Positions 1-64,000 of a DNA stretch of 64,000 bases are shown here, one piece after another. The position numbers and the translations under genes were made by a program. Location: assembly GCF_017051705.1 (NCBI RefSeq), contig NZ_JAFIDJ010000002.1, positions 204,289-268,288 on the forward strand. Direction: 5' to 3'. The number at the start of each line of letters is the position of its first letter. Within the stretch, counting starts at the first letter, position 1. A model generated the notes under the pieces. It did not search any database and had not been told where the DNA came from. It saw only the letters and a program-made list of their open reading frames with translations. Source of the stretch: Algoriphagus lutimaris. Lineage in GTDB: Bacteria; Bacteroidota; Bacteroidia; Cytophagales; Cyclobacteriaceae.

Positions 1-486
1 ATACTTTGTGCAGCCGTGGCTAGACTGTGTGGGGCCGAAGTAGTAGTAGTGGGGTTGGAGGCTGATAAAGGTCGATTAGAAATTGCCAGAAAGTACGGTT
101 GTGAAGTAATCATAGGAGATGCCGAACATTGGGCTAGAAAAAGAGATGGGTTGGGAGCTGATTTAATCATTGATGCGGCAGGAGTGAGTGCCACTTTACA
201 GATAGCCATGAAATTAGTTCGACCTAATGGCCAAATCACGAAAGTGGGTTGGGGGCCTCAACCCTGTAATTTCTCTTTGGATCCTATCATTCAGAAGAAT
301 GTAAGACTTCAAGGAAGTTTTAGCCACAACTGGCCTATTTGGGAGCGGGTGATTGCATTACTTGCCAGTGGATCTTTGGATGTCAAACCTATTATTGGAG
401 GTGTTTGGCCCATTACCGAATGGAAAGAAGCATTTGAAAAAATGCATCATGGTCAAGTAGTCAAATCTGTTTTAAAACCTGTTTAA
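1..486 (+). CDS. Zinc-type alcohol/polyol dehydrogenase, C-terminal part (5' end outside window)
   Basis: The reading frame is open from base 1, so the gene starts upstream of the window; about 161 C-terminal residues are visible. They match the nucleotide-binding half of medium-chain dehydrogenases: a strand ending in an acidic residue that would bind the NAD ribose (VVVVGLEADKGR), the ADLIIDAAG strand, and NGQITKVGWG before the dimer-forming tail. The catalytic zinc-binding half is missing from view. The gene ends one base before the SDR gene, so the two are probably co-transcribed in a sugar or polyol oxidation operon. The substrate cannot be read from this fragment. Confidence 0.8.
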   Translation: MLCAAVARLCGAEVVVVGLEADKGRLEIARKYGCEVIIGDAEHWARKRDGLGADLIIDAAGVSATLQIAMKLVRPNGQITKVGWGPQPCNFSLDPIIQKNVRLQGSFSHNWPIWERVIALLASGSLDVKPIIGGVWPITEWKEAFEKMHHGQVVKSVLKPV

Positions 487-487
487 T

Positions 488-1285
488 ATGAGACTCAAAG
501 GAAAAGTCATCATCGTCACTGGAAGTACCATGGGTATTGGTAAAGCAATTGCCAAGAAGATTGTGGAAGAAGGTGCAAAAGTCATCATCCATGGATTGGA
601 AGAAGATTTGGGAATTCAAGTGATTGAAGAGATCGGAACTGAACAAGCCAAGCTATACATTGAAGACATCGCTAATGAAGGGGCTGGACAAAGATTAGTC
701 GACTTAGCCATTGCAACTTGGGGACGCTTAGACGCTATTGTCAATAATGCTGCGCTCGTGGCAGCTTCTACTATTCACACCACAGATAAAGCATTTTTAA
801 ACCGCATGTTGGATATTAATACATTTGCACCCCTATTCTTGATCAAATCAGCACTTCCATATTTAATTGAAAGTCGTGGTGCAGTCCTCAATATAGGTTC
901 AATCAACGCTTGGAGCGGAGAGGACAATTTATTGGCATACAGTATTTCCAAAGGAGCGTTGATGACCATGACTAGAAATCTGGGAGATTCTTTATTTCGT
1001 GAAAACGGGGTACGAGTCAACCAGATAAATCCTGGGTGGGTGCTTACCGAAAAGGAGATTGAACGAAAAAAAGAACATGGACTCGCTGACTCTTGGTACA
1101 AGGAATTATCTAAAATGTACGCTCCTGCTGGAAGAATCATTTGGCCAGAAGAAATAGCAGCGGCAACGATTTATTGGCTTTCGGATGAGAGTGGCCCAAT
1201 CAGTGGTCAAGTGGTTGATTTGGAGCAATTCCCAATGATTGGCAGAAATATTCCAAAGGACTCGACGACTATTCCTCATAAATAA
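488..1285 (+). CDS. SDR-family NAD(P)-dependent oxidoreductase
   Basis: Classical short-chain dehydrogenase of 265 residues. Visible are the cofactor motif TGSTMGIG near residues 11-18, NNAA near 87-90, the catalytic YSISK near 151-155 and the PGWVLTE loop after the active site. It would oxidise or reduce a hydroxyl of a sugar-derived substrate in the cytoplasm. It begins one base after the dehydrogenase upstream and is followed by a TIM-barrel isomerase and an SMP-30 lactonase, which fits non-phosphorylative sugar catabolism (sugar to lactone to acid). The exact sugar is not determined. The start ATG sits directly at the previous stop codon. Confidence 0.88.
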   Translation: MRLKGKVIIVTGSTMGIGKAIAKKIVEEGAKVIIHGLEEDLGIQVIEEIGTEQAKLYIEDIANEGAGQRLVDLAIATWGRLDAIVNNAALVAASTIHTTDKAFLNRMLDINTFAPLFLIKSALPYLIESRGAVLNIGSINAWSGEDNLLAYSISKGALMTMTRNLGDSLFRENGVRVNQINPGWVLTEKEIERKKEHGLADSWYKELSKMYAPAGRIIWPEEIAAATIYWLSDESGPISGQVVDLEQFPMIGRNIPKDSTTIPHK

Positions 1286-1303
1286 AATTAACACGAAACT
1301 CAA

Positions 1304-2191
1304 ATGCCAAAAATAGCCGCCTTCCCAAAAGCATTTATGCAAGCCCTTTGCAAAGATGGATCCATGAAACTTTCCGAATGGATTGATCTTGCCGCTCCCC
1401 TAGATATTGATGGATTGGAATGGTATGCTGGATTCTTGGAAATGGAAAACAAGAAAAACTGGCCTATATTCAGGAAGATGGTAGAGGATAAAGGAATGGT
1501 AATTCCTATGATGTGCTGCTCTCCAGACTTTACCCATCGTGACAAGGCTTTCCGGGAAAAAGAGATACAAAAACAGAAGCGTTGGATAGAAATGACCGAT
1601 GAATTGGGAGGAAAATACTGTCGAGTCCTTTCCGGTCAATATAGACCTGAATTGTCAGTCGAAGAAGGAATCAAATTAGCAAAAGACTGTATCGAGACCT
1701 GCCTTCCTTATGCTCAATCTTTGGGAATCACATTGATTATAGAAAACCATTACAAAGATGATTTTTGGGAGTACCCTGAGTTTGCACAAAAAAGAGAGGT
1801 TTTCACAAAACTGGTTAACAGCATTCACCATCCCAATTTCGGTGTGAACTACGACCCCAGCAATACTTTTTTAGCGGGGGAAGATCCACTGGACTTATTG
1901 TATGATGTCTCAGAAAGAGTAGTCACCATGCATGCTAGTGATCGGTATTTGAAATATGGAACCATAGAAGATCTGAGAAAAGAAGAAGGAGGCGCCCAAG
2001 GCTATGCCAAAAGACTTAGCCATGGAGAAATCGGCCAAGGCATGAATGATTACGATGCCATTTTTTCTGAATTAAAAAGAGTCGGTTTTGACTCCTGGAT
2101 CAGTATTGAAGATGGTGTAGATGGGATGGATCAGCTAGAGCGAAGTGTAGGATTTTTGAAGAAAAAAATAGCTCAGTATTGGCATCAATGA
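1304..2191 (+). CDS. Sugar phosphate isomerase/epimerase-like TIM barrel protein
   Basis: The 295-residue protein belongs to the xylose-isomerase-like TIM barrel (AP endonuclease 2) superfamily. The expected divalent-metal ligands are present in order: E147 in IIENH, D184 in NYDPSN, H210 in TMHASD and E269 in SIEDG. Family members isomerise or epimerise sugars, or act as dehydratases on keto-acids; the substrate here is unknown. It starts 18 bases after the SDR gene and lies in the same operon. Length and metal site look intact. Confidence 0.8.
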   Translation: MPKIAAFPKAFMQALCKDGSMKLSEWIDLAAPLDIDGLEWYAGFLEMENKKNWPIFRKMVEDKGMVIPMMCCSPDFTHRDKAFREKEIQKQKRWIEMTDELGGKYCRVLSGQYRPELSVEEGIKLAKDCIETCLPYAQSLGITLIIENHYKDDFWEYPEFAQKREVFTKLVNSIHHPNFGVNYDPSNTFLAGEDPLDLLYDVSERVVTMHASDRYLKYGTIEDLRKEEGGAQGYAKRLSHGEIGQGMNDYDAIFSELKRVGFDSWISIEDGVDGMDQLERSVGFLKKKIAQYWHQ

Positions 2192-2292
2192 TTTACTAAA
2201 TGGGAAATACGTGCTTAAAAGTAAGTTTTGAAGTACTAGAAACTTCAAGAATTTTATCATGATTTCATTCAACTATTTCAACCCAATTTAGC

Positions 2293-3174
2293 ATGAAAAC
2301 TTACCACTATACCTCTATTCCCTCCCAGTGCTTTCTAGGTGAAGGCCCCTATTGGCATCATGACCGACAAAGCTTTTTCTGGGTTGATATTGAAAATGGA
2401 AAACTCTTTGAATATAAAATCAGCTCTGGAAACACAAATTCGATTTCATTTCCTCATCGGCTTACTGTTGTTTTGGAGGGAAATGACGGCAATTTAATTT
2501 TAGGATTGGACCGGAAGCTAGCAAGCTATAACCTGGAATCGAAAGAATTGACTTGGCTTTTGGAAGTTGAGCCAGAAGAAAGTCTTCATCGATTCAATGA
2601 TGGCAAAGTAGACCCAGAAGGCAGGATTTGGATAGGAACTTTAAGCATCAAATTCACCAAAGGAGCAGGTTCACTTTATTGTATTGATCAAGATTTAACT
2701 CCTCAAAAAAAACTTCCCGATTTAACCATTTCCAATGGAATGGCCTGGACCAAAGACTCCAAGACTTTTTATTTTATTGATTCCCCAACGCAGCAAATAC
2801 AGGAATTTGATTTTGACAAAGATACTGGGGCAATTGAATTTAAAAGAATAGCAGTAGAAGTACCTCAAGAAATCGGAACACCAGACGGTATGTGTATAGA
2901 TCAGGAGGGGATGTTATGGGTTTCTCATTATGGTGGTTCGGGAGTCTACCGATGGAATCCAGTCTCTGGAGAATTAGTAGAAAAAATAGAACTGCCAGTT
3001 CCTCACGTGACTTCCTGTTGCTTTGGTGGTAAAAACCTAGACTATTTATTGATTACCACTGCCCAGGAAAATCTGACACAAGATCAGTTAAAAGAATATC
3101 CTCAAAGTGGTAATACGTTTTTGGTAAAGACAGAAACAAAAGGCTTCCTACCAAACCGTGCACAACTCAAATAA
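2293..3174 (+). CDS. SMP-30/gluconolactonase family lactonase
   Basis: The 293-residue protein is a six-bladed beta-propeller of the SMP-30/gluconolactonase/LRE type. Metal-binding positions are visible: E17 in GEGPYW, the asparagine in FNDGKVDPEGRIWIG near residue 103, the asparagine in SNGMAW near 149, and the aspartate in TPDGMCID near 199. The family hydrolyses sugar lactones in a calcium- or zinc-dependent manner. It lies about 100 bases after the isomerase, and with the upstream dehydrogenases this suggests sugar oxidation to a lactone and then ring opening. No signal peptide is seen, so it is probably cytoplasmic. Confidence 0.88.
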   Translation: MKTYHYTSIPSQCFLGEGPYWHHDRQSFFWVDIENGKLFEYKISSGNTNSISFPHRLTVVLEGNDGNLILGLDRKLASYNLESKELTWLLEVEPEESLHRFNDGKVDPEGRIWIGTLSIKFTKGAGSLYCIDQDLTPQKKLPDLTISNGMAWTKDSKTFYFIDSPTQQIQEFDFDKDTGAIEFKRIAVEVPQEIGTPDGMCIDQEGMLWVSHYGGSGVYRWNPVSGELVEKIELPVPHVTSCCFGGKNLDYLLITTAQENLTQDQLKEYPQSGNTFLVKTETKGFLPNRAQLK

Positions 3175-3276
3175 GTCGGAAATCAATCAGTTTTTGAGCT
3201 AAAAAGGTGATTCATTTTTAGAAAATTGGAAAAATATAAAAAATATTGAAGGGATATATTTCTTCATTTCAACTGT

Positions 3277-3985
3277 ATGAAATAGCCCTTTTTGGGGATT
3301 CAATACAGTTTCGGGTTGCAGCAGAGTTAAGTCAAACCGATCTATGATATGTTGGGTGCTGTTCCTGATGAAATCCCAATCTTAAATCTCGCTGGTTCCA
3401 TGACCAGTTTATTAATTCAACCCATTATTGGAGCACTGAGTGACAGTACCTGGTATCCAAGGTTTGGTAAGAGAAAACCATTTTTCTTCAATGGGGCATT
3501 GATATGTAGTATCTGCCTTTTCTTCTACCCGTTCAGCAGTAACCAAGGATGGCTGATGGTCTACTTTGGGTGTTAAATACCACCAATAATATAGCCATGG
3601 AGAATTATGGTGTCTGGTCGGGAATGTATTTCCTGACGAACAATACAGCAAAGGTTTTCTGACACAAAGTTTTTTAACTGGGCTAGGAATTACACTAGTA
3701 AATGCCCTATTATTCGTATTCCAAAAAAACATTCCGGGAATTGCTGGTTCATTGGATGTTTGGGTGTATGTCTCTTTCTTTTTAGAGACGATTGCTCCAT
3801 CGGTTCAGTGGTTTGAAGTATTTCCAAAACTGTAGATTTCCCTTCATCAGAAAAAGATCTGGCATCCTTAAATGAGAGGAATAAAAACATGTCACACGCT
3901 GCCATCCAATTTTTCCTATCTATCCCCCCCTTTTTGGTCAAAAAGCGTGGGATCACTACTGTAAAAGCTCCTCCAAACAATAATT
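3277..3985 (+). pseudogene. Decayed MFS sugar transporter (GPH/SLC45-like), fragments in several frames
   Basis: Translation in one frame gives PFLGIQYSFGLQQS, a stop, then KPIYDMLGAVPDEIPI and GALSDSTWYPRFGKRKPFF, which is the N-terminal part of a sugar-transporting major facilitator. In-frame stops lie at 3283-3285 and 3328-3330. The match then shifts frame near 3540-3560 (GLLWVLNTTNNIAMENY) and again near 3610-3630 (PDEQYSKGFLTQSFL, then VWVYVSFFL), before fading out near 3985. Only about half of a normal 12-helix transporter remains. It probably once imported the sugar used by the enzymes upstream, and its loss suggests that route is inactive or served by another transporter. Confidence 0.85.
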
Positions 3986-4009
3986 AATTTCTAAAGTCTT
4001 ATATGGACT

Positions 4010-5305
4010 TTAGAAATCATAATAAAACAAAATATTTAAGCGCAGTGCATTTCCTTTTTGGCGGTCATTATCCTGACGTTTTCCCCAAATAGCCTCTCCT
4101 CCAACTTTTGCCCCCTCAGCAAGGTCCCAAAAAGTATTTACTCGAAAGGAATATCCGTTTTTGTAAGCATTATCCAAGGTGAATTCGTAAGTTTCAATTT
4201 GCAACAAGCCTGCTGTGAAATTTGAATAAATATTTTTTCTCCAATTATGTTCATATGTTCCGTATAAGCCCAAAGATAATGGAGACCTGATTTTTACGCC
4301 GGGTTCGATAACAAAATCAGAACCTATCCCATCAAGATCATTGAAATATCTTGTGATTGCTTGACCTATTACCCCTTGAAAATACCATTTTCCATTTTTC
4401 CATGAATCAATTACGGTGGAACCAGAAATACCCCAGCCTGGCTTTAAGATTAATCTCCCACTAGGACTTCTACCTGATAGCATAGGTATTATTCCTGATA
4501 ATTGGACAGATCCCCAAGGGTATATCTTATCCAATCTTGATGTAATATCTGGAAAAAGTTGAAAGGTCTGACTGGTAACGGAATCAGGTAAAGCAAGATT
4601 TGGGATGATGTACTCTAATCCAACAGCGAGGTTTGCACCTAAAAATGTCTTAGGAACTGAATATCTTGCTTGCGGTGTACGAGTTACGTTAGATCCAGTG
4701 GGCCCAGCAAAATCCACCATTGCTGGTAATGCATTAACATGAGAAAATAAGCTCCAAGTTTGCCCAAATAAAAATTGACCAAACTGTCCGTAAGCATGCC
4801 TGATCCTAAATCCATTTTCCCCTGCGAAATCAGTCTCCAATCGGATAAAAACATCTCCCATTTCTGTTTTCCTGGTAACTTCAAACCCCAATCTGGTTTG
4901 ATCTAATCCATTGTAATAATTTGGAAACGCTTTATTTAAGGCTCCTGTTGGAATTTCGTCCGTTCGGAATGAGTTTTTGGAAGACAAATTAAGCAAATCA
5001 AAAACACCAAGGTATCTGACCGATCCCAATATCCTCAATTGGATTTTTCCATCTGCTGTTCTAATATATAATCCACGGTCATCTGCAATATCCAAAGGAG
5101 CTGTCTCTTGAATCCTAGTTGAATCTCTTTGAATAGAATCAGCGGAGCTCGTCCCTATCATTGTTTTTTGTTGAATGACATCTTGCCCCAAACAAAAAAA
5201 AGAGCTTAGAAAACATAAAGTAAAAATAAAAAAAGACCATGAGGTCATTTCCCAAGACTTATGTCGCTGGCGAATACCTGCCTTGCAACTTTGAAATATT
5301 TTCAT
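4010..5305 (-). CDS. DcaP-like outer-membrane porin
   Basis: The 431-residue protein resembles DcaP/trimeric porins. An N-terminal export signal is followed by DGKIQLRILGSVRYLGVFDL and the characteristic RHAYGQFGQFLFGQTWSLF segment near residues 160-185. The rest alternates hydrophobic and polar residues and ends in an aromatic residue (FYYDF), as expected for an outer-membrane barrel. The start may be 19 codons downstream, at 5248, where MTSWSFFIFTLC begins a more usual signal peptide ending at CLGQ. It would let small solutes cross the outer membrane. It is transcribed towards the dead MFS gene, so a link to that locus is only positional. Confidence 0.8.
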   Translation of the reverse strand: MKIFQSCKAGIRQRHKSWEMTSWSFFIFTLCFLSSFFCLGQDVIQQKTMIGTSSADSIQRDSTRIQETAPLDIADDRGLYIRTADGKIQLRILGSVRYLGVFDLLNLSSKNSFRTDEIPTGALNKAFPNYYNGLDQTRLGFEVTRKTEMGDVFIRLETDFAGENGFRIRHAYGQFGQFLFGQTWSLFSHVNALPAMVDFAGPTGSNVTRTPQARYSVPKTFLGANLAVGLEYIIPNLALPDSVTSQTFQLFPDITSRLDKIYPWGSVQLSGIIPMLSGRSPSGRLILKPGWGISGSTVIDSWKNGKWYFQGVIGQAITRYFNDLDGIGSDFVIEPGVKIRSPLSLGLYGTYEHNWRKNIYSNFTAGLLQIETYEFTLDNAYKNGYSFRVNTFWDLAEGAKVGGEAIWGKRQDNDRQKGNALRLNILFYYDF

Positions 5306-5423
5306 GACTATTTTTGGGCAGTGATAGAATTATTTTAATGGGATTAATGGCCTTATTTAATAGAAGTTCCTTGCTATTCATTCTTTCGGACAAGAAGGCT
5401 TCTTTCATTTTTTTAAAATTTAG

Positions 5424-5495
5424 TAGCCCCGCTAGGAATCGAACCTAGATCTAAAGTTTAGGAAACTTCTATTCTATCCATTGAACTACGGGGCC
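5424..5495 (-). tRNA. tRNA-Arg (anticodon CCU)
   Basis: Read on the minus strand from 5495, the sequence folds as a standard cloverleaf: acceptor GGCCCCG pairing with CGGGGCT (one G-U pair), U8 A9, a GTTC/GAAT-type D arm, anticodon stem GAAGT/ACTTT with loop TTCCTAA, and a T arm CTAGG-TTCGATT-CCTAG. The anticodon CCU occupies 5460-5462, giving tRNA-Arg. The discriminator base is A at 5424 and CCA is not encoded. It stands alone between the porin and the ribosomal operon. Confidence 0.93.
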
Positions 5496-5697
5496 AGAAA
5501 AGGATGCTCATTCGAAGAAACGGATTTTCTCATAAATAGGAAATCCTTTTTTATCCGGATTGGTTAATTAAGCCTCTTGCCAGTCTTTTTTTTGCAAAAC
5601 AGTCGAATTATACTCAATTCGACTTGCAAGATAAAAGAAACCCTCACTTTCTGGCAAATATTCTTTAGCCAACTTATGGCTTTACAAGGATTTACAC

Positions 5698-5705
5698 TAT
5701 CTTTG
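5698..5705 (+). promoter_or_regulatory. Probable sigma-A promoter -7 element (TAnnTTTG) for rpsP operon
   Basis: TATCTTTG matches the Bacteroidetes -7 consensus TAnnTTTG exactly and lies 54 bases upstream of the rpsP ATG. No clear -33 TTG was found at the usual spacing, so the assignment rests on the -7 box and position. Confidence 0.6.
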
Positions 5706-5759
5706 CACTCCAAAATTAGGATGGACGGGTTCCATCCACTCACTAAATACAACAAATTT

Positions 5760-6338
5760 ATGTCAGTAAAAATCAGATTAGCACGAAGAGGTAGAAAGAA
5801 AATGGCTATCTACGACGTGGTTGTAGCTGATGCAAGAGCTCCACGTGATGGACGCTTCATCGAAAAAATCGGGTCTTATAACCCAAACACAGATCCTGCT
5901 TCTATTAACATCAACAATGAGCGCGCTCTAAAATGGTTGTTGAATGGAGCTCAGCCTACCGATACTGTAAAGGCAATGCTTTCTTACAGAGGTATCATGC
6001 TGAAAAAACACCTTCAAATTGGTGTATTGAAGGGTGCAATCACTCAAGAACAAGCAGACGCGAAATTTGAAGCTTGGTTAAGCGAAAAAGACGCGAAAAT
6101 CGCTGGTAAGACTGAAGGTATCAATAAAGCAAAAGCTGACGCACGTCAGAAAGCTTTGGATGCTGAAGCTGCTAAAAACCAAGCTAGATTGGACGCTATC
6201 AAAGCAAGAGAAGAAGAACAAAAAGCTCTTCTAGCTGCTGCTGAGGCTGCAAACAACCCTGCTGCTGAAGAAGCAAGCGAAGAAGAAGCAACTGATGCTC
6301 CTGAGGCTTCCGCAGAAGGCGACGAAGCAAAAGCTTAA
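5760..6338 (+). CDS. rpsP: 30S ribosomal protein bS16 with long C-terminal extension
   Basis: The product starts [20 protein letters not shown], the highly conserved bS16 N terminus, which fixes the start at 5760. An in-frame ATG-less extension reaching back to 5577 runs through the promoter region and is not coding. The core (about residues 1-85) is followed by a long Lys/Glu/Ala-rich helical tail ending in an acidic Glu/Ala stretch, 192 residues in total against about 80-90 for bacterial S16 without a tail. Such tails are common in Bacteroidetes. It is the first gene of the rpsP-rimM-trmD-rplS operon, with rimM 14 bases downstream. Confidence 0.97.
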
Positions 6339-6352
6339 TAAAAAATCTCCCC

Positions 6353-6883
6353 ATGAACAAGGAGCAATGCTTTCAATTAGGCTATGTAGCCAAAGTTCAT
6401 GGACTTCGTGGAGAAGTGGTCGTGATGTTGGATACAGATAATCCGGAGGATTACGAAGATCTAGAACATCTCTTCCTTGAGCAAAAATCCCGGCTGGTGC
6501 CGTTTTTCCTGGAGCACTTTGTACTCCAACCCGGAAATAAGGCATTGGCAAAATTTGAGGATTATGATTCGCTCGATCAGGTAGAAGGATTAGTAGGTTC
6601 GGAAGTTTACCTTCCACTCACCGAACTTCCTGAACTGGAAGATGACCAATATTATTTCCACGAGTTGATCGGATTTGAGGTCTTTGATGAGACCAAAGGT
6701 TTGATAGGAACTGTCCAGGTTGTTTATGACCTGGAAACACAGGATCTCCTCGGGGTGACACACCAGGGTAAAGAAGTTTTGATACCAATTCAAGATGGAA
6801 TTATCCAACAGGTGGACAAGACAGCAAAAAAAGTTTTCTGTCAATTACCCGAAGGTTTACTTGAAATTTATCTGGAAGACTGA
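6353..6883 (+). CDS. rimM: 16S rRNA processing protein RimM
   Basis: The 176-residue protein has the RimM N-terminal domain (QLGYVAKVHGLRGEVVV at residues 7-23) and the PRC-barrel C-terminal domain, including YYFHELIGFEV near residues 100-110 and GVTHQGKEVLIPI. RimM helps 30S maturation and binds the S19/head region. Position between rpsP and trmD is the classical order. Only three bases separate it from trmD, which supports translational coupling. Confidence 0.96.
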   Translation: MNKEQCFQLGYVAKVHGLRGEVVVMLDTDNPEDYEDLEHLFLEQKSRLVPFFLEHFVLQPGNKALAKFEDYDSLDQVEGLVGSEVYLPLTELPELEDDQYYFHELIGFEVFDETKGLIGTVQVVYDLETQDLLGVTHQGKEVLIPIQDGIIQQVDKTAKKVFCQLPEGLLEIYLED

Positions 6884-6886
6884 CCC

Positions 6887-7570
6887 ATGCACATTGATAT
6901 AATCACAGTGGTCCCTGGCTTGTTGGACAGCCCCTTTTCCCATTCTATTCTGAAAAGAGCGGAAGACAAAGGACTGGCGAGCATCCGGGTGATCAATTTA
7001 AGAGATTATGCAATGGGCAAGCAAAAGCAAGTCGATGATTATGCTTTTGGTGGGGGAGCAGGGATGGTCATGATGATCGAGCCAATAGCCCGATGCATCG
7101 AAGCACTTCAAAAAGAGCGCACCTATGATGAAATCATCTACATGACGCCTGATGGAGCTACTTTTGATCAACCCATGGCCAATGCGCTTTCGCTCAAAAA
7201 AAACCTATTGATCCTTTGTGGTCATTATAAGGGAATAGATGAGCGGGTGAGAGAAAAATTCATCACCAAAGAAATTAGCATAGGAGACTTCGTATTGTCC
7301 GGAGGAGAATTGGCCGCAGCGGTAGTAGCTGATGCAGTCATTCGGTTGATTCCGGGAGTACTGAATGACGAAACTTCTGCTTTGACAGATTCTTTCCAAG
7401 ACGGCTTACTGGCACCACCAGTATATACAAGGCCTGCAGAATATGAAGGAATGAAAGTCCCTGATGTTTTGCTGTCAGGCCATGAAGCCAAGATAAATGA
7501 ATGGAGATTTGAAGCGTCGGTTCGTAGGACCCAAGAAAGAAGACCTGATCTGCTCAGCGGACAGGAATAA
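6887..7570 (+). CDS. trmD: tRNA (guanine37-N1)-methyltransferase
   Basis: The 227-residue SPOUT-class enzyme carries the TrmD signatures: FGGGAGM at residues 54-60, [12 protein letters not shown] at 110-121 and [13 protein letters not shown] at 131-143, the last being part of the trefoil-knot SAM site. It methylates G37 of tRNAs next to the anticodon to prevent frameshifting. Length is normal for the family. It is followed by an 84-base leader and then rplS. Confidence 0.97.
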
Positions 7571-7654
7571 GGGAACTTCGATACAGCATCGAACAAGAAG
7601 TAATTAAATAAGCCACTGAGATGGCAAAAAGCGAAAGCATAAAAAGATAAAGCT
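7571..7654 (+). promoter_or_regulatory. Possible structured leader of rplS
   Basis: The gap between trmD and rplS can form three small hairpins in a row: TTCGAT (7577-7582) with ATCGAA (7588-7593), GCCA (7612-7615) with TGGC (7622-7625), and GC-GAAA-GC (7631-7638). Ribosomal protein leaders that bind the encoded protein are known in several phyla. Here only the pairing potential is seen. Confidence 0.3.
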
Positions 7655-8020
7655 ATGAGCGAACTAATTAAAATAGTAGAGGCGGAATACAGCGAGGTTA
7701 GAGCTAAGTTCCCTACTTTCAAAGCTGGTGATACCATCAACGTACACGTACGTATCAAAGAAGGTAACAAAGAGCGTGTTCAGCAGTTCCAAGGAACTGT
7801 GATCCAGCGTAAAAACCCAAATACCAATGGCGAAACTTTCACAGTAAGAAAGATCTCTAACGGTATTGGTGTGGAGCGTATTTTCCCTATCATCTCTCCA
7901 GCTATCGAGCAAATCGATCTATTGAGACAAGGTAGAGTGAGAAGAGCTCGTTTATTCTACTTGAGAGGACGTCAGGGTAAAGCTGCACGTATCAAGGAGA
8001 AAATCAGAGTGAAGCACTAA
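7655..8020 (+). CDS. rplS: 50S ribosomal protein bL19
   Basis: The 121-residue protein shows the bL19 pattern: [20 protein letters not shown] near residues 20-40, [13 protein letters not shown], and [18 protein letters not shown] near 62-79, with a basic C-terminal region ([17 protein letters not shown]). It sits at the 30S-50S interface. It is the last gene of the rpsP operon and is followed at once by a strong terminator. Confidence 0.97.
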
Positions 8021-8040
8021 GAGCAATTGCTCTTTCAATA

Positions 8041-8071
8041 AAAAAGGAACCTAGCAATGGGTTCCTTTTTT
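8041..8071 (+). terminator. Rho-independent terminator after rplS
   Basis: An 11-bp stem pairs AAAAAGGAACC (8041-8051) with GGTTCCTTTTT (8060-8070), with an 8-base loop and a T-run. It ends the rpsP-rimM-trmD-rplS transcript. Confidence 0.9.
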
Positions 8072-8073
8072 AT

Positions 8074-8498
8074 TGCTCAATATTTGAGGTTTTCAAAACC
8101 TCGAAGGATTTTATTTTGGTCTCATAACTTTTCATTTTTATACTGGCCTACCTTATTCCAAGTAGCATTTTTACCCAGAAAACTTCCAATGTCCTCGCCT
8201 TCTACACTTGCAAAAACGACTTAGATCCAATCCCTTTAGTCAAGCGTAAATGTTTTACTCACCATTTAGTTAAAGCGAAACTTTCAAATGGTCTATAGTA
8301 ATAGAGCACATCCTGATATGGATAAAAAGACCAAAAGAAAAAACTCTTTCCCAAAATTTTGGTAAAAAATACTAGGATAAGGTCGTTTTAAATACCTTCA
8401 AGCACTTTTTGAATCTAAACTGAATTTAACTCGTTTTAAGAATTAAACCATTGACAATCTGACCTATACTATCTAGCTTCAATAAAACTTTTTATCAC
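8074..8498. other. Intergenic region, no gene seen
   Basis: About 425 bases between the rplS terminator and the next small gene. No open frame with coding character, no tRNA fold and no clear repeat were seen. It presumably holds the promoter of the small membrane protein gene at 8499. Confidence 0.5.
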
Positions 8499-8789
8499 AT
8501 GAATTCTTTAAACACCCTAGATCCGGCAAAAGGATTGGCACATGTTGCCATCCGCGTCTTTCAGGTATTATCTGTCTTAATCCTTTGTTTATCGGTGTAT
8601 TTGATTTATTTATCCTATCTGGATTTATTGCCTGATTGGGAAGTTTCCAACAATTACTCTGGACATCATGATAATTGGTCAAGCAACTCAAGCACTTGGC
8701 AAATGCTCATTTTAGCTGTCCCAGGCATCCTTGCCATTGCCTTTTTCTTTCTTTTGGGATATTTGAGAAAGGTTATCCAAAAAGAATAG
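8499..8789 (+). CDS. Small membrane protein, two predicted helices
   Basis: A 96-residue hypothetical protein. Two hydrophobic segments are visible: about residues 19-43 (VFQVLSVLILCLSVYLIYLS) and 68-88 (MLILAVPGILAIAFFFLLGY), separated by a polar Asn/Ser/His-rich loop and ending in a short basic tail. This would be an inner-membrane hairpin. It lies alone upstream of gltX in the same direction. No family is recognised; coding is supported by the membrane architecture rather than by similarity. Confidence 0.6.
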   Translation: MNSLNTLDPAKGLAHVAIRVFQVLSVLILCLSVYLIYLSYLDLLPDWEVSNNYSGHHDNWSSNSSTWQMLILAVPGILAIAFFFLLGYLRKVIQKE

Positions 8790-8893
8790 AACTGATTTTT
8801 ATTTCATATACTAAAGTATTCATTCCTTTTTCCAGCATTTCCATTCCAAACAAGATTATCCGCAGACCCTTTACGTAAAGGCATACAATTCCC

Positions 8894-8901
8894 TATCTTT
8901 G
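8894..8901 (+). promoter_or_regulatory. Probable sigma-A promoter -7 element (TAnnTTTG) for gltX
   Basis: TATCTTTG followed by CA matches the Bacteroidetes -7 consensus and lies 59 bases before the gltX ATG. The -33 element is weak. Confidence 0.6.
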
Positions 8902-8960
8902 CAGCCTGAATGAATAAAAAATCCCTGAAACCAAGTTTCAGAAAGCATAATTAGCAAAGC

Positions 8961-10499
8961 ATGAGTAAAGAAGTTCGCGTAAGATTCGCCCCATCCCCTA
9001 CCGGCCCCTTACATATTGGTGGTGTACGTACTGCCCTTTACAATTACCTTTTTGCCCGCAAAATGGGAGGAAAGTTTTTGTTGAGAATTGAGGATACAGA
9101 CCAAATGAGATTTGTACCCGGCGCTGAAAAATACATTCAGGAATCATTGGCTTGGTTAGGAATATCCGCTGACGAAAGTCCATGGAAACCTGGTGACTGC
9201 GGACCTTACAGACAATCAGAACGAAAAGCTGATTACATGCAATATGCGTTGGACCTAGTAGAAGCTGGCCATGCCTATTACGCCTTCGATACTTCGGAAG
9301 AACTGGAAGCAATGCGTGAGCGTTTAACCGCTGCTCGGGTAGTTCAACCCCAATACAATAGCATTACCAGAACCCAAATGAAAAACTCTTTGACACTTCC
9401 TGCAGAAGAAGTCAAAGAGCGTTTAGCTTCCGGAGATCCCTATGTCATCCGTGTCAAAATCCCAAGAAAAGAAGAGGTACGATTGAATGACATGATCCGT
9501 GGTTGGGTGATGGTCCACTCCAGCACCTTGGACGATAAAGTGTTGATGAAGTCAGACGGAATGCCCACTTACCATTTGGCAAATATCGTGGATGATCATC
9601 TGATGGGAATTACCCATGTCATCAGAGGAGAAGAATGGTTGCCTTCCGCCCCATTACACGTATTGTTATATAAATTCTTTGGCTGGGAAGATACCATGCC
9701 TCAGTTTGCTCATCTACCCCTTTTGTTGAAACCCAATGGAAACGGAAAACTTTCCAAGCGGGATGGAGATAAGCTAGGCTTCCCTGTTTTCCCTATCAAC
9801 TGGGAAAATCAGGAAACTGGTGAAACGGCAGCTGGATTTAGAGAGCAAGGATATTTACCTGATGCATTTGTGAATTTCTTAGCATTCCTAGGGTGGAACC
9901 CAGGTGATGATCGAGAACTATTTTCTTTAGAAGAATTAGTAGACGCCTTCTCAGTTGAACGAATTGGCAAATCAGGAACCAAGTTTGATATAGAAAAAGC
10001 AAAATGGTACAATGAGCAATACTTGAGAGCTAAAAGTGATCAGGAACTTGCCAATTACATCATTGAAGATGCTTCCAAAGAGGGAGTTGAATTAGTACAG
10101 GAAGTGGCAGTAAAAGCAGCTGGATTAACCAAAGGCAGGGTAACTTTCCCTCGGGACCTATGGAATGAAAGTAAATTCTTGTTTGTTCCTTTAACTTCAT
10201 TCGATGAAGATGTTGCTGCTAAAAAGTGGAATGGAGATGCTGTAAAAGTATTGACCCACTATTCAATAGCAATTACCAATTTTGAAGGGACTTTTGATGC
10301 TGAAACAGCCAAAACCATGTTGGGCGATTCAGCAGAAGCAGAGGGGATTAAGATAGGAAAAGTAATGCAAGCAGTACGACTTGCAGTAACTGGATCCGGA
10401 GCTGGGCCGGATTTGATGGAAGTTTTTGCTATTTTAGGTGCTAAAGAAGTGTCCAACCGTATTCAATTTGCGTTAAATACACTTCCAGTAATTGCCTAA
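8961..10499 (+). CDS. gltX: Glutamyl-tRNA synthetase
   Basis: The 512-residue class I synthetase has FAPSPTGPLHIGG at residues 9-21 (HIGH-type motif) and KLSKR at 263-267 (KMSKS-type motif), with the GluRS-specific region GGVRTALYNYLFAR and RIEDTDQ near residue 42. It charges tRNA-Glu with glutamate in the cytoplasm. The C-terminal anticodon-binding domain is complete. It probably has its own promoter and reads into the small gene downstream. Confidence 0.97.
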   Translation: MSKEVRVRFAPSPTGPLHIGGVRTALYNYLFARKMGGKFLLRIEDTDQMRFVPGAEKYIQESLAWLGISADESPWKPGDCGPYRQSERKADYMQYALDLVEAGHAYYAFDTSEELEAMRERLTAARVVQPQYNSITRTQMKNSLTLPAEEVKERLASGDPYVIRVKIPRKEEVRLNDMIRGWVMVHSSTLDDKVLMKSDGMPTYHLANIVDDHLMGITHVIRGEEWLPSAPLHVLLYKFFGWEDTMPQFAHLPLLLKPNGNGKLSKRDGDKLGFPVFPINWENQETGETAAGFREQGYLPDAFVNFLAFLGWNPGDDRELFSLEELVDAFSVERIGKSGTKFDIEKAKWYNEQYLRAKSDQELANYIIEDASKEGVELVQEVAVKAAGLTKGRVTFPRDLWNESKFLFVPLTSFDEDVAAKKWNGDAVKVLTHYSIAITNFEGTFDAETAKTMLGDSAEAEGIKIGKVMQAVRLAVTGSGAGPDLMEVFAILGAKEVSNRIQFALNTLPVIA

Positions 10500-10507
10500 A
10501 CTATCAG

Positions 10508-10711
10508 ATGATGGCCAAAAAAAAGAAGAAAGATACCGATCCAAAAGTACATGAAGATTTGAAAGGATTCAAAATGGATATTAATTCATTTGGAGAAATT
10601 TCATCCAGCTTTTCCATTGATAAAATCAATGAATTCCTGAATAAGAATGTAGAAGATAAGAAGCTGAAAGACAGAGATGATCTGGATACAAATGAAGGTG
10701 AAAAAGAATGA
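10508..10711 (+). CDS. Small charged protein downstream of gltX
   Basis: A 67-residue protein that opens with a lysine run (AKKKKKDTDPK) and is rich in Lys, Asp and Glu; a central segment (INSFGEISSSFSIDKINEFLN) could form a helix. Two adjacent ATGs at 10508 and 10511 could start it. It begins eight bases after the gltX stop and ends before a terminator, so it is probably in the gltX transcript. Function unknown. Confidence 0.6.
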   Translation: MMAKKKKKDTDPKVHEDLKGFKMDINSFGEISSSFSIDKINEFLNKNVEDKKLKDRDDLDTNEGEKE

Positions 10712-10741
10712 AATTTCACTAATAAATTTTAACATAACTAA

Positions 10742-10765
10742 AAGCTCCTATTTGGAGCTTTTTTG
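10742..10765 (+). terminator. Rho-independent terminator after gltX operon
   Basis: AAGCTCC pairs with GGAGCTT across a short TATTT loop, followed by a T-run. Confidence 0.85.
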
Positions 10766-10792
10766 TTTTATTTAGAAAACTAAATTGTCATA

Positions 10793-13447
10793 ATGTTTCG
10801 AAATCATCATTTTTTGTCTTCTAGACGAATTTTCTTTTCTATCCCTTTTTTAATTTCTCCTCTTTGTCTTTTCGGACAAAATCTCAACTTCTCAGGTACG
10901 GTCACCGATAAATCAACCGGACAAACCCTGAAAGACATTCATGTTTTTGTCCCTAATTCTACCTTTCAAACTTTTTCAGATTCCCTAGGCCGCTTCACTA
11001 TTCCAAATATGCCTGCTGGAAGGTGGGAAATTGCATTGATCGGTGAAGGTTATGAGGAAATTCAACAAGTCATAGAGCTTAAAAAAACACAGCCAACTAA
11101 CTTTGACTTTTCACTTTTATCAACCAAAATAAACACTCCTCCTGCATTAAAATTGACGGATAAAAAGAGAGAGAAATTGGTAGAGGATTTTACCTCCCAT
11201 TTTTTATCCACCAGCAAATATCAGGATCAGCTACGGTTATTAAACCCGGAAGCATTGGTGTTTTTTGAAGAGGATAATTCAAATGAGCTGATGGTCGACA
11301 CCAATGGATACCTGATTTTCATCAATGATCAAACGGGCTTCCTTTTCACCTTGTATTTTAACCAACCTCAATCTCTTGAAAAGCCAATTTCAACAGATCA
11401 ACTCCAACTTGCCTTTTTAGATTTAATCAATGAAGTACCTGAATTAATTGAAGCAAGAAATTTAGAGCGGGAAAAGATTTTCTTGAATTCACCCGCTTTC
11501 ACTTTGAGACAAATGCTGACGGGAGAATTAAGTGCTTCGGACGGATCTGAAGGAATTCAGGTAGCCTTTGGTAAATATCCAGGTGAATACCTTTTAACCT
11601 TTACTAAGCCTTTTGTAATCCAAGGAAAAGGATCTATCAGTTATACTGACGACCAGCTGGCCCTCAGGTCTGAAGGGGCTGTGGTTTTTGAAGATCAGCT
11701 GATGCTAGAAGGAGGCTTTTCAGAGATTCATCCTTTGGATCAATTGCCAAGAAATTTCAATGGTGAAAAAACACTTCAGTTGGCCAACATTGAAAAAAAT
11801 GCCCAAGTCATGCAGGAAAAAGTTTTTTTGCAGACGGATCGAAGTCATTACCTAAAAGGGGAGACATTATTTTTCAAAGCCAATATGATCTATGCCAATC
11901 CATTGCTAGGTCCGGAACTCAGTAAAGTTCTTCATTTGGAGATTTTGGACACCACAGGGTATCAGGAGTACCATCAGGTTTTTCCCATCAAAGCCGGAAA
12001 AGCATTTGGGTCGGTTTATTTACCTGTCGAATTTGATCAGGAAAAATATATTGTCAAAGCCTATACTTCTTGGAGCATCAATTATGGAAATGAAACTTAT
12101 CTACCAATTCAGGTCCACGATCCTAGTTTAAAACCAGTTGCATCCCTGCCAGAACAGCTTTCAAATGGTGTAACGATTTTTTCTGATAAGCAGAATTATA
12201 GCCCAGGCGAGCAAGTTAATCTGAACATCATGGTAAGAGATGGGAATGGAAAACCTGTTGCTTCAGACTTGGCAATCCGTGTTTTAGATCTCGATCAGGC
12301 TGCACCTTTAGAAAATAATAAACCCATATCTGAGGCTTTTTCCTTGAATCCAGTCCCAACTGATGCACAATTAGAAGATTTTAAGTATCCGCTGGAAAAT
12401 AGATTTTCATTAATTGGGCAAATAAAAAACGAAGACGATGAACCTATCCAAGGCAATGTAACAGCTCTAATAAACGGCTTAGAAAATATCGAAAAATTCA
12501 AAGTTGATGATAACGGAACCTTCGACATTCCTAACCTCAGTTTTGAAGATGAATTCGAAATTGCGATCCAAGCTAGCGATAAAAAAGCGCTCCCAGTCAG
12601 GAATATTTCCTTAAAAATCCAAGACTATCAATCCGTTGAGGATTTACCTTCATTTGAATTTCCAAAATTAGAAACCTCTAAAGCTCCTGCCCTGACGGCC
12701 CAAGAAATTCAGGCAAATATGGAAAAAGGAGAGATTTTATTAGAGGAATTTGTACTTGACGAGGAAAAAGATGATCCAGTAGGCCCTATGATTTATGGCT
12801 ATCCAGATAATTCAGTTGATCCAAGTACACTCCCTTTAAATGGTAGTACCTCGCAGTTCCTTTATCTTCTCTCTGGACAGGTAGCGGGAATGATCGTCAC
12901 AGGAAATCCTCCTTCTATCAGGTTTAGAAACGGTGGAGAACCTTTAGTAATGATTGATGGTTTTCCGATCAACCCTTCTTCTGGACCTACCATTGGAGGC
13001 GGCAGTCCTAGTAGTCGAACCGCCACAGAAATCATCTCAGGGATCAATGTATTTGCCATAAAGAGAGTAGAAGTCATCAAAAGAACAGTCTCCGCACTTG
13101 GTGAGGGTGGTAGGAACGGGATTATTTCTATTTTCATGAAGACTGGCGCAGATCTTCAAAAAGCCAATGAAGCTATTATGAATGACTTTACTCCATTTAA
13201 CCTTTCCGGTTTTCCAAGCCTCAGAAAGTTTGAAGATGTAATGGATGAGCAAGAAAATAATTCTCTGTTGAGGGGGCTTAAACCAACACTCTATTGGAAT
13301 CCTGAAATAATTACCAATACCGAAGAACTTTCTCAAAAAGTAGAATTTCAAAGTTCAAAAAGCGGAGGCCCCATGTGGGTAGAAATCAAAGGAATTACAG
13401 CAGATGGGCAACCGGTAGAAGGTAAATTCGTCATTAATCAACAATAG
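10793..13447 (+). CDS. Envelope protein with carboxypeptidase-regulatory and TonB-plug-like domains (paralogue 1)
   Basis: 884 residues. A signal peptide (cleavage likely after CLFGQ, residue 29) leads into a carboxypeptidase-regulatory-like beta-sandwich (about residues 33-110: GTVTDKSTGQTLKDIHVFVP). The middle contains macroglobulin-like beta segments (KVFLQTDRSHYLKGETLFF near residues 344-362). Near the C terminus (about 683-785) lies a TonB-receptor plug-like domain with IRFRNGGEPLVMIDG and IKRVEVIKRTVSALG, but no 22-strand barrel follows. It is thus not a TonB-dependent receptor itself. The next gene is a clear paralogue. Probably periplasmic or outer-membrane associated; function unknown. 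Confidence 0.8.
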   Translation: MFRNHHFLSSRRIFFSIPFLISPLCLFGQNLNFSGTVTDKSTGQTLKDIHVFVPNSTFQTFSDSLGRFTIPNMPAGRWEIALIGEGYEEIQQVIELKKTQPTNFDFSLLSTKINTPPALKLTDKKREKLVEDFTSHFLSTSKYQDQLRLLNPEALVFFEEDNSNELMVDTNGYLIFINDQTGFLFTLYFNQPQSLEKPISTDQLQLAFLDLINEVPELIEARNLEREKIFLNSPAFTLRQMLTGELSASDGSEGIQVAFGKYPGEYLLTFTKPFVIQGKGSISYTDDQLALRSEGAVVFEDQLMLEGGFSEIHPLDQLPRNFNGEKTLQLANIEKNAQVMQEKVFLQTDRSHYLKGETLFFKANMIYANPLLGPELSKVLHLEILDTTGYQEYHQVFPIKAGKAFGSVYLPVEFDQEKYIVKAYTSWSINYGNETYLPIQVHDPSLKPVASLPEQLSNGVTIFSDKQNYSPGEQVNLNIMVRDGNGKPVASDLAIRVLDLDQAAPLENNKPISEAFSLNPVPTDAQLEDFKYPLENRFSLIGQIKNEDDEPIQGNVTALINGLENIEKFKVDDNGTFDIPNLSFEDEFEIAIQASDKKALPVRNISLKIQDYQSVEDLPSFEFPKLETSKAPALTAQEIQANMEKGEILLEEFVLDEEKDDPVGPMIYGYPDNSVDPSTLPLNGSTSQFLYLLSGQVAGMIVTGNPPSIRFRNGGEPLVMIDGFPINPSSGPTIGGGSPSSRTATEIISGINVFAIKRVEVIKRTVSALGEGGRNGIISIFMKTGADLQKANEAIMNDFTPFNLSGFPSLRKFEDVMDEQENNSLLRGLKPTLYWNPEIITNTEELSQKVEFQSSKSGGPMWVEIKGITADGQPVEGKFVINQQ

Positions 13448-13487
13448 CTTATTTTTAAAGTTTAAACCCCAACTATAAACAAAGAAC

Positions 13488-16256
13488 ATGAAGTTCATTT
13501 TAACCACCTTAATTGCATTCCTTGGAATTCACTTTTTGGTTCTTGCCCAATCAGGCACAGTCACCGGAGTTGTTACTGATGCCGAAACAGGTGAAACCTT
13601 GCCTTTTTGTAATGTATTTATCAATAATACGACCATCGCTACAGTCACTGACCTAGATGGAAAATACGTTCTTTCTAACTTGGAGCCTGGCCCTTTGGAG
13701 ATAGGGTTCTCATTTATTGGCTATGTGGCTGAAACAAAAAAAATAACACTCAACCCAGGCGGCACTTCCACAGTCAACTTAAATATGCAACCCTTTGCGC
13801 AGGAATTGAGCGATGTGGAAATCAAAGCCTCTCGAGACAAAAGTTGGGAAAGAGACCTTAGAAAATTTGAAAACCTCTTTTTAGGGAATGACGAAATTGC
13901 AAGTAAGTCAACAATTGAAAATCCTTGGGTGATCGATTTTCCTGAACCCGAAGAGAAAAACACGTTCCAAGCTACTGCTGGGATTCCTTTAGAAATCACC
14001 AATAATTATTTAGGCTACAAAATCAGCTTTGACTTAAAAGAGTTTTTTGACTCCCCCACTAACTATAGAATTGCCGGAGCTGCAAGATTCGAAGAAATGG
14101 TTCCAGAAACAGAGGATCAACGTAGTATCTGGGAAAACAACCGAGCGGAGGTCTACAGAAAGTCTCCAATGAATATGTTTCGAGCGATGATCACTGGTGA
14201 TCAAGAAAAAGAAGGATTCTTTCTCTACGGTGATAAACCAGGAGGGTCTCCATCCATGAATATGCGTTCGGATATTTTTGCAAATGAATTGGGTAAATCC
14301 GTAGTGCCTTACAAACCTGATAATTTGGTCACACCTGCACCAAATAAAGAGGGTGAGTATTTGATCAATATGAAAGGAAGAATTGAGATTCACTACCAAA
14401 AAGGATATTCTCAAGTCAACACTTATAAGGATGCTCCTTACCCTGTTTCCTGGTTAGAAGTGTATAAAAACACGGTACGTGTCAAGGAAAACGGAATGGT
14501 CTTAAACCCTCAGGATTTGGTATTCTCAGGAGATATGGATCGGAAAAGGATCTCTACCCTACTCCCTTTGGATTATGATGCAGAGAAAGCCATCCAACTT
14601 CAAGACTTAGAAAAAACAGCTGCAAATTATCAGGAGAAAGTGTTTGTCCATAAAGACAAACCCTATTATTACGCAGGAGATCAACTCTACTTGAAGGCTT
14701 ATTTTAAATATGGAAATCCGTACTTACGGGATGAGCTTAGCAAGGTATTGTATGTAGAAGTGATTAATCAAAATAGAGACTTGATTATTGAAAAGAAGCT
14801 TCCAATACGAGATGGTATTGCTGTTGGAAATTTCTCACTTCCAGATACGCTTTCTCAGGAAAATTATTTCTTAAGAGCCTATACCAATTGGCAAAAAAAT
14901 TATGGCCCAAACCATTATTTTGTTGAGCCTGTCAGCATACTAACTCCTTATCAAAGGGTAGTAGAATTTGAATCCGGAGAATTTCCAGAACCTTCTGGAA
15001 TTGCGGTGATGGCCGATAAGGAGGTTTATGAAAAAAAAGAGAAAGTCACGTTAACAATCAAGACGCTTTCCGACAAAGAGATGCCTCTTTCCTCCAATAT
15101 TTCTGTGGCTGTAGTAGATCAAACACAAGTTTTACCTATTGAGGAAACAAGTAACATCAGTACTGACTTCCAACTTGAATCCATTCCATCCAGTATGGGA
15201 TTGGACCGATTTACTTATCCGGTAGAAAAATCTCTTTCCTTGGAGGGATTTGTAACCGATGATAAAGGTAAACCCACTTCTGCCTTGATAACGGCCTTTG
15301 TCAATGATTTTGAGGGAATGGTGGACCTTGAATCCAATAGAGATGGGGAATTCACGATGGAAGAAATGGAATTTTACGGACCTTTAAAACTTGCGTTTAA
15401 AGCCACGGATAAAAAAGGAAATACAGCAGGCACCGTAAAATTAATTGATGATTTAAAGGCACCAGTAGCACTTCCAGCGAATGCATATTTCCCAAAAAAG
15501 GAAACTGTATCGACTTCTATAAGACCTGAACCACCATTGGAAGAACAAGAAGTGGCACCCGAGGAAGAAGAAGTTAAGGAAAAAACAGAGAAAAAAGCCC
15601 TCTATGGCACTCCAAACTATATTGTACCCGGAGAAAAATTAATGGCCACTGGCAATACCGTTGACTTAGTCAATAGTTTGGCAGGAAATGTACCAAGTAT
15701 GCGAGTAACCTTAGCAGGAGCCTCTGGCCAACAACAAATCAGGTTGAGAGGAGGTGGTGTTTCAGCAAATGGCAACCTAGAGCCACTAGTGATGGTGAAT
15801 GGAACAATATTGGGACAAACTGGGGCTACGACGGCCGCAGACAATTTAAGGAGTATTAATGTTCAAGACATTGACCGAGTGGAAGTGGTAACCCGAACGG
15901 TGTCTATGCTGGGTGATCAAGGTAGAAATGGTGTAATTGCTGTTTATCTGAAGGAATACGATCCCAATGCAGAAAATCCATCGATGTCAGGAGAGGGCTT
16001 AAATACATATACTGTCGAAGGTTATACCACTTACAACCCTATTTATGTAATGGATTATTCACAGGAAAACGATGTTGACCTGATTGACAAAAGACAAACT
16101 TTATACTGGAATCCTTATTTAGTTACGGATGATAATGGAACTATAACCATCACCTTTTACACCAATGAGAATGGGGGGGCCATGAGTGTGTATGTAAAAG
16201 GCCTTGGGGTAAATGGTCAAGGATTATCCGGTTCTTTTACGATCAATTCCAAATAA
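13488..16256 (+). CDS. Envelope protein with carboxypeptidase-regulatory and TonB-plug-like domains (paralogue 2)
   Basis: 922 residues, same plan as the gene before it: signal peptide ending at LVLAQ (residue 21), regulatory beta-sandwich (GVVTDAETGETLPFCNVFIN, about residues 27-100), macroglobulin-like segments (EKVFVHKDKPYYYAGDQLYL near 384-404) and a plug-like domain near residues 720-825 (LVNSLAGNVPSMRV, GNLEPLVMVNG, IDRVEVVTRTVSMLGDQG). A Glu-rich linker (EEQEVAPEEEEVKEKTEKK) precedes the plug. It lies 40 bases after its paralogue. No barrel follows. The two may interact with TonB-system or secretion machinery, which is only an inference from the plug domains. Confidence 0.8.
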   Translation: MKFILTTLIAFLGIHFLVLAQSGTVTGVVTDAETGETLPFCNVFINNTTIATVTDLDGKYVLSNLEPGPLEIGFSFIGYVAETKKITLNPGGTSTVNLNMQPFAQELSDVEIKASRDKSWERDLRKFENLFLGNDEIASKSTIENPWVIDFPEPEEKNTFQATAGIPLEITNNYLGYKISFDLKEFFDSPTNYRIAGAARFEEMVPETEDQRSIWENNRAEVYRKSPMNMFRAMITGDQEKEGFFLYGDKPGGSPSMNMRSDIFANELGKSVVPYKPDNLVTPAPNKEGEYLINMKGRIEIHYQKGYSQVNTYKDAPYPVSWLEVYKNTVRVKENGMVLNPQDLVFSGDMDRKRISTLLPLDYDAEKAIQLQDLEKTAANYQEKVFVHKDKPYYYAGDQLYLKAYFKYGNPYLRDELSKVLYVEVINQNRDLIIEKKLPIRDGIAVGNFSLPDTLSQENYFLRAYTNWQKNYGPNHYFVEPVSILTPYQRVVEFESGEFPEPSGIAVMADKEVYEKKEKVTLTIKTLSDKEMPLSSNISVAVVDQTQVLPIEETSNISTDFQLESIPSSMGLDRFTYPVEKSLSLEGFVTDDKGKPTSALITAFVNDFEGMVDLESNRDGEFTMEEMEFYGPLKLAFKATDKKGNTAGTVKLIDDLKAPVALPANAYFPKKETVSTSIRPEPPLEEQEVAPEEEEVKEKTEKKALYGTPNYIVPGEKLMATGNTVDLVNSLAGNVPSMRVTLAGASGQQQIRLRGGGVSANGNLEPLVMVNGTILGQTGATTAADNLRSINVQDIDRVEVVTRTVSMLGDQGRNGVIAVYLKEYDPNAENPSMSGEGLNTYTVEGYTTYNPIYVMDYSQENDVDLIDKRQTLYWNPYLVTDDNGTITITFYTNENGGAMSVYVKGLGVNGQGLSGSFTINSK

Positions 16257-16291
16257 TTACGAGTGCTAGTTGAATTTCTCTAATTTTGAAC

Positions 16292-16969
16292 ATGAACCGA
16301 ATTATTTTGGTATTGGTCCTTGTGATCAGTTCCTTTTCTCTAAAAGCACAGACAAGTATTGGAATCAAAGGAGGTTATACCACCTCCTCCTTTTCTTATA
16401 TTCCTTCCTTGAATATCAGAAGCATTTCCGTTGACGGGCTCTCTGCTCCTACTTTCGCTTTTGTCTTCGAACATTTCAATGCAAAAAATGCAGGAATAGA
16501 ATTGAATATTCAATACCTATCTACGGGGTACAGCCAGAACATTACAGATACCGAAGGGGCTATTTTGACCAATGAAACTCAGCTCGATTACCTGAAAGTC
16601 CCCATGATGGCGAGCTTCTTTGTAGGAAGATCCGGAAGATTTCAAATTAAATTCGGACCACATCTTGGTTACTTATTGAGTGCAAATGATATCCAGAGGA
16701 ATATTGTAGATAGCTCGCCTCCTGAAATCCCTACTTATGGAGGAGCCGATGACAATCCTAAAAAATTAATGTACGGTCTTAGCGCCGGAGCAGGTATTTC
16801 TAAACTTTTTGGTAAAAGTACCATAGCAGGTGAGGTACGGTTTGGTTATGATTTTACCAATCCAGAATCCCAAGAAAGGATCTTTGATTTAAATTTCACC
16901 ACTTTGGAATTCACTCTTGCTTACCTTTTTCAAATCAAGGATGCCAAGGTGAAAGTGACACCAAAATAA
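16292..16969 (+). CDS. PorT-like outer-membrane beta-barrel protein
   Basis: About 225 residues, with signal peptide NRIILVLVLVISSFSLKAQ and an alternating barrel pattern (SIGIKGGYTTSSFSY, LDYLKVPMMASFF, RFQIKFGPHLGYLLS). This is typical of the Bacteroidetes outer-membrane beta-barrel family (PorT-like). A TTG two codons upstream (16286) is possible, but the ATG at 16292 gives the better signal peptide. It follows the two plug proteins by 35 bases and is probably co-transcribed. Confidence 0.8.
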   Translation: MNRIILVLVLVISSFSLKAQTSIGIKGGYTTSSFSYIPSLNIRSISVDGLSAPTFAFVFEHFNAKNAGIELNIQYLSTGYSQNITDTEGAILTNETQLDYLKVPMMASFFVGRSGRFQIKFGPHLGYLLSANDIQRNIVDSSPPEIPTYGGADDNPKKLMYGLSAGAGISKLFGKSTIAGEVRFGYDFTNPESQERIFDLNFTTLEFTLAYLFQIKDAKVKVTPK

Positions 16970-17056
16970 TTCAGCAGCTAAGAATTGGCTGAAACTTTTT
17001 ATTTTTTTTAAACCCATTGTCATATATCCCGAATAATATCCGACTAACCTATGTAA

Positions 17057-17551
17057 ATGAATCGCCAGCAACTTGACCATATTCTCCAAACCTACCACAG
17101 GGATGCTTACATCTGGGCAAGGCAGTGCTGTTCCTTTGAGGACGAATTAGCCAAGGACGTTCTTCAACAGGTTTATTTGAAAATCTTAGAAGGAAAAGCA
17201 AAGCTGAAAAATATTGATAAGGCAAAGACCTGGCTTTTCTCCATTATCCGATATACCTCCATTGATCAATTGAGGGCGTCAGGAAAATTGGTGTGCTTGG
17301 AAGAATCCTATGAAGTACCAGATGTGCAGGAGGAAATCGATCATACGGATTATCAAGGGTTAATCAAGAAATTACCCAAAATGCAACAGGAGGTATTACT
17401 GATGGTATTTTATCATCAGATGACGATAGAGCAAAGTGCCGAAGTTTTACAAATCGGACTAGGAACTGCAAGAACACATTACGATCGCGGGAAAAAGAAA
17501 CTCAAGGAAATCATTACAAAAACCCAAACACAGGAGCACTATGGAAGATAA
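17057..17551 (+). CDS. ECF-type RNA polymerase sigma factor
   Basis: 164 residues with region 2 (DELAKDVLQQVYLKILEG, then KAKTWLFSIIRYTSIDQLR near residues 59-78) and region 4 (LPKMQQEVLLMVFYHQMTIEQSAEVL near 109-135), the helix-turn-helix that reads the -35 box. No linker domain expansion. Its last codons overlap the ATG of the anti-sigma gene, a usual arrangement. Its regulon may include the envelope genes around it. Confidence 0.9.
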   Translation: MNRQQLDHILQTYHRDAYIWARQCCSFEDELAKDVLQQVYLKILEGKAKLKNIDKAKTWLFSIIRYTSIDQLRASGKLVCLEESYEVPDVQEEIDHTDYQGLIKKLPKMQQEVLLMVFYHQMTIEQSAEVLQIGLGTARTHYDRGKKKLKEIITKTQTQEHYGR

Positions 17552-17852
17552 CGCAGAGTTGAAAAGGTTTTTTGAAAATATGAAGGAGCAAGATCAGCAA
17601 TTGGAAATCCCTCCTTACCCAAGCTATAAAACAAAAAAAATCAATTTCTGGATACCGGCAGGGATCGCAGCATCCTTGGCATTGCTGGGCTTGATTATGA
17701 ACGAGCCTCAACCTATACCTGAAGCCCCGAAAGAAGTTTTGATCATCACACTTCAGGAAGGTGAAAACAATGAACAAGAATTTGTCATTGAAGAAACTAC
17801 CTATTTGGATGTTTGGGAATCTCCCACTGCCTCTTTACTTACTGACTACTAA
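17541..17852 (+). CDS. Probable anti-sigma factor
   Basis: 103 residues. A cytoplasmic N terminus of about 35 residues (FFENMKEQDQQLEIPPYPSY) is followed by one transmembrane helix (FWIPAGIAASLALLGLIM, about residues 37-54) and a short periplasmic tail. It overlaps the sigma gene by 11 bases. No strong anti-sigma domain is recognisable, so the call rests on topology and context. Confidence 0.65.
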   Translation: MEDNAELKRFFENMKEQDQQLEIPPYPSYKTKKINFWIPAGIAASLALLGLIMNEPQPIPEAPKEVLIITLQEGENNEQEFVIEETTYLDVWESPTASLLTDY

Positions 17853-17865
17853 ACCAACTTATATT

Positions 17866-18645
17866 ATGAAATACCTATTCGTCCTCTTTTTTATCCTAAG
17901 TGCCGGAATGGCCCAGGGGCAGGTAGCCACCTCTGTTTATTCCAACCAGGATATTTTTCAAAGGAACCTGTATTCCGCTGACAGAATCATGGGAATGCGA
18001 GAAGAATTGGAGCTGACAGATGCTCAGGTCGCCAATATCAAAAAAGCATACAGCAAAAATGCTGGAGAATTCAGCACCCTTAAATGGGACTTAGACGCGG
18101 CCACCTTAAAATTGAAAAACCTACTGGATCAAACTAAAATCGATCAAGTTGCAGTTCAAAAGCAAATGGACGAGGTGTTAAAACTAGAAAATCAGTTGAA
18201 GAAATTGCAATTGGACAATTTGGTCTCCATTAAAAATGTGCTGACTGAAGAACAGCAAGAAAGCCTTCAGTCTTCCCCTAATTTAATCTTTGGTCGAATT
18301 TCCAGTGTCCAGTCGAAAACAGGAGCACAAGGCACTCAATTTGGCCAAAATGGCCTTTCCCAAACAAAAGTGATCGGATATCCCACAGCCACCAGCATCA
18401 AGGGAGGAGACGTAGTAAGCCCGAGTGTATCTGTTCGAGTAGCAGGCAGTGCCAAAGATGGTAATGAGCCGATGTATTTTCTGGACACAAAAAACGGAAT
18501 GAAACAGATTAAAGAAATTAAGGATATCGAACCGAATAACATTGAAAGCATCTCCGTTTTAAAGGGAGAATCAGCTGTAGAAAAGTTTGGTGAGAAAGCT
18601 AAAAATGGCGCCATCGTCATCAAACTAAAGAATAATCCTCACTGA
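17866..18645 (+). CDS. Spy/CpxP-like periplasmic protein with C-terminal plug-like segment
   Basis: 259 residues from the ATG at 17866, chosen because it begins a clean signal peptide (KYLFVLFFILSAGMAQGQ); the longer frame from 17761 overlaps the anti-sigma gene. Residues about 40-130 form a helical LTxxQ-type region (LELTDAQVANIKKAY, VLTEEQQESL) as in Spy/CpxP periplasmic sensors. The C terminus (IESISVLKGESAVEKFGEK, GAIVIKLK) is like the end of a TonB plug. It follows the sigma/anti-sigma pair by 13 bases and could be the signal sensor or an effector of that system. Confidence 0.7.
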   Translation: MKYLFVLFFILSAGMAQGQVATSVYSNQDIFQRNLYSADRIMGMREELELTDAQVANIKKAYSKNAGEFSTLKWDLDAATLKLKNLLDQTKIDQVAVQKQMDEVLKLENQLKKLQLDNLVSIKNVLTEEQQESLQSSPNLIFGRISSVQSKTGAQGTQFGQNGLSQTKVIGYPTATSIKGGDVVSPSVSVRVAGSAKDGNEPMYFLDTKNGMKQIKEIKDIEPNNIESISVLKGESAVEKFGEKAKNGAIVIKLKNNPH

Positions 18646-18664
18646 AATTTGGTTGATTTTTAAC

Positions 18665-18699
18665 AAAAAAAGGAAGCTCGTTTGAGCTTCCTTTTTTTG
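18665..18699. terminator. Terminator between the sigma operon and the convergent DUF885 gene
   Basis: AAAAAAAGGAAGCTC pairs perfectly with GAGCTTCCTTTTTTT across a short loop. Having A-run and T-run on both sides, it can serve both convergent genes. Confidence 0.9.
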
Positions 18700-18717
18700 T
18701 TTCTGAATTCAGATGAT

Positions 18718-20400
18718 TTAATCTAAAAACTTCCAGCTTGCTTTATGATTCTTCTTCAACGGATTGCCGGTTACTTTTGCTCTCAAAATTTCAATTGGCA
18801 TGGCATTCTGACTTAAAATCAGGTCATGAAATTCTTTTTCTCCCATTTTACCAGAATTGACCACTTCGTCTCTCATAGAGTATATTTCCAACGCTCCAAT
18901 CATATAGGCAATTTGATAAAGCGGACCATATCTTCCTTCAAAAGATCTTCTGACTTCCGCTTCCGCATTGGCTCTTTCGTGTCCCACTTTATCCACCAAC
19001 AAGTCAATACATTCTTGTGGAGTCATTTCTTCCAGATGATAGCTCAAGGAGAAGATAATTCTGGCGCATCTATGCATTCTCCAAAACAGCATCCCGATTT
19101 TATCTTTCGCATCTCTTGGAAAACCTCTGTCCCAAAGAACAAACTCCCAATACAAAGCCCATCCTTCTGTCCAAAATGGAGTTCTGAACATACGTCTATG
19201 TGTCATGTTTCTTTGGTTCATAAACTGCTGTAAGTGGTGGCCGGGAATCAATTCGTGCTGCACTGTGGCTCTGGAAAAATGAGGATTATTTCCTCTCATG
19301 CTCATCATTTTATCTTCATGGCTCATCTCAGAGGTAGGATAGGAAATCTGAATGGTTTCACCTCCCAAGAAGAAGGGGCTTACTCGCTGTCTTTCCGCAG
19401 AAATCATGGTAGTTCTCCAAGTTTCTTTTGCCATTGGAGGTACGGTCACCAAGTCATTTTTCTCTACATATTCGGTAGCTTCTTCTGCTAATCGAATTAC
19501 TTCTGCTGGCCATTCTCCAGCGGGCAAATAGGTCTCTTTAACCATCTCCAAAGCAGCCTTCCAATCATCTCCAAATCCCAATTCGTTGGATGCTTTCAGC
19601 ATTTCTGCCTCACACCATTCAAATTGCTTTTCCGCTTCAGCAATTAATTCTTCCGGACTATAGGCAATCATTTCAAAAGCCAACTGATTCAATAATGCCT
19701 CACGACCAATAGGTTTTCCAATAATCCCGCTTCCATCGTCTTTCACTGAATTAGTAAAATGTGCTCGTAAAGCTTTGGCATAAGCCTTCATGCTTTCATC
19801 CAGTTTTTTCCAAGGTTCAGGCATCCACCAAGTAAACATGGGATCATAATCATAATAGTAGGAGTAAGCTTCTCCAACTACTCTATTCAAACGTTCAACT
19901 GCCTCTGCAGCCAAATCTGCTTTTTGCCAACTGGTATATTTTGGCATACTAGGAAGTGCTGCTAATTGAGCATCTACTTTTTTGGCTACCTCATTCCAGG
20001 TAGCTGCCAAGGCTTGGGAATCCGGAGTTTTTGCTCTTCTCCTTCCTACCACAAACTCTTCAAGAGGGGTTCCAAACGCCACCACAGAAGAAATTTCCTC
20101 AAAGGCTCTTCGCTCCAGATCTAATTCAGCCAATTCCTTTTCCAAAAAATTTCTAAACAAGACGTAATCAATCTTCCCGTCCTCAGACAAGCTATTGTAA
20201 TTCAACTTATTTAAATCATTCAAGTAGTTGGTGTTGAATTCTTCAATTCGGTCAAAGTATTCAAGAGACAAGTTATTCGTGTATAACCTCCTCAAAGCAC
20301 CCCAGTCAGCCTGATAAGTTTCAATGGTCTGAACTAGTTCTGTGGCAGATACCATATTCAAAACCATACTCAATAATACGAGTAGTAGTGTTTTTTTCAT
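18718..20400 (-). CDS. DUF885 family exported hydrolase (putative zinc peptidase)
   Basis: 560 residues with a signal peptide (KKTLLLVLLSMVLNMVSA). The C-terminal half carries VQHELIPGHHLQQ near residue 380, an HExxxH-like metal motif of the DUF885 family, and WTEGWALYWEF about 40 residues later, which can supply a further acidic ligand. The family contains gingipain-regulated and M32-like putative peptidases, but the substrate is unknown. It is a single gene, with no operon partner in view. Confidence 0.8.
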   Translation of the reverse strand: MKKTLLLVLLSMVLNMVSATELVQTIETYQADWGALRRLYTNNLSLEYFDRIEEFNTNYLNDLNKLNYNSLSEDGKIDYVLFRNFLEKELAELDLERRAFEEISSVVAFGTPLEEFVVGRRRAKTPDSQALAATWNEVAKKVDAQLAALPSMPKYTSWQKADLAAEAVERLNRVVGEAYSYYYDYDPMFTWWMPEPWKKLDESMKAYAKALRAHFTNSVKDDGSGIIGKPIGREALLNQLAFEMIAYSPEELIAEAEKQFEWCEAEMLKASNELGFGDDWKAALEMVKETYLPAGEWPAEVIRLAEEATEYVEKNDLVTVPPMAKETWRTTMISAERQRVSPFFLGGETIQISYPTSEMSHEDKMMSMRGNNPHFSRATVQHELIPGHHLQQFMNQRNMTHRRMFRTPFWTEGWALYWEFVLWDRGFPRDAKDKIGMLFWRMHRCARIIFSLSYHLEEMTPQECIDLLVDKVGHERANAEAEVRRSFEGRYGPLYQIAYMIGALEIYSMRDEVVNSGKMGEKEFHDLILSQNAMPIEILRAKVTGNPLKKNHKASWKFLD

Positions 20401-20602
20401 TTGGTTGGTGGTTAGGTTAATTCCTTAAATTAATTCATTTGATCCGAATCTCGGGGAATATTTGATAAGCGTCATTTTTTCAGTTTTTAGGAAAAATTTT
20501 TCATGTATGATTAAGTCAAAACTGTAGAACTCTAGATGACATGAATTAAAATGAAGCAGACCAACAAGTATACTACCTCTTGATTATGAATGGATTGATG
20601 CT

Positions 20603-21856
20603 TTAAAAGCGAAATAGATACCCACCCAAATCGCTGAAAGTATTAGACCTACGTGTGGAGTCAGAATCCTTCTTTTTAAGATAGGTTTCCCATCCATCCG
20701 AATCAGACAATCCAATTTTTACTTCTACCAATTTTTCTTCAGAAAAAGAGTTCATCCCCCTTTTTTCGTCCACCAAACCCAAATAACTATTATCCGATAG
20801 ACGATATATTTTTGCCCAACCCTGATCTGCAGACAATTCCAAACCGAGATTCTGAGTCATGAAATTTTCCATGGGAAGCATGTCCTTATAATAGAGCCAA
20901 GTGATGCTTGCGTAAAAATTAAATTCAGCCCCTAAAGAAGTTGCCAATGGATTGCAACTCTTCAGTTCTGGAATAAATTTTTCATTTTCAGGGTGCATTC
21001 GAAACATTTCAAACTCCAATAAATAGCCTTCCGGATCCACCGCTACAAACCCATCATGTGCACCATCTGGCTTAACTTTCAGGGTGTATTTGATCGTTAC
21101 TTTTTCCTTTTGTAAATGGCTATACCATGGCTCCAAATTATCAGTCAACAAGGCAAGGGCAACAGATTTTACTTCATTCCCTGAATACCCACTTCCCTCC
21201 ACACTTTTGATAACAAGTCTCGAGTCCCCAGCAATTTGAAAAGTAACGGATTTCTCTTCCTCAGAAAGCATGTTCAACCCCAGCGTCTCGCTGTAAAATT
21301 TCTTTGCTGCAGGTAAATCCTTATAAAACCAAATTAATTCTTGAGCAGTAATCCCAAAGTCTCCTAGGTCTCTAAAATCTGAATTCTGAGCTAGCAAATT
21401 GTTAATATTCGATTCAGGGTACCCAAGCATTCTTCCGAAAGACCTTGAAACATCTTCCTTCTTTTGACCTGAGTATTCTTTAGAAGCTTCTAATTCATTT
21501 ACTCTTTTTTTTAGCATTTGATACGCTTCTAAGGATTCTCCTTTATACAGAATTAATACCTCTTTTCCCTGAACCACTGAGGAATCAAACAAACTAGTTC
21601 CTATCAGATTAGGCTCTCGAAAAACTGAAATTTCATATTTCTCAGCAATTCTCGTTGCTTCCGGCATAAATAAATCCATTTCAGAGGGACTTAAAGGTTG
21701 GCTTAAAGCAATTGGTTTCACACCAGCTTTAACCATTTCAGCAAACGCTTCAAGTGCTCCTGATTCCTTTTTAAATTCAACTTTTTGGCAAGAGTATAGA
21801 ATCATAATAAAAGAGACCAGAAACAAGGGAGGAAGATAATTTTTCCTAAAGTTCAT
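20603..21856 (-). CDS. Lipoprotein with two VOC (glyoxalase-like) domains
   Basis: 417 residues. The N terminus is a lipoprotein signal: hydrophobic PLFLVSFIMILYSC with the lipidated cysteine near residue 23. Two vicinal-oxygen-chelate-like modules follow: about residues 165-300 (ELIWFYKDLPAAKKFYSETLGL, then DGFVAVDPEGYLLEFEMF) and 310-417 (ITWLYYKDMLPMENFMTQNL, ending FSDLGGYLFRF). A membrane-anchored double VOC protein is uncommon. Canonical metal ligands are not obvious in both halves, so an enzymatic role is uncertain. Confidence 0.65.
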   Translation of the reverse strand: MNFRKNYLPPLFLVSFIMILYSCQKVEFKKESGALEAFAEMVKAGVKPIALSQPLSPSEMDLFMPEATRIAEKYEISVFREPNLIGTSLFDSSVVQGKEVLILYKGESLEAYQMLKKRVNELEASKEYSGQKKEDVSRSFGRMLGYPESNINNLLAQNSDFRDLGDFGITAQELIWFYKDLPAAKKFYSETLGLNMLSEEEKSVTFQIAGDSRLVIKSVEGSGYSGNEVKSVALALLTDNLEPWYSHLQKEKVTIKYTLKVKPDGAHDGFVAVDPEGYLLEFEMFRMHPENEKFIPELKSCNPLATSLGAEFNFYASITWLYYKDMLPMENFMTQNLGLELSADQGWAKIYRLSDNSYLGLVDEKRGMNSFSEEKLVEVKIGLSDSDGWETYLKKKDSDSTRRSNTFSDLGGYLFRF

Positions 21857-22081
21857 AAGGGTAGATTCTTTGATTTAATAATCGAGTTTAGGAATAAGTT
21901 TCCAAAAAGGAGCAACCACACAGGGAAATCCTGCATCTATTATCAAAGAACTGCGATACTCCTGAACACCTAAACCATTTAAAAACAATTTCTTATATTC
22001 CAATAGCAAAAAATATTACTTCCAAACACATGCTTTTCTAGACTTTTTTTAACGATCACTTCAACCCCCAATCAATTTAAT

Positions 22082-22969
22082 ATGGAGTTAATTATCAAAA
22101 ATTTATCAAAGACTTATCCAAATGGAGTAAAGGCTTTGAATGACATTTCTCTCACTATACCACAAGGGATGTTTGGACTACTTGGTCCCAACGGAGCAGG
22201 TAAATCCACCTTGATGAGGACTATTGCCACCCTTCAGGATGCCGACAGTGGAAGTATCCAATTGGATGACATAAATGTATTGAAAGACAAACAATCTGTT
22301 CGCGAGCGTTTAGGTTATTTACCTCAGGATTTTGGATTATATCCTAGAATCAATGCGGAGGTCATGTTGGACCATATAGCCCAAATGAAAGGAATAGGAA
22401 ATAAATCCGACCGTAAGATATTGGTCGAGAATCTCCTTCAAAAAGTAAACCTATACGCAGATAGAAAGAAAGGACTTGGAACCTATTCAGGGGGAATGAG
22501 GCAGCGATTTGGTATTGCACAGGCACTAGTAGGAAATCCTTCCTTAATCATTGTAGATGAGCCAACCGCTGGTCTTGACCCTTCCGAACGAAACAGATTT
22601 TACAATTTGCTATCAGAAATTGGAGAAAACACCATCGTAATCCTATCTACCCATATCGTAGAAGACGTAAATACGCTTTGCTCTAATATGGCCATCATCT
22701 GTAAAGGTGAATTATTGATGCAAGGAAAACCAAAAGATGGAATCGCTTCTATTCAGGGTAGGATCTATCAGAAAGCCATTGATAAAACTGAATTAGACAC
22801 CTATAGAAACGAATACAATCTTATTTCCACCAAATTAATTGAAGGAAGATTAAGTCTAAGAATTGAAAGTGAAACAGATCCTGGTAACGGATTTGAACCA
22901 ACTCCAGCTGATCTTGAAGATGTCTATTTCAGTCACATTTCAAAAAAAGTAGATCCTATCACTATTTAA
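22082..22969 (+). CDS. ABC transporter ATP-binding protein
   Basis: 295 residues with all ABC ATPase motifs: Walker A GPNGAGKS at 35-42, Q-loop in YLPQDFGLYP, signature YSGGMRQR from 135, Walker B IIVDEP, and the H-loop in STHIVED. The C-terminal extension of about 90 residues is typical of the CcmA/NatA-type ATPases that pair with ABC-2 permeases. It is followed nine bases later by its presumed permease, itself fused to a peptidase. Confidence 0.93.
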   Translation: MELIIKNLSKTYPNGVKALNDISLTIPQGMFGLLGPNGAGKSTLMRTIATLQDADSGSIQLDDINVLKDKQSVRERLGYLPQDFGLYPRINAEVMLDHIAQMKGIGNKSDRKILVENLLQKVNLYADRKKGLGTYSGGMRQRFGIAQALVGNPSLIIVDEPTAGLDPSERNRFYNLLSEIGENTIVILSTHIVEDVNTLCSNMAIICKGELLMQGKPKDGIASIQGRIYQKAIDKTELDTYRNEYNLISTKLIEGRLSLRIESETDPGNGFEPTPADLEDVYFSHISKKVDPITI

Positions 22970-22978
22970 GAAATTGAC

Positions 22979-25900
22979 ATGTTTTTAGACATTTTCATTT
23001 TTGAACTGAGATACCGGTTTAGTCGGCCGGCTACTTATATCTACTTTGGACTATTGCTTATTGTGGCAATGCTATTAATTGGCTTTGGAAACACGCCCGC
23101 TTCCGAAAAAGTCTATCACAATGCACCTATCGTGATTGCCAACCTTCAATTATTGATTTCCTTGTTTGGAATCTTGTTGGCCTCTGCAGTAATGGGTGTT
23201 CCGCTCTATAGAGATTTAGAACATAAAACAGGTACATTCCTTTTCAGTTACCCCATCTCCAAATTCAGTTATTTCATGGGAAGGTTTTGGGGCTCTTTCG
23301 TCACCTTACTTTTCATTTCCTTAGGAAGCCTTATTGGGATTTACCTAGGAAGTATTTTGGGACCTACCTTTGGAACGGACGCCCTTCGATATGGCCCAAA
23401 CACGCTTTGGAACTACCTTCAACCTTGGCTGACTTTGACCTTGCCAAATCTATGGTTTGCATCGACATTATTCTTTGCATTGATTGTTTTTACCAGAAAC
23501 ATCAAATCCATTTACTCTGGAGGAATCGTGGTATTCATCGCCTATCTATTGGCAAATTTCCTCGCTAGTGATATAGAAAACAAGGATTTAGTACAGCTTT
23601 TGGATCCGTTTGGATTAAACACCTTTGATTACCAAACTCGGTATTTAACACCCTTTGAGCAAAACAATTTCATCCTTCCCCTTAGTGGAAACTTGCTTTT
23701 AAATAGGATAATTTGGTCAGGGATTGGATTGGCATTTTTCCTAGCTTCCTATTTCAAATTTAGCTTCTCGTATTTCTTCAGTACCATTCAGAAAAAGAGC
23801 AAAAAAGAAGCTGAAAAGAGCGAAGCACCCGTATTGAAAAAAGTACTGGCAAAAGCAGATTTCACAGGAAACTATCAATGGAATAGCTTTAAAACACTTA
23901 CCAAAATAGAAGTACAAAACATCCTCAAGGATGTCTATTTCCGTTCCATTTTATTGGGTGGTTCTGTATTTTTGATTTTAGATTTTTGGATTGGAAATAC
24001 ACTCTATAGCGTACCCAATTTCCCTTCCACATCCTTTTTGATGGAGTACAAAACCTTTGATTATAATATTTTTGTCTTCATCATCATTGTGTTTTTCACT
24101 GGAGAAACACTGCATCGTGACAAGTCTTCGGGTTACTCCGTCATCAATGATACTTTTCCTGTAAAAGATGGGGCGGTAATTGCATCCAAATTCTCCGGGA
24201 TGGCTTTTATCTGCCTTTTATTGACGACTTTGCCCATCGTAGTTGGGATCATTATCCAAACTTTAAAAGGATATTTCAACTATGATTTAGGAGTCTACCT
24301 AGTAGATAGTTACCTCATTTCTTTGCCAGATTACCTACAAATGGTCATGTTGGTATTTGCAGTCCATTTGTTAGTCAATAACAAATTCGCAGGGCATGCT
24401 GCTGCCATTGGAATTTGGGTCTTGATTATAGTTCTAAGGAATTTCGCCAATTACAATTTCAACATGTTCTTCTTCTCCTATAAACCGGGGTATAGATGGA
24501 GTGACATGAATGGATTGGGACACTTTGGAGAGCCTCTATTCTGGTTCAACCTGTATTGGACGGCATTCGGAATATTTCTAATCCTATTTTTCAGCATTTT
24601 CTATAGCAGGGGAACTGATAGCTCCACAAAAAGTAGGATTAGCACCGCAAAAAATAAATTGGGTAAAAGGACTGCTTTGACTTTTTATGGGTTTTTGTTT
24701 ATAGCCCTTCTTTCCGGTGCCTACATATACCAATCGACAGTATATGAGAATGGCTATCAAACTTCAGAGGAAGGCGAAAAAAGACAAGTGGCCTATGAAA
24801 AACAACTCAAGCAATATGAGTTTATGGCCCAACCTAAAATCATTAAGGTCAATCTAAAAGCGGATCTTTACCCGCTAGAGAGAGATGCTTATTTTGAGGC
24901 TGAAGTAAGCATGGTGAACAAAACTGACGAGCCTATAGATTCGGTTCATTTCAATAGTGCCTCATTAACCGACTTTGAAATTCTTTACAATGGTCAGGAA
25001 TTGCCCTATCGTTTTCCTCTCGATTACGAGCCAAGAAAGTTTCAAATCTTTGGTAAAAAAGCTGAGAAGGAATGGTATCGAATTACTGCCTTACCTCAAA
25101 CACTGATGCCAGGGGACACCTTGGACCTGGTGATCAAGAGTAAGGTCATCAATGATAAATTTCCTAACTCAGGTTTTGGAAGAGAGTTAGTTCATAATGG
25201 TTCTTTTATTGCTGGAGGAATGCCGGAAATTGGCTATTCATCAAGTATTGAGTTGAGTAGTGATGAAAAAAGAAGAGAATATGAATTGCCAGAAAAGCCA
25301 GATGATCTACCTCCACATGATGATCCCTATGGAAAAAGAACTTTGTTATTTCAAGACGATGCGGATTTCATCGATTTTGAGGCAACTGTCAGTACTATTC
25401 CGAGCCAAATTGCTGTGGCACCAGGGTATTTGCAAAAGGAATGGATTGAGGGAGACCGACGCTATTTCCATTATATACAGGACAGCCCGATTCAGGCATT
25501 CTTTTCAGTTTTGTCAGCAGAATATGAAGTCTTAAGAGACAAAACCAGTTTACCGAATGGACAGAGTATAGATATTGAAATTTATTACCAAAAAGGCCAT
25601 GAATACAATCTGGATCGATTTGTACAATCCTATAAAGATGGATTGACTTATTTCTCTGAAACGTATGGACCATTTCAATTCAGGCAAATGAGGATTTTGG
25701 AATTCCCTCGCTATGCTGGTTTCGCCCAATCTTTTCCTAACACAGTTCCTTTTGCTGAAAGCTTCGGATGGGTAGCAGATTTCTCAGATCCAAACAGCTT
25801 TGATTATGTTTATTATGTTACTGCCCATGAATTGGCTCACCAATGGTGGGGACATCAAATCACACCAAACTATACGAGAGGAGCCAATTTGACTTCTGAA

Positions 25901-26623
25901 GCCTTGGCGGAATTTTCGGCTTTGATTCTATCTGAAAGGAAATATGGAAAAGAAAACATGAAGAGATTCCTCAAGGATGAATTAGATGATTACCTACGTG
26001 GTAGATCGAACGAAAGCAAAAAAGAAAATGTGTTTATCAATTGTAATAGACCCTACCAATGGTATAACAAAGGAAGTTTGATTTTATATGGACTTCGGGA
26101 TTTGATCGGTGAAGATGCTATAGATAGCGCCCTCTATAATTTCAATGCAGAATTTGGTTTAAAAACTACTCCTCCATTCCCTGGAAGTGCTGACCTGTAC
26201 AGACATTTGGAAGCGTATACTCCCGACAGTTTGAAGTATTATTTGGATGACACCTGGAACAAAATCACTTTGTATGACAACAAAGCCGAGGAAGTAACGG
26301 CTACAAAAATTGCCGAGGATGAATATGATGTAACCATCAGAATCCATTCCCAAAAACTTTATGCTGATTCAGCTGGTGAAGAGTCTGATGCCTCTTATGA
26401 AGGTGACTATATTGATATTGGCATATTCGCGGCAGAGGACCAGGATGAAAATGGAAAGGATAGAGTAAACCCGCTCTATGTCCAGAAATATAAAATCAAA
26501 CCTGGAGAAACCACCCTTACGATTCGAGTAAAAGGTGAACCTGTCAAAGCTGGAATTGACCCCTACAATAAATTGATTGATAGAATTCCAGATGACAATA
26601 CGATCTCTGTCGAAATTTTATAA
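22979..26623 (+). CDS. ABC-2 permease fused to M1-family aminopeptidase
   Basis: 1214 residues. The N-terminal half (about 1-560) has two sets of ABC-2-like membrane helices, and a further helix lies near 565-585 (ALTFYGFLFIALLSGAYIY). The rest is an exported M1-like metallopeptidase: HELAHQWWGH with H950, E951 and H954, then a downstream glutamate (E974 in LTSEALAEF). The permease would work with the ATPase gene upstream, with the peptidase placed outside the inner membrane. Such fusions are known in Bacteroidetes. Zinc-site residues are intact; the transported substrate is unknown. Confidence 0.88.
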   Translation: MFLDIFIFELRYRFSRPATYIYFGLLLIVAMLLIGFGNTPASEKVYHNAPIVIANLQLLISLFGILLASAVMGVPLYRDLEHKTGTFLFSYPISKFSYFMGRFWGSFVTLLFISLGSLIGIYLGSILGPTFGTDALRYGPNTLWNYLQPWLTLTLPNLWFASTLFFALIVFTRNIKSIYSGGIVVFIAYLLANFLASDIENKDLVQLLDPFGLNTFDYQTRYLTPFEQNNFILPLSGNLLLNRIIWSGIGLAFFLASYFKFSFSYFFSTIQKKSKKEAEKSEAPVLKKVLAKADFTGNYQWNSFKTLTKIEVQNILKDVYFRSILLGGSVFLILDFWIGNTLYSVPNFPSTSFLMEYKTFDYNIFVFIIIVFFTGETLHRDKSSGYSVINDTFPVKDGAVIASKFSGMAFICLLLTTLPIVVGIIIQTLKGYFNYDLGVYLVDSYLISLPDYLQMVMLVFAVHLLVNNKFAGHAAAIGIWVLIIVLRNFANYNFNMFFFSYKPGYRWSDMNGLGHFGEPLFWFNLYWTAFGIFLILFFSIFYSRGTDSSTKSRISTAKNKLGKRTALTFYGFLFIALLSGAYIYQSTVYENGYQTSEEGEKRQVAYEKQLKQYEFMAQPKIIKVNLKADLYPLERDAYFEAEVSMVNKTDEPIDSVHFNSASLTDFEILYNGQELPYRFPLDYEPRKFQIFGKKAEKEWYRITALPQTLMPGDTLDLVIKSKVINDKFPNSGFGRELVHNGSFIAGGMPEIGYSSSIELSSDEKRREYELPEKPDDLPPHDDPYGKRTLLFQDDADFIDFEATVSTIPSQIAVAPGYLQKEWIEGDRRYFHYIQDSPIQAFFSVLSAEYEVLRDKTSLPNGQSIDIEIYYQKGHEYNLDRFVQSYKDGLTYFSETYGPFQFRQMRILEFPRYAGFAQSFPNTVPFAESFGWVADFSDPNSFDYVYYVTAHELAHQWWGHQITPNYTRGANLTSEALAEFSALILSERKYGKENMKRFLKDELDDYLRGRSNESKKENVFINCNRPYQWYNKGSLILYGLRDLIGEDAIDSALYNFNAEFGLKTTPPFPGSADLYRHLEAYTPDSLKYYLDDTWNKITLYDNKAEEVTATKIAEDEYDVTIRIHSQKLYADSAGEESDASYEGDYIDIGIFAAEDQDENGKDRVNPLYVQKYKIKPGETTLTIRVKGEPVKAGIDPYNKLIDRIPDDNTISVEIL

Positions 26624-26626
26624 GGC

Positions 26627-26664
26627 AAAAAGCCATGTTCTACTTCATAGAACATGGCTTTTTT
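26627..26664. terminator. Bidirectional terminator
   Basis: A long stem pairs AAAAAGCCATGTTCTA with its complement starting at 26648 across a five-base loop, with T-runs on both strands. It separates the permease gene from the convergent small gene at 26679. Confidence 0.9.
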
Positions 26665-26678
26665 TATTTAGAAAATCT

Positions 26679-26888
26679 TTACTTTCTTTTTCTAAGTATA
26701 GCAACTAGAATTAGTACAAAAACTGCCACTCCTACTACCCAAACCCAGGTTTGTTGATACCATTCTGGTTCACCGATATTGACATCAATATCCAGCCCTC
26801 CATCTTGAGCAAATGATGTAAGACTTGCAGTCATTGCCATCATCAATAAAAACAGATTTTGCGTGTATTTAATCAATTGATTTTTCAT
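26679..26888 (-). CDS. Small exported membrane-anchored protein
   Basis: 69 residues: a signal peptide (about 1-27, ending ASLTSFAQ), a short acidic stretch (DGGLDIDVNIGEPEWYQQ) and a C-terminal helix (WVWVVGVAVFVLILVAIL) with a basic LRKRK tail. The tail points to the cytoplasm, so the mature part faces the periplasm. It lies 22 bases after the barrel-protein gene on the same strand. Unknown function; the clear topology supports coding. Confidence 0.65.
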   Translation of the reverse strand: MKNQLIKYTQNLFLLMMAMTASLTSFAQDGGLDIDVNIGEPEWYQQTWVWVVGVAVFVLILVAILRKRK

Positions 26889-26910
26889 GGTTGAAATGAT
26901 TTATAGTGAA

Positions 26911-27456
26911 TTATTTAAATCGAATATTATAGGTAACAGCCACACCTATACTTTGGACATCAATAGATGGATCTGCTCTAAAAACTTGATTGTAATACCC
27001 GAAGATATTCCAGTCATAATTATGATATCCAAGCTGTGGTCTGATATAGGCACCTCCTTCAGCAGAATTAACACTTGTCAAAAACGTGTAACCCACGTCC
27101 GTTCCTAAGAAGAATCCTTCAGGTTGAGGGTAATATCGAAACATGATTCCAACTGGAATAGCACCAAACCCATCATTTAAGCCGTCATAATTTTCAGCAT
27201 TGGATTTTTCAAAATACTTGGTATAGCCAGAGGCGATGCCCAAACCATAATTGTCTGTTCTCATAAACTGAGCAGCTACATCAAGTCCTAAAGTAAAGGA
27301 AGAGTAGTTTCCTACATCTCCTACGGGAACTCCTAAATTGACCCCTACTTTCAACCAGGAGTTATCCTCGTTGATTTTATCAAGTTCTCTTACTTGTTGA
27401 GCATGAACAGTAAGACCTGCAATCAGCAGTGTAATAGATAAAATAAGCTTTTTCAT
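26911..27456 (-). CDS. Outer-membrane beta-barrel protein
   Basis: 181 residues with a signal peptide (KKLILSITLLIAGLTVHAQ) and an eight-strand-like barrel pattern (LKVGVNLGVPVGDVGNY, GLGIASGYTKYF, FFLGTDVGYTFL, GVAVTYNIRFK), ending in a Lys after an aromatic residue. Likely a small OmpA-fold or PorT-like barrel. Shares direction with the 69-residue gene downstream. Confidence 0.75.
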   Translation of the reverse strand: MKKLILSITLLIAGLTVHAQQVRELDKINEDNSWLKVGVNLGVPVGDVGNYSSFTLGLDVAAQFMRTDNYGLGIASGYTKYFEKSNAENYDGLNDGFGAIPVGIMFRYYPQPEGFFLGTDVGYTFLTSVNSAEGGAYIRPQLGYHNYDWNIFGYYNQVFRADPSIDVQSIGVAVTYNIRFK

Positions 27457-27666
27457 AGTTGGTTAGTTTTGAACTATGAAAGTCAAAGCAAGTGCCTTAC
27501 TTCAATAGGGCGTAAAAAATCAACACTTAAATGATTTTAAATAACTGCTTATCAATGCTTTAAGTGGATTTTTTAATTAATTATAACTTAGAGCCATTAC
27601 TCTTTCCATATCAAAAATAAAAAGCAATGACCCTATTTCGGGGAATTCAGTTCCCTTTGATTGAAT

Positions 27667-28533
27667 CTAATTTAACTTTCTCCAAGACTTTGGAGTTTGA
27701 TCGGTGAGGCTTTTGAAAGTTTTATTGAAATGGGATAATGTCTGAAAACCTACTTGATAGGAGATCTGTGAAATTCCAAGATCGGTTTCTATCAAAAGTT
27801 TTTTGGCCTCGGTGATTCGTAGCTGTTGGAGGTATTGGGTAAATGTCTTTCTGGTTCTCAATTTAAAAAATCTACAAAATGCCTCTTTACTCATAAATGC
27901 TTGTTCTGCCACCTCATCCAAAGTAATCGGCCTTGAACTATTTTCCAGAATAAATCGCATGACCTGATCCATTCTTTTCCCATCCCGCTCGGATAGTGAC
28001 TTAGAAACAGGGATCATGTTTAACGCTTTCAAATCATTGGAATCAAAATCCAATAGTGACAACATATGAAGCGCCCTTTGTAGCTTTTCTAATCCTGACA
28101 AGGAGGAGAAGGAATCAAACAGTCCGATAATTGCCTCTTTGGTCTTCCCTTTTATTTTGAAGCACCCATTAATTCGCTCGTTTAATTGAATTAGCTCTTT
28201 AAACTCATCCACCTCTCCCAAAGACTTACCAAAAGCTTGAAAATCAAAAAATATAGTATTCCCAGCAGTTGAAAGCTTACTATCATCTTCAAAATACTCC
28301 GCATCACTTCTAAATACATGGGGAATACTTTCTCCTAGCAGAAAAACATCGCCTGCTTCAAATCTTCCTACATAGTCCCCTACCAAAAGTTGACCACGTC
28401 CCTCTAAAATCACAGTCAACTGGCATTGTGGATGCTGGTGAAGGTTATTATAAAAATACTTTCCTCTATCTTCTTGGTACTGCACAAAGGTCTTCCCTGA
28501 CTTAGGGATTTGGAAAGAAATTACTTTACTCAT
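27667..28533 (-). CDS. AraC-family regulator with cupin sensor, probable hydroxyproline regulator
   Basis: 288 residues. The N-terminal cupin (HQHPQCQLTVILEGRGQLLVG near residues 33-53) is the presumed ligand domain. Two helix-turn-helix motifs lie at the C terminus (LDEVAEQAFMSKEAFCRFF near 200-218 and ISQISYQVGFQTLSHFNKTF near 254-273). It is divergent from the hydroxyproline gene set starting at 28665, the usual place for the pathway activator. The ligand is inferred only from this position. Confidence 0.82.
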   Translation of the reverse strand: MSKVISFQIPKSGKTFVQYQEDRGKYFYNNLHQHPQCQLTVILEGRGQLLVGDYVGRFEAGDVFLLGESIPHVFRSDAEYFEDDSKLSTAGNTIFFDFQAFGKSLGEVDEFKELIQLNERINGCFKIKGKTKEAIIGLFDSFSSLSGLEKLQRALHMLSLLDFDSNDLKALNMIPVSKSLSERDGKRMDQVMRFILENSSRPITLDEVAEQAFMSKEAFCRFFKLRTRKTFTQYLQQLRITEAKKLLIETDLGISQISYQVGFQTLSHFNKTFKSLTDQTPKSWRKLN

Positions 28534-28664
28534 AAGCCATAATGGTATTCAATTGCCGCAATTTTAACATTTTTTAGAATATTCCATCAATATAGAGTCA
28601 TTTTTTACTAATTCAGTGAGCGAATACCATTTCTGTAGCTACTAATTTTGAAATAAAAAACGAT

Positions 28665-29555
28665 ATGAACTGGAAAGGCGTATTCCCTGCGGTAACTACT
28701 AAATTCCATGCGGACGGAAGTCTTGATATGGATTTGTTTTTCAAAAATATTGATTTCCAATTGGAATCAGGAGTACATGGAATTATCCTTGGCGGAACCC
28801 TTGGAGAAAGTTCTGTATTGAGCCAAGAGGAAAAAATCACCTTGACCAAAGAAACGGTGGATTATGTTGCAGGTAAAGTTCCTGTCATCCTAAACATCGC
28901 TGAAGGTGCTACCCAAGATGCATTATTCTGGGCTGCTAAGGCAAAAGAATTAGGTGCTTCAGGATTGATGATGCTACCTCCAATGAGATATGCTGCTGAT
29001 GCCAGAGAAGTAGTTACTTATTTCAAAACTGTAGCAAATAGCACAGACCTACCGATCATGATCTACAATAATCCGGTGGATTATAAAACATTAGTGACGA
29101 TTGACATGTTTTCTGAGTTAGCAGACTGTTCTAATATTCAAGCGATCAAGGAATCTACTCGTGACATTTCTAATGTTACCAGAATGATCAACAGATTTGG
29201 TGACCGTTTCCAATTATTGTGTGGTGTAGATACACTTGCGATGGAAGAATTATTGATGGGAGCTGTAGGATGGGTTGCTGGATTAGTTTGTGCTTTCCCA
29301 AAAGAGACCGTTACTATTTTCAATTTAGTCAATGAAGGAAAAATCGAAGAAGCTCGTAAGATTTATCGCTGGTTCCTACCATTGCTAGAACTAGACATCC
29401 ATCCAAAATTAGTTCAGTACATCAAATTAGCTGAACATCATTGTGGAATCGGATCTGAACATGTTCGTGCACCGAGATTGACGCTAATAGGAGAAGAAAG
29501 AGAACGAATTGAAAAAATCATCAAAGACGGAATTGCCAATAGGCCTAGTCTTTAA
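28665..29555 (+). CDS. Dihydrodipicolinate synthase family lyase, probable pyrroline-4-hydroxy-2-carboxylate deaminase
   Basis: 296 residues of the DapA/NAL TIM-barrel family: GGTLGESSVLS near residues 43-53, MIYNNPV near 132-138, and the Schiff-base lysine K162 in IQAIKEST. The neighbours are a keto-glutarate semialdehyde-type dehydrogenase, a hydroxyproline epimerase and a D-amino acid oxidoreductase. So the likely reaction is deamination of 1-pyrroline-4-hydroxy-2-carboxylate to 2-oxoglutarate semialdehyde. DapA of lysine synthesis is less likely here. Confidence 0.82.
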   Translation: MNWKGVFPAVTTKFHADGSLDMDLFFKNIDFQLESGVHGIILGGTLGESSVLSQEEKITLTKETVDYVAGKVPVILNIAEGATQDALFWAAKAKELGASGLMMLPPMRYAADAREVVTYFKTVANSTDLPIMIYNNPVDYKTLVTIDMFSELADCSNIQAIKESTRDISNVTRMINRFGDRFQLLCGVDTLAMEELLMGAVGWVAGLVCAFPKETVTIFNLVNEGKIEEARKIYRWFLPLLELDIHPKLVQYIKLAEHHCGIGSEHVRAPRLTLIGEERERIEKIIKDGIANRPSL

Positions 29556-29676
29556 TCATTAAGTTGTAATCGCCAGAATAAAAAGTCAGGGCTTAGGAAC
29601 AAAAATTGTAACTTAAGCTCTGGCTTTTAGCTTAATGAATTTTCTTATCTGATAACCTTTTCAATTTTAAATTTCT

Positions 29677-31131
29677 ATGAATCTCGATACAATATTTTCC
29701 GCAGCTCAAGAAGCATTTCTATCCTATAAAAATTTACCTGCCGGTAAGAAAGCTGATTTCTTGGAAAAAATCGCTGAAATACTGGAGGAAAACAGAAGTG
29801 CTATTGTACTGATGGCTGTAAGAGAATCTAACCTTCCGGAAGGAAGAATCAATGGAGAGCTTGGAAGGACTACTGGCCAAATAAAACTTTTTGCATCTCT
29901 AGTTAGAGAAGGAAGTTGGTTGGAAGCGACTATCGATCCTGCCGATCCTAATCGAACTCCATTACCTAAAGCAGATATTCGAAGAATGTTAACTCCATTA
30001 GGCCCTGTTGTGGTATTTGGAGCAAGTAACTTTCCTTTGGCATTTTCTACCGCAGGAGGTGATACGATTTCTGCATTAGCGGCTGGTTGCCCAGTGGTAT
30101 ACAAAGGCCACCCCGCACACCCTGACACTTCAAAATTTGTAGGAGAATGTATTTCTCAGGCAGTAATAAAATCAGGCCTACCAGCCGGAGTGTTCACACA
30201 CGTGGAAGGTGGAGTAAAAATGGGACAAGACTTAGTCAAACATCCTTTGGCGAAAGCTGTAGGTTTTACAGGTTCTTATGGTGCAGGAAAATCCCTTTTC
30301 AATATTGCCAACGACCGTAAAGAACCAATTCCGGTCTATGCGGAGATGGGCTCTGTCAACCCTATTATTGCCTTTCCTGAGAGACTGGAGAACGAATTAG
30401 TACCTATGGCTCAAAACTACGTGAGTTCACTTACTTTAGGAGCCGGTCAATTTTGTACCAACCCAGGATTAATCTTTGTTCCAAGAGCATTGGCATCTAG
30501 ATTTGAAAATGCAGTCTCTGAAGCCTTGCAAACTGCTGCAGCTGGCCCAATGTTGCACGAGGGGATCGCTTCCTCCTACTATACGGCCATTGAAAACCTT
30601 CAAACTCGTCCAGAATTGAAATGGGTAAAAGTTCCAGATGCCAAACACCTTATCAATGTCTGTCCTGCACTGGCAGAAATTAAAGCTTCTGATTGGATTG
30701 AAGATGATCTCTTCCAAGAAGAAGTATTTGGTTCCTTTGCCTTAATGGTAGTCTATGAAGATGAAAGTGAACTGATTGAGGTAACCAAAAAACTTCACGG
30801 ACAATTAACTATCACCCTTTGGGCGGACAAATCTGAGTTGAAAGCTCAATCTGAACTGATCAACCTTCTGGAAGAAAAATGTGGAAGATTGTTGTTTACA
30901 GGTGTTCCCACTGGGGTAGAAGTTGGCTATGCAATGCAACATGGTGGTCCTTTCCCTTCTACTACTGATTCAAGAAGTACTTCTGTTGGGGCGCATGCCA
31001 TCAAGCGTTTTGCTAGACCTATTGCATTTCAAGACATGCCCTCTGAATTGCTTCCGGACGCCCTAAAAGACGACAATCCTTTAGGTATTATGAGACAGGT
31101 GAACGGGAAATTCACCTCGGATAAAATTTAA
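29677..31131 (+). CDS. 2,5-dioxovalerate (alpha-ketoglutaric semialdehyde) dehydrogenase
   Basis: 484-residue aldehyde dehydrogenase with VVFGASNFPLAFSTAGGDT near residues 111-129, the general-base glutamate E223 in YAEMGSVNP and catalytic C260 in GAGQFCTNPG. The EMGSxNP form is typical of the ketoglutarate semialdehyde subfamily. It would oxidise 2-oxoglutarate semialdehyde to 2-oxoglutarate, the last step of hydroxyproline breakdown, feeding the TCA cycle. It lies in the same direction as the other three pathway genes. Confidence 0.87.
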   Translation: MNLDTIFSAAQEAFLSYKNLPAGKKADFLEKIAEILEENRSAIVLMAVRESNLPEGRINGELGRTTGQIKLFASLVREGSWLEATIDPADPNRTPLPKADIRRMLTPLGPVVVFGASNFPLAFSTAGGDTISALAAGCPVVYKGHPAHPDTSKFVGECISQAVIKSGLPAGVFTHVEGGVKMGQDLVKHPLAKAVGFTGSYGAGKSLFNIANDRKEPIPVYAEMGSVNPIIAFPERLENELVPMAQNYVSSLTLGAGQFCTNPGLIFVPRALASRFENAVSEALQTAAAGPMLHEGIASSYYTAIENLQTRPELKWVKVPDAKHLINVCPALAEIKASDWIEDDLFQEEVFGSFALMVVYEDESELIEVTKKLHGQLTITLWADKSELKAQSELINLLEEKCGRLLFTGVPTGVEVGYAMQHGGPFPSTTDSRSTSVGAHAIKRFARPIAFQDMPSELLPDALKDDNPLGIMRQVNGKFTSDKI

Positions 31132-31219
31132 TATTCCAAGACATTAGAGAGCGTGTGAAATAGATCAAATTAGCTAATCAAATCCAAACGCTCTCCAACA
31201 TATAATTTCGCACTAATTC

Positions 31220-32224
31220 ATGTCAACAAGACACACTTTCTCGTGCATTGATGCACATACTTGTGGGAACCCTGTTCGGGTAGTATCAGGAGGTGTCCCA
31301 TTTCTAAAAGGGGATAACATGTTGGAAAAACGACAGTTTTTCCTTGAAAACTATGACTGGATTAGAACAGGATTGATGTTTGAACCCCGAGGCCATGATA
31401 TGATGTCGGGTTCCATGCTTTTCCCTCCACACAACCCTGAAAATGATGTTGCTGTATTGTTTATAGAAACTAGTGGATGTTTGGCCATGTGTGGCCATGG
31501 AACCATCGGAACAGTCACCATCGCCATTGAGGAAGGATTGATATATCCTAAAACACCAGGAAAACTGAGACTTGAAACTCCAGCCGGATTGGTACTGGTA
31601 GAATACAAGCAGGAAGGTAAAAAAGTAAAGTCAGTCAAGCTCACCAATGTCAAAAGTTTCCTAGCCTCAGAAGGCTTGGAAATAGAGTCTGATGAATTGG
31701 GAAAATTGACAGTGGATGTAGCGTATGGAGGTAACTTCTATTGCATTGTAGATCCTCAGGAAAACTTTCCAGGACTAGAACATTTCAAGGCGGAACAATT
31801 AATCTCAATGGCCCGCTCGCTTCGGAAAAAGATGAATGAGAAGTACGACTTCGTCCACCCTGAACATCCTCAAATCCGAGGATTATCGCATATCCTGTGG
31901 ACAGGTAAAACTTTAGACCCTACTAGCACTGCCAGAAATGCTGTATTCTATGGAGATAAAGCCATCGATCGATCACCATGTGGAACAGGGACCTCTGCAA
32001 GACTTGCGCAATGGTATGCCAAAGGACTATTGAAGCCTGGAGAGGACTTTATTCTTGAAAGCTTTATCGGATCCAAGTTCATAGGAAGAATAGAAGAAGA
32101 AACAGAAATTAATGGTAAACCAGCGATCATCCCAAGCATTGAAGGTTGGGCCAAAGTGTATGGGTACAATACCATCCTTTTGGACGATGATGATCCTTAT
32201 GTACATGGATTCCAAGTAATATAA
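31220..32224 (+). CDS. 4-hydroxyproline 2-epimerase (proline racemase family)
   Basis: 334 residues. Both catalytic cysteines are present: C91 in AMCGHGT and C254 in RSPCGTGTSA. Having both marks a racemase/epimerase rather than the trans-3-hydroxyproline dehydratase, which has a threonine at the second site. With its neighbours the expected role is conversion of trans-4-hydroxy-L-proline to cis-4-hydroxy-D-proline. A true proline racemase cannot be excluded by sequence alone. Confidence 0.88.
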   Translation: MSTRHTFSCIDAHTCGNPVRVVSGGVPFLKGDNMLEKRQFFLENYDWIRTGLMFEPRGHDMMSGSMLFPPHNPENDVAVLFIETSGCLAMCGHGTIGTVTIAIEEGLIYPKTPGKLRLETPAGLVLVEYKQEGKKVKSVKLTNVKSFLASEGLEIESDELGKLTVDVAYGGNFYCIVDPQENFPGLEHFKAEQLISMARSLRKKMNEKYDFVHPEHPQIRGLSHILWTGKTLDPTSTARNAVFYGDKAIDRSPCGTGTSARLAQWYAKGLLKPGEDFILESFIGSKFIGRIEEETEINGKPAIIPSIEGWAKVYGYNTILLDDDDPYVHGFQVI

Positions 32225-32258
32225 ATTGTACCAAGTACCAAGTACTTGAAGCTAAATT

Positions 32259-33506
32259 ATGAAACCAACTATCATCATTGGAGGCGGAATTACGGGGTTA
32301 TTTACCGCTTATTTCCTTCAAAAAGAGGGGATCGAAGTTCAGATTATTGATCAAACTGACCTACAGGCCAATTGTTCTACTGGAAATGCAGGGATGATTG
32401 TACCTAGTCATATTATCCCATTGGCTGCTCCTGGCATGATCAGCAAAGGCATATCCTGGATGTTTTCTTCCAAAAGCCCTTTCTATATTCAGCCAAGATT
32501 GGATGCAAAACTTCTAAAATGGGGACTGCTTTTCTACAAAGCAGCTAACCCTGCCCATGTAGAGCGAAGCATCCCTTATTTGAAAAATCTAAGTCTACTC
32601 AGCAAAGCGCTTTATCTTGATTTTAAGGAAGAACATCCGGAATCTGCTATTGCCTTGCAGGAGAAAGGGCTGCTGATGATCTATCAAACCAAAGCTGTGG
32701 AAACCGAGGAGGTTGAATTTGCCCACTTGGCTCGCAAAAATGGCTTGGAAGCCGAAATCCTAAGCCCAGAAGATATTCAGAAAATCGAACCAAATCTTGA
32801 AGTTAATGCCAGAGGAGCTGTTTTATTCCCTGGAGACGCCCACTTGGACCCTGGAAAGTTATATAGTTTCTTAAAAAGCTATTTAGAAGAGAAAGGAGTT
32901 TCATTCCTTTCTAATACGCAGGTTCATGGCTTTGAAAAATCACAAGGAAAAGTACAAGCGGTATTAACTGACAAAGGAAAAATCGAAGCAGAGAAGGTCA
33001 TTCTTTGTGGAGGATCCTGGTCAGGGGAGTTGGCTAAAATGCTTGGTTTCACTCTTCCAATGATGGGAGGAAAAGGATATTCCTTTATCCAGGAAAACAA
33101 ACCTGAGATTAAACAAGCTGCTATTTTAACTGAAATGAAGGTAGCTGTAAGTCCTTATGGAGAGCAAATCCGATTCGGAGGCACCATGGAAATAACAGGT
33201 ACCAATCAAAAAATAAACCTCAATCGAGTTAAGGGGATTTACGAATCGATCAATCGCTATTACCCTGATTTTGAAGCAAAATTCCCAGAAACGGATCAAA
33301 TTTGGAAAGGCTTGAGACCTTGCTCTCCAGATGGATTACCTTACATAGGTTTCGCCCCAGGATATTCCAATGTGCTGGTAAATTCTGGTCATTCCATGAT
33401 GGGAGTGAGCTTGGCTCCCGCTTCTGGAAAAGTCACTGCAGAGCTTCATCAACAAAAAGATGCCAGCCTGGAAATCAAAGGATTTGAAGTAGGCAGGTTT
33501 AATTGA
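32259..33506 (+). CDS. FAD-dependent D-amino acid oxidoreductase, probable D-hydroxyproline dehydrogenase
   Basis: 415 residues of the DAO/DadA family, with FAD-binding IIGGGITGLFTAYFLQKEG at residues 5-23 and a closing GLRPCSPDGLPYIG and GHSMMGVSLAPASGK typical of D-amino acid dehydrogenases. It would oxidise cis-4-hydroxy-D-proline to 1-pyrroline-4-hydroxy-2-carboxylate. It is the last gene of the four, 34 bases after the epimerase, and is followed by a shared terminator. Confidence 0.85.
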   Translation: MKPTIIIGGGITGLFTAYFLQKEGIEVQIIDQTDLQANCSTGNAGMIVPSHIIPLAAPGMISKGISWMFSSKSPFYIQPRLDAKLLKWGLLFYKAANPAHVERSIPYLKNLSLLSKALYLDFKEEHPESAIALQEKGLLMIYQTKAVETEEVEFAHLARKNGLEAEILSPEDIQKIEPNLEVNARGAVLFPGDAHLDPGKLYSFLKSYLEEKGVSFLSNTQVHGFEKSQGKVQAVLTDKGKIEAEKVILCGGSWSGELAKMLGFTLPMMGGKGYSFIQENKPEIKQAAILTEMKVAVSPYGEQIRFGGTMEITGTNQKINLNRVKGIYESINRYYPDFEAKFPETDQIWKGLRPCSPDGLPYIGFAPGYSNVLVNSGHSMMGVSLAPASGKVTAELHQQKDASLEIKGFEVGRFN

Positions 33507-33527
33507 TTCTACCGATCTCTTTAATCT

Positions 33528-33564
33528 AAAAAAGGCTTCTCAGTGATCTGGGAAGCCTTTTTTT
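33528..33564. terminator. Bidirectional terminator between hydroxyproline and arginine operons
   Basis: AAAAAAGGCTTC pairs with GAAGCCTTTTTT, with a partly paired inner segment and T-runs on both strands; it lies between convergent genes. Confidence 0.9.
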
Positions 33565-33586
33565 TTAAATTCTATTATATTAAAAC

Positions 33587-34798
33587 TTAGGTAGTATATA
33601 CAGAATTAAACATCACATAGTCTGTGGTCAAATCACTGCCCCATCCTATGCCTTCTTCCTCACCTGAATTAAGCTCCAATAACACTTGAATTTGACTTTC
33701 TCTGAGTAGCTTTTTCATATAAGCTTTGTCAAATTCCAAAGGATTCCCTTTATCCAATACCTGAACAAGATGATTCTGATCGCCAATAAATAAATTAACT
33801 TTTTTATAATTGAAAGGAACGCCGGCATTGCCACAGGCCGCTACAATTCTTCCCCAGTTAGGATCTCGACCAAACATGGCTGTTTTCACCAAGGTAGAAT
33901 CTGATATTGCCCGGATTAGGGTTCTTGCAATTTGTTCTGTTTTGGCTTTGGTTACTTTGTATTCGATGAATTTGGAAGCTCCTTCTCCATCAGACACGAT
34001 CAGTTTTGCCAAGTGAGTTAAAATCTCCAACAACTTGTTTTGAAACAACTCATAACCTGGATCTTCTTTGCTTGTCACCTTTCTGTTGCCTGCCAAACCA
34101 TTGGCCATTACAGCTACCATATCATTGGTAGAAGTATCCCCATCTACCGTGATCATATTGAAAGAACGATCTACGCAATAGCTTACCGCTTCTTGGAGTA
34201 GATGTTCATCGATATTAAAATCTGTTACAATAAATGCCAGCATAGTAGCCATATTGGGGTGAATCATACCTGAACCTTTGGCTACCCCTCCCATATTGAT
34301 GGACTCCCCTTCATGTTTGAATTCCACAAAACCTTCTTTGGCAAAGGTATCCGTGGTCAAAATGGCATTTGCAACAAAAGAACCAGCTTTCAGCTCATCA
34401 CTCAATTTTGGAAGATTTACTTTCAGTCCTTCTACCACATCCTCTGTAGGAAACTCTACACCAATAATCCCGGTAGAAGCCACAATCACATCATCTTCTG
34501 GTATCTCCAAAATTTCTGCGGTAGTCTTTACCATTGCCTCCGCACCTTCTCTTCCTTGCTCTCCTGTACAGGCATTCGCATTCCCTGCATTACAGATAAT
34601 CACCTGGGCTTTATTGTTTTTCAAATGCTTTTCAGTGATTTTGATAGGCTCTGCCCGCACTTTGTTTTGGGTTAATGTCCCTGCTGCTGCTGCGGGAACT
34701 TCAGAATATATAATTGCCAAGTCACGCTTCATGGACTTGACGCCGGTATGTGCTCCCCAACATTTAATACCTCTTACATTCGTTATATTCTTGATCAT
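33587..34798 (-). CDS. argJ: Bifunctional glutamate N-acetyltransferase/ornithine acetyltransferase
   Basis: 403 residues with the self-cleavage site region GSGMIHPNMATMLAFIVTD (the threonine of ATML is the nucleophile, near residue 185) and EGASKFIEY. ArgJ transfers the acetyl group from N-acetylornithine to glutamate, closing the acetyl cycle in arginine synthesis. It is the last gene of argB-argD-argC-argJ on this strand, 12 bases after argC. Confidence 0.95.
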   Translation of the reverse strand: MIKNITNVRGIKCWGAHTGVKSMKRDLAIIYSEVPAAAAGTLTQNKVRAEPIKITEKHLKNNKAQVIICNAGNANACTGEQGREGAEAMVKTTAEILEIPEDDVIVASTGIIGVEFPTEDVVEGLKVNLPKLSDELKAGSFVANAILTTDTFAKEGFVEFKHEGESINMGGVAKGSGMIHPNMATMLAFIVTDFNIDEHLLQEAVSYCVDRSFNMITVDGDTSTNDMVAVMANGLAGNRKVTSKEDPGYELFQNKLLEILTHLAKLIVSDGEGASKFIEYKVTKAKTEQIARTLIRAISDSTLVKTAMFGRDPNWGRIVAACGNAGVPFNYKKVNLFIGDQNHLVQVLDKGNPLEFDKAYMKKLLRESQIQVLLELNSGEEEGIGWGSDLTTDYVMFNSVYTT

Positions 34799-34809
34799 TA
34801 TTTTTCCTG

Positions 34810-35853
34810 TTAAGGTTTAAGTGGTAGTTGATTTAGTCCAGTATCCTCAGGTAAATCAAACATTAGATTCATGTTATGAACAGCTTGACTTGCTGCTCCT
34901 TTAAGTAAATTATCAATAGCCGAAAGGACGATCACACGGGATGTCCTTGTATCCCAAACAGGGAAAACATCACAAAAATGACTTCCTCTGACATCTTTGA
35001 TTCCCGGAGCCTGATTCCTAAGTCTGACAAACGGTTTATCCTGATAAAACTCATGATAAATTTTCGTCAGCTTCTCCTGATTCATATCTCCTTTGACTTT
35101 GGCATAAGAAGTGACCAAAATACCTCTATCTACAGGTAATAAATGAGGTGTAAACTGTACCGTGGTGGCAGAACCCGCTAAACCACCCAATTGTTCTTCG
35201 ATCTCAATGGTATGTCTATGCCCTGCAATCCCGTAGGCTTTAAAGTTTTCATTCACATTGGAAAAATGCGTCGTGGCATTCGCTTTGATCCCTGCGCCAG
35301 TTAAACCTGATTTTGCATCAATGACAACCGAATCAGCCTCTATCATCCCAAGTGCATAAAGAGGTGCCAAACTTAAAATGGACGCGGTTGGGTAACAACC
35401 TGGATTCGCAACTAAATCAGCATCACCAATTTGCTTGGCAAACAATTCTGGCAGACCATACACACTGGTTTTAAATCCGTCAGGATAGGTATGTTTCTTA
35501 CCATACCATTCTTCATAAACCTCTTTGGAAGAGAGCCTAAAGTCACCTGATAAGTCAATGATTTTTGATCCTTTATCCTTCCATCTGGCTACAAAGTCCA
35601 TAGAAACTCCGTGAGGTAAGGCAAGAAAAATGATATCCACGTCCACTTTTTCCACCTGATCTGCACTTTCTAAAGAAATATCCAACCTGGAATAAAATTG
35701 AGGATGTAAATCAGAAAATGGTTTTCCTACATGAGACTCAGACGTGATCATAGAAATGGTCACATTTGGGTGACTAATTAGTAATCGAGCCAATTCTGAA
35801 CCTGTAAATCCAGAAGCCCCAACAATGGCAACTTTTAATTTTTGAGGATTCAT
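34810..35853 (-). CDS. argC: N-acetyl-gamma-glutamyl-phosphate reductase
   Basis: 347 residues from the ATG at 35853, one base after the argD stop. An in-frame ATG eight codons earlier, inside argD, is less likely. Visible are the NADP motif VAIVGASGFTGSELAR and the active-site cysteine in VANPGCYPTAS. It reduces N-acetylglutamyl phosphate to the semialdehyde. The tight spacing suggests translational coupling with argD. Confidence 0.95.
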   Translation of the reverse strand: MNPQKLKVAIVGASGFTGSELARLLISHPNVTISMITSESHVGKPFSDLHPQFYSRLDISLESADQVEKVDVDIIFLALPHGVSMDFVARWKDKGSKIIDLSGDFRLSSKEVYEEWYGKKHTYPDGFKTSVYGLPELFAKQIGDADLVANPGCYPTASILSLAPLYALGMIEADSVVIDAKSGLTGAGIKANATTHFSNVNENFKAYGIAGHRHTIEIEEQLGGLAGSATTVQFTPHLLPVDRGILVTSYAKVKGDMNQEKLTKIYHEFYQDKPFVRLRNQAPGIKDVRGSHFCDVFPVWDTRTSRVIVLSAIDNLLKGAASQAVHNMNLMFDLPEDTGLNQLPLKP

Positions 35854-35854
35854 G

Positions 35855-37051
35855 TTAGGCGTTAGTTGTAGTTTCAATTAGAATTTCATCCAGTTTATCT
35901 AAGAATATCTGTAGCTCTTCCTGATGGATATTAAGGGCTGGAACCAGTCTTAGAATATCTCCTGCGGTGGCATTTGCAACAATTCCCTCTTCCAGCAACC
36001 TTTTGACTAAAGGTGCTCCTGAGGACTTTAACTTTACTCCAATCATCAAACCGAGGCCGCGGACAAATTCCATTTCCTCATGCTTATCTATCAGCTCTTC
36101 AAGTTTTTCTTTTAACCAAGCACCGGTTTCAGAGGCTTTTTTACACAATTGCTCCTCAGAAATAGTTTCTATTGTGGCAATAGCTGAAGCTGCTGCCAAA
36201 GGATTTCCACCAAAAGTGGTCCCATGGTCTCCAAACTGGATCGCATCTGCAACTTTTTCATTGCAAAGCACTGCCCCGATAGGCATTCCTCCACCCAGTC
36301 CTTTTGCCAAGGTCATAATATCAGGCTGCACTCCATAATGGTCTTTAGCAAACCATTTTCCAGTCCGCCCTATTCCACATTGGATTTCATCAAAAATTAA
36401 AAGTATTCCTCGTTCATCACAAAGCTTTCTAAGTCCTTCAAGGTACGACTTGTCAACTGGTATTACCCCTCCTTCTCCTTGGACTGGCTCTAAGATCACA
36501 GCAGCAGTATCTTGATCGATCGCGGAAGCTACAGCGTTTAAATCGTTAAATGGAACCTGAGCAAAACCTGTAGGAATCGGTCCAAACCCATCTTGATATT
36601 TCTTTTGCCCGGTTGCTATGGTGGCCAAGGTTCTTCCATGAAAGGAATTTTCCATGGAAATCACCTTCCCTCCTCTACCATGTTTATGGGCATATCTTCT
36701 CGCAATTTTGATGGCTCCTTCTACCGATTCAGCACCACTATTGGTTAGAAAAACCCGATCTAAGCCAGAAATTTTAACCAATAATTCACTAAGTGCTACC
36801 TGCTGTGGGCTCACGAAGAAATTGGAAATATGCATCAATTCAGCAGCTTGTTTTTGGATCGCAGAAACTACTTTGGGATGGCAATGACCTACATTGTTCA
36901 CTGCAATTCCCGCCAATAAATCAACGTATTCCTTTCCATCTGCATCCCAAAGCCGGCTTCCTTTTCCTTTGATAAAGGCAATAGGAAACCGGTTAAAGGT
37001 CGGTAAATAATTCTCCCTGTCCTGAGTATATAAATCTTGGTTATTCATCAT
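35855..37051 (-). CDS. argD: Acetylornithine aminotransferase
   Basis: 398-residue class III PLP aminotransferase: NSGAESVEGAIKIAR near residues 101-115, FHGRTLAT near 137, DEIQCGIGRTGKWFA near 220-234 and the PLP lysine in LAKGLGGG near 250. It converts N-acetylglutamate semialdehyde to N-acetylornithine. Its ATG follows directly on the argB stop. Arginine or succinylornithine transaminase is a possible alternative, but the arg operon settles the role. Confidence 0.93.
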   Translation of the reverse strand: MMNNQDLYTQDRENYLPTFNRFPIAFIKGKGSRLWDADGKEYVDLLAGIAVNNVGHCHPKVVSAIQKQAAELMHISNFFVSPQQVALSELLVKISGLDRVFLTNSGAESVEGAIKIARRYAHKHGRGGKVISMENSFHGRTLATIATGQKKYQDGFGPIPTGFAQVPFNDLNAVASAIDQDTAAVILEPVQGEGGVIPVDKSYLEGLRKLCDERGILLIFDEIQCGIGRTGKWFAKDHYGVQPDIMTLAKGLGGGMPIGAVLCNEKVADAIQFGDHGTTFGGNPLAAASAIATIETISEEQLCKKASETGAWLKEKLEELIDKHEEMEFVRGLGLMIGVKLKSSGAPLVKRLLEEGIVANATAGDILRLVPALNIHQEELQIFLDKLDEILIETTTNA

Positions 37052-37867
37052 TTATTTGATTGTCAGTGTAGTTCCAATTTGTTTTCCTTTGATCGCATAA
37101 TCTGCAATTTGTTGAGGTTTCGTTCCATTCAGAATAATGGACTTCTTCACTCCTTCTTTCAATGCCAAAACACAGGACTGAATCTTCGGGATCATACCTC
37201 CTTGAATAGCTTTCCCCATGTATTCATTTACCTGAGATTCGTTAAGTTCATGAATGATTGAGTCAGGGTCTGGGTAGTTTAAAAATAACCCATCTACATC
37301 CGTCAGTACGATAAATTGATCTGCTTTCACTGCTGCAGCCAATTTTCCTGCAAAAGTATCCGCATTGATATTATAACTTTGACCATCCGAGCCATCAGCG
37401 ATACATGCTACTACTGGCACATAACCTGCATCACATAAAGTCTCCAGTAATCCCCTATCAATCTCTGTGATCTCACCTACTAAGCCTAAATCCACCAATT
37501 CCCCATTGGCGGATGTATGTTGTAGTTTCTTGGCCTGAACCATTCCAGCATCTTTTCCAGATAGGCCAATAGCTTTTAAGTTGTTTTTATTGAGTGTGGA
37601 AATAAGGTCGGCATTGACTTCGCCAATCAATGCTTTTTGGATTTCCTCAAAAGCATTTTTCTCCGTTACTCTCAAACCATCCACAAACTGGGTGGTAATT
37701 GCTGCTTTCTCTAGCGCTTTATTGATAAATGGACCACCTCCATGAACCATGATGACTTCAAAACCAGCTTGCTGAAGTTTAAAAATTTGCATCGCAATCT
37801 CTTCTTGCAAGTCTGAATTGACCATCGCATTCCCACCATATTTGATGAGAATTCTTTGCTTAGACAT
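37052..37867 (-). CDS. argB: Acetylglutamate kinase
   Basis: 271 residues of the amino-acid kinase fold: KYGGNAM near residue 9, MVHGGGPFIN near 40-49 and VLTDVDGLF near 208-216. It phosphorylates N-acetylglutamate. First gene of the arg operon, with the promoter expected in the 490-base region upstream. argF, argG and argH are not in the window. Confidence 0.93.
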   Translation of the reverse strand: MSKQRILIKYGGNAMVNSDLQEEIAMQIFKLQQAGFEVIMVHGGGPFINKALEKAAITTQFVDGLRVTEKNAFEEIQKALIGEVNADLISTLNKNNLKAIGLSGKDAGMVQAKKLQHTSANGELVDLGLVGEITEIDRGLLETLCDAGYVPVVACIADGSDGQSYNINADTFAGKLAAAVKADQFIVLTDVDGLFLNYPDPDSIIHELNESQVNEYMGKAIQGGMIPKIQSCVLALKEGVKKSIILNGTKPQQIADYAIKGKQIGTTLTIK

Positions 37868-38360
37868 TTTTACTTTTTTTTATAATAAATTGATCTTTTT
37901 CTAAAATGAATTTTCCATTTGAATCCTCATTCCAAAAATCGATCAGAATTGAATTTCTACTGTTTAATAATGAATAACTGATTTTTATGCTATTTTAATA
38001 GATTCAGCATAGGCTTTTTGGAACAACCTTCATACCGAAAATTCTCAGTTGTATAAATCAATGGTTCTATAGAAAAAATCAAAGTTCACCATTAGAATAA
38101 TACAATTACATATTATTATTTCATGAACAATGGTGACAAGCTGTCAGTAAAAACTTAAAAACCTTGTTTAAAACCCCATTCTTTACAAACCAAAATTCCC
38201 CAACTTGGGGAAAAAATAGGTCATCGGTTTTATTGGCAAATAATCTCTCCAATTAAAATCTAAATACCGATTGTTAATAAATAGAGCAGTATCTATAAAT
38301 CTGGTTTTAAATGAAAGCTATAATTATAATTTAAGCTATTCAACTAGAAATTATTTAATC
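37868..38360. other. Intergenic region between divergent argB and DoxX genes
   Basis: About 490 AT-rich bases that must hold both divergent promoters. The one notable element is a palindrome at 38196-38212 (TTCCCCAACTTGGGGAA). No ORF with coding character was seen. Confidence 0.5.
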
Positions 38361-38765
38361 ATGATGGATACTGGTTTAAAAAATGCTGGAAAATTATTGG
38401 TTCGCCTGAGTGCAGGAGTCATGATGCTCACTCATGGCATTCCCAAGATCAGCAGATTTTTTGGAGAAGGCCCTGTAAGATTTCATGACCCATTTGGCTT
38501 TGGTCCAGAAATATCATTAGCCCTGGCAATCATAGCTGAAGTAATTTGTACTGTCCTGATCATGATAGGATTTAAAACAAGGCTTGCTACTATTCCTTTG
38601 ATCCTTACTATGCTCACCGCCGCATTCTATGCACATGCTGATGATCCCTTTGGCTCAAAAGAAAAACCACTTCTATTTATCGTCGTGTTTATAGCCATCG
38701 CTATTATGGGACCCGGAAAATATTCTTTTGATGGGTTAAAAAAGAAAAAACGAAGCCTTTTCTAA
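38361..38765 (+). CDS. DoxX family membrane protein
   Basis: 134 residues from ATG-ATG at 38361. The longer frame from 38271 adds polar residues lacking similarity. Four hydrophobic helices fit the DoxX fold, with LLVRLSAGVMMLTHGIPK at the first helix, ALAIIAEVICTVLIMIGF at the second and LFIVVFIAIAIMGPGKYSFD at the end. The family includes thiosulfate:quinone oxidoreductase subunits and proteins of oxidative stress complexes. The role here is unknown. Confidence 0.8.
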   Translation: MMDTGLKNAGKLLVRLSAGVMMLTHGIPKISRFFGEGPVRFHDPFGFGPEISLALAIIAEVICTVLIMIGFKTRLATIPLILTMLTAAFYAHADDPFGSKEKPLLFIVVFIAIAIMGPGKYSFDGLKKKKRSLF

Positions 38766-39150
38766 GTCTTAGGAAATGCATGTAACTCTTCTACAATTCC
38801 TATTAAACCAAAACAATAATTCATTGGAATCTTCTCTTGCTATTGGTATAAAATTATAACTGCTAAGAAACTGCTAGCGTTTTAGCAGAGTAATTTGCCA
38901 TTGACATAGACAGAAACAGTTAGCCCCCTTTCACAATTTTTTCTAGTCAAAAAAAACGGGGTTGACTCATAATGAGTAGAGAAAAGAAATAAATACAACA
39001 AACTCGCCCAAAATTAAGATTATAGTAAATATCAAACGTGAAGTATGTTTGTTATCTGGATTATTTTCAAATCATTATCTTATGTACAGGAAAGCCATCT
39101 ATGCAAATAATCCCTGATGGATTTCAAGTTTTCAACCCAAAAGCAACCAG
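38766..39150. other. Intergenic region, no gene seen
   Basis: About 385 AT-rich bases. A short inverted pair AGTCAA/TTGACT lies near 38943-38968. Nothing else was recognised. Confidence 0.4.
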
Positions 39151-40065
39151 ATGAAACGTATCCCCCTACTCTTATTCCTTTTAAGCAATGTCTTATTAGC
39201 GCAGGTTCCTGAAGGAAAGCAAGTGATCAGCTCTTTATACGTTTATGACCTTCAATCAGGAGAATCCACCTTAATTTTAGAAGAAGAAAGGCACTTTGAA
39301 GCTCCCAATTGGTCACCTGATGGAACATTTCTTTTAATAAACAGTGCGGGAAAATTGGAGAAAATCGGATTGGATGGAAAAAATCTAGGTACTTTAAATA
39401 CCGGAGAAATCCAAAAAGCCAATAACGATCATGGATATACTTTTGATGGGAAAACCCTATTTATTTCCAGCGGAAAACCTGATGTACGGGGAGGTTCATA
39501 TATCTATAAAGTAGAAGCTGAAGGCGGAGTACCTGAATTGATCACTGAACTGAGTCCATCCTATTGGCATGGAGTTTCTCCTGATGGAAAAGATATCGTT
39601 TACTGCGCCCAGAGAAACAATAATTTTGATGTGTATAAAATCAGCACCAATGGAGGTGAAGAAATACGATTGACTTCGGAATCAGGTCTAGATGATGGAC
39701 CTGAATATTCTCCCGATGGTAAGTTTATTTATTTTAATTCCTATAGGTCTGGAATGATGCAAATTTGGAGGATGAAACCCGATGGTTCCGACCCCGAACA
39801 AATGACGTTTGACAATCATTCTAATTGGTTTGCCCATATATCCCCGAACAACAAGGTAGCAACGATCATTACCTACATCGAAGATCAAAAAGAAAGTCAT
39901 CCTTTTGGCAGGCAGGTAAAACTGAGGTTACTTGATTTGGAATCAAAAGCAGTGAAGGATTTAACAGAGGAATTTTATGGAGGCCAGGGAACCATCAATG
40001 TTCCATCTTGGAATCCTGAAGGAACCCAGTTTGCTTATGTACGATATGCGTTGAAGGATATTTAA
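39151..40065 (+). CDS. TolB-like beta-propeller periplasmic protein
   Basis: 304 residues with a signal peptide (KRIPLLLFLLSNVLLAQ) and repeated WD40-like/PD40 blades: NWSPDGTFLLINS, GVSPDGKDIVYCAQ, EYSPDGKFIYFNSYR and SWNPEGTQFAYVRY. The SPDG-F-Y pattern is that of TolB and related periplasmic propellers. No peptidase domain is attached. Stand-alone gene; the binding partner is unknown. Confidence 0.85.
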   Translation: MKRIPLLLFLLSNVLLAQVPEGKQVISSLYVYDLQSGESTLILEEERHFEAPNWSPDGTFLLINSAGKLEKIGLDGKNLGTLNTGEIQKANNDHGYTFDGKTLFISSGKPDVRGGSYIYKVEAEGGVPELITELSPSYWHGVSPDGKDIVYCAQRNNNFDVYKISTNGGEEIRLTSESGLDDGPEYSPDGKFIYFNSYRSGMMQIWRMKPDGSDPEQMTFDNHSNWFAHISPNNKVATIITYIEDQKESHPFGRQVKLRLLDLESKAVKDLTEEFYGGQGTINVPSWNPEGTQFAYVRYALKDI

Positions 40066-40087
40066 AAAAGAAAAACGAATCAATATG

Positions 40088-40113
40088 GATCGGCTTCGTA
40101 GTAGAGGGAACAG
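40088..40113 (+). repeat. Left copy of 26-bp direct repeat, tRNA 3'-end-like remnant
   Basis: These 26 bases match 47143-47168 with a single mismatch; similarity also continues a little upstream. The stretch from GTAGTAG through GGGAACAGGACTC looks like the reverse complement of a tRNA 3' end (T-arm and acceptor), a common integrase target. The rest of the tRNA is absent. Confidence 0.55.
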
Positions 40114-40133
40114 GACTCTAAAAACAACTATTT

Positions 40134-40361
40134 TTACAGCGTATTATACAAAAAGGGGATAGGTTTATTTTGCTTATCCAATTTTAAATTTATTTGAATC
40201 CTATCATTTAAAAGTGGTTCAAAACGCCCTATAAGCACTTTTGAGGCATTTGGGTTTTGAATGGTCTTTTTTCTTTTATTTAGAATTGAATCTATTTGAA
40301 TGGTTTTGGATTTTGCTTCATCTCGTACTTTAGTACGTTCCGAGAACACGAAATATAACAA
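40134..40361 (-). CDS. Short uncertain ORF next to the left repeat
   Basis: 75 codons, with only a TTG near the possible start and stops just upstream. The composition is Lys/Ile/Asn-rich (SILNKRKKTIQNPNASKVL), with no recognised domain. It could be a remnant of a gene brought in or cut by integration at the adjacent repeat, or not coding at all. Confidence 0.25.
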   Translation of the reverse strand: MLYFVFSERTKVRDEAKSKTIQIDSILNKRKKTIQNPNASKVLIGRFEPLLNDRIQINLKLDKQNKPIPFLYNTL

Positions 40362-40494
40362 TAATCATCAGTTCCTAGATTACAGTTAGTTAACTCAAGC
40401 ATCTTAAAATATTACTAAATCGATCAGTTGATATTATGACCAATTTTAGAAGACATTTTATTCCAAACCCCGTTTAATCCTTGCATTAAAAAGG

Positions 40495-41298
40495 TTAATT
40501 TCTACCTTGGATATCAAAAAAATAAAGACTTTTTTTCAAATGCTTCCGCCAATATTCCCATTCATGACCACCGGAAAATTCTTCATACTCATGGTTTACT
40601 CCCAGTTTCTTAAATTGACTATGGAGTAGACGATTTCCTTCAATCAACTCATCATTCACTCCACAATCAAAGCGGATAGCTGGTAAAGAGTCTACTTTCC
40701 TTTTGACCAAATCTATTACATCATTTTCAGTATTCCGAAGCTTATAGGATTCGAGAGATTCTTCTACAAATAAAGACATCTCCGAAAACCTGGTGATGGC
40801 ACTGTGCGCGGAAATAGCAGAAAAAATCTCAGGATATTGAGCTCCCAATTTCAAAGCTCCATACCCTCCCATAGAAAGCCCCCCTATGCAGATTGGGGAT
40901 TTTTCACTGGCGTTTGAAATATTCTCTCTGATTGCTTTTGGTACATCCGATACAATCCACTCCGCAAAATCCAGCTCTTGGTGAGCTAAATATCCCGAAC
41001 CATCTCCCCAAAGTCCATCCGAAGGCATCGCAATAATAGCTGGTCGTATTTCACCACTTTCCATAAGTCGCTTTGCTGTCACATGTGCGCCGCCTTTCAT
41101 CGCCCATACCCAAGCAGATCCATAAACTCCATGTAGCAAAATGTAGATGGGAAGGTCGGTTAGATTCTTTATCCCTTTTGGCACATAGAGGCAAATATCC
41201 CCTCTTCCTTTAAGATTTGGCGTTTTGACCGTCAAAAAACGAAGGCCTGATTGTTCAAACATTTCGTCTGACAATTCTATGGATCTAAAACTGTTCAT
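40495..41298 (-). CDS. Esterase (EstD/S-formylglutathione hydrolase-like alpha/beta hydrolase)
   Basis: 267 residues of the putative esterase family. The nucleophile elbow is GGLSMGGYG (serine near residue 140), HGVYGSAWVW lies near residue 54 (oxyanion region), and the histidine in SGGHEWEYW near 246 completes the triad. It starts 12 bases downstream of the alcohol dehydrogenase stop and is the last gene of the P450 operon. With that neighbour, hydrolysis of a formyl adduct during formaldehyde removal is plausible, but an acyl-sugar esterase is an alternative. Confidence 0.8.
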   Translation of the reverse strand: MNSFRSIELSDEMFEQSGLRFLTVKTPNLKGRGDICLYVPKGIKNLTDLPIYILLHGVYGSAWVWAMKGGAHVTAKRLMESGEIRPAIIAMPSDGLWGDGSGYLAHQELDFAEWIVSDVPKAIRENISNASEKSPICIGGLSMGGYGALKLGAQYPEIFSAISAHSAITRFSEMSLFVEESLESYKLRNTENDVIDLVKRKVDSLPAIRFDCGVNDELIEGNRLLHSQFKKLGVNHEYEEFSGGHEWEYWRKHLKKSLYFFDIQGRN

Positions 41299-41309
41299 AG
41301 TGTATAGCT

Positions 41310-42428
41310 TTAAGGAAAAACGATAACTCCTTTGGCATTTACTCCAGCGAGCATATCATCAAATGCAAGTTGTAAATCATCCAGTTCATACTCTTTGCTG
41401 ATCATTTGATCTAGTTTAAGCTGCCCATTTTTATACAATTGCATAAGAATAGGAAAATCAATCTGAGGGCGGCATTTTCCATAGAGGGGATTGATATATA
41501 TTTTGTCCCATTCAAAAAGCCGCATGTCTATCGTGATTTCTTCTTCGATCCCACTCACTTGCACTGCTGTCCCTGCATTCCGAATCATGGCCAAGGGAGC
41601 AGCACCCAAGGCAGGAATCGCAGTGCATTCAAAAGCATAATCGGCCCCTCTTCCTCTTAGCATCTCTTTTACTTTTAAAGAAGCACTGATCAGCCCGACA
41701 TCATCTTTTTCAGCCAAAATCACTTTTGTAGCTCCAAACTCCTTCGCCATTTTCAATTTGGCTGGATTGATATCCACCGCTATGATTAGGCTAGCTCCTG
41801 AGATTTGACAGGCATTGATCACGTTCAAACCTACTCCTCCGCAACCCAACACCACTACGGAACTTCCAGCTTTTAATTTGGCTGCATTCACAACTGAGCC
41901 GTAACCGGTCATCACACCACAGCTGATAATACTGGCAGCAGAAAAATTCAAACTTGGCTCTTCTACCTTCACCACTGCTGACTCTTTTACTAGGGTATAC
42001 TCGCTCAAAGTACCCAGATTAAATGAGCGCTCAATAGCATTTCCCTCCCACTTGGTACTTCCCAAAGTGGCTTGTCCAGGGGTATGTCCATTTCCTCCTG
42101 CGACTACAGGAGAATTGTTTTCACAAATATGTTGATTGCCTTCCTGACATTGAAAGCAATGCATGCATGGCGTAGCCCAGTTCAAAATCACCTGATCACC
42201 AGGTTTTACATGAGTTATTTTAGCTCCAACTTTCTCTACTATTCCGGCACCTTCATGTCCCATTATTATGGGTTTGCCCCAGCTTAAGGAGTCATAATCT
42301 GTATGGCAAAGCCCAGCAGCCTTCATTTTTACCAGCACCTCATCTGAATCCGGTTCAGAAATACTGACATTACAAATGCTAAAAGTACCATCTCCTTTTG
42401 CTACGGCTGATTTTGAAATAATTGACAT
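41310..42428 (-). CDS. Zinc-dependent alcohol dehydrogenase (class III-like)
   Basis: 372 residues. Catalytic zinc ligands C41, H42 (AGLCHTD) and the GHEGAG motif at 57-62 are present, and the structural-zinc cysteines C88, C91, C94 and C102 have canonical spacing. The NAD site is GCGGVGLNV near 191. This architecture fits the class III/formaldehyde dehydrogenase group. Sitting between a P450 system and an esterase, a role in oxidising formaldehyde released by demethylation is likely; another alcohol substrate is possible. Confidence 0.87.
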   Translation of the reverse strand: MSIISKSAVAKGDGTFSICNVSISEPDSDEVLVKMKAAGLCHTDYDSLSWGKPIIMGHEGAGIVEKVGAKITHVKPGDQVILNWATPCMHCFQCQEGNQHICENNSPVVAGGNGHTPGQATLGSTKWEGNAIERSFNLGTLSEYTLVKESAVVKVEEPSLNFSAASIISCGVMTGYGSVVNAAKLKAGSSVVVLGCGGVGLNVINACQISGASLIIAVDINPAKLKMAKEFGATKVILAEKDDVGLISASLKVKEMLRGRGADYAFECTAIPALGAAPLAMIRNAGTAVQVSGIEEEITIDMRLFEWDKIYINPLYGKCRPQIDFPILMQLYKNGQLKLDQMISKEYELDDLQLAFDDMLAGVNAKGVIVFP

Positions 42429-42563
42429 TGTATGAAATTTTTAAAACTACAGTGAACACAAAGATTGGCCCAGAGGTCACAATATATTTTGCTATTATCA
42501 GTAAACTCAAATACTAAGAACCTAACCCTCAGTAAGATTACTAATATTTATGATCAAGTGAGT

Positions 42564-43805
42564 TTACTTACCGATTGATTTGAGTTCAACTTCAGAATTC
42601 TTCAATTTTGCTTTGTCTATCTGTTCTCCACTTTTGATAAATTTGGTACCCCAAACATAAGCTTTCGCAGAATTCACCGCGTCAACTGCCAGCAACTCAT
42701 TTCCCTTAAAATACCAAATAGAGAAGACCTTTTCTGATTCTTTTCTCAAAATTGCTTCCTCATAACCAGTAGATAAGCCTACCATTTGGAATTTCACTTC
42801 ATATTGATCAGACCAAAACCAAGGAATCGTATCATAGAAAACATCCTTACTACAAATCGCCGCAGCAGCGATTTTCGCCTGATCCACTGCATTCTGAACA
42901 CACTCCAGCCGGAGATATCGCTGGTAGTGAGGGTTGAAATGATTGGTACAATCTCCGATCGCATAGATATGCTCATCCGAAGTAAGAGTTGTTAAATCTA
43001 CTCGTATTCCATTTTCTATTTCCAATCCCGATGCCGAGGCCAATTCAGAATTCACCTGAATACCCACTCCTAGCACTAGCATATCAGCAGAAAAACTGGA
43101 ACCATCTGCACAAATAATCTGTGTTTTTTCACTTCCTCCCTTTATGGCAGTGACCTTCTTATTGCAGTGAATAGATACTCCGTTTTCCGCATGAAGATTC
43201 TCAAAAAACAAAGACAATTCAGGCGCAGTGACACGTGCAAGCACTCTGGATTCCCGCTCCAATACCGTAACTTTTGCTTCTAACTTTCTTAAGGAAGCTG
43301 CGATCTCCAGACCGATATACCCACCACCAATGATGACTACTTCCTGACTGAAATTCTGAGAAATTTTATTCCGAATTTCATTGATATCGGCGGCTGTTCG
43401 TAACGGATAAACATGTTTTGCTTCGGACAAACCTGGGATAGACGGGATCATCGCCCGAGCTCCAGTGGCAAGGACCAGTTTATCGTAAGCTTGCCATGTT
43501 CCATTATCCAGCTGTACTATTTGAGTTTTTCGATCTATTCTCAGCGCTCTGATTTTAAGGAGTAACTGTATGTTTTCCTTGGCATAGCTTTCTGCAGACT
43601 TCAAAAGATTTAGACCTATAGCTTCGGCATTGTACAGGTAAGTTTTGGAAAGAGGAGGACGATGATAAGGCAACTCTGGATCTGAGTCCAGTAGTATTAT
43701 TTTTCCTTCCCACCCTTCCTTTCGCAACGCAAATGCACAATTTACCCCTGCATGGCTTGCTCCAATGATCAAACAGATTTGATTTTTCCCTAAGTTTTCA
43801 GACAT
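42564..43805 (-). CDS. Ferredoxin reductase for the P450 system
   Basis: 413 residues from ATG at 43805 (a TTG two codons earlier is less likely). FAD-binding LIIGASHAGVNCAFALRKEG lies near residue 13, the NAD-binding VVIIGGGYIGLEIAASL near 148 and the second FAD contact IYAIGDCTN near 278. This is the putidaredoxin/rubredoxin reductase family. It would pass electrons from NAD(P)H to the ferredoxin encoded eight bases upstream. Confidence 0.9.
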   Translation of the reverse strand: MSENLGKNQICLIIGASHAGVNCAFALRKEGWEGKIILLDSDPELPYHRPPLSKTYLYNAEAIGLNLLKSAESYAKENIQLLLKIRALRIDRKTQIVQLDNGTWQAYDKLVLATGARAMIPSIPGLSEAKHVYPLRTAADINEIRNKISQNFSQEVVIIGGGYIGLEIAASLRKLEAKVTVLERESRVLARVTAPELSLFFENLHAENGVSIHCNKKVTAIKGGSEKTQIICADGSSFSADMLVLGVGIQVNSELASASGLEIENGIRVDLTTLTSDEHIYAIGDCTNHFNPHYQRYLRLECVQNAVDQAKIAAAAICSKDVFYDTIPWFWSDQYEVKFQMVGLSTGYEEAILRKESEKVFSIWYFKGNELLAVDAVNSAKAYVWGTKFIKSGEQIDKAKLKNSEVELKSIGK

Positions 43806-43813
43806 GAGCAATC

Positions 43814-44122
43814 TTATTTGGCAACACGAAGTACCAATCCATCAAGCTCCTCACTGATCTGCAACTGACATGAAAGACGACTGTATTGATCCGTATCATC
43901 ATCCAATTCCAGCATATCTGCTTCGATTTCGCTTGCCTCACCGGTTTTCGATAGATCCTCAGGAGCCACATGAACATGACAGGTGGCACAAGAACATACT
44001 CCTCCACAATCACCGTCGATCCCTTTTATTCCATTCTCCACGGCCAATGCCATCACAGAACCTGAATATCCTTCCAAAGTAATTCTTTGCTCATCGCTCG
44101 TTATAAAAGTAATTTTTGCCAT
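43814..44122 (-). CDS. [2Fe-2S] ferredoxin (adrenodoxin/putidaredoxin type)
   Basis: 102 residues from the ATG at 44122 (MAKITF), five bases after the P450 stop. The cluster ligands are C39, C45, C48 and C85, with the adrenodoxin spacing C-x5-C-x2-C; C43 is an extra cysteine. It carries electrons from the reductase to the P450. An upstream in-frame ATG at 44143 overlaps the P450 gene and is less likely. Confidence 0.92.
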   Translation of the reverse strand: MAKITFITSDEQRITLEGYSGSVMALAVENGIKGIDGDCGGVCSCATCHVHVAPEDLSKTGEASEIEADMLELDDDTDQYSRLSCQLQISEELDGLVLRVAK

Positions 44123-44126
44123 TTCT

Positions 44127-45290
44127 TTATTGGGTTGTTGCATTGAATTTCACACTGATTTTATGGTAGCCTACCTTTCGTTGGAATTTGCCCCATTTTT
44201 CGATATTCTCTTTCATATCAAGAATGTCTATTGATTTAATTTTCTCCGAAAATTCTTTTACTAGAATTCTCATAATCTGTCGGGCATGTGTAGCTCCAAG
44301 GCAATTGTGATGACTAAAACCAAATCCCACGTGCGGATTAATTTTTCGGTCCAAAACTATTTCATTCGGATTTTCAAAAACATTTTCATCCCTGTTGGCA
44401 GATGCCCAACATAAAGAAACCCGACTATCTGCTTTTGCTGCATGCTCACAGACAATTGTATTTTCAGTTACTACCCTACCCATATGCGTCAAAGGCGAAA
44501 AGTATCTGATCATTTCTTCTACTGCATTAGTAATGATTTCAGGCTCCTTTCTCAGCCTTTCCAAGGATTCAGGATGATCAGCAAAATAGGCGATTGCATT
44601 GGTGACTGCATTAATTACTGTATCACGACCCCCGGCGAAAGTCAAAACCATCACCCCTTTTGCTTCTTCTTTGGTCAGCTTTCTCCCATCAAAATCTGAC
44701 TGCATAAGTACCGAATACAAGTCATCAGATGGATTGGCGATCGCACGATCAAGTTCACGGTCTATATAATCATACAGTACAATGGCTTTATCCGCATCCA
44801 AAGCTTCTCCTTCACTACGAAAAACGTGTGTCCCCCAGGATATCCAGATTTCTGACTCTTTGAAAGGCGTATTGAGCAAAAGCGTCAGGGCACGGGACTG
44901 TAAGGGAAGCGCAAATTCATTGACCACTTCCAGGGATTCCTTAGCCAACATCTCCTCAATAATACTTGAGACTATCGTAGTCAATGCTTCCTGATAATCC
45001 GCATTAATGGGACGCTTAAACCATGCTTCCAAAACTGATCTGTATGCTCCATGTTTTGGAGGATCCACTTCAAATGGAATCTGCCGCGTATCACGAATAT
45101 TCACTTCAGAGGGAACGACAATCCTTCCAGGAATCGTCTCTGAGGTAAAGGTCTTGTAATTATGTGCAGTCTTCCTGACATCTTTGTGTCGCAGCAACAT
45201 GGTCACTGGATCATTTTGGTCATCTATAGTCTCATAGCCACATTTGGACCTCTGCGCTGCAAAAGGATCAGGTATTTCACTTTTTTTCAT
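44127..45290 (-). CDS. Cytochrome P450 monooxygenase, candidate sugar O-demethylase
   Basis: 387-residue soluble bacterial P450. The heme ligand C330 lies in GFGFSHHNCLGATHAR, the I-helix carries AGGRDT near 218-223 (oxygen activation), and the ExxR motif is in VEEMIRYFSP. It heads an operon with its ferredoxin, ferredoxin reductase, zinc alcohol dehydrogenase and esterase. The same gene set is known in marine Bacteroidetes, where CYP236A-type P450s remove the methyl group of 6-O-methyl-D-galactose from porphyran. That substrate is an inference, helped by the GH16 remnant nearby. Confidence 0.9.
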   Translation of the reverse strand: MKKSEIPDPFAAQRSKCGYETIDDQNDPVTMLLRHKDVRKTAHNYKTFTSETIPGRIVVPSEVNIRDTRQIPFEVDPPKHGAYRSVLEAWFKRPINADYQEALTTIVSSIIEEMLAKESLEVVNEFALPLQSRALTLLLNTPFKESEIWISWGTHVFRSEGEALDADKAIVLYDYIDRELDRAIANPSDDLYSVLMQSDFDGRKLTKEEAKGVMVLTFAGGRDTVINAVTNAIAYFADHPESLERLRKEPEIITNAVEEMIRYFSPLTHMGRVVTENTIVCEHAAKADSRVSLCWASANRDENVFENPNEIVLDRKINPHVGFGFSHHNCLGATHARQIMRILVKEFSEKIKSIDILDMKENIEKWGKFQRKVGYHKISVKFNATTQ

Positions 45291-45462
45291 GGAGTTCGGT
45301 TTCAGGTTAGGGCCTTGTTTCTTGATTTACAATAATTGCCAAAAAACTCTTCAGATAACTTCCCTATTTTCACCAATAAGTAATCTATTATGTCGCCTAT
45401 TGATGTTTTTGGATGAAAAATTGATTAAATAGTAAATTTAACCGTACTATCACTACAAGATT

Positions 45463-46305
45463 TTGAAGCCAATTTTAGAACCCATCCCCTTAGGAAATCA
45501 GAAATCTATCTTAGGTTTCTGTTTTGATAAAAAGGATTTTGAAACACCCTGGCATTTCCATCCTCAGCATGAGCTGACCTACATTGAAGAAAGTGTGGGA
45601 ACCAAATTTATTGGGGACTATGTAGGTGGATACCAGCCAGGAGAATTGGTTTTGTTGCGATCAAATCTTCCCCATTGTTGGAAAAACAACACCTCTCAGG
45701 CATCAAACTCCAAATCATACGTAGTACAATGGAATTTGGGGATTTTTCCCGAAGTGCCAGAATTAGACTCAATTCATCAATTGTTAAAGACAGCCTCCAG
45801 AGGTTTGATTTTTGACAAGGAGCAGGTGAATCACCTAATTCCTCTGATTAAAACCTTCCCGGATTTGTCAGGGCAAGAGCTTTATATTCAACTTCTGGGC
45901 ATACTTTCAGCACTTAGTAAAGCATCCTATAACACACTTTCAGCCGCGAGTTTTACAGATGATATTCCCAGCGAATACGGCACACGAATGGCCAAAATCC
46001 ATGACTTTGTAGGAGAAAATTTTGGGAGGAAAATTTATCTAAAAGAATTAGCGGATTTAGTAAATCTCTCCGAGCAATCCTTTTCAAGATTTTTCACCAA
46101 GATGATGGGAAGGCCATTCTTTACCTTTCTGAATGAATATAGAATAAACCATGCAGCGAGGATGCTGTTGGACACGGAGGAGCCCATAGCGCAAATCGCC
46201 TATGCCTGTGGTTACGATTCACTTCCTTTTTTCCATAAGAAATTCAACGAATCCTACCAAGTATCGCCTGCCCAGTACAGGAAACAGTTTTTCCAGAAAA
46301 GCTAA
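45463..46305 (+). CDS. AraC-family regulator divergent from the P450 operon
   Basis: 280 residues, apparently starting at a TTG (45463); no ATG lies between it and the upstream in-frame stop. The cupin sensor (HFHPQHELTYIEESVG near residues 26-41) and two C-terminal HTH motifs (LKELADLVNLSEQSFSRFF, IAQIAYACGYDSLPFFHKKF) are intact. The divergent position suggests it controls the P450 operon in response to a sugar or its product. It resembles the regulator at 27667 in design. Confidence 0.85.
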   Translation: MKPILEPIPLGNQKSILGFCFDKKDFETPWHFHPQHELTYIEESVGTKFIGDYVGGYQPGELVLLRSNLPHCWKNNTSQASNSKSYVVQWNLGIFPEVPELDSIHQLLKTASRGLIFDKEQVNHLIPLIKTFPDLSGQELYIQLLGILSALSKASYNTLSAASFTDDIPSEYGTRMAKIHDFVGENFGRKIYLKELADLVNLSEQSFSRFFTKMMGRPFFTFLNEYRINHAARMLLDTEEPIAQIAYACGYDSLPFFHKKFNESYQVSPAQYRKQFFQKS

Positions 46306-46316
46306 AATATGATCGC

Positions 46317-46745
46317 CTATTTTTTTTCCACTGGCTTATACACTCTTATCCACTTCACTCTGAAGGTATGATCCTCTACATTGGCCAATTCTGAATCAGT
46401 AGGCGTGTAGGTTTCTGATTGTAAACCTGATTCAGGACTGGATCTCCAGGTTTGATCCTCCACATTGATGATGATATCCATTTCCTAACTCAACCCAGTT
46501 CGTGTATCCTTGGCAGTATTCCCGAGCTCTTCAGCATTCGTATAAAATTTTGGATCGATCATATCCTTGCCCAAAACCCTACGAACCAATTCCCCTTCAA
46601 TTTAATATTCCAAATTCCAAGAATCTTTCCAACTGACGCAATATCGATGAAACGCTTTCCGCTAGGTTGCACCAGCTATGTTTCATGAACCGGAATCTGT
46701 AGGCTGATAATCCTAAAAGAGTGTCTTACATGAATCCATTGAACT
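46317..46745 (-). pseudogene. Decayed GH16 galactanase (porphyranase/agarase-like), C-terminal part
   Basis: On the minus strand the translation reads, in pieces, DYQPTDSGS, FHRYCVSWKD, DPKFYTNAEELGN, EMDIIINVEDQTWRSSP, TPTDSELANVEDHTFRV and KWIRVYKPVEKK before a proper stop at 46317-46319. This is the C-terminal third of a GH16 beta-agarase/porphyranase. In-frame stops lie at 46602-46604 and 46485-46487, with others and a frameshift near 46650-46720. The catalytic half is missing. It ties the neighbouring P450 locus to red-algal galactans. Confidence 0.85.
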
Positions 46746-47127
46746 GAGTAAAAACCGTGTCTCTTTAAAGAAATTAAGACATGATTTGGAGTTTCTAAAG
46801 TTTGCCAATTTAAGCCATCTTTTTATTCACTTTCCAAATCTTACTTAGGGTGTTGTGCTTCAAGAATAATAAATTCAGGTTTAAATCCATCATAGATAAA
46901 TGACTTTAAAGAAAGCGTCAAATTCCAATTTGAGATGAGTCATGGAAATTCAGAGTAATTGAAAAACAATAATTCCAAAGAATAAACTAACCTCTGGAAT
47001 TTGTTGAAAAGGAAAGTTTAAAATATTAGAAAAAAATGAATCTAAAAGTGGAACAAAATTGACTCATTTGGAATCATTTGGAATTCATCATTACACAAAC
47101 CGCATCAGAAACCCTATAAAACACAAA
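46746..47127. other. Intergenic region between GH16 remnant and integration site
   Basis: About 380 AT-rich bases in which no gene was recognised; it may hold further unrecognisable decay of the GH16 gene. Confidence 0.4.
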
Positions 47128-47151
47128 AAGCCGATCAAAATTGATCGGCTT
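47128..47151. repeat. Perfect inverted repeat (terminator-like) at the integration site
   Basis: AAGCCGATCAA (47128-47138) is the exact reverse complement of TTGATCGGCTT (47141-47151), leaving almost no loop. It overlaps the start of the right direct repeat and could be an old tRNA terminator or part of the attachment site. Confidence 0.6.
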
Positions 47152-47168
47152 CGTAGTAGCGGGAACAG
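47143..47168 (+). repeat. Right copy of 26-bp direct repeat, candidate attachment site
   Basis: It matches 40088-40113 at 25 of 26 bases. It lies about 190 bases before an integrase gene, where an attachment site is expected. It also overlaps a small hairpin (GTAGCG at 47156-47161, CGCTAC at 47169-47174), the sort of inverted arm that surrounds tyrosine-recombinase crossover sites. Confidence 0.6.
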
Positions 47169-47354
47169 CGCTACATAGATCTTAATCTTATTTAATTGAA
47201 TTTTTCTAAAAACAGGCCTATAGTAGATATAAACATTATAATGCAATAAAATTAAATTCAGATATCATCAAATATATTAAATTAAAGTGTACCCCAAAGT
47301 GTACCCCGACTCAAATTTTGTCTAAATTGAATTGTCCAATCAATTCAAGCAAAC

Positions 47355-48680
47355 ATGGCAAAATTCAACTTCTACCTTCGGGACAAGAAAAAGGATGGTG
47401 AAACCCCCATACTTTTTATGATCAGTTTCGGATCAATCCGTGTGAAGTATCCATCCCAAAAAAGCATTCATCCCAAATTTTGGAATGAGCGTGACCAACA
47501 GGCCAGACAAGTAAGAGAATTCCCCCAAGCAAAAGTCTTCAATAGCACCCTTAAACATTTGAAGGATTCAGCTGAAAAAACCTTGCTCCAACTTGAAACA
47601 GAATTGGAAAGGCTACCAACTTCAGAAGAGTTGAAAAATCAATTGGATATTGAGCTGGGTAGAAGTATCCCTTTTGAAGAGGTAGATGAAAAGAAAAACT
47701 GGAAACTCCTCGATTACTTTGAGCTATTCATTGAAGAATCCAAGGACGGGACGAGACTCACTCCAAAAGGAAGAAAGTTTGACAAAAGATCAATTCAGAA
47801 GTACAATACTGTATTGAGGTCTTTAAGGGAATTCGGACAGACATATCCACTCACCTTTGAATCAATTGACAAATCCTTCTACACGAAATATGTCAAATAT
47901 TTGAACACAGAAATTTCAGAAAAGAAACCGAATGGGGAAAAAAAGATTATTAAAAAAGCATTCTCCATAAATAATGTTGGCAAATACATACAAGTCATTA
48001 AAACCTTCTTAGCATGGGCAACCGAAAATGGAGTGAATCATAACCTCTATTATCGATCTCGACAGTTTAAAGCCCCGAAAGAACCTGGGTTTTCAATATA
48101 CCTGAACGAGAAGGAAATTGAAGCTATTTATTATCATGATCTAAGTAACACACCGCATTTAGAGCGGATTCGAGATCTGTTTATTGTTGGTTGTTGGACG
48201 GGTCTTCGATTCTCCGATTTCACTAATATACAACCTGAAGATATTGAAGGTGATTTTATCAAAATCAAGACATTCAAAACAGAAACTCCTGTTGTGATTC
48301 CTGTCCATTGGATGGTTAGAAAAATACTAGAAAAATATGATGGCAAGTATCCAAACAGTTTACCACCTGCCACATCCAATCAAAATATGAACAACGGATT
48401 GAAGGAGATTGCAGAAAAAGTGGATTTATTAAAAGTAACTATTTATGAGGAGGGGGTAAGAGGTGGAGTTAAATTTAGAGAAAAAAGCATTAAATGGAAG
48501 TATGTGGTAACGCACACCGCAAGAAGATCATTTGCCACAAATGTCTATTTGAGCGGGTTTCCTGCAATCAGCATAATGAAAATAACAGGTCATACTACAG
48601 AGAAGGCTTTTTTAGCCTATATTAAAGTCACTCCTGAGGAGAATGCAAAAAGACTTTTAGAACATTGGGCTAAATCATAA
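47355..48680 (+). CDS. Tyrosine site-specific recombinase (integrase)
   Basis: 441 residues. The N terminus (FNFYLRDKKKDGETPILFMI) is the arm-binding domain of Bacteroidetes integrases, a SAM-like core-binding domain covers about residues 110-220, and the catalytic domain has R285 (GLRFSDF), H387-R390 (HTARR), H413 (GHTTEKAF) and Y422. All catalytic residues are intact. It should move the element in and out of the tRNA-like site about 190 bases upstream. Confidence 0.93.
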   Translation: MAKFNFYLRDKKKDGETPILFMISFGSIRVKYPSQKSIHPKFWNERDQQARQVREFPQAKVFNSTLKHLKDSAEKTLLQLETELERLPTSEELKNQLDIELGRSIPFEEVDEKKNWKLLDYFELFIEESKDGTRLTPKGRKFDKRSIQKYNTVLRSLREFGQTYPLTFESIDKSFYTKYVKYLNTEISEKKPNGEKKIIKKAFSINNVGKYIQVIKTFLAWATENGVNHNLYYRSRQFKAPKEPGFSIYLNEKEIEAIYYHDLSNTPHLERIRDLFIVGCWTGLRFSDFTNIQPEDIEGDFIKIKTFKTETPVVIPVHWMVRKILEKYDGKYPNSLPPATSNQNMNNGLKEIAEKVDLLKVTIYEEGVRGGVKFREKSIKWKYVVTHTARRSFATNVYLSGFPAISIMKITGHTTEKAFLAYIKVTPEENAKRLLEHWAKS

Positions 48681-48685
48681 AAACA

Positions 48686-49288
48686 ATGAATGAAGAAATA
48701 AACAACTCTGTGAATCCGACAAAGGAAGAGCTGTCAAAATCAATTACAGAATTACAAAATTGGATAAAAGAGGAAAAAGTAAAATTCAAACAAAAAATAA
48801 AGGTTTTGAAACCAATCCTAAAATCTCAGAATTATGTTTTGCCAACAGGTTGGGAAGAATTATTAGCATCTCAATATTTAGAAAATCCTGAATTCACGGA
48901 AAAGTATAAAGGCAAAAAAATCACCCAGATTGATTTTACAACAATTCCTTCTATTTCAAAAAAGCAGATAATTGAATTTGTGAAAAATCATACTGATGAG
49001 TTAAAAGAATTATTACAAAAAGAAGATATAATTAGAACCACTTCAAAAAAAAACTTCCCAAAAGCGTCCATTCGATATCAACTAATTCTTGAACTTTTTG
49101 AAGTAAAAAAAGAATTCAAAGAATTTTCCTATGAAAAAATGGACCTCCTAATAAGTAAAATACTTTGTGTTCATGAAGACACTGTAAGACATATTCGAGA
49201 AAAAAAGCCAAGGTATTTCACGAAAAATATAGATGATAGAACAGCTAAAGAATTAATAAATAAAATAAAAAAGGGGTACTATTTGTAG
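48686..49288 (+). CDS. Hypothetical protein of the element, lysine-rich
   Basis: 200 residues beginning six bases after the integrase stop. It is rich in Lys, Glu and Ile, mostly helical, with a possible C-terminal DNA-binding region (FSYEKMDLLISKILCVHEDTVRHIREKKP). The gene is markedly A-rich compared with the chromosome genes to the left. No family recognised; proteins of unknown function are usual at this place in Bacteroidetes elements. Confidence 0.65.
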   Translation: MNEEINNSVNPTKEELSKSITELQNWIKEEKVKFKQKIKVLKPILKSQNYVLPTGWEELLASQYLENPEFTEKYKGKKITQIDFTTIPSISKKQIIEFVKNHTDELKELLQKEDIIRTTSKKNFPKASIRYQLILELFEVKKEFKEFSYEKMDLLISKILCVHEDTVRHIREKKPRYFTKNIDDRTAKELINKIKKGYYL

Positions 49289-49340
49289 TACCCCTCCCAA
49301 TTACCCCCATTAAAATGCGCTCAATCTAAACAACTAAGAT

Positions 49341-49625
49341 ATGAGCGAAATCATTTTAACCACTAAAGAAGAGCTAACCGGAATCATCAATCATTCAGTT
49401 AAAGAAGCTCTCGAAAAATTCAGGCCAATCCCCAAAGAGGAGCCCAAAACTGAATCCTACTATTCAAGGAAAGAGACTGCCAAAAGGCTACAAACTTCAT
49501 TAGTATCATTAAGATCCTGGACAAAGGCTGGACTTATCAAGTCACATGTTATTGGAGGCAGAGTGCTTTATAAGGAATCAGATATTGAAGCTGCACTTAC
49601 TGAAGTAAAAACTGTAAAATTCTAA
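49341..49625 (+). CDS. Excisionase-like MerR-type HTH protein
   Basis: 94 residues. The C-terminal half (YYSRKETAKRLQTSLVSLRS, then WTKAGLIKSHVIGGRVLYKE) is the winged HTH of the excisionase/helix_turn_helix_17 family. The N-terminal half is a helical stretch. It would bend attachment-site DNA to favour excision, or act as a regulator. Located four bases before the ATPase gene. Confidence 0.82.
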   Translation: MSEIILTTKEELTGIINHSVKEALEKFRPIPKEEPKTESYYSRKETAKRLQTSLVSLRSWTKAGLIKSHVIGGRVLYKESDIEAALTEVKTVKF

Positions 49626-49629
49626 TCCC

Positions 49630-50835
49630 ATGCTGCCAAAAAAGAAAATGGCACATGAGGAATTAGATTCTTCAAGTGCCACTCCTGCAACTGGTATCCA
49701 ATCAATAGCAGAACATAAAAATACAAAAATCAAGGTCAATATCCCACCTAGATCATCATTAAATCTTAAACCAATTGATCCTAGGATCATTTCCGCAAAA
49801 TTAGATTTCTCTGAAGAAATTGAGCATCCTCCTGTTTGCCTAAGTATGAATTCAGGGCAAGAGGAAATCCCTTTTGGTACACTAGGCAACTTCACGCTTA
49901 TCACGGGAAAAGCAAAAAGTAGAAAGACTTTTACTCAATCCCTATTTATTGGAGCAATGATAAGAGGGGAACTTCAAATTCTAAAAGGCTACCTCCCTCT
50001 AGGGCAAAACAAAATAATTTACTTTGATACAGAGCAAAGCAGGTTTCATGTACAACTTGTATATAGGAGAATAGCAAAGCTTACAAATTGTAATCCTCCT
50101 GAAAACCTTGAAGTTTACTGCCTTAGGCCTTTTTCACCTAGAGAGCGAATTGAAATCATTGACAACGTCATTAATTCATCCCATGATTTAGCTGTAGTAA
50201 TAATTGATGGGGCGAGAGATTTAGTCAATTCTATTAATGATGAAACAGAATCAACAGAAGTATCAACCTATCTGATGAAATGGACAGAGCAAAAAAACAT
50301 TCATCTTATAACAGTATTACATCAAAACAAAGGTGATAACAACGCTAGGGGACATCTCGGTACGGAATTGATTAACAAGGCAGAAACAACCTTAACTGTT
50401 AGGGTGGATCCTTCAAACAAAGAAGTCTCAATCGTGGAAGCAGAATTCACTCGTGGATTATGCCCAGAACCCTTTGCATTCAGGATTGATGAAAATGGTT
50501 TACCACAGATCATTGGAGACTGGGAAGCATCTACTTTATCACCAGACAAAAAACGAAAAGACCCTACCACAATTATCCAATTGAAACATGAAGAGTTTTT
50601 AGATTCTACTTTTCAGAACAATAAGATCATAGCTCCTAAGGAATTAATGGATGCTATAAAAAATCAATTCGATCTCGGCGATAGCAAGGCAAAAGAATTC
50701 AGGTCCTATTACTTGGATATGAATGTAATAGAAAGATTAGGCAAAGAAACAAGTCCAAAAGCTAAATACAAATACATCCCTGAAAATTGGGAGCGTAAGG
50801 AAATGGTTAAAAAATATCAGAAGCTAGTTAGTTAG
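49630..50835 (+). CDS. RepA-like RecA-fold ATPase of the element
   Basis: 401 residues of the AAA_25/RepA-like hexameric helicase family. The P-loop reads GKAKSRKT at 93-100, so the usual glycine before the lysine is arginine; the same region has ITGKAKSRKTFT. Walker B is in AVVIIDGARDLV. HQNKGDNNARGHLGTELINKAE resembles the conserved HxxK..RGS region of plasmid RepA. It would support replication of the excised element. The C-terminal 100 residues look like a DNA-binding wing domain. Confidence 0.75.
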   Translation: MLPKKKMAHEELDSSSATPATGIQSIAEHKNTKIKVNIPPRSSLNLKPIDPRIISAKLDFSEEIEHPPVCLSMNSGQEEIPFGTLGNFTLITGKAKSRKTFTQSLFIGAMIRGELQILKGYLPLGQNKIIYFDTEQSRFHVQLVYRRIAKLTNCNPPENLEVYCLRPFSPRERIEIIDNVINSSHDLAVVIIDGARDLVNSINDETESTEVSTYLMKWTEQKNIHLITVLHQNKGDNNARGHLGTELINKAETTLTVRVDPSNKEVSIVEAEFTRGLCPEPFAFRIDENGLPQIIGDWEASTLSPDKKRKDPTTIIQLKHEEFLDSTFQNNKIIAPKELMDAIKNQFDLGDSKAKEFRSYYLDMNVIERLGKETSPKAKYKYIPENWERKEMVKKYQKLVS

Positions 50836-50913
50836 AAGGTTCTATATGAATACGCCAATAACTAACCAAGTACCCTAACTCAGTTAACTAAGTAAATAAC
50901 CAAGTATCCAAGT

Positions 50914-51768
50914 ATGAAATCGGTCCTAAATGTTCAGGTCAGCTGTTTTAAAAACTACCGTGAGTCTAAAAATCCCAAGTCGGTTAATTTACTCACTTGG
51001 CTAAGTTCTGAGAAATACAGATCCCAAGTAGAGGAAATTCGAGGAATCCATGAGAAGGCGAAGCGGGATGAGCTGAAAGCAACTCTTCCCGCTATGACGC
51101 CTAGCGGTTTATTCTCAAAGCGCTGCGAGTCAGGAATTATAGACCATTCGGGTCTGATTCAAATTGATTTAGACCGACAAGACAACCTCCACATTGTCAA
51201 TTGGGATGATTTAAAATCTGAACTGATCAAACTTCCTGAAATTGCTTACCTAGGTAAATCAGTTTCTGGAACAGGATATTGGGGGTTGATTCCTATACCT
51301 CCTGATATATCTAAACACAAATTGTATTTTGATGCAATTCAGGAAACTTTCCAGAACTGGGGAATTGAATTAGACCAGAAACCAAAAAGTGTGGCAAGCC
51401 TAAGAGGTTACAGCTTTGATGAAGATGCTTATTTCAACCATAAAGCCAGTCTCTTCAATCGGCCTAAAGAAATCATCATTAAGCCAGTCAGAACAAGTTT
51501 TCCAGCTGAGCCTTCAATATTACTAACTTGGTTAATCGAAAAAATGAATTCTGCAGTTCCAGGGGACAGACATTCGACTCGGCTCAAAGTCGGAAGACTT
51601 TTGGGAGGCTATATTGCCTCAGGTGTTTTACCTTATGGTTCTGAAGAGCAATTGATTCAAAACTATCTGAGCTATTTTGGATCAGCTGATTCAATCTCAA
51701 CCCAGAAAAAAGAGATTAAAGCTATCAAAATGGGAGTTTCAGATGGAGTGAAATATCCAATAACTTGA
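50914..51768 (+). CDS. BT4734/BF3469-family protein (VirE N-terminal-like, primase-related)
   Basis: 284 residues with the BT4734-like N-terminal domain: GLIQIDLDRQDNLHIVNWDD (an acidic strand like primase active sites), then YLGKSVSGTGYWGLIPI near residue 110, and VASLRGYSFDEDAYFN. A helical tail domain (RHSTRLKVGRLLGGYI) follows. These proteins accompany RepA-like ATPases in Bacteroidetes elements, probably in replication. The usual fused DnaB/primase C-terminal part is absent. Confidence 0.78.
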   Translation: MKSVLNVQVSCFKNYRESKNPKSVNLLTWLSSEKYRSQVEEIRGIHEKAKRDELKATLPAMTPSGLFSKRCESGIIDHSGLIQIDLDRQDNLHIVNWDDLKSELIKLPEIAYLGKSVSGTGYWGLIPIPPDISKHKLYFDAIQETFQNWGIELDQKPKSVASLRGYSFDEDAYFNHKASLFNRPKEIIIKPVRTSFPAEPSILLTWLIEKMNSAVPGDRHSTRLKVGRLLGGYIASGVLPYGSEEQLIQNYLSYFGSADSISTQKKEIKAIKMGVSDGVKYPIT

Positions 51769-51907
51769 ATTGGTCTTTTATGTTAAAATAATGATAGGCA
51801 TTTTTACATTCAATTCGTAAGTTGAAGTGTTTTTAGACGGAAGGCTTAATCACGTTTTAAGCTTCTTTTAGACCTCTTTTATTAAACCCACTGATTAACA
51901 GTAAATA

Positions 51908-54900
51908 ATGAGTAATTCACTCGATAAAACTGATCTAACCTTTTTCACCAATGAAACTGGTCATACTCTACTTAGTCGTTTTAAATCAACATTAAAAGAC
52001 ACCCAGCTTTTTGATGTTTTAGTTGGTTATTTTAGAGCAAGTGGATTTTATCAGTTGTACGACGCTCTAGAGCCAGTAGAGAAAATAAGAATTCTTGTTG
52101 GTTTAAGTATTGATAGAGATTCATACGATATGATACAATATCACCAGCAATTGGGAATGATTGATTTCGAATCACATCAAAGAACCAAAAAACAATACCA
52201 AGAGAATCTTAAAATTGAGATTGAGAATAGCAATGAGAATGACAATAGCCTAGAGTTAGGAATTCGAAAATTCATTGAATTTCTTCAAACTGATTGCAAA
52301 GATATAGCCATGGATCAAGCCTATCATGGCAATGGCAAAAAATTAGAAATTAGAGCTTATCCATCGAAGAATATTCACGCAAAGGTTTACATCGGAAAGT
52401 TCAAACCAGATGACCGGGATTATGGATTTGTGATTACAGGTTCTAGTAATTTTTCAGAATCTGGATTTGTGGCAAATCGTGAATTTAACGTTGAACTTCG
52501 AACCAAAAGGGATGTGCTTTTTGCGGAAAATCAGTTTAATGCACTTTGGAAAGAGTCAGTTGATATTTCGGACGATTTTATTGATACTATACAGAATAAA
52601 ACATGGCTCAATGATCAAATCAAGCCGTATGAACTTTACCTCAAACTGATTTATGAATATTTAGAAGAAGACATCAATCTAGCCGATGAGTTTGAACCGT
52701 TTTTGCCAGAAGGGTTTATGAAATTGAAGTACCAAAACCAGGCAGCAATTCAAGCCAAGAAAATTCTTGATACCTATAATGGTGTTTTCCTTGCAGATGT
52801 TGTAGGCTTGGGTAAAACCTTTGTGACAGCATTGCTTCTCCAACAACTCCAAGGAAGAACTTTAGTCATTTGTCCGCCAGTTTTGAAGGATTACTGGAAA
52901 GATTCATTGTTTGATTTTGGAATTAGAAGTTTTGAGGTAGAATCCCTTGGCAAACTGGAGCACATTATCAAAAAAGGGTTGGAGCGTTACGACTATATTG
53001 TAGTGGATGAAGCACACCGTTTCAGAAATGAAGGAACTCAATCATATGCCAATTTATTAGACATCTGTCGAGGGAAGAAAGTAATTCTGGTTACTGCCAC
53101 TCCTTTAAACAACACTGTTGACGATATTTTTGCCCAATTAAAATTATTTCAGGCACCAAAAAATTCAACTATCCCCGGAATTCCAAATCTTGAAAAGTAC
53201 TTCGCAAATTTCCGAACAAAGTTTTCTAAGCTAGAAAAAACAGATCCGAACTATAAGAAGCTTATCAAAGAGGTTTCTGATGACATAAGAAACAGCATAT
53301 TACGATATGTAATGGTGCGAAGGACCCGTAAAGATGTAATGACTTATTTCAGTCAAGACATGAAAATGCAGGGTCTTACATTCCCAGACTTGAACAATCC
53401 TGAAAAAATAGTTTACGAATACAAAGGTGAATTGGAAATTACTTTTAAAGAAACTATGCTAAAGCTGGCTGGATTCACCTATGCTCGATACACTCCTTTG
53501 CTCTATTACATTGGTAACAAAACGTTAAGTGAGTTTGAAAAACAGCAACAACGCAATATTGGAGGGTTTATGAAAGGAATATTGGTGAAGAGATTGGAAA
53601 GCAGTTTTCATGCTTTTCGCCAAAGTGTTGAACGTTTCATTATCTCTTATGAAAAATTCATAGAAATGTATCATAATGGCACGATCTACATCAGTAAAAA
53701 GATAGATGTCTATGATCTGATCGAAAGTGATAATATCGAAAAATTAGAGGCTTTTGTAGAAGATGAAAAAGCCCATAAATACGATTCAAAAGACTTCAGA
53801 AAAGAGTTTATCACAAAGCTTGAATTTGATTTGGAGCTACTAAAAGAAGTAAAAGAGCTTTGGAAGAAAGTGGACACAGACCCTAAATTGGAGCAGTTCA
53901 TAAAGGAATTAAAAAAAACCTACGCCCTTAAAAAAAATAAGCTAGTCGTATTTACCGAATCTAAAGAAACGGGAGATTACATCTATGACGCTTTGATCGA
54001 TGAATTTCCCGGCAAAGTTATGTTCTATTCCAGCAATGGGGGGAGGCACACTGATAAGAAACTAACATCCAACAATGTAGTTTCCCGTGATTTAATCACA
54101 GCCAATTATGACCCAAATCGAAAACAAAAAGAACAAGCAGATGATTTGAAGATACTCATTGCAACCGATGTGTTGGCAGAAGGAATTAACCTCCACCGCT
54201 CCAATGTACTAGTGAATTACGATTTGCCTTGGAACCCAACTCGGGTACTTCAAAGAGCAGGGCGTGTCAATAGATTAGGAAGCAAGTTTCCAAAAGTTCA
54301 CATTTTCAACTTTTTCCCAACCACCCAATCAGATGAACATTTAGGGTTAGAAGTGAACATAACCAACAAGATCCAAATGTTTCATGACATCTTGGGTGAA
54401 GACGCAAAGTACCTCAGCGATGGAGAGGAATTTGGCAGTCAGGAATTGTTTAACACTTTGAACAGCAAGACAGCTTACACAGGGGAAGAAGGGGAAGGTG
54501 ATTCCGAATTAAAGTACCTCGAATTGATGCGGAAAATAAGAGACGAACAACCAGACTTATTTGAAAAAATCAAAAATCTACCCAAGAAGGCCCGTTCGGG
54601 ATTTCGAAAAGAGGAATTAACAGCGGACCAATTGGTAACTTTTTTCAGGATAGGAAGACTCAAAAAATTCTATCTTAATAAATCAGGAGCCTCCAATGAA
54701 ATCAATTTTTTTGATGCAGTGAAAGTCTTAGAATGCAAAGCTGAAACAAAGAGGGCAAACATCCCAAATGAATACTACCATTTATTACAAATCAATAAAT
54801 CCAGATTTGAACTGGATACAACTGTAGGGGATGAAGTTTCTTCTGGAAACCGTGGTCGTTCAAACGCAAAATACATTGAGAACCGATTGAAGGATAGATC

Positions 54901-55153
54901 ATTTAAGAACTTCAAAGGTTTCACCGATTCTAATGATGAGTTTATCAATGGGGTGAAAGAAATGCTTGCACAAGGAACTATAGCAAAGAAAACAGCCCAA
55001 ATTATCAAAAAAGACTTGGAGAAAACTATTGACCCACTTCAAGTATTACATATTTTAGAAAGGCATATTCGCTTTGTAGCTGTAGAAGGAGCACAAAATG
55101 CCAGAAAATTTCAGAAACGGGAAGTAATTCTTTCAGGGTATTTAACTTACTAA
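51908..55153 (+). CDS. SF2 helicase with N-terminal PLD-type nuclease domain
   Basis: 1081 residues. The N-terminal PLD-like domain has one HxK motif, H157-K159 (NIHAKVYIGKF), and GSSNFSESGF about 20 residues later, as in HKD nucleases. An SF2 helicase follows: Walker A DVVGLGKT near 297-305, DEAH at 367-370, TATPL, then the C-terminal lobe LIATDVLAEGINLHRS and QRAGRVNRLGS. The gene is followed two bases later by an Eco57I-type methyltransferase, so it likely belongs to a restriction-type defence pair. It is neither a drmA nor a BREX helicase by its neighbours. Confidence 0.87.
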   Translation: MSNSLDKTDLTFFTNETGHTLLSRFKSTLKDTQLFDVLVGYFRASGFYQLYDALEPVEKIRILVGLSIDRDSYDMIQYHQQLGMIDFESHQRTKKQYQENLKIEIENSNENDNSLELGIRKFIEFLQTDCKDIAMDQAYHGNGKKLEIRAYPSKNIHAKVYIGKFKPDDRDYGFVITGSSNFSESGFVANREFNVELRTKRDVLFAENQFNALWKESVDISDDFIDTIQNKTWLNDQIKPYELYLKLIYEYLEEDINLADEFEPFLPEGFMKLKYQNQAAIQAKKILDTYNGVFLADVVGLGKTFVTALLLQQLQGRTLVICPPVLKDYWKDSLFDFGIRSFEVESLGKLEHIIKKGLERYDYIVVDEAHRFRNEGTQSYANLLDICRGKKVILVTATPLNNTVDDIFAQLKLFQAPKNSTIPGIPNLEKYFANFRTKFSKLEKTDPNYKKLIKEVSDDIRNSILRYVMVRRTRKDVMTYFSQDMKMQGLTFPDLNNPEKIVYEYKGELEITFKETMLKLAGFTYARYTPLLYYIGNKTLSEFEKQQQRNIGGFMKGILVKRLESSFHAFRQSVERFIISYEKFIEMYHNGTIYISKKIDVYDLIESDNIEKLEAFVEDEKAHKYDSKDFRKEFITKLEFDLELLKEVKELWKKVDTDPKLEQFIKELKKTYALKKNKLVVFTESKETGDYIYDALIDEFPGKVMFYSSNGGRHTDKKLTSNNVVSRDLITANYDPNRKQKEQADDLKILIATDVLAEGINLHRSNVLVNYDLPWNPTRVLQRAGRVNRLGSKFPKVHIFNFFPTTQSDEHLGLEVNITNKIQMFHDILGEDAKYLSDGEEFGSQELFNTLNSKTAYTGEEGEGDSELKYLELMRKIRDEQPDLFEKIKNLPKKARSGFRKEELTADQLVTFFRIGRLKKFYLNKSGASNEINFFDAVKVLECKAETKRANIPNEYYHLLQINKSRFELDTTVGDEVSSGNRGRSNAKYIENRLKDRSFKNFKGFTDSNDEFINGVKEMLAQGTIAKKTAQIIKKDLEKTIDPLQVLHILERHIRFVAVEGAQNARKFQKREVILSGYLTY

Positions 55154-55155
55154 TT

Positions 55156-58100
55156 ATGGATAAGAAAGCAGCTCAACAGCTTATTGAGAATACTTTTAAT
55201 GAAGCTTTTGATGAAGATCAATTCACGATTTTTGCCAAAAACTTACTGAATGATCTAGAGCCGAAAAGCAATTTTTATACTGGTAATCTTATCTGGGATG
55301 ATTACAAAGAGCATATCAACACCTACAAGCGGATTGGAAAGTATACCGATCCTGAAGGTGAACCTTTGGATGTGTTAATTGTAGAAGTAAAAAGCATCCA
55401 AAAGCTAGAACGGGCAAGAACTGCCCTACGGAATTTTGTAATCAAACATTTGAGTAAGTTTGAAAAAGATTATGCTTTGGTGGCATTCTACTCTAAAGAA
55501 GATAAAGGGCTGGATTGGCGTTTCTCTTTTATAAAGCTGGAATATCGATCTGAATTGGATGCAGAACAAGGTAAAGTAAAAACAACAAAAGAGTTTACTC
55601 CTGCCAAACGCTATTCCTTCCTTGTGGGTAAGTATGAAAAATCCCATACTGCCAAAAATCAGTTGTTGCCTCTGCTACAAAACATTGCTAATAACCCTAC
55701 CATCGAGGAGTTAGAAGCAGCATTTAGTATTGAAAAGGTTACTGATGAGTTTTTTGAGCAATACAAGTCTCTGTTTGAAAAGCTTTCAAAACATATTGCT
55801 GAAAATGATAATATTCAAACTGAATTAGTAAAATCAAATATTGACACTACCCGATTTACCAAAAAACTGCTGGGACAAATCGTGTTCCTCTATTTCTTAC
55901 AGAAAAAGGGCTGGTTGGGAGTAGCACAAAATGCCAAATGGGGAACTGGTAAGAAGCGTTTTATCCAAGAGCTTTTTGACCAAGCGCAGAGCGAAGGTGT
56001 CAATTTTTTCAAAGACAAACTGCAATACTTATTCTATGAAGGTCTAGCCAAAGAACGTGACAATGAGAACTCATTTTACACCAAACTTAATTGCCGGATC
56101 CCGTTTCTGAACGGTGGTTTGTTTGAAGCTGATTACGATTGGGAAAACGCCAACATTACGATTCCTACTTCGCTATTTAGAAGTGGTGAAGAAAGAGAAG
56201 AAAAACGAACTGGTGTTCTAGATATTCTAGACCGCTACAACTTCACTATCAAAGAAGATGAGCCACTGGATAAGGAAGTAGCAGTCGATCCTGAAATGCT
56301 GGGTAAGGTGTTTGAAAACATGCTGGATATTACCGAAAGGAAGAGCAAAGGAGCTTTCTATACCCCCAGAGAAATCGTACACTATATGTGTCAAGAAAGT
56401 CTGATCCACTATCTAGACAATTCTCTGAATAATGGTACTGACAGCTATCAGGCTATCGATAGTGATCAGACGAGTATGTTTGCAGGCAATAGTCATAAAA
56501 AGGGGAATCTTAAAATAGAGCTTGAACATAAAGGAAAAATACTTGTCCCAAAATCAGATATTGAAATCTATATCCGTGAAGGTCATTTTGCACTGGAAAA
56601 TGATCAACGGGTTGCCTCCAAAGGCGAAACCAAAACTTACCAATACCAACTACCCGAAAGTATTCGTCAAAATGCTGATCTAATAGACAAAAAGCTAAGC
56701 GACATACGAATTTGTGACCCTGCCATTGGTTCGGGTGCATTTCCTGTTGGGCTTCTTCATGAACTGGTAAATGCCATGTTAGTGTTAAAGCCTCATTTTA
56801 GCCTGAACTACCTGAAAGACAAACTAGATAAGTTTGGATTTAAGGAAAGAGAGAGCGTAAATGAAAGCCGCTATATCTACCGTCTGAAACGCCACATTAT
56901 ACAGGAAAGCATTTATGGAGTGGATATAGATCCCTCTGCCATAGACATAGCTCGTCTACGTTTGTGGCTCTCATTGGTCGTAGACGAAGATGACCTAGAT
57001 CCAATTGAAACACTTCCAAACTTGGATTATAAAATTGTTTGTGGGAATTCATTAATTGGATTACCCGCACAGGGAGTCGACAGATATCCCCAGCTGAGCA
57101 AAGAATTGGAAGAGTTAAAAGAAAAATTTTATAATGAGACCAATGAACAAGAAAAAAAGAAACTTCGAACTAATATCAATGAAAAGATTCTAACTGTTTT
57201 AAAGGCAGCAGAAGATTTCGAAGGCTACAAAATAGACTTTGACTTCAAACTCTATTTTTCGGAAGTGTGGCGAGAGAAAGGTGGCTTTGATGTGGTGATT
57301 GGAAACCCACCTTATATTCAAATTTCTAAGCTTGATTTGGAATTAAAGAAGAATCTTGCTAAAATGAATTTCGAAACATTTTCTTCGTCTGGTGACATTT
57401 ATGAGTTGTTTTACGAGAATGGGAATAGAGTTTTAGCTAAAGGTGGCCATTTATGTTTTATAACATCAAACAAGTGGCTTAGAGCTAATTATGGAACTTC
57501 CACTCGGAAATTCTTCCTGACCAACACAAATCCCAAATTACTTTTTGATTTTGGCCAAGAAATGGTTTTTACAACGGCTATTGTTCATAGTAATATCTTG
57601 CTTTTTCAAAAAGAAAAGTTTAAAAATGAATTTAAAGGGTGTCAACTTACTAAGGCGAAGCTTAACTCGCTCATTAAATATTTTAATGAAAATTCAATAA
57701 GGCTTGACTATTTCAATGAAGAGGTTTGGGCTATTTCTACCCCTGAATTAATTAAAGTAAAATTGCACTTAGAAAAAATTGGGACAAAAATCTCGGATTG
57801 GAATATAGATATAAATTATGGATTAAAAACTGGATATAATGATGCATTCATAATAGATGAGGATAAGAAAAACGAACTTGAATCAAAGGATAAGAAAAAT
57901 AAAGAACTTATTAAACCTATATTAAGAGGCCGTGACACCAGAAAATATTATTGTAATTTCCATAATTACTACTTAATAAACACACACAATGGAAGTAAGA
58001 AACAAAGAATTAGCAGAATTGATGTAGTAAAAGAGTATCCTACTCTTTATGAACATTTAAAATACTTTCTCCCAAAAGTATCGATAAGAAGTGACAGGGG

Positions 58101-58743
58101 TGATCATTGGACCAATTTGCGAAATTGTGCTTATTTAGATGAATTAGAAAAAAATAAAATAGTTTTTTCGGAAATCGTCTCAGAACCGCAATTCTATTAC
58201 GATACCCAAAAATATTATCCAGAGGCCACCGCTTTTTTAATCACAGGAGAAAATCTTAAATGGCTAACTGCATTCTTAAATTCTGAATTAATTACAGTAT
58301 TGTTCCGAATTTTTTATGCTGGTGGGGAACTGGTTGGAAAGTATCGCTACAAAAAAGCATTTTTGGAAAACCTTCCAATTCCAGAACCAAATGCGGTTTT
58401 TAAACCTGGAATGGAATTGCTTGTAGATTACTTAGGGCTTTATAAGGGTGTTTATAAAGATAAATCAAAAGAAAAGTCTGAATCAGCTTTTTTTGAATCT
58501 ATTGTAGACTGTTTGGTTTATGAAATTGTCTTCCCTGAAGAAATCAAATCGGCAGGCAAAGAAATCTTAAAGCATTTGAGAGATTTAAAGCCTATCTCAA
58601 ATGAAATGAGCGAGGAAGAGAAGCTTGCTATTGTTGAAAGTGAGTTTGAGCGTTTGTATGACCCCAATCATCCAGTGCGATTTGCAATTGAAACTCTAGA
58701 TAGTGTTGAAGAGGTGAGAATTATTAAGGAGGTACTGAAGTAA
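55156..58743 (+). CDS. Eco57I-type N6-adenine DNA methyltransferase, type IIG-like, with specificity domain
   Basis: 1195 residues. The N-terminal region holds D72 and E77-x-K79 in LDVLIVEVKS, a possible PD-(D/E)xK nuclease motif. SAM-binding DPAIGSGAFPVG starts near 521, and the adenine-methylation motif NPPY is at 717-720. A TaqI-like target-recognition part follows (LKTGYNDAFIID, ILRGRDTRKYY, AFLENLPIP). This is the layout of single-chain type IIG restriction-modification enzymes. The helicase gene just upstream could supply translocation. The nuclease motif is weak and should be treated as tentative. Confidence 0.88.
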   Translation: MDKKAAQQLIENTFNEAFDEDQFTIFAKNLLNDLEPKSNFYTGNLIWDDYKEHINTYKRIGKYTDPEGEPLDVLIVEVKSIQKLERARTALRNFVIKHLSKFEKDYALVAFYSKEDKGLDWRFSFIKLEYRSELDAEQGKVKTTKEFTPAKRYSFLVGKYEKSHTAKNQLLPLLQNIANNPTIEELEAAFSIEKVTDEFFEQYKSLFEKLSKHIAENDNIQTELVKSNIDTTRFTKKLLGQIVFLYFLQKKGWLGVAQNAKWGTGKKRFIQELFDQAQSEGVNFFKDKLQYLFYEGLAKERDNENSFYTKLNCRIPFLNGGLFEADYDWENANITIPTSLFRSGEEREEKRTGVLDILDRYNFTIKEDEPLDKEVAVDPEMLGKVFENMLDITERKSKGAFYTPREIVHYMCQESLIHYLDNSLNNGTDSYQAIDSDQTSMFAGNSHKKGNLKIELEHKGKILVPKSDIEIYIREGHFALENDQRVASKGETKTYQYQLPESIRQNADLIDKKLSDIRICDPAIGSGAFPVGLLHELVNAMLVLKPHFSLNYLKDKLDKFGFKERESVNESRYIYRLKRHIIQESIYGVDIDPSAIDIARLRLWLSLVVDEDDLDPIETLPNLDYKIVCGNSLIGLPAQGVDRYPQLSKELEELKEKFYNETNEQEKKKLRTNINEKILTVLKAAEDFEGYKIDFDFKLYFSEVWREKGGFDVVIGNPPYIQISKLDLELKKNLAKMNFETFSSSGDIYELFYENGNRVLAKGGHLCFITSNKWLRANYGTSTRKFFLTNTNPKLLFDFGQEMVFTTAIVHSNILLFQKEKFKNEFKGCQLTKAKLNSLIKYFNENSIRLDYFNEEVWAISTPELIKVKLHLEKIGTKISDWNIDINYGLKTGYNDAFIIDEDKKNELESKDKKNKELIKPILRGRDTRKYYCNFHNYYLINTHNGSKKQRISRIDVVKEYPTLYEHLKYFLPKVSIRSDRGDHWTNLRNCAYLDELEKNKIVFSEIVSEPQFYYDTQKYYPEATAFLITGENLKWLTAFLNSELITVLFRIFYAGGELVGKYRYKKAFLENLPIPEPNAVFKPGMELLVDYLGLYKGVYKDKSKEKSESAFFESIVDCLVYEIVFPEEIKSAGKEILKHLRDLKPISNEMSEEEKLAIVESEFERLYDPNHPVRFAIETLDSVEEVRIIKEVLK

Positions 58744-58860
58744 TCTTTACATGTCAAAGTACAAACGGATCAACTATTTTCTTTTTGGTATCAAAAAGCC
58801 ATAAAGGTAAATTAAATAGATATTAGTTTCTTTTTTTTTAAACACGATATATTTAATACT
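58744..58860 (+). promoter_or_regulatory. AT-rich gap that probably holds the promoter of the Hsp70-helicase module
   Basis: The 117 bases after the methyltransferase end in a T-run and ATAT-rich stretch just before the Hsp70 ATG. Genes before and after it are tightly packed, so this is the most likely place for a separate promoter. No box was clearly matched. Confidence 0.35.
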
Positions 58861-61272
58861 ATGTCCAATTTAACCTTAGCCAAATTACTTCCCGTAAATA
58901 GCAGCCAGTTACCAGCACAAAAGCACACCTATATTGGTCTCGATTTTGGAACATCTACCACGGTGGTTAGCCTTTTTGGAGACGGGCATTCATCAGAAGT
59001 GGTGTCCCCAATCCAAATTTCTCAGCAATACCAAAGCGGCGCCGTTATTCAGGATACCAGAATTCCAACATGTCTTGCCTACAGCAAAAAATACGATGAA
59101 TTGTATTTTGGAGCCGGAGCTTATGAAGCTCGATTCAACCCTCTCCTGGAATTGGGTAAGAACGTATGGTTTGAATTTAAAACGCTCCTTGGAGAGGACG
59201 TTGGTCCGAGGTATCACAATACCGTTTTGGATGGAAAAGATGGACGTTTAAAGCTCGAAACTGCTGTTGACGCAACAGCTATTTTTTTAGGGAATATTCG
59301 TGAAGAGGTAGAAAAGGAAATTGAAAAAAAAAGACTACCAAAAAAAATCATGTGGGCGGTAAGTGTCCCTGCATCATTTGAAGCAAACCAACGAAAGGAT
59401 TTGATTGAAGCATTAAATCGGGCAGGAATTGCTAACATCGGAGAAAGTATGCTCATAGATGAGCCCAATGCTGCATTTTTGAGTTATGTCGATCAATCTG
59501 CAAGGCTAGCTGGCCAAAAACCCCTTGTAGTACCAGATGGCAAACCCATTTCAGTCCTTGTATTTGATTTTGGAGCAGGGACTTGTGACATATCAATTTT
59601 ACAATTTCAGCAGGATGATTTCTCTGGAGTAAAATCCAAAAATGTTGCTATTTCACATTACACTGAGATCGGAGGGAAAGACATCGATAAGATGATAGCG
59701 GACAAATTTGTTGAAGAATTATTGCCGCTAGAATCATCTACTCCTCAGGTATCGGATATCCCGATGCGTGTTAAAGAGAGATTAAGCCACCAGCTTTTAA
59801 GGATTGCAGAGCAGGTAAAGATTGAGTTATGTAAACAGGTAATGTTCCATCAAACCAATTCCAGAAACACGGATATCGACTCTCTCTTTTCAACATTTGG
59901 AATATCTCCTGAAGTCAAGGACCATCAAAACCGGATCTATCAGCTACCTAAGGTCAAGCTTACCTATCAGGACATGACTGGGATAATTAAAAAATTTACA
60001 ACTGAAAGGTCACAGAAAAGTATAATCAGTCCAATAAAGTCAGCATTAAAATCAGCTGGATTGAAAGCAAAGGATATTGATTATGTCTTATTCGTTGGTG
60101 GAAGTTCTAAAAATCCATGGATTCAAACAGCTGTGAAAGACTATTTTCCAGAGTCTGATTATTTGTTCCCTGAGGATATGCAAACCTTAGTTTCTGAGGG
60201 AGCTGCAATTCATAGTTATTACTTTAATGGGTTAAATCATAAGCTAATCAATCCCATTACTGGCCCTACCATAAACCTAAGAATGTCTAATGGACTAATG
60301 AAGGTTTTGGTGCCTTCAGGTACAGAAATTCCTTTTGAGGGAGATGAAATCAATGATTTGAGACCGCAAAGAGAGAACCAAGAAGCGATAGAACTTCCGA
60401 TCTGTTTGACTTCTGAGTCCCATATTTTACAAAACTTAAAAATTGAACCATTAGGCAAGCGTGGCTTCTCACTATCTGACAAGATATCCTTGAAGGTTAA
60501 AATAACCGCTGACAAAACTTTGCACGTAGCTGCTAAAGTGTCAACCGGTGAAGCAGTTGTTACCCAGCTAAATCCATATTCATCCAGAGCTTTATCAACA
60601 AGAGAAAGGATTGCGGCAGAAGGAAGAAAAAGATTCAATCAGGCAATCAGAAGAAATGCTGGGAACCCAACAGCGTCAGCATTTATAAATCTTTCAGAGG
60701 CTTTAAAAAAAGCAGAACAAAGAAAAGAAGCCGCAGAAATGATGGAAGAGGGATATCAAATTGATAAAGGAAGAGTAGATCTAAATAGTTTGGCCGTTGC
60801 TTGGCATAATGCAGGAAATATTACAAAAGCAAAAGAATTTTACAACCTAGCTATTGAGCAAGGGGATGTGTATGCATGTGCCAATCTAGCAAACGCAATT
60901 AGATGGACAGAACCAGAAGAATATAGAAAATTATTAATCAAAGCATTTTCAATGAACCCAAGTAATGACTGGGTCCTCTATAATTATGGTGAAATGCTGA
61001 AGAGTGAAAATAACGAAGAATGGCAAAAACATTGGAAGACCTGTCTACGAATTTATTTAAATCGGCTTAATTCCAAGACTTTAAAAAAAGATGATGTTGA
61101 TAGAGCATTGGTTATTTCAAAAGCATTAAATGAACCACAAACAACAGCCCTAATAAATGAATATTCTTCAACCATTTCCAGTGAAAATCAGGTGTTCAAT
61201 GAAAATAATACGGTCACTTCCAATTCAAAACAAATTGTAAAAAACTCGTCCATAAACCCCTTAATTAATTGA
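58861..61272 (+). CDS. Hsp70-like ATPase with C-terminal TPR-like repeats
   Basis: 803 residues. The actin/Hsp70 ATPase fold is complete: phosphate-1 GLDFGTST from residue 26, phosphate-2 VFDFGAGTCD at 234-243 and adenosine motif FVGGSSKNP from 411. A short beta region near 490-580 (LPICLTSESHILQNL, KISLKVKITADKTLHV) resembles a degenerate substrate-binding domain. The tail (about 600-770) has helical TPR/Sel1-like repeats (DLNSLAVAWHNAGNITKAK). No C-terminal chaperone tail motif. It is not the housekeeping dnaK: there is no grpE or dnaJ, and it lies in mobile cargo two bases before a helicase gene. Confidence 0.85.
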   Translation: MSNLTLAKLLPVNSSQLPAQKHTYIGLDFGTSTTVVSLFGDGHSSEVVSPIQISQQYQSGAVIQDTRIPTCLAYSKKYDELYFGAGAYEARFNPLLELGKNVWFEFKTLLGEDVGPRYHNTVLDGKDGRLKLETAVDATAIFLGNIREEVEKEIEKKRLPKKIMWAVSVPASFEANQRKDLIEALNRAGIANIGESMLIDEPNAAFLSYVDQSARLAGQKPLVVPDGKPISVLVFDFGAGTCDISILQFQQDDFSGVKSKNVAISHYTEIGGKDIDKMIADKFVEELLPLESSTPQVSDIPMRVKERLSHQLLRIAEQVKIELCKQVMFHQTNSRNTDIDSLFSTFGISPEVKDHQNRIYQLPKVKLTYQDMTGIIKKFTTERSQKSIISPIKSALKSAGLKAKDIDYVLFVGGSSKNPWIQTAVKDYFPESDYLFPEDMQTLVSEGAAIHSYYFNGLNHKLINPITGPTINLRMSNGLMKVLVPSGTEIPFEGDEINDLRPQRENQEAIELPICLTSESHILQNLKIEPLGKRGFSLSDKISLKVKITADKTLHVAAKVSTGEAVVTQLNPYSSRALSTRERIAAEGRKRFNQAIRRNAGNPTASAFINLSEALKKAEQRKEAAEMMEEGYQIDKGRVDLNSLAVAWHNAGNITKAKEFYNLAIEQGDVYACANLANAIRWTEPEEYRKLLIKAFSMNPSNDWVLYNYGEMLKSENNEEWQKHWKTCLRIYLNRLNSKTLKKDDVDRALVISKALNEPQTTALINEYSSTISSENQVFNENNTVTSNSKQIVKNSSINPLIN

Positions 61273-61273
61273 T

Positions 61274-62404
61274 ATGCCTACAGCACATGCAAATAAATGG
61301 TTCGTTGAATATGAATCACTGGATAGCGACCAGAAAAAACTGGTTAATGGATTAGTTTTTGAAAATGGGAAAACCGTTGGATTAATTAGCGGACCTGCAG
61401 GATCAGGAAAAACCATTATCCTAGTAAATGCACTTTCTAAATCAAATTCAAATAATATTGCCTTTGTCTCATATACTAGGTCATTATTAAATTTGGCAGA
61501 CCAAGGGCTACCTTCAAATGTTAGAGCTATGACATATTTTAAGGCGCTAAAAGAATATGCCAATTACGATCTTGTTGTTATTGATGAGGTACAAGATGTC
61601 CCTGCAGAAGCACTTAATATTATTATTTCAAGATCAAAAAAAACACTTTTAGCTGGAGACAACTTTCAGAAAATATTTGAAAATGGTGCGGATTCAGCAA
61701 CACTTAATTCTGTAAGTAAAGGTAATGTCCATAAACTCACCCGTACTTATAGGTTAACTCCACGAGCATTTGCGGCAGCGTCCAAGATTTACCCAGGAGC
61801 TTTGGAAGGTGTTTCTCCAAGTGGGAAAGCTGTAGTACCTATTGAATTATACAATACAGATTTGAATGATGAAGGAGATTTTCTCTCTTACGATATAGCA
61901 AAAAGAGAGTCGGAAAAACGAAGAACTTCCGCCATATTATTACCAAAAAAAAACAGTATTGTTGAGTTTGCAAATAAAATATTGGCGAAGCAGGGAAAAC
62001 CTAGGTGGATTGTTGTAAAAAACAGCTATTCAAAGGAAGACTTTGGATCTTTAAACAGGCATTTAAGGAATAATCAGGTAAAACTCCACGTAGTTCAAAA
62101 CAGCTATGGTGATTTAAATGAAGCTTTTGAAAACAATGAAGTTGTGATCCAAACTTATCATAGCGCAAAAGGATTAGATTATCAAGTGGTATGCCTACCA
62201 AATTTAAGTGTAGAAGAGGCAACCAGTACCTCAGAGTTACAAAGATCATTATTTTATGTAGCCATAACTAGAGCAAGTGGCGCTTTGATTATTACACAAA
62301 ATAAAAACACCTCCTCTTCTTATTTAAAGACAATTGAAGAGTTTTGTACAAAAATGGACGCAAGTCGAATAGTAAAAGAAGATGATAATGAAGATGAATT
62401 CTAA
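61274..62404 (+). CDS. Minimal UvrD/Rep-like superfamily 1 helicase
   Basis: 376 residues, much shorter than UvrD (about 700), with the core motifs only: Walker A GPAGSGKT at 40-47, motif II DEVQD at 104-108, LLAGDNFQKIF (motif III), RTYRLT (motif IV), TYHSAKGLDYQVV (motif V region) and YVAITRAS (motif VI). The large 1B and 2B insertions seem absent. It ends in an acidic tail. It begins two bases after the Hsp70 gene and overlaps the start of the next, so the three genes look translationally coupled. Confidence 0.88.
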   Translation: MPTAHANKWFVEYESLDSDQKKLVNGLVFENGKTVGLISGPAGSGKTIILVNALSKSNSNNIAFVSYTRSLLNLADQGLPSNVRAMTYFKALKEYANYDLVVIDEVQDVPAEALNIIISRSKKTLLAGDNFQKIFENGADSATLNSVSKGNVHKLTRTYRLTPRAFAAASKIYPGALEGVSPSGKAVVPIELYNTDLNDEGDFLSYDIAKRESEKRRTSAILLPKKNSIVEFANKILAKQGKPRWIVVKNSYSKEDFGSLNRHLRNNQVKLHVVQNSYGDLNEAFENNEVVIQTYHSAKGLDYQVVCLPNLSVEEATSTSELQRSLFYVAITRASGALIITQNKNTSSSYLKTIEEFCTKMDASRIVKEDDNEDEF

Positions 62405-64000
62405 ATACGCATATCTATTTTTCGATCCAGAATATTTGGTGGATCTTTTAAGAGCTGGAGGTAGATTTTCTATTACGCAATCTTTCTTAATACCCTCGGC
62501 TTATTCACCTCAATCTGAAATAGTAGAATTCGTTGAAAAAAGTTTTCCTACTTTAAGTGAGGAGCGTTACGAAATCTGTTTAAAATTTCGTTTACCAGAA
62601 GACAAGTCTAATTTATGGTTTTCACTAGAAGAAATAATAAGTGCACATTTCTACAGTAAACATAGACAGGAGGCTGTTTCGGAAGGGGTATTACATACCT
62701 TAAATGTATATGGAATACCAGTTTTGGAGCCTTTGGATAAGAACATTGAACATGTGATAGAGGTATATGATTCGACTATCAGAGAGCATACGGCTAGAAT
62801 GATTAATAGAGCCTGGTTTCCAGATGTTAAAATATCGAATGAGTTTATTTACCAACTAAAACTTGGATATAAGTACCAGCAATCCCCTGCTCCAGAACAA
62901 TTGCCTCAAATTCCCTCAGAGTACATTTGGGCCCATTTGGTAGCCTATAATCCTGGACTTCGGAAATTTGAAGAAAGACCTAAAGTTTTATGGCTCCAAG
63001 ATATTCAGGAGGTAATCAAACGAACTGATTCCAGTTTCAAACAAGAACTAAAATCAATTGGAGAAAAATATAACTCCAAGTTTTCAGATATTTTAGATTC
63101 TGCCGAAAAAGGAAATGGGCCTTCAAAATGGATAGTTGAAAAAAATAAGAATGAAAAAAGCTATTTTTCTGAATTGAATAGGTTTTTAAGTCATTCGGCC
63201 AAACAACAAAATTTCTTCTATACTGCCTTGCTTTATCTTAATTGGAGGGAAAGTGTTTTAAACCATGACTATTCTGGAAAATTATCAGACCATAAAGAAG
63301 TTAGTGCCTTTCTAAACCTTTCAAAAGATAATCCCATACGGAAAGCTATTGCAGAGGCATTGTTTACTATCGTTTTTGCAGGTGGCCCTAAAGTTTTTCA
63401 AAAAGCGCTGATAGAAGCAAGAAAGAAAATATTGGGGATACAAGAACCAAATCAACCAAATATTCATAAAACTCCAAATAGCCCGATTAAGCCAACTACG
63501 AAGCCAAAAGGTTTGAAACTTTTTGAAGACCTCAAAAATTTATTTGGAAAAATATTTGGTAGGAGGTATGATGAATCAAGCGCCACAAAAAAAAAAGAAA
63601 TTCAAAAAGACATAAAGAAAATCGGTAGCACAATAACCAAAATAAAAAAGGGAGAATTTGACTATGAGCAATACCTTACCCTCTGTTTACTATTTGAAAT
63701 TCAAGCAGAGCCATTTGATGATTATCCTAAAAATGAGCCAGATAGGTCTAATACGACAGACTATCCAAATGAAATAAATAAGGATACAGGTAATCAATCA
63801 ATGGTAGAATCAGCAACAGAAGAGGATTCATCCGATAATAAAGATAAAACGGCTACTGATTCTGACCAACCCGATAAAAAAGGGGATTTGATTGACGATT
63901 CAACTGCACCATCAGACAAAACAGATGCACCACCAAGTGATACTGAAAACAAGCATTCTGAGGAAGATCAATCAGATATAAATAAGGATACAGCTAATCA
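62388..64000 (+). CDS. Large unrecognised protein with acidic repetitive tail (3' end outside window)
   Basis: An open frame of about 537 residues with no stop before the window edge; it starts at ATG 62388 or 62394, overlapping the helicase stop. The first 370 residues look globular (YAYLFFDPEYLVDLLRAG, IWAHLVAYNPGLRKFEERP, KAIAEALFTIVFAGGPKVF). A basic helical linker follows (LKLFEDLKNLFGKIFGRR, KKKEIQKDIKKIGS), and then a Asp/Ser/Thr/Asn-rich tail with the repeated element NKDTxNQ (coding near 63773-63795 and 63978-64000). No domain is recognised. By position it is the third component of the Hsp70-helicase module. Confidence 0.8.
   Translation, partial: MKMNSKYAYLFFDPEYLVDLLRAGGRFSITQSFLIPSAYSPQSEIVEFVEKSFPTLSEERYEICLKFRLPEDKSNLWFSLEEIISAHFYSKHRQEAVSEGVLHTLNVYGIPVLEPLDKNIEHVIEVYDSTIREHTARMINRAWFPDVKISNEFIYQLKLGYKYQQSPAPEQLPQIPSEYIWAHLVAYNPGLRKFEERPKVLWLQDIQEVIKRTDSSFKQELKSIGEKYNSKFSDILDSAEKGNGPSKWIVEKNKNEKSYFSELNRFLSHSAKQQNFFYTALLYLNWRESVLNHDYSGKLSDHKEVSAFLNLSKDNPIRKAIAEALFTIVFAGGPKVFQKALIEARKKILGIQEPNQPNIHKTPNSPIKPTTKPKGLKLFEDLKNLFGKIFGRRYDESSATKKKEIQKDIKKIGSTITKIKKGEFDYEQYLTLCLLFEIQAEPFDDYPKNEPDRSNTTDYPNEINKDTGNQSMVESATEEDSSDNKDKTATDSDQPDKKGDLIDDSTAPSDKTDAPPSDTENKHSEEDQSDINKDTAN

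Follow-up and report, generated by a model that had tools for sequence, protein, structure and literature searches.

A conserved three-gene unit pairing an Hsp70-type ATPase with a minimal SF1 helicase is probably an undescribed antiviral machine

Three adjacent genes in Algoriphagus lutimaris, encoding an Hsp70-type ATPase, a minimal SF1 helicase, and a third protein, form a conserved unit that probably is an undescribed, virus-fighting machine. The trio lies at the end of a 64,000-nucleotide stretch of contig NZ_JAFIDJ010000002.1, here called the window. The Hsp70-type gene (positions 58861 to 61272, forward strand; 803 amino acids) is separated by one base from the helicase gene (61274 to 62404, forward strand; 376 amino acids), which overlaps by 23 nucleotides a third gene that starts at 62382 on the same strand and is open at the window end. 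These ORF coordinates bear out the same-strand arrangement, one-base gap, and overlap given in a preliminary description of the region. That description gave the region as 58861 to 64000; the third gene does not end at 64000, as its reading frame continues past the window in this genome and enters acidic repeats that are interrupted by an assembly gap.

We examined 87 loci for recurrence of the trio. The genome scan took the best 80 of 193 relatives, with remoter ones outside the sample, and one locus (L013, genome G037), whose Hsp70 gene is broken and whose ORF list shows no helicase, stands outside the 87. An SF1 helicase gene adjoined the Hsp70 gene, which came first, in 72 of the 74 loci with room for it, and the third gene was present in 63 of the 66 loci that extend far enough for the whole trio. 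Because the trio recurs at this frequency, we rejected the explanation that the genes are chance neighbors. The preliminary description had proposed this check on homologs and had named the outcome that would speak against its reading, homologs found mostly apart and beside housekeeping partners; we looked for that outcome and it did not occur. Pairwise distances of the three proteins were highly correlated (0.965, 0.913, and 0.894), with 0 of 2,000 permutations as high, in a test of 55 loci from which the window, the loci of three aberrant third proteins, and truncated or broken copies were excluded. Shared descent by itself also yields high distance correlations. The trio is spread over eight phylum groups, three of which are one genome each; phylum labels of metagenome bins may be wrong. 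Its distribution in the window's phylum is patchy: of 296 genomes, 4 carry a relative of the Hsp70, a count that includes the window's genome and one broken copy.

For residue counts, the tree, and the tail comparisons we used 69 loci with a helicase, having set aside L019, L080, and L094, where the rule applied gave no third gene. The first protein has the features of the Hsp70 superfamily, a nucleotide-binding domain with conserved ATPase residues and a beta substrate-binding domain. It matched the Pfam HSP70 profile at 2.3e-31 and a DnaK chain over residues 117 to 624. The ATP-site residues G26, D28, G30, T31, and K107 were present in all 66 copies having a residue there (3 gaps), and E201, D236, T241, and D243 in all 69 aligned copies. 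At the position of the Hsp70 lid follow some 210 amino acids, and the length beyond residue 590 was 198 to 226 amino acids in 68 of the 69 copies. The earlier characterization as an Hsp70 ATPase with TPR repeats stands for the Hsp70 part, while the TPR matches, C-terminal to about residue 600, are weak (TPR_19, 1.3e-4, under the Pfam cutoff). A motif near the C terminus, its pattern written after seeing the data, was found in 50 of 69 copies compared with 18 of 414.

The second protein is, as first proposed, a cut-down UvrD-like helicase. It passes the Pfam cutoffs for Viral_helicase1 and UvrD_C, and its catalytic motif residues are conserved across the 69 aligned copies. Matches in PADLOC and the PDB are mostly of the UvrD/PcrA/GajB type, which are DNA helicases. 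The protein ends in the tail DDNEDEF (62381 to 62401, forward strand), the end of which is conserved in the family. Among the 68 helicases ending inside their own locus, 61 have Phe as the last residue, compared with 17 of 414 control ORFs; when copies are clustered at 70% identity, 38 of 43 clusters contain Phe-ended members only. These matches bear on an alternative form of defense, in which the Hsp70 and the helicase would target ribosomes or the RNA of the invader, a role that has been proposed for CnuD and CnuH of CoCoNuT. We consider this alternative unlikely: the helicase resembles mostly DNA helicases, no McrB-like GTPase (CnuB) or McrC was found in the window's locus (Pfam and PADLOC on the trio and Pfam on the main island genes), and the Hsp70 ATPase residues are conserved, whereas CnuD of CoCoNuT is described as having degenerate Walker A-like motifs.

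The genomic context is consistent with a defense module carried on mobile DNA. The window's trio lies beside restriction genes inside an element of 21.5 kb that sits at a gene for tRNA-Met, and its description as mobile-element cargo is confirmed by a tyrosine integrase (47355 to 48680, forward strand; Phage_integrase, 2.2e-9) and by a close relative that has the same flanks but different cargo and so shows the element ends. A 15-bp direct repeat (47154 to 47168) is the left copy of a candidate att site, with the right copy at the end of the tRNA-Met gene (L003:10427). Other mobile settings of the trio are two plasmids and one contig from a viral collection, where it lies downstream of phage tail genes. 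Mobile islands carry nondefense cargo too.

We scanned 199 of 200 ORFs of 150 to 1,400 amino acids within three ORFs of the trio, leaving out 12 of the 69 loci (near duplicates and loci from outside the genome scan). At 1e-20, PADLOC gave 203 models among 119 neighbors and 118 among 80, compared with 4 among 115 arbitrary ORFs; these are counts of models rather than proteins, with several generic helicase models among the matches listed, and the control stretches came from the window's phylum only, whereas the neighbors came from many phyla. The earlier description had asked whether known defense genes lie near the trio more often than by chance; the neighbors are rich in PADLOC models relative to arbitrary genes. 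Restriction, Ssp, DISARM-, Dpd-, BREX-, and CRISPR-type models recurred among the matches listed. Five of ten large neighbors scanned singly at 1e-60 had no match, and ordinary genes (EutB and AcrB-type transporters) were also found near the trio.

Alternatively, the trio could serve mobile elements in maintenance or under stress (replication restart, plasmid stability, or repair) rather than in defense. The trio occurs on plasmids and an integrative element, a UvrD-like helicase and an Hsp70 could remodel replication complexes, and a gene downstream of the trio in 7 loci has a representative that matches TerB. We regard this reading as quite unlikely. Only ten neighbor families recur in at least three loci, the largest in 7, so that no single type of element accounts for the trio; moreover, the defense-type models named above recur as a class among its neighbors.

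The third protein had been described as acidic tailed and without a recognized domain, and both statements hold in part. A Pfam scan found no family, whereas structural models predict a DarT/Tpt1-like (ART-like) fold over the first ∼115 residues, a helical core, and, in a family representative, a winged-helix-like C terminus. The acidic repeat tail is specific to the window's copy; other copies have a winged-helix-like domain or different tails, and cyanobacterial copies of 341 to 345 amino acids have none. One family holds 59 of the 63 third proteins, and the window's protein is a remote relative of it. This family gave no sequence-profile match to DarT/Tpt1 ADP-ribosyltransferases. No conserved catalytic set was recognized in the alignment columns of the N-terminal domain, where one Tyr, one Asp, and one Glu were the polar residues that reached at least 60% in well-filled columns. 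From the models and the absence of a conserved catalytic set, the third protein appears to be a mostly nonenzymatic adaptor. An active ADP-ribosyltransferase-like effector with the predicted fold, restrained by the Hsp70 and freed on infection as in CmdTAC or DarTG, is very unlikely in our assessment. The trio includes no nuclease or proven toxic effector, which counts against reading it as a defense module.

Directly upstream of the trio, as previously noted, lies a restriction-like pair outside the core unit, consisting of an HKD/PLD and SNF2 helicase protein (51908 to 55153, forward strand; PADLOC C3a139, 2.5e-51) and a type IIG restriction-modification enzyme (55156 to 58743, forward strand; REase_MTase_IIG, 6.8e-265). 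In L011, too, a pair of this kind lies ahead of the trio (C3a139, 3e-53; type IIG model, E value of 0), and yet there is hardly any likelihood that the trio is an accessory of this pair with no system of its own, as HKD-SNF2 relatives cluster in only three loci (the window, L011, and L032, the last with a protein closer to DrmD) and other genes accompany the trio elsewhere.

We favor a self-contained, three-protein, ATP-driven module on mobile DNA that would protect its host from phages or other invaders by a chaperone-gated helicase, and we give this reading somewhat less than an even chance. The defense role, the complex, tail docking, lid replacement, the target, and the anti-phage effect are what we infer. 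Sensing or switching would fall to the Hsp70-like protein: through its ATP cycle and its beta substrate-binding domain it would capture a peptide exposed on an invader protein or on a partner, and TPR-like helices would substitute for the lid and hold the other subunits. With its ART-like domain and helical core, the third protein would act as the adaptor, and its variable tails (winged helix or acidic repeats) may extend to partners, whether nucleic acids or proteins. The helicase would be tethered through its C-terminal Phe tail, loaded or released on invader nucleic acid by the Hsp70 cycle, and would unwind or strip its substrate, disrupting invader replication or expression. A bolder version is possible although doubtful: a new class of immunity in which an Hsp70 with a TPR docking domain for a lid licenses an SF1 helicase held by an SSB-like C-terminal Phe tail, with an ART-fold pseudoenzyme as adaptor and the chaperone cycle timing the attack on invader nucleic acid.

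It is rare for two conserved ATP motors to be kept in a three-gene unit over eight phylum groups (three by one genome each) and to be unnamed in the libraries searched. If the trio is a defense system, its chaperone-gated helicase would couple protein-state sensing to nucleic acid remodeling. Whether immune sensing has made use of Hsp70 chemistry becomes a testable question, and precise mutants can be designed in the TPR-like region and in the helicase's conserved tail.

We found no named system matching the trio in Pfam, NCBIfam, PADLOC (2023), or the literature searched, which was mostly nonsubscription, and a name may exist; within these sources the original statement that the trio matches no nameable defense system holds. 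The first and third proteins matched only PDC-M61B (0.0022) and PD-Lambda-5_A (0.015) in PADLOC. The accessible main text of the DefensePredictor paper (PMC13092281) has no mention of Hsp70, DnaK, chaperone, UvrD, or helicase. The helicase partially matches GajB of Gabija (PADLOC GajB model, 1.8e-16, partial coverage), but it is smaller and its partners are an Hsp70 and the third protein; no GajA nuclease model was among the matches listed for the trio or its two upstream neighbors. The likeness of the third protein to DarT and Tpt1 (KptA) comes only from structure comparison of models, and unlike them the protein continues into a helical core and tails that vary.

There are precedents for chaperones in such systems. 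DnaJ is needed by bNACHT25 (PMC12169576). Predicted GTPase-centered conflict systems use HSP70 and GrpE, sometimes with TPR partners (Kaur et al. 2020, PMC7159879), but they are built around GTPases, and an SF1 helicase core is not described in the part of that paper covered. In the toxin-antitoxin-chaperone system CmdTAC, the chaperone senses phage capsid (PMC11618068). The trio is like CmdTAC in its three genes, a chaperone as possible sensor, and an ART-fold protein (predicted in the trio); however, the CmdTAC chaperone is SecB-like and no helicase is present, whereas the trio has an Hsp70-type chaperone, a helicase as the middle gene, and an ART-like domain in which no conserved catalytic set was found. 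CoCoNuT types III-B and III-C, presumed to act in defense, combine the Hsp70-like CnuD, the UPF1-like SF1 helicase CnuH, and CnuB/CnuC (PMC11090510). CnuD has HEAT-like matches and degenerate Walker A-like motifs (PMC11090510), in contrast to the weak TPR matches and conserved ATP-site residues of the trio's Hsp70; the trio's helicase, a minimal core of the UvrD-like type, lacks the large insertion described for CnuH, and the third protein of the trio differs. What the trio shares with CoCoNuT is a single locus that brings together an Hsp70-like protein and an SF1 helicase.

The three genes of the trio form a real and conserved set. In the window all three lie on the forward strand, and the coordinates bear out the close spacing claimed in the preliminary description, a one-base gap and then an overlap: the Hsp70-type gene (58861-61272; 803 aa) is followed after 1 base by the SF1 helicase gene (61274-62404; 376 aa), which overlaps by 23 nt a third gene that starts at 62382 and is open at the window end. 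The first protein matched Pfam HSP70 over residues 134 to 610 (2.3e-31), with TPR families below the cut-off and mostly past residue 600; the second matched Pfam helicase families above the cut-off, and the third gave no usable Pfam match. None of the three was named as a system component in NCBIfam or in the defence-model library PADLOC. The PADLOC matches of the helicase were partial and to GajB-type models, and the Hsp70 and third protein gave rows of 0.0022 and 0.015 and no others. In locus L003, which continues the same genome beyond the window, the third gene runs into acidic repeats (L003:5662-6302) interrupted by an assembly gap of 95 N (L003:5790-5884); a 131-bp sequence is present there in identical copies starting at 5885 and 6089.

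Whether the three genes recur together, a check set by the preliminary description, could be answered from 87 loci. Scanning 84,980 species genomes yielded 193 Hsp70 relatives; we fetched the best 80 of the 193 loci and added L096 and L097 from a viral collection, the window, and L011, L012, L014, and L015. Among these loci, which were collected via Hsp70 as best-scoring relatives and to which the rates apply, a helicase lay within 500 bp of the Hsp70 on the same strand in 72 of 74 loci, and a third gene was present in 63 of 66. The helicase set required 1.1 kb or more downstream of the Hsp70, or a visible helicase, and the third-gene set 1 kb or more downstream of the helicase; a third gene had to encode at least 250 aa and lie on the same strand, no more than 150 bp away. 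The two loci without an adjoining helicase (L079 and L085, both Acidobacteriota-type bins) have a longer Hsp70 of ∼1200 aa; the third gene was absent by rule in L019, where the helicase is broken into two ORFs, L080, and L094. Two plasmids, Antarctobacter pSMS3-3 and Persicobacter pPP6, also carry consecutive genes annotated as Hsp70, AAA ATPase, and hypothetical protein. Dulcicalothrix desertica PCC 7102 (NZ_RSCL01000012.1) holds two trio copies, L059 and L061, ∼18 kb apart.

A tree of 69 Hsp70s contained eight phylum groups (three with one row each), and many rows were metagenome bins. Phylum labels were clustered on this tree (9 changes; mean after shuffling, 29.5); the window Hsp70 sat on a long branch of unsure placement. 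Across 55 loci, pairwise distances correlated at 0.965 for Hsp70 and helicase, 0.913 for Hsp70 and third protein, and 0.894 for helicase and third protein, values reached by 0 of 2000 permutations; this shows long joint inheritance of the trio rather than physical interaction. Within the window's phylum, Bacteroidota as judged by its relatives, a whole-genome search of 296 genomes found Hsp70 relatives in 4, counting the window's genome and G037, whose copy is broken. Stops or frameshifts break the Hsp70 genes of L013 (G037) and L011 (G159), which suggests that the module is dispensable.

Both ATPases have strongly conserved residues. Hsp70 E201, D236, T241, and D243 were kept in 69/69 copies, and D28 and K107 in all 66 copies without a gap at these positions (3 have one); by motif, we take these positions to correspond to ATPase residues of DnaK. 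The alignment of the window Hsp70 with a DnaK chain extends through the beta substrate-binding domain. Past residue 590, where 68/69 copies have 198 to 226 aa, it shows weak TPR matches at the position expected for the lid. A C-terminal Y-N-x-x-N-L-type motif, a pattern written after the data were seen, occurred in 50/69 Hsp70 copies versus 18/414. In the helicase, K46, D104, E105, Q107, D108, Q132, and R160 were kept in 69/69 copies, and T332 and R333 in 68/68 with a residue there. Phe was the final residue in 61/68 complete helicases versus 17/414 other ORFs of the same loci, and throughout 38/43 clusters at 70% identity and 20/23 at 50%. The preceding residues are frequently acidic or aromatic (e.g., DFDF, EEFF, DDLF), although terminal Phe with at least 4 acidic residues in the last 12 held for only 27/68 helicases, versus 1/414 controls. 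This tail resembles the acidic tip of single-stranded-DNA-binding protein, which ends in Phe and has been described as an interaction site.

No conserved catalytic set was found in the third protein. One BLAST cluster takes in 59/63 third proteins, and outside it are the window's, L012 with L015, and L091. Against the family HMM the window protein scored only 8.4 bits, mostly in the biased tail; in a profile comparison it was colinear with the family over 294 columns (E, 0.002), but with a probability of only 13.8. In calibration it scored 30.5, with maxima of 20.1 among 84 control proteins and 21.4 among 20 shuffles; its reversed sequence reached 14.2, and control and shuffle alignments spanned at most 46 columns among the matches listed. 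We read the window protein as a remote member of the family. No such relation emerged for L012, L015, and L091.

The trio had been described as mobile-element cargo directly behind a restriction-like pair, and both points stood. The pair encodes an HKD/PLD-SNF2 helicase and a type IIG restriction enzyme (window 51908-58743), and G159 keeps the order of this pair, two small genes, and the trio. A pair of the same kind occupies L011:2196-8930 there, in a genome of a different family. The element has an integrase (47355-48680) and 15-bp direct repeats at window 47154 and L003:10427, the right copy where a tRNA-Met gene (L003:10429-10502) ends, and measures ∼21.5 kb from repeat to repeat with the N gap counted (window 47154 to L003:10441). 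A close relative, G657, shares both flanks: on the left it matches up to 47175 at 98.6% identity, and on the right from L003:10425 at 97.7% and 95.0%. The ∼7.2 kb that separates these flanks in G657 is unmatched cargo. The G657 cargo has fragments of Rhs-like look and a 484-aa ORF. After the trio come genes for a GmrSD-type enzyme (PF03235, 1.5e-31; PF07510, 1.6e-9; PADLOC HEC-06, 8.3e-40) and a RecF/SMC-like ATPase, which had no PADLOC match at 1e-20; a terminase-small-subunit-like gene is also downstream. The GmrSD-type gene, with HEC-06/Orf5 matches, directly follows the trio and overlaps the ATPase gene (L003:6506-9854). These two are possibly a second defence pair.

Support for a putative defence role of the trio is contextual. 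For another check set earlier, whether homologues lie near known defence genes more often than chance, ORFs of 150 to 1400 aa no more than 3 ORFs from the trio were scanned: at 1e-20, 203 PADLOC models were matched among 119 proteins in one batch and 118 among 80 in another, versus 4 models for 115 ORFs taken from 15 arbitrary genome stretches in the window's phylum (models counted, not proteins). Matches among those listed, up to 25 models per scan, include SspC, DrmD, ZacC, BrxC, DpdF, Cas1, CARF nucleases, and type I, II, and III restriction enzymes. Generic helicases are part of this signal, and ordinary genes are present too; of ten large neighbours scanned singly at 1e-60, 5 matched and 5 did not. 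Ten neighbour families occurred in at least 3 loci and the largest in 7, so the trio looks largely self-contained. That largest family, a gene of 107 to 124 aa after the trio (L023, L025, L035, L045, L047, L050, and L053, three being near-duplicates), is a possible fourth component; its representative (L045:13858-14196) matched TerB at 25.6 bits against a cut-off of 24.4. On the viral-collection contig L096 (644-11343), a trio-type Hsp70 follows four genes matching tail or tail-fibre families in PHROG, and the locus ends in the Hsp70. We take this Hsp70 to be carried as cargo by a prophage or by an element like a gene-transfer agent.

The trio combines two ATP motors whose active-site residues are conserved, a third protein in which no conserved catalytic set was found, short conserved tails, and a repeat region of docking type. 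These features suggest that the three proteins form a complex, in which the helicase would be gated by the ATP cycle of the Hsp70 and the third protein would act as adaptor. As the preliminary description had claimed, no named defence system matching the trio was found in Pfam, NCBIfam, PADLOC, or the open literature; as far as these searches reach (open literature and defence catalogues to 2023), the gene set is unnamed and categorically new. Hsp70 has zero occurrences in the main text of PMC12458937 and PMC12839542. There are precedents for chaperone-based sensing in CmdTAC, whose chaperone CmdC is described as the sensor of a capsid protein (PMC11618068), and in bNACHT25, described as requiring DnaJ (PMC12169576). 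HSP70 is reported in GTPase-centred conflict systems (Kaur et al. 2020, PMC7159879), but the trio's helicase core is not described in the sections consulted. Among the published architectures found, the CoCoNuT type III family comes nearest; unlike the trio, it is described as having a GTPase core and degenerate ATP motifs in its Hsp70 (PMC11090510).
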